A stretch of DNA of 37,739 nucleotides from Paludibacteraceae bacterium (GTDB lineage Bacteria > Bacteroidota > Bacteroidia > Bacteroidales > Paludibacteraceae). Shown piece after piece: positions 1 to 37,739 of the stretch; the first letter of the stretch is position 1, and each line of letters opens with the position of its first letter. The DNA lies in the NCBI GenBank assembly GCA_017446455.1, contig JAFSQV010000083.1, forward strand, positions 1 through 37,739, read 5' to 3'. Made by a program: the position numbers and the translations under genes. The notes beneath the pieces were generated by a model. The model was given only the letters and a program-made list of their open reading frames with translations. It was not told the DNA's origin and made no database searches.

Positions 1-23
1 CGTCAATTTCGACACTCCGCATG

Positions 24-103
24 GTTGTCTTTCAGGTCCTAGACCGGTCTTTCAGTGCAACGGTCTAACAGCGTAAGCGGTCTATCAGCACGAAGTGCGG
101 TCT
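24..103. repeat. degenerate CGGTCT(N)(T/A)CAG short repeats
   Basis: CGGTCT occurs at 45, 61, 78 and 98, and a weaker copy GTTGTCT lies near 24. Most copies are followed by TTCAG, AACAG or ATCAG. Spacing is 16, 17 and 20 bp, so the array is not strictly periodic. Linkers read GTGCAA, CGTAAG and CACGAAGTG. The 10-bp palindrome AGACCGGTCT (41-50) overlaps the first full copy. Function is unknown. Confidence 0.65.
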
Positions 104-126
104 GTTGGGGTTGGCACAACACCAAC
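104..126. other. imperfect inverted repeat (10-bp arms, 3-nt loop)
   Basis: GTTGGGGTTG (104-113) pairs with CAACACCAAC (117-126) at 9 of 10 positions around the loop GCA. It follows directly on the CGGTCT repeats. No T-run follows on either strand, so a terminator role is unproven. Confidence 0.5.
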
Positions 127-286
127 ATTATTATGAGTCAAATCAAGCCCAACGCATTAATTGAGTCCATGAGTGGCAAAATCTGTAGCCACTCCGACAT
201 GTATTTCTTCCGAAAAAAACGGCAAGGTGTTCTCCGGCAAGATATGTAACCCCTCCACCAAAGAACCAACTGCCGCCCAACAGGCC

Positions 287-306
287 CTCCGCGCTGTCAC
301 GCGGAG
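287..306 (-). terminator. hairpin after the rhomboid gene, possible terminator
   Basis: CTCCGCG and CGCGGAG form a perfect 7-bp stem with a 6-nt loop, starting 17 bp past the rhomboid stop codon. There is no clear T-tract behind it on the minus strand. It may protect the 3' end or act only as a weak terminator. Confidence 0.4.
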
Positions 307-322
307 CAGGGGATGTAGTTTT

Positions 323-1081
323 CTACAGTCTCTGGTGATAGTGGTAGTCCTTGAAGCGGTCGTCGGAGTCGTCGGAGTTGCGGCGAAGGCGCTGCCTGAG
401 GGATTGCCACCAGTCGAGGATCTTCGGTTCACGCCAGTTGATATGACGCCAATAGAGGATGAGCAGCCATCCGAAGAGCAAGCCGCCTAAGTGGGCGAAA
501 TGCGCCACATGGTCCGCCGTCAAGCCGGCAACCGAACCGAGGCCCGCGAAGAGTTCGATAAGCGCATATATAATAACGAACGTACGCGCGCGTATGGGTA
601 TCGGCAGGAAGATAATATACATCGGTACATCCGGGTAGAGCCATCCGAAGGCGAACAGGATACCGAAGACGGCACCCGACGCACCGATGGTGTTGAGCAT
701 CGCGCTATAATATGCGATACTGGCAGCATCATAACTCGCGCTCATATTCGAGAGCATCAAGGCCCAAACGGCTTCTTGTACGATTGCCGCACCCAGACCG
801 CAGACGATATAATAAATCAGGAAGCGGCTGCCGCCCCATTCGCGCTCGATGACCGGCGCGAACATCCACACCGCGAACATGTTAAAAAAGATATGACTCA
901 GGTTCGCGTGCAGGAACATATAGGTGAGCGGTTGCCACCAATGGAAAGTGGATGCGGAGAGGTAATGCAATCCGCCCCATTCATTCAAATCCAAACCATA
1001 CCGCTGCAGGAAAGCAGCCAGCAGGAAGATCACTAAGTTGGCTACCAAGAGGTAGCGCGTAACAGTCGGTAAATTTCTCAT
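323..1081 (-). CDS. rhomboid family intramembrane serine protease
   Basis: A 252-residue membrane protein with about six to seven transmembrane segments. The rhomboid signature is visible: HANLSHIFFNMF with H63 and N67 in segment 2, catalytic serine S135 in GASGAVFG, and the partner histidine H197 in AHLGGLLFG. Such proteases cut substrate helices within the inner membrane; the substrate cannot be told from sequence. The C-terminal tail (about residues 215-252) is cytoplasmic, rich in R and W, and carries two DNA nonamers read as SDDSDD. The start at 1081 is the first residue of a typical hydrophobic N-terminus, and a -7 box lies only about 10 bp upstream, so the mRNA may be nearly leaderless. 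It is divergent from the HU gene. Confidence 0.92.
   Translation of the reverse strand: MRNLPTVTRYLLVANLVIFLLAAFLQRYGLDLNEWGGLHYLSASTFHWWQPLTYMFLHANLSHIFFNMFAVWMFAPVIEREWGGSRFLIYYIVCGLGAAIVQEAVWALMLSNMSASYDAASIAYYSAMLNTIGASGAVFGILFAFGWLYPDVPMYIIFLPIPIRARTFVIIYALIELFAGLGSVAGLTADHVAHFAHLGGLLFGWLLILYWRHINWREPKILDWWQSLRQRLRRNSDDSDDRFKDYHYHQRL
359..376 (-). repeat. two nonamer units in the rhomboid tail
   Basis: On the minus strand TCCGACGAC is repeated twice and read SDDSDD. It resembles the TCNGANNNN nonamers in obg, tsaC, the glycogen synthase gene and the asmA-like gene but has only two units, so membership is uncertain. Confidence 0.4.
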
Positions 1082-1089
1082 AACGGCGA

Positions 1090-1097
1090 CAAAGTTA
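1090..1097 (-). promoter_or_regulatory. -7 box of the rhomboid promoter
   Basis: On the minus strand TAACTTTG matches TAnnTTTG. No good -33 box sits at the 19-20 nt spacing; the nearest match, TGTG, is at 1118-1121. The box is so near the ATG at 1081 that the transcript would begin almost at the start codon. Confidence 0.45.
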
Positions 1098-1190
1098 GTA
1101 AAAAATCACGAATAAACCACACAAAAAGTGTGCATTTTTGAGGAAAATATAGTTTTTTTTATAAAAAAGTGAATTTTTTTGCCCAAAATA

Positions 1191-1221
1191 TTTGCAGTAT
1201 AAAGATTTTTTAGTAATTTTG
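1191..1221 (+). promoter_or_regulatory. promoter of the HU gene
   Basis: TTTG (1191-1194) is followed after 19 nt by TAATTTTG (1214-1221), both perfect for the Bacteroidota sigma-ABfr consensus. Transcription should start near 1227, giving a leader of about 58 nt. Confidence 0.85.
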
Positions 1222-1284
1222 CAAGCGTATTCCGAATTAGGAACCAATAGTTCACATTATTAATAACTTTTAAAAATCAAAGGT

Positions 1285-1548
1285 ATGAACAAATCAGAAC
1301 TTATTAAGGCAGCAGCAGCTAAGGCTGAAGTATCTGCAGTATTGGCAGCAAAAGTTCTCGACGCAGCTGTTGAGGCAGCAGTAGAGGCAGTTAAGAAGGG
1401 CGAAGGCGTACAGCTCATCGGTGTAGCATCGATCGCAGTTAAGCAACAGGCAGCTCGTCAGGCTAAGAACCCGCGTACCGGCGCTATCATCAACGTTCCG
1501 GCAAAGAAGGTTGTTCGCATCAAACCGGGTGCTAAATTTGCTCTCTAA
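1285..1548 (+). CDS. HU family DNA-binding protein
   Basis: An 87-residue histone-like protein. It starts MNKSELIKAAAAKAEVS, has the alanine-rich helix pair (residues 1-40), the beta-saddle VQLIGVASIAV and the arm segment with NPRTGAIINVPAK (around residues 63-75), the proline-tipped ribbon that inserts into the minor groove. The length is normal for HU (about 90). It acts as a dimer that bends DNA in the nucleoid. It is single-gene: its own promoter lies upstream and a strong hairpin terminator closes it. Alternating GCA, GCT and AAG codons suggest high expression. HU and IHF subunits cannot be separated with certainty, but position and sequence fit HU. Confidence 0.95.
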   Translation: MNKSELIKAAAAKAEVSAVLAAKVLDAAVEAAVEAVKKGEGVQLIGVASIAVKQQAARQAKNPRTGAIINVPAKKVVRIKPGAKFAL

Positions 1549-1567
1549 TAAGGCAATGTAGCTTCTA

Positions 1568-1602
1568 AACGAGTTGCCCGCGTATAGGGCGACTCGTTTT
1601 TT
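1568..1602 (+). terminator. rho-independent terminator after HU
   Basis: ACGAGTTGCCC (from 1569) pairs with GGGCGACTCGT around loop GCGTATA with one G-U pair, and is followed by a run of six T. It lies about 20 bp past the HU stop and separates HU from adk. Confidence 0.9.
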
Positions 1603-1624
1603 GTCTGTTTATTAAATTTTGGAT

Positions 1625-2200
1625 ATGCTGAATATCATTTTATGCGGAGCGCCGGGTAGCGGAAAAGGTACGCAATCGGCCTTCATCGCCAACAAATACG
1701 GTGTGCAACACCTCTCGACCGGAGATGTGCTGCGCGCAGAGATAGCGACAGGTAGCGAGTTGGGCAAGCAGATAGACGCGCTGATCTCGAAAGGTAACTT
1801 AGTGCCCGACGACATGATGTACGGTGTGATCGAGAACTACATCGCCAACCTGCCTGCGGACTGTAAGGGAACGATCTTCGACGGTTATCCCCGTACGGTA
1901 GCACAAGCGGAGTCGTTGACGAAGTTGCTCAAGAAATACAACATGGATGCCATCATGATCGACCTGTTGGTGGACGAGCAGCTGCTGATCCAACGCCTCA
2001 TCGAGCGCGGAAAAGTCAGCGGTCGCGCAGACGATAACCTCAACACGATCCGTCACCGTATCGCCGTCTATCACCAGCAGACGGAACCTATCGCTCATTA
2101 CTACCTGCATCACGGAAATTACTGTGCAGTAAACGGAAACCACAACATGGCGGACGTGTTCCTGCAGATCATGCGTATCATTGACAGTTATGGCCGCTAA
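1625..2200 (+). CDS. adk: adenylate kinase
   Basis: A 191-residue cytoplasmic enzyme (AMP + ATP = 2 ADP). The P-loop is [10 protein letters not shown] (residues 8-17), the AMP site is [17 protein letters not shown], the hinge is FDGYPRT, and the arginines of [15 protein letters not shown] follow. The lid is short and lacks the zinc cysteines, as in Bacteroidota enzymes. A longer frame opens with TTG at 1619, but ATG at 1625 gives the family N-terminus [11 protein letters not shown]. It overlaps obg by 11 bp, so the two are co-transcribed. The family's usual partner hpt is not next to it here. No promoter box was found just upstream, because the HU terminator is only about 20 bp away. Confidence 0.96.
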
Positions 2201-3374
2201 TTTTATCGACTACGTCAAGATTTACTGCCGCTCCGGAAAGGGCGGTGCGGGTTGTATGCACCTTCATCGCGCGAAATATCTGCCGAAAGGCGGACCTGAC
2301 GGTGGTGACGGCGGTAAAGGCGGGTCGATTATCTTAGAAGGCAACCGTAACCTCTGGACGCTGCTGCACCTGAAGTACCAGAAGCATATCATGGCGACGG
2401 ACGGCGGCAAGGGCGGTCAGAGTCGTTCGTTCGGTAAGGACGGCGAGGATAAGATCATCGAAGTGCCGTGCGGCACGGTGGTCTATGACGGCGAGACGGG
2501 TGAGTTCATCTGCGAGGTGAAGGCGCATAAAGAGCGCGTGGTGCTGCTCAAAGGCGGTCGCGGCGGTTTAGGTAACTGGCATTTCCGCACGGCTACGAAC
2601 CAGGCGCCGCGCTATGCGCAGCCCGGTGAACCGGCGCAGGAGCGTACGGTGATCATGCAGTTGAAGGTGCTGGCGGACGTCGGTCTGGTGGGTTTCCCCA
2701 ATGCCGGCAAATCGACCCTGCTGAGTGTCGTCTCTGCCGCCAAACCCGAGATAGCCGATTATCCGTTCACGACGCTTACGCCGCAACTCGGTATCGTCTC
2801 GTATCGCGACGGCCGGTCGTTCTGCATGGCTGACATACCGGGAATCATCGAAGGCGCAAGCGAAGGCAAGGGTCTCGGACTGCGGTTCCTAAGGCATATC
2901 GAGCGCAACGCGGTGCTGCTCTTCATGGTGCCGGCTACTTCGCCCGATATCGAAGCGGAGTATAACATCCTGCTACGTGAGCTCGAGCAATACAATCCCG
3001 AACTGCTCACCAAGGCGCGTATCCTGGCGGTCACGAAGATTGACCTGCCGCGCGTGGATGACGAAGGCAAAGCTCTGCCGGCCATCAACTACGCGAAACT
3101 GAGCAAGAAACTCGGTATCGAAGTGCTGCCGATCTCGTCGGTAGCCGGCGAAGGTATCGAGGCACTCAAAGATGCCCTCTGGGTTGAACTGAACAAAGAA
3201 CAGAACCAAGTCATCGAGATTAGCCATGCCCCGATCGAAGTGGCGCAGTATTCGGAAGAGTCTGAGTATTCCGAAAAAAACGATGATTCCGAAGAGGAGG
3301 GCACGATCTACCTCGACGAGGTAGAAGAGGAATGGGACCTCGACAAATACAAAGGTATCGGATGGGATAATTGA
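2190..3374 (+). CDS. obg: GTPase Obg/CgtA (50S assembly, stress control)
   Basis: A 394-residue protein. The N-terminal Obg fold is glycine-rich (residues 1-157, with repeated GGxGG). The G domain has GFPNAGKST (168-176), [13 protein letters not shown] (215-222), TKIDL (282-286) and a G5-like SSVAGEG. The C-terminus is acidic and short, with no OCT domain. It binds the large ribosomal subunit during assembly. ATG at 2190 is preferred over TTG at 2181 because it gives [19 protein letters not shown]. Residues about 355-369 are encoded by five nonamer repeats (read [15 protein letters not shown]). The stop codon overlaps the ClC start (TGATG), so translation is probably coupled. Confidence 0.96.
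3252..3296 (+). repeat. five-unit nonamer array in obg
   Basis: Units are TCGGAAGAG, TCTGAGTAT, TCCGAAAAA, AACGATGAT and TCCGAAGAG, 45 bp in all. It codes for the Ser/Glu-rich stretch of the Obg C-terminus. Acidic tails are normal in Obg, so part of this could be protein-level selection, but the 9-bp period and unit number match arrays in unrelated genes. Confidence 0.6.
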
Positions 3375-5185
3375 TGAAGGCGCAGTGGTACGATAGAATG
3401 ATTGAGTGGCGGGAACGTCACATGAGCGAGAAGCACTTGGTGCTCCTGCTCTCTTTCTTCGTAGGTGCTTTCTCTGCCGCTGCTGCGGCACTGCTGAAAT
3501 CGTTTATCCATCTTATCCAATGGTTCGTGGAGGAGGAACTGATTGCGGACGGTCGCACGTGGTGGTACCTCATCACGCCGATTATCGGTATCACGCTCGC
3601 GGCGCTGTTTGTCAAGTATGTCGTGCGGGACGATATTTCGCACGGTATCACGAAGATCCTCTACGCCATCTCGCAACGTAAGTCCATCATCAAGGCGCAT
3701 AACATGTGGTCATCCATCGTCGGTTCCGGCCTGACGATCGGTTTCGGTGGATCGGTCGGTGCTGAGGCTCCTATCGTGCTCACCGGTGCTGCTATCGGTT
3801 CTAACCTCGCGAAGGCCTTCCGGCTCGACCAGAAGACGATGATGCTTATGATCGGTTGCGGCGCTGCCGGAGCGATAGGCGGTATCTTCAAAGCCCCGAT
3901 AGCGGGACTCGTCTTCACGCTCGAGGTGCTGATGATGGACCTGACGATGACGTCCGTCGCGCCTTTGCTTATCTCGTCCGTCACGGCGACCGCCCTCTCG
4001 TATATACTGACCGGTACGCAACCGATGTTCCCGCTCAAGTATATCGAGGTGTTTGCTGTAGCCCGTATCCCCTGGTACCTGATCTTAGGCGCGATATGCG
4101 GTCTGGTCAGCCTCTATTTCACGCGGGGCATGAACGCGCTCGAGCAATGGATGAAGCATAACGTGCACTCGACGGGTCTGAAGATCGTGGTGGGCGGTTT
4201 GACGCTGAGTCTGCTGATCTTCCTCTTCCCGCCGCTCTACGGCGAGGGTTACGACGTCATTCATCAACTGATCAATGGCGATAACCTCAGCGCGCTGCAT
4301 AACAGTCCGTTTGAGAAATACCTCGTTCCTACGGATTTCTACGCGGGCCTCTCGACGCTGAATACGCAGTTGTTGCTGCTCGTCTATTTCATCGCTATCA
4401 TCTTGCTCAAGATCGTTGCGTCGGTGGCTACCAACGGTGGTGGCGGTGTAGGAGGTATCTTTGCGCCCTCGCTCTTCATGGGTGCGATTGTCGGTTTTGT
4501 CACCGCGCGTATGATGAATATCGCCGGACTGATGGTGCCGGAGACTAGTTTTGCGCTGGTGGGTATGGCTGGTTTGATGTCGGGCGTGATGCACGCGCCA
4601 CTGACGGGTATCTTCCTGATTGCCGAACTGACGGGCGGCTATCACCTGTTCATGCCGCTGATGATCGTGAGCGTCATATCGTACCTGACCATCATGCTCT
4701 TCGAGCCGCACTCGTTGTACGCGATGCGTCTGGCGCAGAAGGGCGAACTGCTCACGCATAACAAAGACCGCAACGTGCTCACGCTGCTGAAGATGGACAG
4801 TGTGCTCGAGACGGATTTCGTGACCATCTTCCCGGAGATGACCTTGGGCGAGTTGGTCAAAGTGATCAGCGAAAGCAGACGAAATATCTTCCCCGTCATC
4901 GACAAGAAAGGTCACCTGCGCGGCATCTTATTGCTCGACGAGGTGCGTAATATCATGTTCCAGCCGCGGCTGTACAAGCGCTTCACGGTGGAGCAACTGA
5001 TGACGTCTCCGCTGGCCGTCTTGCGCTACGACCTGCCGATGGAGAAAGTGATGGAGATATTTGAGGATACCGGCGCATGGAACCTGCCGGTAGTGGATCA
5101 AGAACGCCGTTACTTAGGCTTCGTGTCCAAGTCGAAGATTTTCAATTCATACCGCCACGTCCTCGTGCATTTCAGCGATGAGTGA
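3374..5185 (+). CDS. ClC-type chloride channel/antiporter with CBS pair
   Basis: A 603-residue inner-membrane protein. The ClC core (residues about 20-445, roughly ten to twelve helices) has the anion-path motifs GFGGSVGAEAP, whose glutamate aligns with the gating Glu of antiporters, and GGVGGIFAPSLFMGA. Two CBS domains follow (about residues 475-600: MDSVLETDFVTIFPEM..., then VEQLMTSPLAVLRYD...), which in this family bind adenine nucleotides and gate transport. The retained Glu suggests Cl-/H+ exchange rather than a plain channel; this is inference. ATG at 3374 overlaps the obg stop by one base. Its 3' end overlaps xseB, on the other strand, by 39 bp. Confidence 0.94.
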   Translation: MKAQWYDRMIEWRERHMSEKHLVLLLSFFVGAFSAAAAALLKSFIHLIQWFVEEELIADGRTWWYLITPIIGITLAALFVKYVVRDDISHGITKILYAISQRKSIIKAHNMWSSIVGSGLTIGFGGSVGAEAPIVLTGAAIGSNLAKAFRLDQKTMMLMIGCGAAGAIGGIFKAPIAGLVFTLEVLMMDLTMTSVAPLLISSVTATALSYILTGTQPMFPLKYIEVFAVARIPWYLILGAICGLVSLYFTRGMNALEQWMKHNVHSTGLKIVVGGLTLSLLIFLFPPLYGEGYDVIHQLINGDNLSALHNSPFEKYLVPTDFYAGLSTLNTQLLLLVYFIAIILLKIVASVATNGGGGVGGIFAPSLFMGAIVGFVTARMMNIAGLMVPETSFALVGMAGLMSGVMHAPLTGIFLIAELTGGYHLFMPLMIVSVISYLTIMLFEPHSLYAMRLAQKGELLTHNKDRNVLTLLKMDSVLETDFVTIFPEMTLGELVKVISESRRNIFPVIDKKGHLRGILLLDEVRNIMFQPRLYKRFTVEQLMTSPLAVLRYDLPMEKVMEIFEDTGAWNLPVVDQERRYLGFVSKSKIFNSYRHVLVHFSDE

Positions 5186-5332
5186 TTTGCAGTACTGTAA
5201 CAGTTCCGCCGCTTCTTTGGCGGAGCGCTTATACTCGTCCATACTCAGGGCTTCGGCCTGCTCCAGGTGCGCGATGATAGACTCTGCGCGCTGTATGGCT
5301 TCGTCGTAGGTGAGTTTATTTTCCTTTTCCAT
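5147..5332 (-). CDS. xseB: exodeoxyribonuclease VII small subunit
   Basis: A 61-residue, mostly helical protein with the family pattern LTYDEAIQRAESIIAHLEQ and SMDEYKRSAKEAAELLQYCK. It binds XseA to form exonuclease VII, which degrades single-stranded DNA. It is the last gene of a minus-strand operon and its start lies inside the end of the sugar transferase gene (17-bp overlap). The xseA partner, often adjacent in Bacteroidales, is not in this window. Its last 39 bp overlap the convergent ClC gene. Confidence 0.9.
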   Translation of the reverse strand: MEKENKLTYDEAIQRAESIIAHLEQAEALSMDEYKRSAKEAAELLQYCKSLIAEMHEDVAV

Positions 5333-6584
5333 GAATGATAACTCCTGCGGTGTAGAATAATATTTTCATATCGAGCAGCAGCGACATGTTCTCTACATAG
5401 ACCACGTCGGCGTTCAGGCGCTCGATCATCTTCTCCATCGTATCGGTGTAGCCCACGCGGATAGGCCCCCAACTGGTCAGACCCGGACGCACCTTATAAA
5501 TGAGGCAGTAGTACGGCGCCTCTTCCATGATTTTCGCAATGAAATACGGGCGCTCCGGACGCGGACCTACGATCGACATGTCGCCACGCAGGATATTCCA
5601 TAACTGCGGCAGTTCGTCCAAGCGGTATTTGCGCAACCACTTGCCGACCTTCGTGATACGCGGGTCGTTGTCGAGCGTGAGGTGCGGCGTGCCGTTCTCC
5701 GCATGGTCAATCATCGTGCGGAACTTAAAGATGTGGAACGGAAGACCGTATAATCCGACGCGCTGCTGCGAGTAGAAGACCGGTCCTTTGGAGGAAATCT
5801 TCACCTGTAGCGCAATCAATCCGAAAAGCGGGGAGAGCAATACCAGACCTACGGCCGAAACAGCCACGTCGAACGCACGCTTGATACACAGCTCCGAGTC
5901 GGTCATCGTCTGCTCGGTGATGCGGATGAGCGACGGACGGTCCAAGTGCCCGATACGCGCCGCACCGGTGAGCATGTCATATACGCGCGGCACCATGCTG
6001 ATTTCGCAAGAGAGCGGGTAGAGTTGCGCGATGAGTTGGTATAACTGGCTGTCGGTATAGCCGTCCGGTAGGTCGATGATCACTTCGTCCTGTTCGCCCG
6101 GTATCAGTTTGCGCGCCTCTTCCATCGAGTGCACGGTTTTCGTACGCATGATGCCGCGGCGGCGGGAGAGCAGGGTGATGGTTAGACGCGGGATATAACT
6201 CAGCACGAACTGCATGCCGAACAGCACCGCTAACGACACGAGATAGCGCGAGTAATACTCCGTCGGGTCATCGATGATGATGATGAAAAAGAAGATGATG
6301 GAGATGATGATTGCCGAACCGAACGTACGCATGAACTCGCGCCAAAGCGGTTTTTGGAACGGACGTAGGTAGTACCCCGAGAGGTAGTATATCACCAGAC
6401 AGATCACAGGATACACCATCATCGGCACCCAGAAACTGAAGGCCGGTATCAGCACGTCGTCCAATAGCACTGTACGGCCGTCATACACCATCCATCGGAA
6501 GGCCAGAAAGCATATCCAGACCAGTTCGCTACTGATGAGGTCTGCTATCAGATATATCAATTGTTGCTTGCGTCGTAAATTCAT
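5316..6584 (-). CDS. polyprenyl-phosphate sugar-1-phosphate transferase (WbaP/EpsE-like)
   Basis: A 422-residue membrane enzyme. The N-terminal half (about 1-150) has four to five transmembrane helices, and a middle soluble domain follows. The catalytic bacterial sugar transferase domain covers about residues 234-422: a re-entrant helix (KRAFDVAVSAVGLVLLSPLF), then SKGPVFYSQQRVG, FKFRTM, the conserved RLDELPQLWNIL and MSIVGPRPERP. It moves a sugar-1-phosphate from a UDP-sugar onto undecaprenyl phosphate, the first step of capsule, exopolysaccharide or O-antigen assembly. No other glycan gene is nearby, so the sugar and polymer are unknown. It lies between tsaC (16-bp gap) and xseB (17-bp overlap) in one operon. 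Confidence 0.92.
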   Translation of the reverse strand: MNLRRKQQLIYLIADLISSELVWICFLAFRWMVYDGRTVLLDDVLIPAFSFWVPMMVYPVICLVIYYLSGYYLRPFQKPLWREFMRTFGSAIIISIIFFFIIIIDDPTEYYSRYLVSLAVLFGMQFVLSYIPRLTITLLSRRRGIMRTKTVHSMEEARKLIPGEQDEVIIDLPDGYTDSQLYQLIAQLYPLSCEISMVPRVYDMLTGAARIGHLDRPSLIRITEQTMTDSELCIKRAFDVAVSAVGLVLLSPLFGLIALQVKISSKGPVFYSQQRVGLYGLPFHIFKFRTMIDHAENGTPHLTLDNDPRITKVGKWLRKYRLDELPQLWNILRGDMSIVGPRPERPYFIAKIMEEAPYYCLIYKVRPGLTSWGPIRVGYTDTMEKMIERLNADVVYVENMSLLLDMKILFYTAGVIIHGKGK

Positions 6585-6600
6585 TCTTTCCTCTTTTTTG

Positions 6601-7212
6601 TCATTCCCGAATGATGCGGAACGTACCGTCTGCGTTCACTTTGATGATGCTGCTCGGTTCGCACGGCACGTCGTCTTCTCTCCGGAACCGGCATACATAG
6701 TCTGCGCGGTCCAGCACCGCCTGCTCTATCTCATGAAAGAACCGCGCCGTAGGATGTCCGCTGATGTTCGCTGAAGTCGAAACCAAGGGGTGCCGCAACT
6801 GCTCGCAGAGTGCTTTGCTAAACGGCTCGTGCGTGATACGAATACCGATCGACCCGTCCTCCGCTATCAGGTTCGCAGCTATATTCCTCGCCCCCGGATA
6901 GATGATAGTGAGCGGCTTAACATCGGAGTACTCGGCATCATCGGCGTTTTCCGAATAATCAGAGGCTTCCAACAGCGCCCACGCGGTCTCCGGCACGTCC
7001 GTTACGTAGTAGTTCAGTTTAGCCGGACTATCCAGCAGCACAAGCATCGATTTCGAATCCTCGCGTTCTTTGAGCGCATAGAGTCGTTTGACAGCCTCGG
7101 CATTCGTGGCATCACATCCTATACCCCACACAGTATCCGTAGGATAAACGATGATACCGCCTTCGCGTAGCACCTTCAATGCCGCTTGTATGTCCTCTCT
7201 GTCGTAACGCAT
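6601..7212 (-). CDS. tsaC: L-threonylcarbamoyladenylate synthase (Sua5/YrdC/YwlC)
   Basis: A 203-residue protein of the YrdC fold. Visible motifs are GGIIVYPTDTVWGIGCDA (about residues 18-35), KERxDSKSM for the nucleotide site, and the late HPLVSTSANISG. It makes threonylcarbamoyl-AMP from threonine, bicarbonate and ATP for the t6A37 base of ANN-decoding tRNAs. The frame is open to 7302, but the added 30 residues lie over the promoter, so ATG at 7212 (MRYDREDIQAAL) is used. The five-nonamer array at 6919-6963 is read here as SDYSENADDAEYSD, in a surface loop between the conserved blocks. It has no C-terminal Sua5 domain. Gene name follows the short form. Confidence 0.93.
   Translation of the reverse strand: MRYDREDIQAALKVLREGGIIVYPTDTVWGIGCDATNAEAVKRLYALKEREDSKSMLVLLDSPAKLNYYVTDVPETAWALLEASDYSENADDAEYSDVKPLTIIYPGARNIAANLIAEDGSIGIRITHEPFSKALCEQLRHPLVSTSANISGHPTARFFHEIEQAVLDRADYVCRFRREDDVPCEPSSIIKVNADGTFRIIRE
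6919..6963 (-). repeat. five-unit nonamer array in tsaC
   Basis: Read on the minus strand the units are TCTGATTAT, TCGGAAAAC, GCCGATGAT, GCCGAGTAC and TCCGATGTT, exactly 45 bp. It adds about 15 acidic residues to a loop of a compact enzyme where I know of no such stretch in the family. Confidence 0.65.
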
Positions 7213-7230
7213 TATCTGTAAATTGGAGTG

Positions 7231-7262
7231 CAAAGGTACTATAAAATATTGATTTTGGCAAA
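7231..7262 (-). promoter_or_regulatory. promoter of the tsaC-transferase-xseB operon
   Basis: On the minus strand TTTG (7262-7259), 20 nt, then TACCTTTG (7238-7231): a perfect match. The start of transcription should fall near 7225, about a dozen bases before the ATG at 7212. Confidence 0.88.
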
Positions 7263-7308
7263 TAAAGAAGACAATTTTAAGAATTTTTCTTAAAAAAAAC
7301 ATTACTCA

Positions 7309-7340
7309 CTTGCACAATTGCAAAAAATGTAGTACTTTTG
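7309..7340 (+). promoter_or_regulatory. promoter of pckA
   Basis: CTTG (7309-7312) and TACTTTTG (7333-7340) are 20 nt apart. The leader to the ATG at 7417 would be about 70 nt and contains a small GTGC/GCAC hairpin near 7356-7368. It is back to back with the tsaC promoter. Confidence 0.8.
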
Positions 7341-7416
7341 TACCCGATTTAGTATGTGCGGAAGGCACGCTAAGCCGTTTAACAGTCAGAAAATAACAAT
7401 TAAATATTTAGCAAAA

Positions 7417-9021
7417 ATGAAAGAATTAGATCTTACCAAGTATGGTATTAAGGGTGCGACCGTAATCGCCCACAACCCTTCTTACGAGTATCTGTTCGCT
7501 GAAGAGACCAAGCCGGAGCTCACAGGCTACGCTAAAGGTCAGAACACCGAACTGAACGCAGTAAACGTAATGACCGGTATCTACACCGGACGTTCGCCGA
7601 AGGACAAATACATTGTGATGGACGAGAACTCGAAGGACACCGTTTGGTGGACATCCGAGGGCTACAAGAACGACAACCATCCGATGTCGGAGGACGTTTG
7701 GGCAAAAGTAAAAGAGCTGGCTATCAAGGAGCTGAGCGGCAAGAACCGGTACGTAGTGGACGCTTTCTGCGGTGCTAACAAAGACACCCGCATGGCGGTT
7801 CGCTTCATCGTAGAGGTAGCTTGGCAGGCACACTTCGTAAAGAACATGTTCATCCAGCCGAGCGAGGAAGAGCTCGCTAACTTCGAGCCGGACTTCGTGA
7901 TTTACAACGCTTCCCTCGCTAAGGTAGAGAACTACAAAGAGCTCGGACTCAACTCCGAGACCTGTGTGGCTTTCAACACCACCAGCCGTGAGCAGGTAAT
8001 CCTCAACACCTGGTATGGCGGTGAGATGAAGAAAGGTATGTTCTCGATGATGAACTACTACCTGCCGCTGAAGGGTATCGCTTCGATGCACTGCTCGGCT
8101 AACACCGACATGGAGGGCAAGAACACCGCTATCTTCTTCGGTCTCTCTGGTACCGGTAAGACCACCCTCTCCACCGACCCGAAACGTCTGCTTATCGGTG
8201 ACGACGAGCACGGATGGGACGACCAGGGCGTGTTCAACTTCGAGGGCGGTTGCTACGCAAAAGTTATCAACCTCGACAAAGAGAGCGAGCCGGACATCTA
8301 CGCAGCTATCCGTCGTAACGCTCTCCTCGAGAACGTAACCGTAGACGAGAACGGCAAGATCGATTTCGCAGACAAGAGCGTAACCGAGAATACCCGCGTA
8401 TCGTATCCGATCAACCATATCGAGAAGATTGTTCGCCCGATCTCTGCAGGTCCTGCAGCTAAGAACGTGATCTTCCTCTCTGCTGACGCCTTTGGCGTTC
8501 TGCCTCCGGTATCCATCCTGACTCCGGAGCAAACGAAGTACTACTTCCTGAGCGGTTTCACCGCTAAGTTGGCAGGTACCGAGCGCGGCATCACCGAGCC
8601 GACCCCGACTTTCTCCGCTTGCTTCGGTCAGGCATTCTTGGAGCTCCATCCGACGAAATACGCTGAGGAACTCGTAAAGAAGATGGAGAAATCCGGCGCG
8701 AAGGCATACCTCGTTAACACCGGTTGGAACGGTACGGGCAAGCGTATCTCGATCCGCGACACCCGCGGTATCATCGACGCTATCCTGGGTGGTGACATCC
8801 TGACGGCTCCGACGAAGAAGATTCCGTTCTTCAACTTCGAGGTTCCGACGGCGCTGCCGGGCGTAGATCCTGCTATCCTCGATCCGCGTGACACCTACAA
8901 GGACGCTGCTGAGTGGGAAGTGAAGGCAAAAGACCTCGCAGCCCGCTTCATCAAGAACTTTGATAAGTACACCTCTAACGAGGCTGGTAAGGCACTCGTA
9001 GCTGCCGGTCCTCAACTCTGA
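7417..9021 (+). CDS. pckA: phosphoenolpyruvate carboxykinase (ATP)
   Basis: A 534-residue cytoplasmic enzyme (oxaloacetate + ATP = PEP + ADP + CO2). Clear motifs: [12 protein letters not shown] near residue 50, the P-loop [22 protein letters not shown] for metal and substrate, and FSACFGQAF. The length is typical of the ATP-dependent family. In gut Bacteroidales it usually works toward oxaloacetate on the route to succinate and propionate; direction here is inference. The open frame starts at 7354, but ATG at 7417 ([13 protein letters not shown]) fits the family and the promoter. Highly biased codons (AAG, GTA, ATC) suggest strong expression. Mrp/ApbC follows after one base. Confidence 0.97.
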
Positions 9022-9022
9022 T

Positions 9023-10066
9023 TTGTATCCTCAACAAGTCATAGAAGCCCTGCGCCATGTGCGCTATCCGGGGACAGGTAAAGATTTGATAGAGAGCGGG
9101 ATGCTCGAAGACGATATTCGTATATCGGGTTTCGAGATCTCGTTCTCGCTTATCTTCCAAAAGGATAATGATCCCTTCCTCAAATCCGTGGTCAAAGCTA
9201 CGGAGACGGCTTTGCGTACCTATATCGACCCGAATATCGTGCCGCATATCCATACGAAGTTCGTCAAGCAGAATCTTGCGCCTACGGAGGAGAAACATCC
9301 GTCCCTACATGCAAAGCATGTCATCGCTATTCATAGCGGCAAGGGCGGAGTAGGGAAATCCACCGTGACAGCCAATCTGGCGGTGGCATTGGCGCAGCAG
9401 GGTTATCGCGTCGGACTGCTTGACGCCGATATTCACGGTCCTTCGATGCCGAAGATGTTCCATACCGAGGATTGTCGGCCTTTCTCCGTAGAGGAAGACG
9501 GCCGCACGCTTATTGAACCCATCGAGCAGTATGGCGTGAAGATGCTCTCGATCGGTTTCTTCGTCGATCCTAACCAGGCCGTTATCTGGCGCGGCGGTAT
9601 GGCGTCGAACGCTATCAAACAACTCATCGAAGATGCCCATTGGGGCGAACTCGATTATTTCCTTATTGACCTTCCGCCCGGCACGAGCGATATTCATTTA
9701 ACCCTGATTTCATCGGTACAATTGACCGGTGTCATCGTCGTCACGACCCCGCAACCGGTGGCCCTCGTCGATGCGCGCAAAGGAGTGGAGATGTTCCGCA
9801 ACGAGAAAGTGAACGTACCCATCCTCGGTCTGATTGAGAACATGGCGTGGTTCACGCCCGCCGAACTGCCGGAAAACAAATATTATATCTTCGGCAAAGA
9901 CGGAGGCAAAGAACTGGCGGCGGAACTGAATATCCCGCTCTTAGGCCAGATACCGCTCGTACAGTCTATCCGCGAAGGCGGAGATGAAGGTACTCCTATC
10001 GCCCTGCAAACGGGTCATCCTGCCGCTGCGGCTTTTGAAACGATATGTCGCGCACTACAGAACTAG
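9023..10066 (+). CDS. Mrp/ApbC family iron-sulfur cluster carrier ATPase
   Basis: A 347-residue protein. The N-terminal MIP18/DUF59 domain (1-85) has RYPGTGKDLIESGMLEDDI; the C-terminal deviant-Walker ATPase has GKGGVGKST (106-114), LLDADIHGPSMPKM and DLPPGTSDIHL. Such proteins deliver Fe-S clusters to apo-enzymes. The C-terminal CxxC of many homologues is absent (WFTPAELPENKYYIF takes its place). The start is TTG at 9023, one base after the pckA stop; it gives the correct MIP18 N-terminus and no ATG occurs before residue 27. Overlap with the MATE gene is 22 bp. Confidence 0.92.
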   Translation: MYPQQVIEALRHVRYPGTGKDLIESGMLEDDIRISGFEISFSLIFQKDNDPFLKSVVKATETALRTYIDPNIVPHIHTKFVKQNLAPTEEKHPSLHAKHVIAIHSGKGGVGKSTVTANLAVALAQQGYRVGLLDADIHGPSMPKMFHTEDCRPFSVEEDGRTLIEPIEQYGVKMLSIGFFVDPNQAVIWRGGMASNAIKQLIEDAHWGELDYFLIDLPPGTSDIHLTLISSVQLTGVIVVTTPQPVALVDARKGVEMFRNEKVNVPILGLIENMAWFTPAELPENKYYIFGKDGGKELAAELNIPLLGQIPLVQSIREGGDEGTPIALQTGHPAAAAFETICRALQN

Positions 10067-11400
10067 GTATAGCACCGGTAAATAAACTGCTTTTCCAGTA
10101 TGCCATGCCCGCCATCATTGCGATGACGGCTACCTCGCTGTATAACATCGTCGACTCGATTTATATCGGTCATGGCTGCGGTGCGTTGGCCTTTGGTGCG
10201 TTGACCGTCGCCAAACCCTTCATGGATATTTGTGCGGCCTTCGGTAGCCTCGTGGGCGTGGGTGCATCGTCGTTGTTGGCGATTTACTTAGGTCAGAAAG
10301 ACTACGAGAAAGCTAACCGCGTCTTAGGCAATGTCATCGTGATGAACGTGATTCTCTCGGCGATCGTCATGGCGGTGGGACTGATCTGGTTAGACCCTAT
10401 CCTCTATGCCTTCGGTGCGAGCGCAGACACCATTGGCTATGCGCATGAGTACATGGAGATTATCCTCTACGGAAACATCCTCACGCATATCTATTTTGGC
10501 CTCAACGCCATGCTTCGTTCGGCCGGTCATCCGCGCTTCTCGATGACGGCTACGATCGTGGCGGTAATAGTAAATATCATCCTCGATCCGCTTTTTATTT
10601 TCGGTATGGAAATGGGTGTTCGGGGTGCTGCTTTGGCTACCGTCATCAGTCAGGGGATCGCGGTCGTTTGGCAGTTCACCAAATTCATGAATAAGAACGA
10701 ATTAGTTCGATTTCATCGGGGAATTTGGCGACTTAACAAGGAGATTACTTTCCGTGCTTTGGCGATCGGTATGTCGCCGTTCTTGTATAACATCGCCCAC
10801 TGTTTTGTGGTCATCATTATCAACAACCAGTTGAAGCATTTCGGAGGCGATATGGCGATTGCTTCTTATGGTGTTATCAACCGCTTGACCTTCGTTTTCG
10901 CGATGATGGTGATGGGCCTCAATCAGGGTATGCAACCGATCGCCGGATACAACTACGGCGCGAAGAAATACGACCGCATGTTACAGTCGTTTTACCTCAC
11001 CGCGCTGTATGCTACCGGCGTGATGGGCATCGTCTTTTTCTTGGGCGAATGCTGTCCGGAAATCGTGACGCGCATGTTCACCCATGACCCTGTGCTCGTG
11101 GCGCAGACCATCAAACCGATGCGTATCATATGCTCCTCGATGCTCATCATTGGTTTTCAGATGGTGACGGGTAACCTCTTTACCTCTATCGGCAGAGCCG
11201 GCAAAGCGATCTTCCTCAGCCTCACGCGCCAAGTGCTCTATCTGATACCGCTCGTGCTCTGGATGCCGACGCTCTTTATGGATCCCATCGACGGCGTTTG
11301 GTGGGCTATCCCGGCAAGCGACACCCTCTCTGCCATCACGGCAATCATCATTCTTTTGCTCTCCCGCCGCAGTTTGCATATGCAAATGCAGGCAGAATAA
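10045..11400 (+). CDS. MATE family efflux transporter
   Basis: A 451-residue inner-membrane protein with about twelve transmembrane helices in two similar halves. MATE features are seen: SLYNIVDSIYIGHGCG in the first helix pair, PFMDICAAFGSLVGVGASSLLAIYLG, LNAMLRSAGHPRFSM and the second-half MNQGMQPIAGYNYG-like block (GLNQGMQPIAGYNYGA). It would export cationic compounds or metabolites by Na+ or H+ antiport; the substrate is unknown. It starts at ATG 10045 inside the end of the ApbC gene, so the two are co-translated. Confidence 0.93.
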   Translation: MSRTTELGIAPVNKLLFQYAMPAIIAMTATSLYNIVDSIYIGHGCGALAFGALTVAKPFMDICAAFGSLVGVGASSLLAIYLGQKDYEKANRVLGNVIVMNVILSAIVMAVGLIWLDPILYAFGASADTIGYAHEYMEIILYGNILTHIYFGLNAMLRSAGHPRFSMTATIVAVIVNIILDPLFIFGMEMGVRGAALATVISQGIAVVWQFTKFMNKNELVRFHRGIWRLNKEITFRALAIGMSPFLYNIAHCFVVIIINNQLKHFGGDMAIASYGVINRLTFVFAMMVMGLNQGMQPIAGYNYGAKKYDRMLQSFYLTALYATGVMGIVFFLGECCPEIVTRMFTHDPVLVAQTIKPMRIICSSMLIIGFQMVTGNLFTSIGRAGKAIFLSLTRQVLYLIPLVLWMPTLFMDPIDGVWWAIPASDTLSAITAIIILLLSRRSLHMQMQAE

Positions 11401-11416
11401 TCTTTTCTGAAATAGA

Positions 11417-11439
11417 ATATATATACTCTGTATATATAT
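11417..11439. promoter_or_regulatory. AT-only palindrome upstream of the 11522 operon
   Basis: ATATATATAC (11417-11426) and GTATATATAT (11430-11439) are perfect inverted repeats around TCT. It sits 17 bp past the MATE stop and about 22 bp before the -33 box at 11461. It may be an operator, a DNA-melting site or an RNA hairpin ending the MATE transcript. Confidence 0.55.
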
Positions 11440-11460
11440 GCAAATTGTTGTGTTTTTATA

Positions 11461-11492
11461 TTTGCATATATCGGATTTTTTTTGTACCTTTG
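11461..11492 (+). promoter_or_regulatory. promoter of the ten-gene plus-strand block
   Basis: TTTG (11461-11464), 20 nt, then TACCTTTG (11485-11492): perfect. Transcription should begin near 11498 and reach ATG 11522 after about 24 nt. It is the only clear promoter I could place for the next 15 kb of tightly packed genes. Confidence 0.88.
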
Positions 11493-11521
11493 CGCCCGGT
11501 TTTGAATAAATTCAAAAAGTT

Positions 11522-12070
11522 ATGATATACCGATTTACTTTTTCGTGTGAGGAAGGTGATCCTGCTTTCCGCCGCGTGTTTGAGGCAGACGCCGATGCTA
11601 CGTTTCTGCAGTTGCACGAAGCGATCCTGAAGAGTGTGGGCTATCCCGATGATCAGATGACGTCGTTCTTCCTGTGCAATGACGAGTGGGAGAAAGGCCA
11701 GGAGGTGACGCTCGTAGAGATGGATTCGAACTTCGAGTATGACAACATGGTGATGAACGAGACGCGCCTCAGCGACTTGATTGAAGAGGTAGGCCAGCGC
11801 TTGATCTATATCTTCGATCCGATGTTCGAGCGTTATTTCTTCGGCAGTCTCAAGGAGATCAAGCCGGGCAGCATGAACGGCGTAGAGTGCGTGGAGAGCA
11901 AGGGTAAAGCCCCGAAGCAATTGAAGAGCGATGATCCCTTAGCCGTCGGCGGCAAAGGCGGAGACGATGACTTTATGTTCGATGACGAGTTCAAGGATGA
12001 GTATGACTTGGGCGACATCGACATGGAGGGTTTCCAAGACCTCAGCTTTGACGACGGAACAATGTTCTAA
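11522..12070 (+). CDS. plasmid pRiA4b ORF-3-like family protein
   Basis: A 182-residue protein. The N-terminal two thirds has the pRiA4b ORF-3 pattern: MIYRFTFSCEEGDPAFRRVFEADADATFLQLHEAI, then DEWEKGQEVTLVEMD and LIYIFDPMFERYF. The last third is strongly acidic (KSDDPLAVGGKGGDDDFMFDD...), a tail seen in Bacteroidales relatives. Its biochemical role is not known. It is the first gene behind the promoter at 11461-11492, with miaA starting 9 bp after its stop. Despite the family name there is no plasmid or transposon sign here. Confidence 0.8.
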   Translation: MIYRFTFSCEEGDPAFRRVFEADADATFLQLHEAILKSVGYPDDQMTSFFLCNDEWEKGQEVTLVEMDSNFEYDNMVMNETRLSDLIEEVGQRLIYIFDPMFERYFFGSLKEIKPGSMNGVECVESKGKAPKQLKSDDPLAVGGKGGDDDFMFDDEFKDEYDLGDIDMEGFQDLSFDDGTMF

Positions 12071-12079
12071 CCGGTTTTT

Positions 12080-13003
12080 GTGAAGACCCTTCTGCTTATA
12101 CTAGGTCCGACGGGTGTCGGAAAGACCGAACTGGCGCTGCGTGTAGCTCAGCGGTACGGTTGTCCGATCGTCAGTTGCGACAGCCGTCAGATCTTTCGCG
12201 AGATACCTATCGGCACGGCAGCGCCTACGGCGGAAGAACAGCAGCGCGTGAAGCATTATTTCGTGGGCGAGCGCTCGATAGAAGAGGATTACAATGCCGG
12301 GCAGTACGAGCGGGATGCGCTACAACTGTTAGCCACCCTCTTCGCGCAACATGAGGTGGTGGTGATGACCGGTGGGTCGATGCTATACGCCGATGCGGTA
12401 TGCAAAGGTTTGGACGACCTGCCCTCCGTTCCTCCTTTCGTACGCGCGGACGTGCAGCGCGAGTACGAGACCAAAGGTCTGGCGTGGTTGCAAAGCGAGG
12501 TGCAGCGTCTCGATCCCGCATATTGGGTGGAAGTGGACCAACAGAACCCGGCGCGATTGGCGCACTGCGTAGAGTTATGCCGCGTGACGGGAAAACCCTA
12601 TAGCGCACTGCGCTCCCATACCACCAAAGCGCGTCCGTTCCGTATCCTGAAGATTGGTCTGGACCGCCCTCGCGCAGAACTATACGCGCGCGTAGACGAC
12701 CGCGTGAAGCAGATGATGGAGGCGGGACTGCTGGAGGAAGCCAAAGCCGTCTATCCGAAGCGAGCTCTGAACAGTCTGCAGACGGTGGGTTACAAAGAGT
12801 TGTTCGCCTATCTGGATGGGGAGTATGACCTCGACCGGGCGATAGAACTGATACAGCAAAACTCGCGTCATTATGCCAAGCGTCAGTTGACGTGGTTTCG
12901 GCGCGACAACGAGATACATTGGTTGAATGCTAATGATGATTATGAGAAAAACAGCGATAGTATTGATGGTTTGCTGCGCGCTGGTAGCGTGCAAGAAGAA
13001 TAG
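12080..13003 (+). CDS. miaA: tRNA dimethylallyltransferase
   Basis: A 307-residue enzyme that adds dimethylallyl to A37 of tRNAs reading UNN codons. Motifs: P-loop GPTGVGKTE (about 8-16), CDSRQIFREIPIGTAAP, GGSMLYADAVCKGLDDLP, and LNSLQTVGYKELFAYLDGE with RQLTWFRRD near the end. The start is GTG at 12080, giving MKTLLLILGPTGVGK; no ATG fits. The last 20 residues (NDDYEKNSDSIDGLLR...) look like a tail created by overlap: the same DNA codes in another frame for the signal peptide of the next gene (62-bp overlap). Confidence 0.94.
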   Translation: MKTLLLILGPTGVGKTELALRVAQRYGCPIVSCDSRQIFREIPIGTAAPTAEEQQRVKHYFVGERSIEEDYNAGQYERDALQLLATLFAQHEVVVMTGGSMLYADAVCKGLDDLPSVPPFVRADVQREYETKGLAWLQSEVQRLDPAYWVEVDQQNPARLAHCVELCRVTGKPYSALRSHTTKARPFRILKIGLDRPRAELYARVDDRVKQMMEAGLLEEAKAVYPKRALNSLQTVGYKELFAYLDGEYDLDRAIELIQQNSRHYAKRQLTWFRRDNEIHWLNANDDYEKNSDSIDGLLRAGSVQEE

Positions 13004-13946
13004 TGTGTCGTTCTCCTATTCGCCTTCGTCTCCCAAAGCCGGTGAGACGGTGACGTTCTATAACCACTCGGAGTCCGGAGAGGACTGGAGTTGGTCTTTT
13101 GGAGACGGCGCCACGTCGGCGACTAAAGCGCCGGCGCATGTGTACAAACAACCCGGCACGTACCACGTCACCCTGATGGTGGATAACAATAAGTCCTGGC
13201 GTGCGGCGCAGGATATCACGGTGTACGACACCGTTCCTTCGTTCGCAGCCTCGGACACGTCTTTTGTGATTTACAAGGACTACACCTTCACGGCGAGCGT
13301 CTATAACCCCTACAACTACAAGTTGGCGTACGAATGGATTCTGAAGGACTCCATCGTGAGCGTGAACGGCGGAACGCTTAAGTGCTATTTCTCTCGTCCG
13401 AATGACTCGGCGTATATCACGCTGCGTCTCTCGATCAACAATGCGTCGATGGATATCACTCGTGCGTTCTATATTGCGGATCGCCAAACCAATTCGATGC
13501 TCTTCCGCACGAACGCCGGCGACTATCGTCAGCGTATCTTCGGCGAGCGCGCAGAGGACTATACACCGACGACGGACAGCGAACTGCTGGATATCGAGCA
13601 GGATGTAGAGCAGTGGTATAATGACAGCACCTTCCGTCTGACCGACTTGGCGGTGACCTTCCCCGGTATAGAGGGCTTTAAGATTGCCAACCGCAAGATC
13701 TATTATCGCGCCAACGGGCTGTGGGTGGCCAATATTGATGGCGCGTATAAGGTACAGATAGACGACACGCCTTGCGCGGCGATGACGCTTGATACGAAGG
13801 ACAGCCGTATCTATTGGGCGAATGCCGAAGGCGTATGGTATATGCCGTTTGTGGGATCGGATAACAATAAGTTCGTCACCACGCCGACCCAACTGAATAA
13901 ACTGAAAAACGTAACTAAAATAGCCGCAGATGCGGAACCAAAATGA
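12942..13946 (+). CDS. PKD-domain lipoprotein
   Basis: A 334-residue predicted lipoprotein. The signal peptide MRKTAIVLMVCCALVAC ends in the lipobox LVAC. A PKD domain follows at about residues 22-93, with the diagnostic WSFGDG and HVYKQPGTYHVTLMV. The C-terminal half has propeller-like strands (IYYRANGLWVANIDG, IYWANAEGVWYMP). It is probably anchored in the outer membrane or periplasm and binds protein or glycan; no catalytic residues are seen. ATG 12942 is chosen over ATG at 12927, 12933 and 12936 because it puts RK next to the hydrophobic core. It overlaps miaA by 62 bp and the glycogen synthase by 4 bp (ATGA). Confidence 0.85.
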   Translation: MRKTAIVLMVCCALVACKKNSVSFSYSPSSPKAGETVTFYNHSESGEDWSWSFGDGATSATKAPAHVYKQPGTYHVTLMVDNNKSWRAAQDITVYDTVPSFAASDTSFVIYKDYTFTASVYNPYNYKLAYEWILKDSIVSVNGGTLKCYFSRPNDSAYITLRLSINNASMDITRAFYIADRQTNSMLFRTNAGDYRQRIFGERAEDYTPTTDSELLDIEQDVEQWYNDSTFRLTDLAVTFPGIEGFKIANRKIYYRANGLWVANIDGAYKVQIDDTPCAAMTLDTKDSRIYWANAEGVWYMPFVGSDNNKFVTTPTQLNKLKNVTKIAADAEPK

Positions 13947-15460
13947 CACAACCGGATTATATTTTTGAGACCTCATGGGAAGTATGTAACCGCGTAGGAG
14001 GTATCTACGCCGTGTTGAGTACGCGCGCAGCGAGTATGCAAGCCGAGCACCCGGATAAGGTGTTTTTCTTCGGACCCGATTTCGGAGCGCACAGCGATAT
14101 TTATTTTCGCGAAGAGAAAGGATTGTTAAAGGGATGGAAAGCGCCGGCAGAGATTCCGGTGCGTATCGGCCGATGGGATGTGCCGGGCACTCCGATAGCG
14201 ATCCTATTGAAGTTCGATGCCTTATGGGCGCGTAAGGATGCTATTTACGGATGGGCATGGAGTCTGTTTAAAGTCCAGAGTCACGCAGCCTATGGCGACT
14301 ACGACGAGAGTTGCATGTTCGGCTACGCCGCCGGCATGGTGATGGAGAGTCTCTACCATCATCTGAGTCCTCGGAATACTCGGAAAACTCAGAATCTTCC
14401 GAATTTCTGCGCCCACGCTAACGAGTGGCAAACGGCCTTCTCGATCTTCTATCTGCGCGACCATTGCCCGAAGATCGCGACCCTCTTTACGACGCACGCC
14501 ACAGGTATCGGACGCTCGATTGCCGGTAATGGCAAACCGCTCTACGACTATTTCCACGCCTATAACGGCGACCAGATGGCGGCGGAACTGAACATGGTGA
14601 GCAAGCACTCGGTAGAGAAACAAGCGGCATATTGGGCGGACTGCTTCACAACAGTCAGCTCTATTACCGCGCGCGAGTGCGAGCAGCTTCTGGATAAGAA
14701 AGTGGATATCGAGACCCCGAATGGTTTTGAGTCGAAATTCGTGCCGAAGGCAACAGAGTTTGAGATCAAGCGCAAGGAGTCCCGCGAAGTTTTGCGTACC
14801 GTCGCTGGCGAGATATTAGGCGGAGTCGTTCCGCAGAATGCTTTACTAATCGGCATTTCGGGGCGACTGGAGATGAAAAACAAAGGAATAGACGTCTTCG
14901 CAGAAGCGCTAGACCGGTTAGCACAGAAGATTTACCATAGCGACCAACCCGAGCGCGAGGTGGTAGCGTTTGTGATGATTCCGTATTTGGATCGTGCGCC
15001 GGCGCGCAAGGGAAAAGTGAGTGCGGTGTTTGTGCCGTATTATTTGGACGGTCATGATCCGCTCTTCGGCAAGACGTATTACGACCTGCTGATGGGTTTG
15101 GATATCACGGTTTTCCCGAGTTATTACGAGCCTTGGGGCTATACGCCGCTGGAGAGTTGTGCCTTCCATGTGCCGACTATCACCACCAGTCTGGCGGGCT
15201 TTGGTGCATGGGCTTCGCAGCAGAAACAACCGAGCGGTGTGGTAGTGATTGAGCGGACGGATAGTAACTTCAATCAGGTGGCGGAAGATATCGCGGATAC
15301 CCTTTTGCGTTTCGATCGCTTGTCGAAAGAAGAGAAGGCCGAAGTGCGCAAGTGTGCGGCGGCGACAGCCAAGAAGGCCGATTGGAAGCATTTCTTTAAG
15401 TATTACCGCAAGGCGTATGAAATCGCCCTGAATAAGCGGGATAAAAGGTTAAGTATATGA
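13943..15460 (+). CDS. glycogen synthase, GT3-like
   Basis: A 505-residue glycosyltransferase of the GT-B fold resembling eukaryote-type glycogen synthase, the form found in Bacteroidales. Visible are FETSWEVCNRVGGIYAVLST at the N-terminus (the KVGG-like donor loop), HANEWQTAF, TTHATGIGRSIAG, TPNGF, GRLEMKNKGIDV and the C-terminal FPSYYEPWGYTPLESCAFHVPTI, with the catalytic-type Glu. It elongates alpha-1,4-glucan from a nucleotide sugar. No other glycogen gene is nearby. A five-nonamer array (14362-14406) is read in an unusual frame as SPRNTRKTQNLPNF just before HANEWQ. Both ends overlap neighbours by 4 bp (ATGA). Confidence 0.9.
   Translation: MTQPDYIFETSWEVCNRVGGIYAVLSTRAASMQAEHPDKVFFFGPDFGAHSDIYFREEKGLLKGWKAPAEIPVRIGRWDVPGTPIAILLKFDALWARKDAIYGWAWSLFKVQSHAAYGDYDESCMFGYAAGMVMESLYHHLSPRNTRKTQNLPNFCAHANEWQTAFSIFYLRDHCPKIATLFTTHATGIGRSIAGNGKPLYDYFHAYNGDQMAAELNMVSKHSVEKQAAYWADCFTTVSSITARECEQLLDKKVDIETPNGFESKFVPKATEFEIKRKESREVLRTVAGEILGGVVPQNALLIGISGRLEMKNKGIDVFAEALDRLAQKIYHSDQPEREVVAFVMIPYLDRAPARKGKVSAVFVPYYLDGHDPLFGKTYYDLLMGLDITVFPSYYEPWGYTPLESCAFHVPTITTSLAGFGAWASQQKQPSGVVVIERTDSNFNQVAEDIADTLLRFDRLSKEEKAEVRKCAAATAKKADWKHFFKYYRKAYEIALNKRDKRLSI
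14362..14406 (+). repeat. five-unit nonamer array in the glycogen synthase gene
   Basis: Units are TCTGAGTCC, TCGGAATAC, TCGGAAAAC, TCAGAATCT and TCCGAATTT, 45 bp. The gene reads it one base out of phase relative to obg, tsaC and the asmA-like gene, giving Arg/Thr/Asn-rich instead of Ser/Glu-rich sequence. That argues the repeat is conserved as DNA, not as protein. Confidence 0.75.
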
Positions 15461-17133
15461 AAAAGAGTTTATTGATAATGGCGATGATGCTGCCGATGGC
15501 AGCCTTCGCATGCACCAATTTCTTGGTAGGTAAAGACGCGTCGGCGGACGGAAGTACGATGGTTTCGTACGCGGCCGACTCGTATGGTATGTTCGGTTTT
15601 CTGCATTTCGCTCCGGCGCAGGACTGGCCGGAAGGAGCAATGCGGGAAGTGAAAGACTGGGACACGGGTCGTCCGCAGGGGCAGATTCCGCAAGTGGCGC
15701 ATACCTATACCGTAGTGGGCAATATGAATGAGAACCAAGTGACGATCGGCGAGACCACGTGGGGCGGACGTGAGGAGTTATGGGACACCGTCGGCGTGGA
15801 CTACGGCAGTCTGATATACATCGCGCTCGAGCGCAGTAAGACCGCTCGCGAAGCGATCGAGTGGTTCATCACCCTCGTCAACGAATACGGTTATGCCTCG
15901 GAAGGCGAGTCCTTCTCGTTCGGCGACCCCAATGAAGTATGGATGATGGATCTGATTGGTAAAGGTCCCGGTAAGAAAGGCGCCAACTGGGTAGCAGTGC
16001 GTATTCCGGACAACGCGATAGCTGGACACGCCAACCAGGCGCGTATCACCATGCTGCCGGTGAGCGAGAAGCATAAACTGACCAAAGAAGAGAAGCGTTT
16101 GCAGAAAAAACTCAACTGCGTATGCAAGGGCGATTGGATGTGGGACAAAGACCTCATCGCTTTTGCGCGGGAGAAAGGGTATTTTACCGGCGTCGACAAA
16201 GATTTCTCTTTCCAAGCCGCCTACAACCCCTTCGATTTTAGCGGTCTCTATGCCTGTGAAGCGCGCGTATGGACGTTCTTCCGTCATTTTTCGGATGAGA
16301 TGGATCCGTACTTGGACTACGTGACCGGTAAGACGTTCCGCGAGACGGGTGGCCAATACGAAGGCAAGCACATGCCCTTGTGGATCATCCCGAACAAGAA
16401 AGTGAGTGCGCAGGATCTCAAAGAGTGCATGCGCGATGAATACAAAGGTACCCCCATGGATATCACCCAAGGCACCGATGCCGGTCCGTGGAACAGCAAA
16501 CTGCGTTTCGGCGGTCTGGGCTTCAAACTGGACTCCGTACAGTACTGGTACGAGCGCCCGGTAGCTACCCAGCAAACCGCGTGGTCGTTTGTAGGCCAGA
16601 TGCGTTCCTGGAGCCAATACGGTATCTTCTGGTTTGGCGTGGATGACGCGGCGTGCTCGTGCTACGCGCCGATGTACAGTTGTCTCAAACATGTGCCGGA
16701 GTGCTTTGCCGAAGGCAATGGCGACAGTTATACCTTCTCGCCAACGAGCGCTTGGTGGACTTTTAACCTTGTAGCTAACTGGGCATACACCAAGTACAGC
16801 CGCATGTACCCGCATATCCGCGAGACACAGCAGATCTGGGACGACAAGTTCAATACCCAAATTGCCGGTGTGGATGCCGAAGCTGCGGCAATGAGCGAAG
16901 AGGATGCGAAACAATTCCTGACCTCCTATTCGTGCTCGCAGGCCGAGAATATGGTGGCTGATTGGCAGCGCTTGTATCTCTATCTGGTGACGAAATTCAT
17001 TGACGGCCAGGAGCGCAAAGAGGAGAATGGGCAGTTCAAGCGTAACCCGTATGGTAACAGTTGCGGGCCGAATCGTCTGGCTATGCCGGAGAACTGGCTG
17101 CGTAAGGTAGCACCGGAAATCAATCACGAATAA
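15457..17133 (+). CDS. secreted dipeptidase, peptidase family C69 (U34)
   Basis: A 558-residue protein with a signal peptide (residues 1-18, MKKSLLIMAMMLPMAAFA). Cleavage after A18 would expose C19 of CTNFLVGKDASADGS, the N-terminal nucleophile cysteine of the family. Further family blocks: ADSYG, NENQVTIGETTWGGREEL, EYGYASEGESFSFGDPNEVWMMD, and WVAVRIPDNAIAGHANQARI. It should release dipeptides in the periplasm or outside. It begins 1 bp before the glycogen synthase stop (ATGA) and is followed after 18 bp by ileS. Its role next to housekeeping genes is unexplained. Confidence 0.93.
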   Translation: MKKSLLIMAMMLPMAAFACTNFLVGKDASADGSTMVSYAADSYGMFGFLHFAPAQDWPEGAMREVKDWDTGRPQGQIPQVAHTYTVVGNMNENQVTIGETTWGGREELWDTVGVDYGSLIYIALERSKTAREAIEWFITLVNEYGYASEGESFSFGDPNEVWMMDLIGKGPGKKGANWVAVRIPDNAIAGHANQARITMLPVSEKHKLTKEEKRLQKKLNCVCKGDWMWDKDLIAFAREKGYFTGVDKDFSFQAAYNPFDFSGLYACEARVWTFFRHFSDEMDPYLDYVTGKTFRETGGQYEGKHMPLWIIPNKKVSAQDLKECMRDEYKGTPMDITQGTDAGPWNSKLRFGGLGFKLDSVQYWYERPVATQQTAWSFVGQMRSWSQYGIFWFGVDDAACSCYAPMYSCLKHVPECFAEGNGDSYTFSPTSAWWTFNLVANWAYTKYSRMYPHIRETQQIWDDKFNTQIAGVDAEAAAMSEEDAKQFLTSYSCSQAENMVADWQRLYLYLVTKFIDGQERKEENGQFKRNPYGNSCGPNRLAMPENWLRKVAPEINHE

Positions 17134-17151
17134 TCAATCATACATCCTATA

Positions 17152-20100
17152 ATGAAGCAATTTAAGGAATATAAGCAGTTGAATCTCCCCGAGTTGAGTC
17201 GCGAAGTGCTGGCGCAGTGGGAGTCGGAGGATTTATTTGGTAAGAGTATCTCAACCCGCGAGGGACACCCGCAGTTCTTGTTCTTCGAAGGTCCGCCTTC
17301 GGCGAACGGTATGCCGGGTATCCACCATGTTATGGCGCGTACCATCAAAGATACCTTCTGCCGTTTCAAGACCATGCAGGGTTTCCAAGTGCGCCGTAAG
17401 GCCGGTTGGGACACGCACGGTCTGCCCGTCGAACTGGGCGTAGAGAAGATGCTCGGTATCACCAAAGAGGATATAGGAAAGAAGATCTCTGTGGATGAGT
17501 ACAACGCCGCTTGCCGCCGCGAGGTGATGAAATATACGGCGGAGTGGACCAACCTCACTAAGCAAATGGGCTACTGGGTGGACCTCGAGAACCCGTATAT
17601 CACCTACGACAACAAGTATATCGAGACCCTGTGGTACTTGCTCAAGGAACTCTATAAGAAAGGCTATCTCTACAAGGGCTATACCATCCAACCGTACTCG
17701 CCTGCGGCGGGAACAGGTCTGTCCTCGCACGAACTCAACCAGCCCGGTTGCTACCGCGACGTGAAGGACCTGACGTGTACCGCCAAGTTCCATCTCAAGG
17801 ACGGACGCTATATCATCGCTTGGACCACGACTCCGTGGACCTTGCCTTCGAATACCGCCCTCTGCGTAGGCCCGAAGATCGACTATGTTGAGATCGCGCT
17901 CGAGAGCGGCGAACATATCATCTTGGCCGAGGCGCGTCTCTCTGCGTATTTCGAGAACGCTGAGATAGTAGCCCGCTATAAAGGCACAGATCTCGTGGGT
18001 CTGGAGTACGAACCGCTCTTCCCGTGGGTGAACCCAGGCGAAGGATCCTATCGTGTCATCTCCGGTGACTATGTCACAACCGAAGACGGTACGGGTATCG
18101 TGCATATCGCGCCGACTTTCGGTGCGGACGATAAGAAAGTGGCGGACGCTGCCGGTGTGCCGGGTCTCTATATGCAGACCAAGAACTTCGGTCCGCGCCC
18201 TATGGTGGACTTCACCGGCAAGTACTGGAAAATCGAAGACCTGGACCCTGAATGGGTAAAGAATAACGTCAATGTGGAGCTCTACGGCAAGTATGCCGGC
18301 CGATGGGTGAAGAACGCCTACGACCCGCAGTTTACCGTGGATGGCAAGTATGACGAAGCCGCTGCGGCGAAAGCCGAATCGCTCGACTTGCACCTCTGTC
18401 TGGAGATGAAAGCCGACGGCCGTCTGCTCAAGAGCGAGAAGCACGTGCACACCTATCCGCACTGCTGGCGTACGGACAAACCGGTTCTCTATTATCCGCT
18501 CGACTCGTGGTTCATCCAATCCACCAAAGCCCGCGAGCAGATGATCGCCCTCAACCAAACTATCAACTGGCAACCGGAATCCACCGGAACAGGCCGTTTT
18601 GGCAAATGGCTGGAGAACCTCAACGACTGGAACCTCTCCCGTTCGCGCTATTGGGGCACACCGCTGCCTATCTGGCGTACAGAAGACGGTAGCGAAGAGA
18701 TATGTATCGGTTCGATCGCAGAACTGTTCGCAGAGATAGAGAAGTCTGTGAAGGCCGGATTCATGAAAGCGAACCCCTGGCCGAAGCATATCGTAGGCGA
18801 TTATAGCAAGGCGAACTACGATCCGTCGGTCATTGACCTGCATCGCCCGTACGTGGACGCTATCATCCTCGTCTCACCGAGCGGCAAACCTATGAAGCGT
18901 GAGCTGGACCTCATCGATGTATGGTTCGATTCGGGTGCCATGCCGTACGCACAGAACCACTACCCGTTCGAGAACGCAGACCTGCCGCGCACGGCGGACT
19001 TCATCTCCGAAGGAGTGGACCAGACCCGCGGATGGTTCTTCACTCTCCATGCGATCCATACGATGATCGAAGGCACGGTAGCGTACAAGAACGTCATCTC
19101 CAATGGTCTGGTACTCGATAAGAACGGCAATAAGATGTCCAAACGTCTCGGCAATGCCGTCGATCCCTTTGGAGCACTGAATACCTACGGCGCGGACGCC
19201 GTACGTTGGTACATGCTCACGAACTCTTCGCCCTGGGAGAACCTCAAGTTTGACCCGGAAGGCGTGGATGAAATCCGCCGCAAGTTCTTTGGAACGCTCT
19301 ATAACACCTACGGATTCTTCGCTCTCTACGCAAACGTGGACAACTGGCAATTTGCTGCCAACACCGACGGTGAGCCGACGGTCAACCGACAGTCAAAGCC
19401 AACGTCAGGCCAAGGTTACGCCGAAATTGACTTATGGATTCTCTCCAAACTCAACTCGCTCGTCAAGGACGTCACCGAGTCCTACGAGGCCTACGAACCC
19501 ACCAAGGCCGGTCGTGCGATCTCGGACTTCGTACAGGACGACCTGTCCAACTGGTATGTCCGTCTGAACCGCAAGCGTTTCTGGGGCGGTGAGATGAATG
19601 CCGACAAGCAAGCGGCGTACACCACGCTCTACACGTGCCTCAAGACCGTCGCCCAACTCATGGCGCCGAACGCACCGTTCTATGCGGATCGTCTCTACCG
19701 CGACCTGACCGGCGAGACAGTACACCTCAGCGAATGGCCGAAAGCCAATGAGTCGCTGATTGATACGAAACTGGAGCGTCAGATGTACCTCGCGCAGCAG
19801 GCTACGTCTATGATCCTCTCGCTCCGTAAGCGCGCAGAGAAGAATGTGCGCCAACCGCTCCAGAAGGCCGTTATTCCGACACCGGACAGCGAGACCGCGG
19901 ATGCCTTGCAGCATGTAGCTGACCTCATCAAATCGGAAGTGAACGTCAAAGAACTCGTCATCGTGCCGGCGGAGCAATCGGAGATCAAACTGGTCAAGAA
20001 AATCAAGCCGCAGTTTAAGGTGCTCGGCAAGAAAGTCGGCGCGAACATGAAGGCCCTCGCTGCCGCTATCAACGCCATGTCCCAAGACGACATCGCGAAG

Positions 20101-20511
20101 ATGGAAACCGAAGGTTCTTTCAACTTTCAACTTTCAACTTTCAACTGCACGATAGTGCCGGAGGATGTGGAAATTTTGACGGAAGATATGCCGGGTTGGT
20201 TGGTGGCGAATAATGGAATCTTGACCATCGCGCTGGATATCGAGTTGACGGATGAACTGATCGAAGAAGGTATCGCCCGTGAACTCATCAATCGTATCCA
20301 GAATCTCCGTAAATCCTCCGGTCTGGAGATCACCGACCGCATCGCGATCGTGCTCGAGGACCGTCCCGAGATTCATAACGCCGTGCTCCATTGCGGAGAA
20401 TATATTGCTTCGCAAGTGCTGGCAAAGAGTCTGGAACTGGCAGCCGACGTACAAGGCGAGAGCCTCGAGATGGACGGCTATAACGTGAAGATAAACATCA
20501 AAAAAGCATAG
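17152..20511 (+). CDS. ileS: isoleucyl-tRNA synthetase
   Basis: A 1119-residue class I synthetase. The HIGH-like block is GPPSANGMPGIHHVM (47-61); the editing domain follows with TTPWTLPSNTALCVG and the late GADDKKVADAAG; KMSKRLGN starts at K661. The C-terminal tRNA-binding region ends with the eukaryote-like extension of Bacteroidota enzymes, without zinc cysteines. Residues about 989-998 (SFNFQLSTFN) are encoded by a four-unit TTTCAAC array in the late C-terminal domain. It charges tRNA-Ile in the cytoplasm. The start at 17152 lies 18 bp after the C69 gene and no promoter was seen, so it depends on read-through or an internal promoter. Confidence 0.96.
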   Translation: MKQFKEYKQLNLPELSREVLAQWESEDLFGKSISTREGHPQFLFFEGPPSANGMPGIHHVMARTIKDTFCRFKTMQGFQVRRKAGWDTHGLPVELGVEKMLGITKEDIGKKISVDEYNAACRREVMKYTAEWTNLTKQMGYWVDLENPYITYDNKYIETLWYLLKELYKKGYLYKGYTIQPYSPAAGTGLSSHELNQPGCYRDVKDLTCTAKFHLKDGRYIIAWTTTPWTLPSNTALCVGPKIDYVEIALESGEHIILAEARLSAYFENAEIVARYKGTDLVGLEYEPLFPWVNPGEGSYRVISGDYVTTEDGTGIVHIAPTFGADDKKVADAAGVPGLYMQTKNFGPRPMVDFTGKYWKIEDLDPEWVKNNVNVELYGKYAGRWVKNAYDPQFTVDGKYDEAAAAKAESLDLHLCLEMKADGRLLKSEKHVHTYPHCWRTDKPVLYYPLDSWFIQSTKAREQMIALNQTINWQPESTGTGRFGKWLENLNDWNLSRSRYWGTPLPIWRTEDGSEEICIGSIAELFAEIEKSVKAGFMKANPWPKHIVGDYSKANYDPSVIDLHRPYVDAIILVSPSGKPMKRELDLIDVWFDSGAMPYAQNHYPFENADLPRTADFISEGVDQTRGWFFTLHAIHTMIEGTVAYKNVISNGLVLDKNGNKMSKRLGNAVDPFGALNTYGADAVRWYMLTNSSPWENLKFDPEGVDEIRRKFFGTLYNTYGFFALYANVDNWQFAANTDGEPTVNRQSKPTSGQGYAEIDLWILSKLNSLVKDVTESYEAYEPTKAGRAISDFVQDDLSNWYVRLNRKRFWGGEMNADKQAAYTTLYTCLKTVAQLMAPNAPFYADRLYRDLTGETVHLSEWPKANESLIDTKLERQMYLAQQATSMILSLRKRAEKNVRQPLQKAVIPTPDSETADALQHVADLIKSEVNVKELVIVPAEQSEIKLVKKIKPQFKVLGKKVGANMKALAAAINAMSQDDIAKMETEGSFNFQLSTFNCTIVPEDVEILTEDMPGWLVANNGILTIALDIELTDELIEEGIARELINRIQNLRKSSGLEITDRIAIVLEDRPEIHNAVLHCGEYIASQVLAKSLELAADVQGESLEMDGYNVKINIKKA
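20118..20145 (+). repeat. four-unit TTTCAAC heptamer array in ileS
   Basis: Four perfect TTTCAAC copies, 28 bp, in frame as NFQLSTFN. The same array in the same frame occurs in the membrane gene at 26354-26381. The length is not a multiple of three, so simple insertion would shift the frame; flanks must have compensated or the array replaced existing sequence. Confidence 0.8.
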
Positions 20512-20513
20512 GT

Positions 20514-20999
20514 ATGAAGAACGAAGTTAATCGTGCCCAAGATGGGCAAAGAAAAACTTTCTTTCCCCTTGTGGCTAAGACTAGGTATTTTCGATTAGTA
20601 CTGATGGCCCTCGTAAGCATCGCGTTCAGCGGATGTGAGATGTTCGACAAGAAGACTGAATCTTTCTCGCAGAGTGACCTGCACGGTTTATGGCTGGAAG
20701 AAGGAACCCAGCATTATGTTCGCTTTTTAAGCGAAAAGGCCGATACGGCTACCTTCGAATGGGGCAAAGAATGGGATGTTGCTCAAAAAGTGACGGAGGA
20801 TAAGCTGGTGTACCACGGCAACGGCTGGTTCAAATACGAACTGAAAGAGAACAAACTCAAAGAGATCCATATGATGGATAACGACGGAGCGGTGATCTAT
20901 CAGGGGTATGTAGTGACTCTCTTAACCGGAAAGCGGTTGGAGTACTACAAGGAAGGCTATAAAAACGAAAAACAATATTATAACAAAGTTGTGCAGTAA
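20514..20999 (+). CDS. putative lipoprotein, unknown function (lipocalin-like)
   Basis: A 161-residue frame. A lipobox (AFSGC) lies at residues 37-41, so the mature protein is about 120 residues, beta-rich, starting CEMFDKKTES; patterns such as LHGLWLEEGTQHYVRF and YELKENKLKEIHMMD resemble small lipocalin-type lipoproteins, but the family is not recognised. The annotated ATG leaves an unusually long 30-residue charged lead; GTG at 20571 (VAKTRYFRLVLMALVSIAFSG) would give an ideal lipoprotein signal. The unused 5' part holds the hairpin GCCCAAGATGGGC. It begins 2 bp after ileS and its stop overlaps the AsmA start (TAATG). Confidence 0.6.
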   Translation: MKNEVNRAQDGQRKTFFPLVAKTRYFRLVLMALVSIAFSGCEMFDKKTESFSQSDLHGLWLEEGTQHYVRFLSEKADTATFEWGKEWDVAQKVTEDKLVYHGNGWFKYELKENKLKEIHMMDNDGAVIYQGYVVTLLTGKRLEYYKEGYKNEKQYYNKVVQ

Positions 21000-23900
21000 T
21001 GAAACGTGCATTGATCATCACCGGTATTACCTTGGGTTCGCTGCTGCTCGTGCTGATAGCTGCAGTACTCATCGTGATATACATCGTTTTCACGCCGGAT
21101 CGCATCACGCCCATCGCGCGCCAAGCGGCAGCGGAATATATCACCTGCGAACATGAGATAGGAGAGGTGGACCTCACTTTCTTCTCTACCTTCCCGCGCT
21201 TTGGGCTGCGTGCCGATGGTCTGCTGTTGATCAATCCCAAAGCCGGCAGTCAGAACGATACTGTCGTGTCCGCCCCGCGCTTCACGGCTACGGTCGATGT
21301 GATGGAGTTTGTCAACAACAAGCGCCTCGTCATTCACGAAGCGATTCTGGATGATGCGTCGGTGAACTTCTTCATCGCGCCGGACGGGACGACGAACCTC
21401 ACGGATGTCTTCGTCACGTCCCCCGACACGACGGACACTACGGCGTTCTCCTTGCCTTTCGATGAATTACGCGTAGACGGTCTGCGTATAGCAGCCCGTG
21501 GTATCACGTTTGTAGATGCCAAGGATACCATCGATGCTTCGCTCGGATTCACCGAACTGAGTGCGAAAGCAGCGAGTTGGGACGATATGCTCATTGGCCT
21601 TGATGCCCAAGACGTCTGCGCGCATATCAAGGGCAAGACCTACGCGGATAGCCTGCATGTAGAGCTAATAGCTCCCTTGGCGATGAACCTTGATGCGATG
21701 CATTTTCGCTTTGACGGAGCACGCTTGGCTATCAACGATTTTAACCTGCGTATAGAGGGCGAAACGACCATCGGCGATAGCATTGCGCTCGATGTCCAAC
21801 TCGAGACCGACAAATGGCAGATCAAGCCCCTCTTGGCGCTGGTGCCTCAGACTTTCACCAAATCGCTCTCGGACCTCGATATAGACGGTACGCTTCAATT
21901 GGAGGCTACGGCGCAAGGCTATTACGCCGATTCCGTGATGCCGCATATCCAAGCGCATCTTGTTTTGAAGGATGGCGAAGGGAAGTATAAACCCCTCCCG
22001 TACACTCTTCGTAATGTAAAAATCGACGCCGACGCGGACTTGCGAATGAATAAGGGCGAGCAATCCAGCGTGACGATTCGTACGCTTGAGGCAAAGACCA
22101 AGAAGAGCGCGGTCGCAGCCAATGGTACGGTCGATGATCTACTGGGCAATATGCTGATGGATATGCACCTGACGCTCGATGCCAATCTGCCGGACTTTGC
22201 GTATTTCTACCCGAAGAACATGACCCTTAACGGTCGCGCGAAAGGAAAAGCGAACGCACGGATACGTTTAGACGATCTCACAGCTATGCGTCTGGAGAAA
22301 GGACGCATTGATGCGGACCTCAACCTGTCGGATATCCGTTATGCGACGGATAGCATGGAGGCGGAACTGCCGCTCACGCATGCGCGTATCCACTTGCCGA
22401 ATCCTAAGCCCTCCAAACCCAAACTCAACTGGGCACGCATCGACCTCGAGACCGATAAAGTGGACTTCTCCATGTTGACGCCCTTAAAGGCCGCTCTCAA
22501 AGCCTCGACCATTCAATTGGAGACCGGCAATGTGTTGTCCAATGATCCTGTCCTCTGCGCCGCAGTAGCGCTGCAGTCCGACCGACCGATAGAGGTAGAG
22601 ACGGATTCGATGGGTGGCGCGATTGATGCGCCGAACCTCAAGGCCTATGTCGAGTATAACACCAAGTCCGAGACCGGACTGGAGAAAGCCCAAGCCAACA
22701 TGCGTTTTGACGGCCTCGAAGGATTCTTCAAGGATATCCGGGCCGACCTGAAAGCCTCGGACTTGAGTGCTACCGTGAGTGGCGGTAAGTCCATCCGCGC
22801 CAAACTTAGCACGCGTGCGCTCAAAGCTAAGATGGGCGAGGAATTGGATGCGAAGACGGGTGATTTGTCTCTTGAAGCCTCCGCTCGCTATAACAGCAAG
22901 GGCGAAAACGAATTGCTCAAGTGGAATCCGCGGTTGAAGATCAATCTCAAGAATGGGGAACTGAACATGCCGGAGCGTTTGCCGGAACCCGTCTATATCC
23001 CGTCCATCGATTTCAAATACTCGAATCGCGAGATGGATATCGCCGACGCACGCGTCGAATTGGGTAATTCGGACCTGAATCTCAAAGGAAACGTGCGCAA
23101 TATCGGTAAGTGGTTCCGTCATAAAGCGATTCTTGAAGGCCAACTCGATATCGTCTCCGACCATTGCGATGCCAACCAGCTCCTCGCGTGGTTCAGCGCC
23201 GACAGCGGATCAGAGGAAGTCTCTGAGTCATCGGAAAAATCAGAATCATCGGAAAAATCAGAAATCACCAATGACCAATCACCAATTACCAATGATGCCG
23301 ATAAGGCATCCGAACCTTTCATGGTTCCAACCGACGTAGACTTGGCGCTTAACACGCATATGCGCGAGGTGGAGATATTCAATCAGGTGGCGAAAGACCT
23401 GAAGGGTGGACTGTACGTCAAGGACGGCAAACTGATTCTCGATGAGATGGGCTTTGTATGCCGTGCGGCGAAACTGCAGTTGACGGCTATGTATCGCACG
23501 CCTTGGCGTGACCATATTTACCTCGGTTTGGACTATCATATGATTGACATCGATATTGACGAACTGCTTACGATGATTCCGAACCTGGAAGAGATGGTAC
23601 CGATGCTCAGTTCATTCAAGGGCGCAGCCCAGTTCCACTTGGCAGCGGAGACCTACACGGATGAGAACTACCAGCCGAAGATCAGTACCCTTCGCGGTGC
23701 GGCTTCGCTCACCGGCAAAGATCTCGTCGTGATGGACAGCAAGACCTTCTCGAAGATAAGCAAACTGCTGCTCTTCAAGAAGAAGACGGAGAACAAGATC
23801 GACTCCATCAATGCTGAAATGACCGTCTACAAGGACCAGATCGACGTCTATCCGCTCTGCGTGCAGATGGACAACTACATGGTGGCTCTCGGCGGACGGC

Positions 23901-24121
23901 ATAAGACCGATATGACCTTCGACTACGATATCAACGTCCTTAGTCCTATCTACCTCGGCGTGCATGTAGGCGGAAACATGGACAACCTGAAGATTAAGTT
24001 GGCGAAGTGTAAATACGCCAAGGACTTCAAGCCGCATTGGTATCAGAAAGCCGATACGCAATCCCTCGAGTTGCGCCAGATGATCAAGCAATCGATGGAG
24101 AAAAACGTACGTATTCAATAA
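20999..24121 (+). CDS. AsmA-like outer-membrane biogenesis protein
   Basis: A 1040-residue protein anchored by one N-terminal helix (MKRALIITGITLGSLLLVLI, residues 1-33). A long periplasmic part of repeating beta-strands follows (DLTFFSTFPRFGLRADGLLLIN, TNLTDVFV, LNMPERLPEPVYIPSIDFKYSN), ending with an AsmA-like C-terminal block (SLTGKDLVVMDSKTFSKISKLL). By its length it fits the repeating beta-groove proteins thought to carry lipids between membranes. The region of residues 742-766 is made of a nonamer array and a heptamer array back to back (SESSEKSESSEKSEITNDQSPITND). It is co-translated with the lipoprotein upstream (1-bp overlap), and the M3 peptidase follows after 8 bp. Confidence 0.87.
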   Translation: MKRALIITGITLGSLLLVLIAAVLIVIYIVFTPDRITPIARQAAAEYITCEHEIGEVDLTFFSTFPRFGLRADGLLLINPKAGSQNDTVVSAPRFTATVDVMEFVNNKRLVIHEAILDDASVNFFIAPDGTTNLTDVFVTSPDTTDTTAFSLPFDELRVDGLRIAARGITFVDAKDTIDASLGFTELSAKAASWDDMLIGLDAQDVCAHIKGKTYADSLHVELIAPLAMNLDAMHFRFDGARLAINDFNLRIEGETTIGDSIALDVQLETDKWQIKPLLALVPQTFTKSLSDLDIDGTLQLEATAQGYYADSVMPHIQAHLVLKDGEGKYKPLPYTLRNVKIDADADLRMNKGEQSSVTIRTLEAKTKKSAVAANGTVDDLLGNMLMDMHLTLDANLPDFAYFYPKNMTLNGRAKGKANARIRLDDLTAMRLEKGRIDADLNLSDIRYATDSMEAELPLTHARIHLPNPKPSKPKLNWARIDLETDKVDFSMLTPLKAALKASTIQLETGNVLSNDPVLCAAVALQSDRPIEVETDSMGGAIDAPNLKAYVEYNTKSETGLEKAQANMRFDGLEGFFKDIRADLKASDLSATVSGGKSIRAKLSTRALKAKMGEELDAKTGDLSLEASARYNSKGENELLKWNPRLKINLKNGELNMPERLPEPVYIPSIDFKYSNREMDIADARVELGNSDLNLKGNVRNIGKWFRHKAILEGQLDIVSDHCDANQLLAWFSADSGSEEVSESSEKSESSEKSEITNDQSPITNDADKASEPFMVPTDVDLALNTHMREVEIFNQVAKDLKGGLYVKDGKLILDEMGFVCRAAKLQLTAMYRTPWRDHIYLGLDYHMIDIDIDELLTMIPNLEEMVPMLSSFKGAAQFHLAAETYTDENYQPKISTLRGAASLTGKDLVVMDSKTFSKISKLLLFKKKTENKIDSINAEMTVYKDQIDVYPLCVQMDNYMVALGGRHKTDMTFDYDINVLSPIYLGVHVGGNMDNLKIKLAKCKYAKDFKPHWYQKADTQSLELRQMIKQSMEKNVRIQ
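23222..23266 (+). repeat. five-unit nonamer array in the asmA-like gene
   Basis: Units TCTGAGTCA, TCGGAAAAA, TCAGAATCA, TCGGAAAAA and TCAGAAATC, 45 bp. Two units are identical. A half-kept sixth unit, TCAGAGGAA, lies 12 bp upstream. Confidence 0.75.
23268..23295 (+). repeat. four-unit CCAATNA heptamer array in the asmA-like gene
   Basis: CCAATGA, CCAATCA, CCAATTA, CCAATGA: 28 bp, one base after the nonamer array. Read as ITNDQSPITND. Only the sixth base changes from unit to unit. Confidence 0.75.
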
Positions 24122-24129
24122 ATACAGTT

Positions 24130-26247
24130 ATGAAAAAAAGTTTTATTTTAGGAGCAATTGCTATGACTTTATTAGCATGCAACCAAACCAACCCCTTGTT
24201 GGATCAACCCGCTACCCCGTTTGGTGTTCCGGCGTTTGACCAAGTGAAAATCGAGCATTACCTGCCTGCGTTTGAAGAAGCGATTAAGCAGAACAAAGCA
24301 GAGGTGGATGCTATAGTGAATAACGAAGCGGAGCCGACGTTCGAGAATACGATTGTGGCGCTCGACCGTTCTGGTCTGCTGCTTGACCGCGTAGTAGGCG
24401 TGTTCTTCAACGTCCTCGAGGCGGACGGTAACGATGAGATGAACGAGATCGCAGAGAAAGTGAGTCCGATGCTCAGCGAACTGAGTGACGGCATCATTCT
24501 GAACGACAAACTCTTCCAGCGCGTGAAGTTCGTCTATGAGCAGCGTGACCAATTGGGCCTCAACCCCGAGCAGATGCGTCTCTTGACGGAGACCTACAAG
24601 AACTTTGCGGACAACGGTGCGAACCTGCCGGAGGACAAGAAAGAGCGTCTCAAAGAGATCAACCAGGAACTCGGTCTGCTCTCTCTCAAGTTCGGTAATA
24701 ACGTCGTTGCGGAGACCAATGCATGCCAGCGTTTTATCACCGATGAATCCGAACTCGCAGGTCTGCCGGAGAGCGCTAAAGCCGCTGCGGCCGAAGAAGC
24801 AGAGGCTGCCGGCCATCTGGGCGAGTGGCTCTTTACGCCGAAGCGTACTTCCTTCACGCCGGTCCTCCAGTATTGCGAGAACCGCGCGCTGCGTGAGCAA
24901 CTGCTCATGGACTATACCACCCGCGCAAACCATGACAACGAGTTTGATAACAAAGCCGTCATCATCCGCGAGATGGAACTGCGTATCGAGCGCGCGAAGC
25001 TGTTCGGTTATGACAACCCTGCCGACTATATCCTCGCAGACTGCATGGCGAAGAACCATCAGACCGTTGATGCGTTCCTGCAATCCGTATGGAAACCGTC
25101 CTTGGAGGCAGCTAAACGCGAAGCTGCGGCTTTGCAGGCTGTGATGGATATGGAGAAAGCGGCGCAAGACCCGCACACCGATGATCAGGTTCTGCTCCAA
25201 CCCTGGGACTGGTGGTTCTATGCCGAGAAGCTGCGTAAAGCCAAGTACGACTTGGACGAAGAGGCTATCAAGCCCTATTTCGAACTCTCCAATGTCCGCA
25301 AAGGAGCGTTCGGCGTAGCTACCAAACTGTATGGTCTGCAGTTTGAGAAACTGGAGGGTATGCCGGTATATAATCCCGACGTAGAGGTATTCAAAGTAAC
25401 CGAAGCAGACGGATCGCTCGTCGGCATTCTGTACACCGACTATTTCCCGCGTGCGGGCAAGCGTCCGGGTGCATGGATGAATCAGATTCTGCCGCAGTAT
25501 ATCGATGCGGAGGGTGTGGATCATCGTCCGGTGGTTATCAATGTGGGTAACTTCAACAAACCGACCGCAGGTAATCCGTCCCTTCTCTCGATGGATGACG
25601 TAGAGACCCTCTTCCATGAGTTCGGTCATGCCCTGCACGGTCTGCTCTCGAAGGCACATTATAAATCGCTTAGCGGTACCAACACCCCGCGTGACTTCGT
25701 CGAACTGCCCTCGCAGTTTATGGAGAATTATGCGTACGAACCGGAGGTGCTCAAGACCTATGCCTTCCATTACCAGACCGGAGAGGTTATTCCGGATGCA
25801 TTGATCGAGAAAATCAATGCAGCCGGTAAGTTCAACCAGGGCTTTGTGACCACCGAGTTACTCTCGGCTTCTATCCTCGATATGGACTTCCACGAGTTGA
25901 CTACAGCAGAAGGACTCGACGTGAACGCGTTTGAGAAGAAAAGTCTCGATGAAATGGGCATGATTCCGCAGATCATCGTCCGTTATCGCCCGACTTTCTA
26001 CAACCATATTTTCACGACGGGTTACGAGGCTGGCTACTACAGCTATACCTGGGCAGCCGTACTGGATGCAGACGCTTTTGCGGCTTTCAAAGAAACCGGA
26101 AACCTCTTTGACGCTGAGACCGCTGCGCGCTTCCGTCACTTGCTCGAGCAGGGCGGTACACGCGATGCGCAGGAGCTCTATCTGGAGTTCCGCGGTAAAG
26201 AGGCGGATCCCGCTAACCTCTTGCGCCGTAAGGGCTTTATCGACTAA
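24130..26247 (+). CDS. M3 family peptidyl-dipeptidase (Dcp-like) lipoprotein
   Basis: A 705-residue zinc metallopeptidase. The signal MKKSFILGAIAMTLLAC has the lipobox LLAC, so it is probably a periplasmic lipoprotein. The zinc motif HEFGH is at residues 496-500 (TLFHEFGHALHG), with the downstream Glu in the FVELPSQFMENYAYE block, and GYYSYTWAAVLDADAF near the end is typical of Dcp/oligopeptidase A. It removes C-terminal dipeptides. The frame is open from 24037, but that part overlaps the AsmA end; ATG 24130 gives the clean signal. Its stop overlaps the next start (TAATG). Confidence 0.95.
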   Translation: MKKSFILGAIAMTLLACNQTNPLLDQPATPFGVPAFDQVKIEHYLPAFEEAIKQNKAEVDAIVNNEAEPTFENTIVALDRSGLLLDRVVGVFFNVLEADGNDEMNEIAEKVSPMLSELSDGIILNDKLFQRVKFVYEQRDQLGLNPEQMRLLTETYKNFADNGANLPEDKKERLKEINQELGLLSLKFGNNVVAETNACQRFITDESELAGLPESAKAAAAEEAEAAGHLGEWLFTPKRTSFTPVLQYCENRALREQLLMDYTTRANHDNEFDNKAVIIREMELRIERAKLFGYDNPADYILADCMAKNHQTVDAFLQSVWKPSLEAAKREAAALQAVMDMEKAAQDPHTDDQVLLQPWDWWFYAEKLRKAKYDLDEEAIKPYFELSNVRKGAFGVATKLYGLQFEKLEGMPVYNPDVEVFKVTEADGSLVGILYTDYFPRAGKRPGAWMNQILPQYIDAEGVDHRPVVINVGNFNKPTAGNPSLLSMDDVETLFHEFGHALHGLLSKAHYKSLSGTNTPRDFVELPSQFMENYAYEPEVLKTYAFHYQTGEVIPDALIEKINAAGKFNQGFVTTELLSASILDMDFHELTTAEGLDVNAFEKKSLDEMGMIPQIIVRYRPTFYNHIFTTGYEAGYYSYTWAAVLDADAFAAFKETGNLFDAETAARFRHLLEQGGTRDAQELYLEFRGKEADPANLLRRKGFID

Positions 26248-26780
26248 TGCAGAATCGTCCCTTATCCAATAGGAATAAATGGCTCTACCATCTGTTGCCG
26301 GCAGTCTTTTGGCTGCTGGCAATAGGCGGTAGCCTGATTCCTATGCTGCCTTCTCTAAACTTTCAACTTTCAACTTTCAACTATTACAGCGGCTATTGGG
26401 TAGCCGCGATAATGCTGATTATTATCGTTTTCATCGGGAGAATTAAGCGTCATTCCTCGTCCGTAGAGGAGTGTTTTGTCATGGCGCTGCTCTTAGGTAT
26501 TGCTTCTTATTGGATTCCGACGGTCGTCTTCCTGACGATCCCCGTATGGGCATACCTTATCTACCGGAATCTCTTTAGCGGCCGTTCGTTGCTGGCTACG
26601 TTCCTGGGCTATGCCGTGGTGGCTATATGGGCGGCGGTATTCATCTTTTTCGGATGGATAGCCAATCCTTGGGCGCACTTCTTTGCATTAGAAAACGCCC
26701 TCGGGTGGATACCCTTGGGCGCTATCTTAATCGCGTGGCTCGCTTCTACCATTGTACGACAAAACCTGCGTGAACGTTGA
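26247..26780 (+). CDS. small integral membrane protein, unknown function
   Basis: A 177-residue protein with about five to six transmembrane segments (residues 14-33, 50-65, 78-90, 92-108, 120-140, 152-168) and basic ends. No family was recognised. Residues 36-45 (LNFQLSTFN) come from the TTTCAAC array and fall in the loop between the first two segments. It is translationally coupled to the M3 peptidase (1-bp overlap). Its last 35 bp overlap the end of the TonB receptor gene on the other strand, so the two transcripts converge without room for a terminator. Confidence 0.75.
   Translation: MQNRPLSNRNKWLYHLLPAVFWLLAIGGSLIPMLPSLNFQLSTFNYYSGYWVAAIMLIIIVFIGRIKRHSSSVEECFVMALLLGIASYWIPTVVFLTIPVWAYLIYRNLFSGRSLLATFLGYAVVAIWAAVFIFFGWIANPWAHFFALENALGWIPLGAILIAWLASTIVRQNLRER
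26354..26381 (+). repeat. TTTCAAC heptamer array in the membrane gene
   Basis: Three perfect TTTCAAC units (26361-26381) preceded by the degenerate unit TCTAAAC, 28 bp in all. Same frame (NFQLSTFN) as the ileS array 6.2 kb away. Confidence 0.78.
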
Positions 26781-29019
26781 TGCCCGCTTGGGCGTAATAC
26801 CACGTGCACCGACTGCCGTTGGCAAAGCGGCTGGCTTCTGCGCCGCCGTTATTGGCGTAGTGGGCATCGAAGATATTATTCAACTGACATAAGATTTTCA
26901 TGGCTGGCACACCGCGACGGGTGGAAAACCATTTCTGCATCGGCAGATTGTATTGCAGGTTCACGTTCGTCGTGCTGTATGCCTTGATCATCGCCGCGAC
27001 ATCTTGGGTGTTATCGAGGTATTGCTGACTCACTACATTCGTCTGAATTTCCCCGATGAAACCGGCGTAACTGAAGGTAAACAGACTCATCGCGGTGATG
27101 GTCGGCGAGAAGGCGATAGTCACTGTTCCGCATACGCTGTCTTGCCGGATCCAGTTCCAATCCACGTCGTTGTCATATACGTCGATATACTGCTTGTAGT
27201 TCAGCAGTTTGTTGCGGCTAAATACGATATTGCCTTCCCATCGCATCCAATCGGTGATCTGCACGCCGCCCGTCAGTTCGGCGCCCATGCGGTAGGAGTC
27301 TTTTACGTTGATAGTCTTCATTGCCCCTACGTCGTTATACTCGCCGGTCAGCACCAACTGGTTGTCGTAGTCCATGAAATAGAGATTCAGACCTACGCTG
27401 AAGCGTTTATGGCTGTACTGGTATCCTAACTCGTAGTCATATAGCGTCTCGGCTTTCGGGAGATTCGTCCATGTTTTTGTGACAGGGTCCCACCGTGCAT
27501 TCTCCTTGTAGTTATTTCGGCTCGGGTCGCGGTTGGCGATCGCGAAAGAGGCCGACAGAAGATGTCCGCCGTTCTGGTACGTCAGTCCTGCCTTCGGGTT
27601 GAAGAAATGGTACTGCGCTACCAGTGGCAGGTCTTCCATATTCTCCTCGTTGATGCCGTTGCGGCTGTAGCGGATATAGCGGTATTGTAAATCGCCGTAT
27701 ACCGACAACTGCTCATGTCCGCGATGCAGGATGCGCCAGTTGGCTTTCGCGTACGCGTTCACGTCGATCTTATTGGCATCGTTGCGGTAGTATTCGTAGT
27801 GCACCGGCAGCGGTTGGAGAGTCGGTTTGGCGAGGTAGTCCAGAATACCCCAGTGCTGACCGTAGTAGTTGCTGCCGGCTACGCCTACCTGTGCGTCCGC
27901 TTTCTCGGAGAGGTACTTGGCGGACACCGTGAATCCCGCGTAATGGTTATTGAGGTGTTTCATATAGAGGCCGTAACTCTTATCCTTTGGATTAGTCACC
28001 AGGCTCGGATCGGTCAGTCCCCAATAGCTGTATTTCTTTTTCTTGTATTGCTCATAATAACCGGCGCCGTGGGTGTAATGGAGCGTCGCGGTCAGGCTCC
28101 ATTGCTGCGTGAAGCGGTGGTTGACCGTCAACTGCCCGTGTTGCTGGGCGTAGTTATCCGTCTGGTTCGGGTAATAGATGACGGAGTCATTGCCCTGACT
28201 GTCCTTCACCGTATATTCTCCGGCGGGGTTATACCGCCGATCAGCGCCGTGCAGGCCATATGCTACGTCATAACTCACGCCTTCCCAACCCATGCCGGTT
28301 TTCTCGCCGCCGCCGAAGGTGCGCAGGATCACTTGCGTCTTCTTGCCGTACCATCCTACGTCGCCGTAGAAACTGTATAGGTCGCTTTTCGTGCGATATA
28401 AAAATCCGTCGGAGTTGACCTTGGAGAACCGTCCGTTGATCATCCATCGGTTGGCTATCGCCGCGTGGGCACTCACCATCTCGCGGAAGGTGTTATACAT
28501 GCCGCCGTTGAAGGCCAGAGTGATATGACTCGTGGTGTCCAAGAAGTTCGTCTGCATGTTCAGTCCTGCGCCGAAGGCCGAGCCGCTGGTACTGGTACCT
28601 ACGCCGCGTTGTACGTCCATCTGCGAGATTGACGAAGCCATGTCGGTCATGTTCACCCAGAAAACCGTCTGACTCTCCTGGTCGTTGAGTTGCACCTCGT
28701 TCACCGTCATGTTGATACGCGTGTGGTCCGTGCCGCGCACGCGGAAATAGGTATATCCTATACCTAAACCGTCGTCACTCGTCACTTGCAAACCCGGAGT
28801 GCGGGAGAGTAGGTACGGCAGGTTCTGACCCGTGTTGTCGCGGTTCAGTTCGTCGTTCTTTACGATCGCGGTGGATAGAGTGGTCTGCTGTACGCGCTTC
28901 ACACTCACCTCGATATCTTCCAACTGACGCATCAGAATCGTCAGCGTGTCCTGCTCTTCCTGAGCGGACAGATACACACATTGCGCCAATGCGCAACAAA
29001 ACAAGAGAATTTTTTTCAT
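26746..29019 (-). CDS. TonB-dependent outer-membrane receptor, probably for thiamin or a precursor
   Basis: A 757-residue outer-membrane protein. Signal peptide MKKILLFCCALAQCVYLSA; TonB-box-like segment near DTLTILMRQLEDIEVSVKR; plug domain about residues 35-150 (LPYLLSRTPGLQVTSDDGLG, FRVRGTDHTRINMTVNEVQLND); then a long beta-barrel ending HAGFVVQW. It lacks the N-terminal carboxypeptidase-regulatory domain of SusC types. Substrate inference rests on the TPP riboswitch directly before it. The frame opens at 29034, but that ATG lies inside the conserved riboswitch core, so ATG 29019 is used. It converges on the 26247 gene with a 35-bp overlap. Confidence 0.9.
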   Translation of the reverse strand: MKKILLFCCALAQCVYLSAQEEQDTLTILMRQLEDIEVSVKRVQQTTLSTAIVKNDELNRDNTGQNLPYLLSRTPGLQVTSDDGLGIGYTYFRVRGTDHTRINMTVNEVQLNDQESQTVFWVNMTDMASSISQMDVQRGVGTSTSGSAFGAGLNMQTNFLDTTSHITLAFNGGMYNTFREMVSAHAAIANRWMINGRFSKVNSDGFLYRTKSDLYSFYGDVGWYGKKTQVILRTFGGGEKTGMGWEGVSYDVAYGLHGADRRYNPAGEYTVKDSQGNDSVIYYPNQTDNYAQQHGQLTVNHRFTQQWSLTATLHYTHGAGYYEQYKKKKYSYWGLTDPSLVTNPKDKSYGLYMKHLNNHYAGFTVSAKYLSEKADAQVGVAGSNYYGQHWGILDYLAKPTLQPLPVHYEYYRNDANKIDVNAYAKANWRILHRGHEQLSVYGDLQYRYIRYSRNGINEENMEDLPLVAQYHFFNPKAGLTYQNGGHLLSASFAIANRDPSRNNYKENARWDPVTKTWTNLPKAETLYDYELGYQYSHKRFSVGLNLYFMDYDNQLVLTGEYNDVGAMKTINVKDSYRMGAELTGGVQITDWMRWEGNIVFSRNKLLNYKQYIDVYDNDVDWNWIRQDSVCGTVTIAFSPTITAMSLFTFSYAGFIGEIQTNVVSQQYLDNTQDVAAMIKAYSTTNVNLQYNLPMQKWFSTRRGVPAMKILCQLNNIFDAHYANNGGAEASRFANGSRCTWYYAQAGINVHAGFVVQW

Positions 29020-29020
29020 T

Positions 29021-29096
29021 TTCTTTAGCAGCATTACCTGCCCAAGTTCTACGGGTGTAATCTCAGTAATCGCTAGAGCGAAAACACCCCGAATGA
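29021..29096 (-). promoter_or_regulatory. TPP (THI-box) riboswitch
   Basis: Read on the minus strand, all conserved THI-box parts are present in order: CGGGGTGT, hairpin CGCTCTAGCG, the invariant CTGAGA, ACACCCG pairing back to the first block, TAGAACTTG, and stem GCAG/CTGC closing the loop GTAATG. Thiamin pyrophosphate binding is expected to lower expression of the receptor gene. The closing helix may be CATTATTT upstream with AAAGAAAATG downstream, which would include the start codon at 29019 and block translation; this is inference. No T-run terminator is seen, favouring translational control. Confidence 0.92.
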
Positions 29097-29119
29097 TTAA
29101 ATAATGTCAAATGTCTCTG

Positions 29120-29881
29120 CTAGAACCGGTAGCAGAATGAAACGAACCATCCCCATTCCCACATCTGCCGGCTGTCTAAGCCGCGCGGGCGGGCAAGGTT
29201 ATTCAGTCCGAAGTCATACCCGGCCTGTACGCGGTAGCGATCCCATTCGAGACCTCCTCCGAGGCCCCACTGGATGTTCGCGCGAATCAGTTCTTCGTCA
29301 AAGCGCTCGTAGGGTTTCGTCTGCACATTGTTGGCCTCCAACCACGCTTTCGCTTCGTCGCTCAGGTGCGTCTGCAGGTAGTCGTATTCCGACAATCCGA
29401 TATGCAGTTGCGGACCGGTGTAGAAGAACAGCCGCAGCTCTTTCCAAAGCGGTATCGTGTAGTACGCCCGTACGGGAATCGTCAGGTTGTGCTCCAGCAC
29501 GCGATGGGTGATATACTCCGTCTGCGTCGTCTGCGGACTTATACTGCGCCAGTGCTGCTCGTTCTTGCCATACGTGAGCGTGTATAGCAGTCCGGTCTGG
29601 ATGCTGAAATGGTACGGCAGCAGAAAATCGAACGTCGCACCGACGCGCACGCCGTGCAGGAACATATCCGGATAACTCAGGTTCCGCGTACGCTGGTTAT
29701 GCTGGGCATATCCCACCTCCAAGCGATACTCCATGCCAAACTGATAACTCGCTTCTTGTTTCTTGGCCGTAGGGTCAAAGAAGGTGTTATCCTCTATCTG
29801 CATCGCCGGCTTGCGTACGTCATCCGCGTACGCACTCACGCCCAGCGCACAGATTAATACTATAAATAAGGTCTTTTTCAC
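29120..29881 (-). CDS. outer-membrane beta-barrel protein (porin-like)
   Basis: A 253-residue protein. Signal peptide MKKTLFIVLICALGVSAYA; mature part of alternating strands (FGMEYRLEVGYAQHNQ, VRVGATFDFLLPYHFSIQTGLLYTLTYG, LTIPVRAYYTIPLW, LRLFFYTGPQLHIGLS) ending in FCYRF with a terminal aromatic residue, as needed for barrel assembly. It fits the OMP_b-brl family of eight-to-ten-strand barrels in Bacteroidota; the cargo is unknown. It lies between the M13 peptidase gene (60-bp gap of repeats) and the TPP riboswitch. No promoter was seen in the gap, so it may be transcribed with the peptidase. Confidence 0.85.
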   Translation of the reverse strand: MKKTLFIVLICALGVSAYADDVRKPAMQIEDNTFFDPTAKKQEASYQFGMEYRLEVGYAQHNQRTRNLSYPDMFLHGVRVGATFDFLLPYHFSIQTGLLYTLTYGKNEQHWRSISPQTTQTEYITHRVLEHNLTIPVRAYYTIPLWKELRLFFYTGPQLHIGLSEYDYLQTHLSDEAKAWLEANNVQTKPYERFDEELIRANIQWGLGGGLEWDRYRVQAGYDFGLNNLARPRGLDSRQMWEWGWFVSFCYRF

Positions 29882-29940
29882 TTATACACTTTTATAAACT
29901 CTATAAACCTTTATACACTGTACACCGTACACCTTACACT
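29882..29940. repeat. intergenic 9-mer and 7-mer arrays
   Basis: The whole gap between two minus-strand genes is short repeats. From 29882: TTATACACT, TTTATAAAC, TCTATAAAC and a partial unit. From 29913 come four heptamers, ATACACT, GTACACC, GTACACC, TTACACT (28 bp). The same unit lengths occur inside coding genes elsewhere in the window. Confidence 0.7.
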
Positions 29941-29941
29941 A

Positions 29942-31963
29942 TCACCAAATAGAAACTCGGTTTTCAGGTGCAATATACATCGGACTCTCTTCCGTCACGT
30001 TCCATGCCTCATACCATGCGCCGATCTGCGGCAGCGCGCCGTTGACGCGCCAGCGGCCGAGCGAGTGAGGATCGCTCTTCGTGCGGTTGAGGATCTCTTC
30101 CGGACGGATATTGCCTGCCCATACATTGGCGTATGCCAGGAAGAAGCGCTGTTGCGGTGTGAAGCCGTCGCGAGTCTGCAGACGCTCTGCCTCGGGTTTG
30201 GCCTCCTCATTGAGGGTGAACGCCAGGAACGACACTTGCAAACCGCCGTGGTCCGCGATGTTCTCGCCCAGCGTGAACGCACCGTTAGCATGTACGCCCG
30301 GAGCAACCTCGATCTTGTTGAACGCCTCTTCCATCACTTTCGTGCGAGCGTCGAACGCCGCTTTGTCTTCGGCGGTCCACCAGTTCACCATGTTGCCGTC
30401 CTTGTCGAACTGGCAACCCTGATCGTCGAAGCCGTGGGTCATCTCATGTCCGATGACGACGCCAATCGCGCCGTAGTTGAACGCATCGTCAGCGTTCATG
30501 TCGAAGAACGGATACTGGAGTATTCCGGCGGGGAAGCATATCTCGTTGCTCGAGGGGTTATAGTACGCGTTCACCGTCTGCGGCGTCATATACCATTTCT
30601 TCTTATCTACCGGCTTGCCGAGGAAGCTGAGGCTGTAGTCTTTCTCAAATTTCGCTGCGCGTTGCAGGTTGGCGAAATAGGTGTCCTCGGGATTGATATC
30701 GAGTTGGCTATAGTCGCGCCACTCGTCCGGATAACCGATCTTGATCGTCATCGCGTTCAGTTTCTCGAGCGCTTTGTCTTTCGTCTCGCGACTCATCCAT
30801 GCGAGGTTCTCGATACGGATACCGAGCGCTTTCTGCAGGTTCTTCACCAGCGCTAACATACGCTCTTTGTTCTCCTCCGGGAAGTATTTCTTTACGTACA
30901 TCTGGCCCACTGCCTCGCCCAGCGTACCGTTCACGATACCTACGGCGCGTTTCCACAGCGGACTCGGTTCTTCGCGACCGGACAGCACGCGGCCGTAGAA
31001 ATCAAACGAAGCCATGTATATCTCCGTCGTCAGATACGAAGCCGCATCGTCGATTACTTGCCATGCGAACAAAGTCTTCAGGTCCTCGAGCGGCTCCTCG
31101 TCTAACATCCGGCCGGCTTCCTGCAGGTGCGGGATCTGACCGATAGAGAGGCTGTCCAGATTATGGATGCCGGCTGCCTCGAAGTAGATTTTCCAATCTA
31201 CCTGCGGAACGAGTTGCTGGAGCTCGTCCACACTCATCTTGTTATAGTTCGCCTGCGGGTCGCGAAGCTCTACGTTGCTGTAGGCCGCTTTCGCTAAGCG
31301 GGTCTCGAGACGCAATACGGTCTGTGCTTTGTCGGCTGCGTTCTCGAATCCGAAAAGGCCGAACAACTTCTCTACGTATGCTACGTACGCGTCGCGAATC
31401 TTCTTCGTCTGCTCGTCTTCATCGAGGTAATATTCCTTCTCGCCGAGGGAGAAACCGGCTTGGTATTCATTGAGAATATTCATAGAGCTATTCATCGCAT
31501 CGGCATCGACGTACATCGCCCAGAGTTGGTAATCCATCGACTCACCGAGCGCCTTGCTCAACTCCGCGCGTGTACCTATTCCTTCGATTTCATCGAGGAT
31601 TTTCTGTACCGGTGCGATACCTTCTGCATCGCGGCGCGCGGTGTCCATCGCGAGATTATACATGTCGCCTATCTTCTGCGCTACCGATCCGTTCACATGG
31701 CGCTTTGCGGCCAGTTCCTGGATCAGGCCGTTCACCTGCTCGAGGTTCTGTAGTCCGAGTTTGTCGAACGAACCGAACCGGCTGTATTCCGGCGTGAGGG
31801 GGTTGTTAGCCATCCATCCGCCACAGGCGAATTGGTAGAAGTCATTCTGTGCTACGACGGTCGTATCCAGGTTGTTAAGGTCGATACCCGTCGTCTGTTC
31901 TTTGTTTGTACAAGCTGTTGTCATCATTGCAATCGCTGCAAGCGTAAAAATAATTTTTTTCAT
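29942..31963 (-). CDS. pepO: M13 family metallopeptidase (PepO/neprilysin type) lipoprotein
   Basis: A 673-residue zinc endopeptidase. Signal MKKIIFTLAAIAMMTTAC with a Cys at the expected lipobox position (MTTAC is a loose match). Family motifs: VNAYYNPSSNEICFPAGILQ, HEMTH at residues 506-510 (VIGHEMTHGFDDQG), and ENIADHGG with the third ligand. The N-terminal part begins FACGGWMANNPL as in neprilysins. It should cut short peptides in the periplasm or at the cell surface. The frame opens at 32023, but ATG 31963 gives the signal peptide and fits the promoter, whose start site would be inside the longer version. Confidence 0.94.
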   Translation of the reverse strand: MKKIIFTLAAIAMMTTACTNKEQTTGIDLNNLDTTVVAQNDFYQFACGGWMANNPLTPEYSRFGSFDKLGLQNLEQVNGLIQELAAKRHVNGSVAQKIGDMYNLAMDTARRDAEGIAPVQKILDEIEGIGTRAELSKALGESMDYQLWAMYVDADAMNSSMNILNEYQAGFSLGEKEYYLDEDEQTKKIRDAYVAYVEKLFGLFGFENAADKAQTVLRLETRLAKAAYSNVELRDPQANYNKMSVDELQQLVPQVDWKIYFEAAGIHNLDSLSIGQIPHLQEAGRMLDEEPLEDLKTLFAWQVIDDAASYLTTEIYMASFDFYGRVLSGREEPSPLWKRAVGIVNGTLGEAVGQMYVKKYFPEENKERMLALVKNLQKALGIRIENLAWMSRETKDKALEKLNAMTIKIGYPDEWRDYSQLDINPEDTYFANLQRAAKFEKDYSLSFLGKPVDKKKWYMTPQTVNAYYNPSSNEICFPAGILQYPFFDMNADDAFNYGAIGVVIGHEMTHGFDDQGCQFDKDGNMVNWWTAEDKAAFDARTKVMEEAFNKIEVAPGVHANGAFTLGENIADHGGLQVSFLAFTLNEEAKPEAERLQTRDGFTPQQRFFLAYANVWAGNIRPEEILNRTKSDPHSLGRWRVNGALPQIGAWYEAWNVTEESPMYIAPENRVSIW

Positions 31964-32020
31964 ATGTTTAAATGTTACTTTGTCTAAGCCGGAGTGCTCG
32001 TCTGCACACTTTTGCGGCTG

Positions 32021-32052
32021 CAAAAGTACTACAAAAATTTGGAATAAACAAG
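32021..32052 (-). promoter_or_regulatory. promoter of pepO
   Basis: On the minus strand CTTG (32052-32049), 20 nt, then TACTTTTG (32028-32021). The leader to ATG 31963 would be about 50 nt. Confidence 0.8.
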
Positions 32053-32106
32053 GATTTGGACAATAAAAAGTAAATTTATTTTGTTTTTAGTGGCAAAATG
32101 TTTGTT

Positions 32107-32170
32107 GTTCGCACAAACGAGCGAACGTACTTTCGAAGGGGACCCCGTTGGGGGAGAAGGTCGAAAGTAC
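32107..32170. other. two adjoining perfect inverted repeats
   Basis: Hairpin A: GTTCGC (32107-32112) and GCGAAC (32121-32126). Hairpin B begins at the next base: GTACTTTCGA (32127-32136) and TCGAAAGTAC (32161-32170), enclosing 24 bp with an inner CCCC-GTT-GGGG fold. This G+C-rich block stands out in A+T-rich surroundings. No T-tract follows directly. Confidence 0.7.
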
Positions 32171-32282
32171 TACAAATTTTTCAAATATACAAGATTTTTA
32201 GCAAAAAAAATAGGTGTATGCTCCGTTTTTGCTAAGTTCAAATAGCAATTTTGTATTATTTTACACTTTTCGACATAAAAAT

Positions 32283-32314
32283 GTTGCATATGTAAAAATA
32301 AAGCAGTACTTTTG
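32283..32314 (+). promoter_or_regulatory. promoter of the structured leader and adhesin gene
   Basis: GTTG (32283-32286), 20 nt, then TACTTTTG (32307-32314). Transcription should begin near 32320, about 437 nt before ATG 32757. Confidence 0.82.
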
Positions 32315-32319
32315 CAGCC

Positions 32320-32756
32320 AGAATTTACGCCGAAGCATCTTTGGATGCGGTTGGATGTGGGTTCTTACATATTGAAAAAGGCGTTTATTGACGCTTTGTG
32401 CTGACAGTTGAAAGCTTCGCAAACTTATCTTGTTGGATGGCCAAAGTAACAATAGATGCCTACGGGTATGACTTTTATACCCGTCCTGTCTTATTTGGAC
32501 AGGCGGTTTGTCATATCGGCGTAGGTTTCATTGTTGTTTATTTCCAACGGCATGCGAAGGCCTCAACTGTAATGAACAACAGCGAGGTCTGCGCTTTCCT
32601 TATGTATATATATGAACTTTGAAAGATTAGTGAGCCGTATGGATGGGTGCGAAAGCATTTTAGTACCTTTTTGTTTTCACCTTTCCGCTCATCTATGCAG
32701 CCACTTTCTGAAAAGCGATAAAGGTACGGAAAAAACTTTAAAAAACATAAAAAGAT
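32320..32756 (+). ncRNA. candidate structured RNA or long structured 5' leader
   Basis: Helices visible by eye: GCATC/GATGC (32335-32348); AAA-GCGT/ACGC-TTT (32377-32397); an outer CCTACG/CGTAGG (32459-32464 with 32520-32525) enclosing two hairpins, GGGTAT/ATACCC at the core of an 8-bp perfect match (32462-32484) and CCTGTC/GACAGG (32485-32503); and a 13-bp helix with one bulge, 32642-32655 with 32681-32693. ACG at 32462-32464 can pair in either of two helices, a possible switch. G+C content is higher than in the surrounding spacer. An open frame from GTG 32398 to 32622 exists but is judged accidental. It matches no RNA class I can name (not tmRNA, RNase P or SRP). The 3' boundary is unknown. 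Confidence 0.5.
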
Positions 32757-35700
32757 ATGAAAAAAAATTTACTTAAATTATTTTTACTCGCCGCCGTGCT
32801 CATGATGGGTGCCGGCGAGATGTGGGGAACGAAATACTATAAAATTCAGGCCATTGCTATTGATCAAAATGGCAATGAGACTGATGCCGGTTTAGTATAT
32901 GTGTCTTCAAGAGCCGATTGGAATGAAGCAACAATGGCACCACTTGCAGCATCTAATATTGTTACAGGTCCATGGGAAGCTAATGCCTACGGAAACCCTG
33001 CCATAAATGTTTACGCAACCCCCGTTGGTAGTACTTTTTTAGGATGGTTTTGGGAAGACAAAGAAACTATGCTTTTCTCTGCAAAATACAATACTAGAAC
33101 AAATAGAGCTTCTAATTTTACTCCAACTCAAATTGCCGTATCTGATGAGGACGACATAGATAATGCGCCAACGACCATTATTTATGGCAAGTTCCAAGTT
33201 GCTCCTGCGGTTCGCTATTTCGCACAATTAAACTTTGATGAAAGTGCGCAAAAGAGAGGTTCCGTACACGACCATGTTCGAGGCACAGATTCAAAATACG
33301 CGTTCGCTATAGAACGATATGTGGATACTCGAACAGGTAGTGGTGTTATCAATTATGATCCCTTAATGAGGGTCAAGCGTGGTTATCGTTTTGACGGATG
33401 GAGTGTATCAGGTGCACACACATCTCTTACCGGTGGGACAACAACACTTACAACTACGGTTTCAATATCGACAACAAGTACAGATACGTTGGCACCTGAA
33501 ACAGGAGTTTTGTCGGCAAGTTTTAGTGCTTTGACACCGGATGTGCTGACCGTCCAGAAGGATGCTGGAGTGGGTGCTATTCGTTTCGTCTATAAGAACA
33601 ATTTGGAAAATGAATCCGGTGATGGTTTGGTGCTGAGAAAAGATTCTACAGAGATGGATATCCCTGAAACGGAAACGACATTTGACGTGTATAGTACAGA
33701 TATGGAAGTGGTTCTAAAGGCTCTTCCTACAGCTAGCCATATGTTCCGCGGATGGTATAGTGTGGGTGAGAACGATGTAAAAACGTTTATTACGGATGAT
33801 TATACATTGAGCGTCCCTGCCAATACAACGGCTACGTATTATGCTTATTTCAAACCTGTTTTTGCAGATAGCAAATATAGAGTAGGAGTAACTGGTTGCT
33901 CGACATTTGAAGAGGCATTGGCGGTTGCTACGTCGGCCACAGAAGACAAGGTGATTATCCCGTTGGTAGATGATGAAATTTCTGCCGGCTATTATACCAT
34001 TCCTACCGGTGTGACCCTTTTAATTCCTTATGCGTCTACGCAAGGTGCACCGGATATTAATGTTACTCGAGTAGCGGAGGAAGGAACACCTACCGGTGCA
34101 TACCGCACGTTAACGTTGGCGAGTGGTGTGCATTTGAATGTGTATGGAGCGATTGAAGTGGGTGGACGGCAATCAACCGGTGACTTTGATTCCGGAGCTG
34201 ATGTCGGAATTGGCCGTCCCGCTGCGCCGACCTATGGTTTGATGATTTTGAACGCAGGTAGCTCTATTACCTTGAACGATGGTGCTAACCTTCGTGCATG
34301 GGGATTTGTCCAAGGTCAGGGAGAAATTGATGCTCGCCGAGGATCGAAGGTGTTTGAGCAATTCCAGATTATGGACTGGAGAGGCTATAAATACACCAAT
34401 CGAATGTTCAATAGCCATAAGGTGCTTCCGATGACGCAGTACTTTATTCAAAATATAGAGTCGCCTACCATCTACCATCCGGGTGCTAAATTGTTGGCTT
34501 GCGGAGGTGTGAAGTTCCATTATCCTGTCAACACGGGTTTTGTAAACTATAACGCACCAATCACCGGAGCGATAGACTCCGTCGGAATTATTGGCGCGAA
34601 ATACAACTCATCGTTTGTGAAAGATGATGCAGCCATCTTCTTGATGGATGATGCGGATGATAGTGAAGATACGTGGGTTCGTAAATACTATGACCCGACG
34701 ACCGATCGTCAGGTATATGAAGTCAACAATGCGGCCTACCTTGGTAGTTTGAAATTGACGGTAAGAGGCTTGGGTCATACGATCAACGTAAATTCAGCAG
34801 AGTATGTGCTCCCGATCACGAACAACTTTAAAATTCACTTATTGACGGGTGAGATGATTGTTACGCAGCATACCGTAATGTTGCCGGGTTCGGAAATCGA
34901 GTTGGATAAGAAGTCGACAGTGACGATTCCTGATGATGCAGCTCTCTATCTCTATGATACAGATCAATGGGGTAGATATGTATGTGGTCATTTTGTGGAT
35001 GCAGATACGTATCAGTTCACCTATGCTTCCCGCATCAAATATCGTCCGGGAGGTGTGCCGGGCAATGAAGTGCGTGACATCTCTTCTGCTGCGGCGCTGG
35101 GCAATGCCAAACTGACCGTGCATGGTACGGTCAATGTAGAAGGTCAACTCTTCACGACCGAATCAGGTGCATCCATTACTTCTACGAAAGAAGATGCTGG
35201 TACTATCTTCTTTAGAAATGGTGCACCGACGTTCTCTACCGATCATTTCGTAGAGCAAGTAAGTAGCACCACTCCGACGTATGTGAAGGCGCAGTGCGTA
35301 TCGGCACTGCTGACAAATGAAGCCGGTAGCAGTTTTGGTGCACACACAGCTACGGCTGAGACTGCTGCAGGAAAATCCTTCTGCTTCATCGATATCAACG
35401 AGGACGGTAAGGGTGAATGGGTCTGCTTAACCGATGATGATATTAACTGTATGGCATATGACCAAGGCGGTGTATATTATATCAAGCCGAATTCCTATGT
35501 GCCTATCAGCAGCGGTGCTCCGTCGGAAGAAAGCGACCATACCTTCCGCGATCATTATGCAGGCACGGATTCGATTTATATTCATACCATTGATTGTCAA
35601 TGGTGGTGCGTATATCCGGTAGATGGACATCCGGGATTGTTTGAATGTCGTCATAAAGACAACCATACCATCTATTACTACGATGATAGTAGTGAGGATC

Positions 35701-37739
35701 CTGATGATCACCATTGGGCAGAAAAGCAATTCAAGGTGGAATGGGAGAACTGGGATGGCTCGCCGGTTAATTACGAATCGACAGAAGCAGAAGCCTCGAT
35801 TAACTATTATTATGTAACGTACAACACTATTCCGCAGTGGTTGAGCGCCAATCCGACACGTCCGGACAATGCAAACTATAGTTATAATTTCACTGGTTGG
35901 AGTCCTGCTTTTGCTCCTGTGACGGAAGATGTGAAATACGTAGCGCAGTATACCGAAGTGCCGCGTAAGTTCCTTGTTACTTTCAAAGATGAAACGGGAA
36001 TACCGTTGAAGGATACGTTGTATGAGTATCTCTCGATACCGGTTGCCCCGACGCAGGGAGTGAATCTGTCAACCCATCAATGGTCGCCGGCTATCGGCGC
36101 TGTGACGGGTAACCAGATTTATCAGTTGGTAGCAAAACCGGAGAAGTTCACCGTAATCTACAAGAACTGGGACGGCGAAGTGCTGCAGACTACAAGTAAT
36201 ATCACTTCCGGTACGGCAACGCCGACAGCACCTACTGCTACCAAAACCGCAGACGCGCTCTATAGCTACACCTTCGATGCTTGGAGTCCTGCTCCTGCAG
36301 CAACCGTAACAGCAGACGCTATCTACACTGCTACCTACACGCGCGGCCCGCGTTCCTATACTATTCGCTTCTTAGGCGAGGGCGGTTCGCCGGTATTGTC
36401 CTCTACTTCGCTGGCTTATGGCGCAACGCCGACGCCTCCGACGGGTGAGGGTACGACCAAGGCTTCTACGACTTCCAAGACCTATACCCTCGCATGGAGT
36501 CCGCTCGTAGGAACCGTGGTGGGCAATCAGGATTACGTTGCTACCTTCACGGAGCAGACGCGTCAATATACCGTTACATGGAAGAACTACGACGGCTCGA
36601 CTATCACCACCGACTATGTGGATTATGGCGCTACGCCTGCTTACTCGGGCCTGACGCCGACGAAAGAGACAGCGGAGAAGATCTTCACCTTCACCGGTTG
36701 GAGTCCTGCTATCGCATCCGTTGCCGGCAATCAGGAATATACGGCGCAGTTCGATGAAGGCCACTTGAAGACCGTGACGGTAGCTGTGGATGGCACCAGC
36801 GATATCTCCGGCCACGTGGAGACCCTGGTCCTCAATGCTTCGGAAGAGAGTTCGGGTCAGTTGACGGGTAATATCACCGCTACCAATGCTTACTTCGATT
36901 TCGCTATCAATGCGACGACGGCTTTGGCTATCGGCGCAACGCGTCAGTGGCACTCGTTCGGTGTGCCTTGGCAGGTGAACTTGGATACCGATCCGATTCA
37001 GGAAGTAGGCGGTGCTAACCGTACGTTCGTGCTTGGCCGCGACTATGATATCATCTATTACGATGGAGCGAAGCGTGCTTCCAGCGGCGCCGGATATTGG
37101 TGCTGGGAGTACCTCGAGTACCATTCGCATATTCTCCAGCCGGGTCAAGGATATATGATTGCCTTCATTCCTTCCCTGGGTAATATCGGTAAGATCCGCT
37201 TTGTGAAGAAGAACATGGCTCCGGTGATCTTCAACGGAACGATGACCGTCGATGCTCATAATAGCGGCGTGACGACCAACAGCGGTTGGAATGCGATTGC
37301 TAACCCGAAAGCGTACAAGGCAACGCTGAATGCCGGCGCAACGACGGGATATGTTTATAACCCTGCTACGAATGACTATACTCCGTATAACATCGAGAAT
37401 AAAGACTATATCGTAGGTAAGGCGGTATTTATCCAGGCGGGCGCTTCGCAGTCCGTAGTGATTAATGATGCTACCGGCAATTCGTTTGTAGCAGCCGCTC
37501 CTGCTCGTCGCACGAATGCAACGGATAAGAAGTACATGTCGCTCAACGATTACTATCAGATCGCTATCGCAAGCGAGCGCGTAGCAGGCGGACATGTATA
37601 TGTATTGCCGGAAGAGGAGAAGGAGAACAAGTACGTGATCGGTCATGACTTGGCTCAGTTCGGAATGAGTACTGCTGTTCCGCAGGTATGGGTGAACCGC
37701 TACGACACGAAGCTGGCGCTGAATACGACGGCATTGGTA
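32757..37739 (+). CDS. giant secreted InlB/Flg_new-repeat adhesin-like protein (3' end outside window)
   Basis: At least 1661 residues, open to the window edge, no stop seen. Signal peptide about residues 1-24 (MKKNLLKLFLLAAVLMMGAG...). Residues 25-380 hold divergent repeat units with FxGW motifs (TFLGWFWEDKE, YRFDGWSV, MFRGWYSV). Residues about 385-560 look like a beta-solenoid (TFEEALAVATSATEDKVIIPL, IPTGVTLLIPYAS, LNVYGAIEVGG). Residues 992-1334 are five tandem InlB-B-type repeats. Residues 1335-1661 are an unassigned beta-rich region with a W-rich part (WHSFGVPWQVNL). It is probably exported to the surface; a type IX sorting tail would be downstream, so this is not shown. Its 5' third is more A+T-rich than its 3' part. 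The structured leader precedes it. Confidence 0.85.
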   Translation, partial: MKKNLLKLFLLAAVLMMGAGEMWGTKYYKIQAIAIDQNGNETDAGLVYVSSRADWNEATMAPLAASNIVTGPWEANAYGNPAINVYATPVGSTFLGWFWEDKETMLFSAKYNTRTNRASNFTPTQIAVSDEDDIDNAPTTIIYGKFQVAPAVRYFAQLNFDESAQKRGSVHDHVRGTDSKYAFAIERYVDTRTGSGVINYDPLMRVKRGYRFDGWSVSGAHTSLTGGTTTLTTTVSISTTSTDTLAPETGVLSASFSALTPDVLTVQKDAGVGAIRFVYKNNLENESGDGLVLRKDSTEMDIPETETTFDVYSTDMEVVLKALPTASHMFRGWYSVGENDVKTFITDDYTLSVPANTTATYYAYFKPVFADSKYRVGVTGCSTFEEALAVATSATEDKVIIPLVDDEISAGYYTIPTGVTLLIPYASTQGAPDINVTRVAEEGTPTGAYRTLTLASGVHLNVYGAIEVGGRQSTGDFDSGADVGIGRPAAPTYGLMILNAGSSITLNDGANLRAWGFVQGQGEIDARRGSKVFEQFQIMDWRGYKYTNRMFNSHKVLPMTQYFIQNIESPTIYHPGAKLLACGGVKFHYPVNTGFVNYNAPITGAIDSVGIIGAKYNSSFVKDDAAIFLMDDADDSEDTWVRKYYDPTTDRQVYEVNNAAYLGSLKLTVRGLGHTINVNSAEYVLPITNNFKIHLLTGEMIVTQHTVMLPGSEIELDKKSTVTIPDDAALYLYDTDQWGRYVCGHFVDADTYQFTYASRIKYRPGGVPGNEVRDISSAAALGNAKLTVHGTVNVEGQLFTTESGASITSTKEDAGTIFFRNGAPTFSTDHFVEQVSSTTPTYVKAQCVSALLTNEAGSSFGAHTATAETAAGKSFCFIDINEDGKGEWVCLTDDDINCMAYDQGGVYYIKPNSYVPISSGAPSEESDHTFRDHYAGTDSIYIHTIDCQWWCVYPVDGHPGLFECRHKDNHTIYYYDDSSEDPDDHHWAEKQFKVEWENWDGSPVNYESTEAEASINYYYVTYNTIPQWLSANPTRPDNANYSYNFTGWSPAFAPVTEDVKYVAQYTEVPRKFLVTFKDETGIPLKDTLYEYLSIPVAPTQGVNLSTHQWSPAIGAVTGNQIYQLVAKPEKFTVIYKNWDGEVLQTTSNITSGTATPTAPTATKTADALYSYTFDAWSPAPAATVTADAIYTATYTRGPRSYTIRFLGEGGSPVLSSTSLAYGATPTPPTGEGTTKASTTSKTYTLAWSPLVGTVVGNQDYVATFTEQTRQYTVTWKNYDGSTITTDYVDYGATPAYSGLTPTKETAEKIFTFTGWSPAIASVAGNQEYTAQFDEGHLKTVTVAVDGTSDISGHVETLVLNASEESSGQLTGNITATNAYFDFAINATTALAIGATRQWHSFGVPWQVNLDTDPIQEVGGANRTFVLGRDYDIIYYDGAKRASSGAGYWCWEYLEYHSHILQPGQGYMIAFIPSLGNIGKIRFVKKNMAPVIFNGTMTVDAHNSGVTTNSGWNAIANPKAYKATLNAGATTGYVYNPATNDYTPYNIENKDYIVGKAVFIQAGASQSVVINDATGNSFVAAAPARRTNATDKKYMSLNDYYQIAIASERVAGGHVYVLPEEEKENKYVIGHDLAQFGMSTAVPQVWVNRYDTKLALNTTALV
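35730..36759 (+). repeat. five tandem InlB B-type (Flg_new) protein repeats
   Basis: Units of 60-80 codons each begin with a (F/Y)xVxW/YKNxDG-like strand (FKVEWENWDG, KFLVTFKDETG, KFTVIYKNWDG, SYTIRFLGEGG, QYTVTWKNYDG) and end with W-SPA-...-Y-A-(Y/F)T (FTGWSPAFAPV, HQWSPAIGAV, FDAWSPAPAAT, LAWSPLVGTV, FTGWSPAIASV). They diverge at DNA level, so this is old duplication. Such repeats make stiff beta stalks on surface proteins. Confidence 0.85.

Follow-up and report, generated by a model that had tools for sequence, protein, structure and literature searches.

Short tandem arrays of a degenerate nine-base unit in unrelated genes and at length-variable sites of a Paludibacteraceae genome

Why should the same 45-bp array of nine-base units stand in four unrelated genes and be read there in different frames? 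The question was raised by a first-pass annotation of a 37,739-nucleotide stretch of DNA (contig JAFSQV010000083.1, hereafter the window) from Paludibacteraceae bacterium GCA_017446455.1 (G000). We followed it up by comparison with related genomes, one per species (G codes denote genomes, L codes sampled loci or contig pieces); these are draft assemblies, G000 being about 80% complete and many others incomplete. The window is colinear with the nearest relative, G142, and with G150 and G168, at 96.6, 88.7, and 85.5% identity, respectively, in the longest segments (about 20 kb each). Comparison loci of other genera, and most within the genus, were chosen around few genes and are non-random, and gene calls and reading frames come from a simple purpose-made caller. 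The four array-bearing genes match the Pfam families GTP1/OBG, Sua5/YciO/YrdC (tsaC), glycogen synthase, and AsmA; family-level matches were also obtained for a rhomboid gene and for a class I tRNA synthetase, which we read as ileS. A second obg, 81% identical, lies elsewhere in the same assembly (G000:C76:6644-7804) and suggests bin contamination or a paralogue. The four 45-bp stretches are present where the annotation had placed them, and are given here with their immediate relatives.

3252..3296, forward strand: obg, acidic C-terminal part; nonamer array in the Ser-Glu frame, with three TCNGA units strict and the following ones, AACGATGAT, decayed
6919..6963, reverse strand: nonamer array in a loop of tsaC; two units decayed; Ser-Glu/Asp frame
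14362..14406, forward strand: nonamer array in a loop of glycogen synthase; five strict units, frame one base over
23222..23266, forward strand: nonamer array in a linker of asmA; five strict units; Ser-Glu frame
23263..23293, forward strand: period-7 array AATNACC directly adjoining the asmA nonamer array, found by short-period detection
363..376, reverse strand: two-unit relative in the rhomboid gene, two TCNGA at 9-bp spacing, kept in G142

The period-9 TCNGA runs in obg, tsaC, glycogen synthase, and asmA are far above chance. Three TCNGA at 9-bp spacing, with one mismatch allowed, give 9 overlapping matches (0.12 expected from 100 shuffles), all of them within these four genes, and two TCNGA at the same spacing give 12 overlapping matches against 0.73 expected, the rhomboid pair (363-376) among them. 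Over 234 kb of G000, TCNGA pairs at spacings of 9, 18, and 27 number 27, 17, and 10, and at all other spacings from 4 to 30 only 0 to 7 each. The annotation had further described the arrays as holding exactly five units and as lying on both strands. Five strict units are indeed found in glycogen synthase and asmA, but obg has three and two of those in tsaC are decayed, reading TCGGC on the forward strand, where G142, G150, and G168 have five strict units. Nor is the number fixed more widely: the 12 strict arrays in 514 kb of G000 have 3, 4, 5, and 6 units in 4, 3, 4, and 1 cases, and 26 strict arrays across the genus, a set that still includes one orthologous pair (the asmA locus in two species), have them in 10, 8, 7, and 1 cases, so that strict arrays range from 3 to 6 units in both samples. 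Occurrence on both strands is true yet uninformative, since TCNGA is its own reverse complement.

When each core letter is not required in each unit, 23 arrays with 109 units (a set that counts twice three loci common to G000 and G142) define the unit as TCNGARTAN, the core being conserved at 92% (T), 100% (C), 95% (G), and 95% (A), and the flanking positions at 83% (R at 6), 71% (T at 7), and 68% (A at 8); one Markov shuffle held no such array. A fully palindromic unit was considered and rejected, palindromic spacers being fewer than in column shuffles (3 of 77 vs. 12.3). Among 20 distinct strict arrays (12 from the G000 sample and 8 from that of G142, two common loci left out), 16 lie in genes or at a gene edge: 7 read as Ser-Glu/Asp-X, one of these at a gene edge, 8 stand in the glycogen synthase frame, and 1 in the third; the remaining 4 are intergenic. 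Could selection for Ser/Glu-rich protein linkers have made the repeats? The 7 Ser-Glu/Asp-X arrays speak for it, the variable positions 3, 6, and 9 being third codon positions there. Yet the 8 arrays in another frame and the 4 intergenic ones all have the TCNGARTAN unit, and most same-genus orthologues carry other residues at these places. Position 3, moreover, varies outside the Ser-Glu frame too, its pairwise difference within arrays being 0.75 in that frame, 0.56 in the other, and 0.50 between genes; as it is not a third codon position in the other frame, codon freedom does not explain its variability. Selection for such linkers is hardly credible as the origin of the repeats and is refuted as their general cause, although it could still favor the keeping of arrays that happen to be in the Ser-Glu frame. 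Since two coding frames and intergenic DNA alike preserve the pattern, it is a pattern of the DNA itself, and the annotation was right both that glycogen synthase reads the repeat DNA one base over and that the repeat is unrelated to its host genes.

A DNA-level pattern with a near-palindromic fixed core, a free center, and fixed spacing might also be a set of binding sites for a DNA- or RNA-binding protein, as has been proposed for the TAACTGA repeats of Beggiatoaceae. Most arrays, however, lie inside unrelated genes, at no common position to start codons, and the family is undetected in some close species; such a role seems to us highly improbable as an explanation.

The distribution of the family is patchy. 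For strict nonamer arrays the count is 12 over 514 kb from G000 and 10 over 702 kb from G142; loci sampled from further species of the genus (762 kb) gave 4, and those from other Bacteroidales (713 kb) gave 1. A four-unit profile, built from 16 arrays (7 from G142 and 6 from G000), was run over more genomes; its counts are rough, with at most 40 candidates scored per genome under stricter filters, a zero meaning none detected, and a near-palindromic array being countable on both strands (G000 gave 38 in one count and 44 in another). By this rough measure the family is detected in 90 of the 178 genomes of the genus, with 38 matches in G000, 41 in G142, and 38 in G150, and 0 to 3 in the near clade of G022, G182, G071, G141, and G199 (tree of 30 species). 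G112 has 32 matches and its neighbor G161 none detected, and G167 has 22, G076 0, and G075 1; G116 and G032, which contributed no array to the profile, have 44 and 38. Outside the genus, where 148 genomes of the order were scanned in the other of these rough counts, 21 gave between one and four matches, and a single genome, G288 of another family, gave 41. Rough as these counts are, they make the nonamer family abundant in certain species of the genus, while in near relatives of those it goes undetected.

Many loci, apparent bursts in single lineages, and a rich genome in another family are what an element driven by a transposase or reverse transcriptase might leave behind. Against this, we noticed no shared ends or flanks among the printed nonamer arrays, and the draft assemblies gave no Y1_Tnp match in G000 or G142 (68 of 178 genomes have one) and no RVT_1 match in G000, about 80% complete (12 of 41 genomes have one). 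The Y1_Tnp result, from draft genomes, bears on REP/RAYT dispersal, in which copy-rich genomes would carry a Y1 transposase gene. Such an element we consider very unlikely. Loss of mismatch repair was likewise examined as a cause and set aside, MutS_V being matched in 40 of 41 genomes, G000 included. The searches for MutS_V, RVT_1, and Y1_Tnp turned up no vehicle or enzyme for array copying.

The nonamer family is one among many short-period arrays, about 200 per Mb, of which period 7 is the commonest. A detector for arrays of any period from 5 to 15, degenerate ones included, found 101 in 514 kb of G000 (42 of period 7, 14 of period 8, 16 of period 9, 12 of period 11, and 17 others) and none of any period in one order-3 Markov shuffle of the same 514 kb. 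Per Mb, G000 has 196 arrays and G142 has 184; three samples drawn from further species of the genus gave 188, 135, and 181, and 63 loci from other Bacteroidales gave 79; 100 kb of Escherichia coli K-12 held two arrays, each of period 6. More than half (58 of 101) lie between genes or at gene edges, where random placement would put 14.5, the coding share of the DNA being 87% by the simple gene caller. The annotation had supposed that the element enters coding sequence in multiples of three. Periods divisible by three are favored in genes (22 of 43 in-gene arrays vs. 4 of 58 others), but many in-gene arrays have period 7; what counts, then, is that the total length preserves the frame, and not that the unit is 9. 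Units recur between unlinked arrays of G000: period-9 units at distance 0 or 1 form 14 pairs against 0.3 in shuffles, and identical period-7 units 20 pairs against 2.4. The sharing of period-9 units is weaker in G142 (8 pairs vs. 2.2, with a shuffle maximum of 5). Period-8 units are shared less clearly, and hardly any period-11 unit recurs in a second array. Units are also more similar within arrays (0.53) than between them (0.40), so that local amplification acts too. One further set of arrays, around CTAG, keeps one core at the differing spacings of 8, 9, and 10.

L274:2153-2196, CTAG array
L274:12582-12626, CTAG array
L281:11971-12014, CTAG array
L286:5656-5697, CTAG array
L040:4984-5040, CTAG array

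What stands at the same places in relatives? By the annotation's own measure, orthologues with the same residues at the same sites across distant genera would refute its reading; within the genus, with 30 loci per gene (our own included), most orthologues differ there in residues and lengths, and the exceptions are few, Ser-Asp/Glu repeats being found also in tsaC of G032 and in asmA of G036 and G031. The obg array is nearly unchanged in G142, with residues and lengths differing in 29 other orthologues of the genus. That of glycogen synthase has one substitution in G142 and keeps five units with several changes in G150; in G168 and G164 (L257-L260) the loop holds an unrelated insert, 30 bp longer, in which TTAAACGC words alternate with small hairpins that differ in sequence (hairpins judged by eye). 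Elsewhere in the genus, for the 15 of 30 rows readable by flank pattern (species with missed flanks left out), the same loop has GTGAAAG-, AATTAAA-, GTCGAAA-, or TCAAACC-type repeats, or is short. In asmA, the linker of G142 has no relation to that of G000 but nearly equals that of G015, and so looks, from the sequence, like an exchanged segment. That the sites are special to the nonamer is not supported: in other species they hold arrays of period 7, 8, 9, or 11, or hairpin-bearing inserts. Further short-period sites in the window are the following.

19363..19396, forward strand: loop of ileS with a period-11 array; in other species the loop is short or has an array of period 7 or 9
20117..20146, forward strand: period-7 array CAACTTT in a second loop of ileS; swapped or absent in other species
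26358..26382, forward strand: period-7 array CAACTTT in the open frame 26247-26780; the frame stays open across the site in relatives
29882..29942, no strand assigned: intergenic composite short-period array; different units in G168 and G164
3372..3386, forward strand: obg-clc junction, empty in G000; filled by a period-7 array in G142 and G168 and by another one in G150

In the second ileS loop, readable in 23 of 30 species (missed flanks left out) and grouped manually with imperfect arrays included, the array is CAACTTT in 9, CGACTTT in 4, CAACTRT in 4, TACACTT in 1, and GAATTAC in 1, and is missing in 4. The CAACTTT and CGACTTT forms differ at one same position in every unit. An M13 peptidase loop likewise has CACCTTT and CGCCTTT forms with the order of units kept: in G150 (40678-40710) the three CACC units of G142 and G168 are CGCC, the AACC between them being unchanged. 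Such same-position changes could reflect a re-writing of the array or a hot context that has mutated repeatedly. Alleles that are cleanly empty or cleanly filled are found at the obg-clc, adk-obg, and M3 peptidase junctions; the adk-obg junction is empty in three species and 49 bp longer, with a period-8 array, in G168. Of the 105 arrays in the comparison of G000 with G142, 20 are comparable, and among these 10 have the same length, 1 is off by a single base, and in 9 the array has been shortened, lost, or replaced. Wherever a copy was compared with relatives, its site is one of variable length among species: a protein loop or linker, a gene junction, or a spacer.

The 45-bp stretches are thus best read as belonging to a dispersed, lineage-specific family whose short tandem arrays are built on TCNGARTAN, a degenerate unit of 9 bp. 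How such a family might spread is a matter of balance between two views. We lean, at somewhat better than an even chance, towards block copying of arrays combined with a filter on length and frame, the copying step being one that we infer. Whole arrays would appear, and be replaced, by copying during replication or repair, candidate routes being template switching, slippage over several units, and copying from an existing array elsewhere; alleles may in addition be exchanged between species by homologous recombination. Selection would then pass only those events that, in total length and frame, do not disable the protein, and a family that is often copied could rise to tens of loci in one lineage. 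Unit sharing together with patchiness argues for copying. The main rival is slippage in place, in which each array grows from a local monomer and shared units reflect the taste of the polymerase for certain words. It is consistent with the prevalence of period 7, also reported as the commonest period in other bacteria and there attributed to polymerase slippage (PMC4679880, PMC4692102), with units being more alike within arrays than between, and with the M3 peptidase junction, whose empty allele holds sequence close to one unit and fits local seeding. A polymerase common to close species does not, however, predict sharply different abundances of the nonamer among them, and the empty adk-obg junction shows no unit-like monomer that we can see; position 3, too, varies while the core is kept, unlike the copies of a single seed. 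In ileS a step of 7 bp would break an essential gene, and one loop has five kinds of period-7 array besides a form with none. Since the gain or loss of one heptamer breaks the frame there, the period-7 arrays should have come or changed three units at a time or as a block, which follows from the genetic code and not from any event observed. On these grounds slippage in place, as the general explanation, seems unlikely. Block copying, for its part, is not demonstrated by long shared stretches: between arrays at different loci these average 8.07, against 8.14 in unit shuffles, and those of 15 or more number 9 (one of them an orthologous pair) against 3.8, a weak signal at best whose best pair is the asmA locus of two species. 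In that comparison no copying event was seen together with its donor. One may also imagine an active process in the genus that writes whole multi-unit arrays, copied from others with drift confined to certain positions, and re-writes the same junctions and loops, so that unit families would spread and die like mobile elements that carry no genes; this we regard as rather doubtful.

Parts of this picture have precedents. Long simple sequence repeats with units of 5-11 nt (Mrazek et al. 2007, as told in PMC4679880) resemble the present arrays in the range of unit lengths, in the prevalence of heptamers, and in the preference for multiples of three in coding sequence; here too, runs are longer than chance, although degenerate arrays were counted and the measure is not identical, heptamers are commonest, and in-gene periods divisible by three are favored. 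The present arrays differ in their core-and-spacer degeneracy and in that one type of array can take the place of another at a given site. The excess of heptamers in bacterial genomes goes back to a report of 2007, which proposed polymerase slippage as its cause (related in PMC4679880, PMC4692102), and lineage-specific heptamers are described in Xanthomonas (GGGAATC) and Nostoc (GGGGA(C/T)T) (PMC4692102). They share with the nonamer a single short tandem unit at many loci in certain lineages, with length and sequence varying between close species. The nonamer likewise has one unit at unlinked loci and a restriction to lineages; it differs in having a split core, free positions, and no G-runs, and in lying mostly in genes and in two frames, whereas the heptamer type is mainly intergenic and G-quadruplex-forming. 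TAACTGA direct repeats, known from marine Beggiatoaceae, some Cyanobacteria, and Bacteroidetes, resemble it (PMC4679880) by sets of two to six copies in many places, a patchy occurrence, and no evident mechanism; but they consist of a single heptamer and, in the main genome, stand for the most part directly before start codons, while the nonamer is degenerate and mostly within genes. Heptamer-rich genomes and lineage-specific heptamers are already in print, and the nonamer family is a variant within that kind; a partial search of the literature gave nothing on the TCNGARTAN nonamer or on array replacement at fixed sites. Cyanobacterial STRR heptanucleotides are also dispersed short tandem repeats, set apart from the nonamer, by description, in unit and host. 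Rickettsia palindromic elements are repeats inserted in frame in unrelated genes, but they are longer and have conserved ends, whereas the nonamer arrays have 3 to 6 units and no common flank that we noticed. What the present genus offers is 178 sampled species in which orthologous places can be seen empty, filled, or differently filled, ileS included. The nonamer family can serve in it as a marker of traceable spread, as close species seem to differ greatly in how much of it they carry, and, if arrays are written as blocks, loops and junctions in gut Bacteroidales would have in them a means of rapid evolution.

A viral source for the arrays was also considered, and abandoned: the four-unit nonamer pattern matched 20 stretches on 15 contigs of a viral collection and four control patterns matched 4, 17, 15, and 12, which places it near background overall. 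Matches in several distinct stretches of one contig were given only by the nonamer and by none of the four controls; this concerns 4 contigs, of which two have an array in common and may be one virus. PHROGs matches were obtained for 6 of 14 reading frames of the nonamer-bearing viral-collection contigs, most of them of unknown function. One of these contigs, of 126 kb and uncertain phage status, has ten TCNGA arrays of 3 to 15 units in three sampled pieces (L344, L347, and L351), in different frames and also outside long open frames; it also encodes ParA-like and methyltransferase-like proteins. Another, of 16 kb (L337 and L345), has TCNGA arrays of 3 to 11 units at six places, and at two of these the array ends the open frame of a putative gene as a Ser-Asp-Tyr tail.
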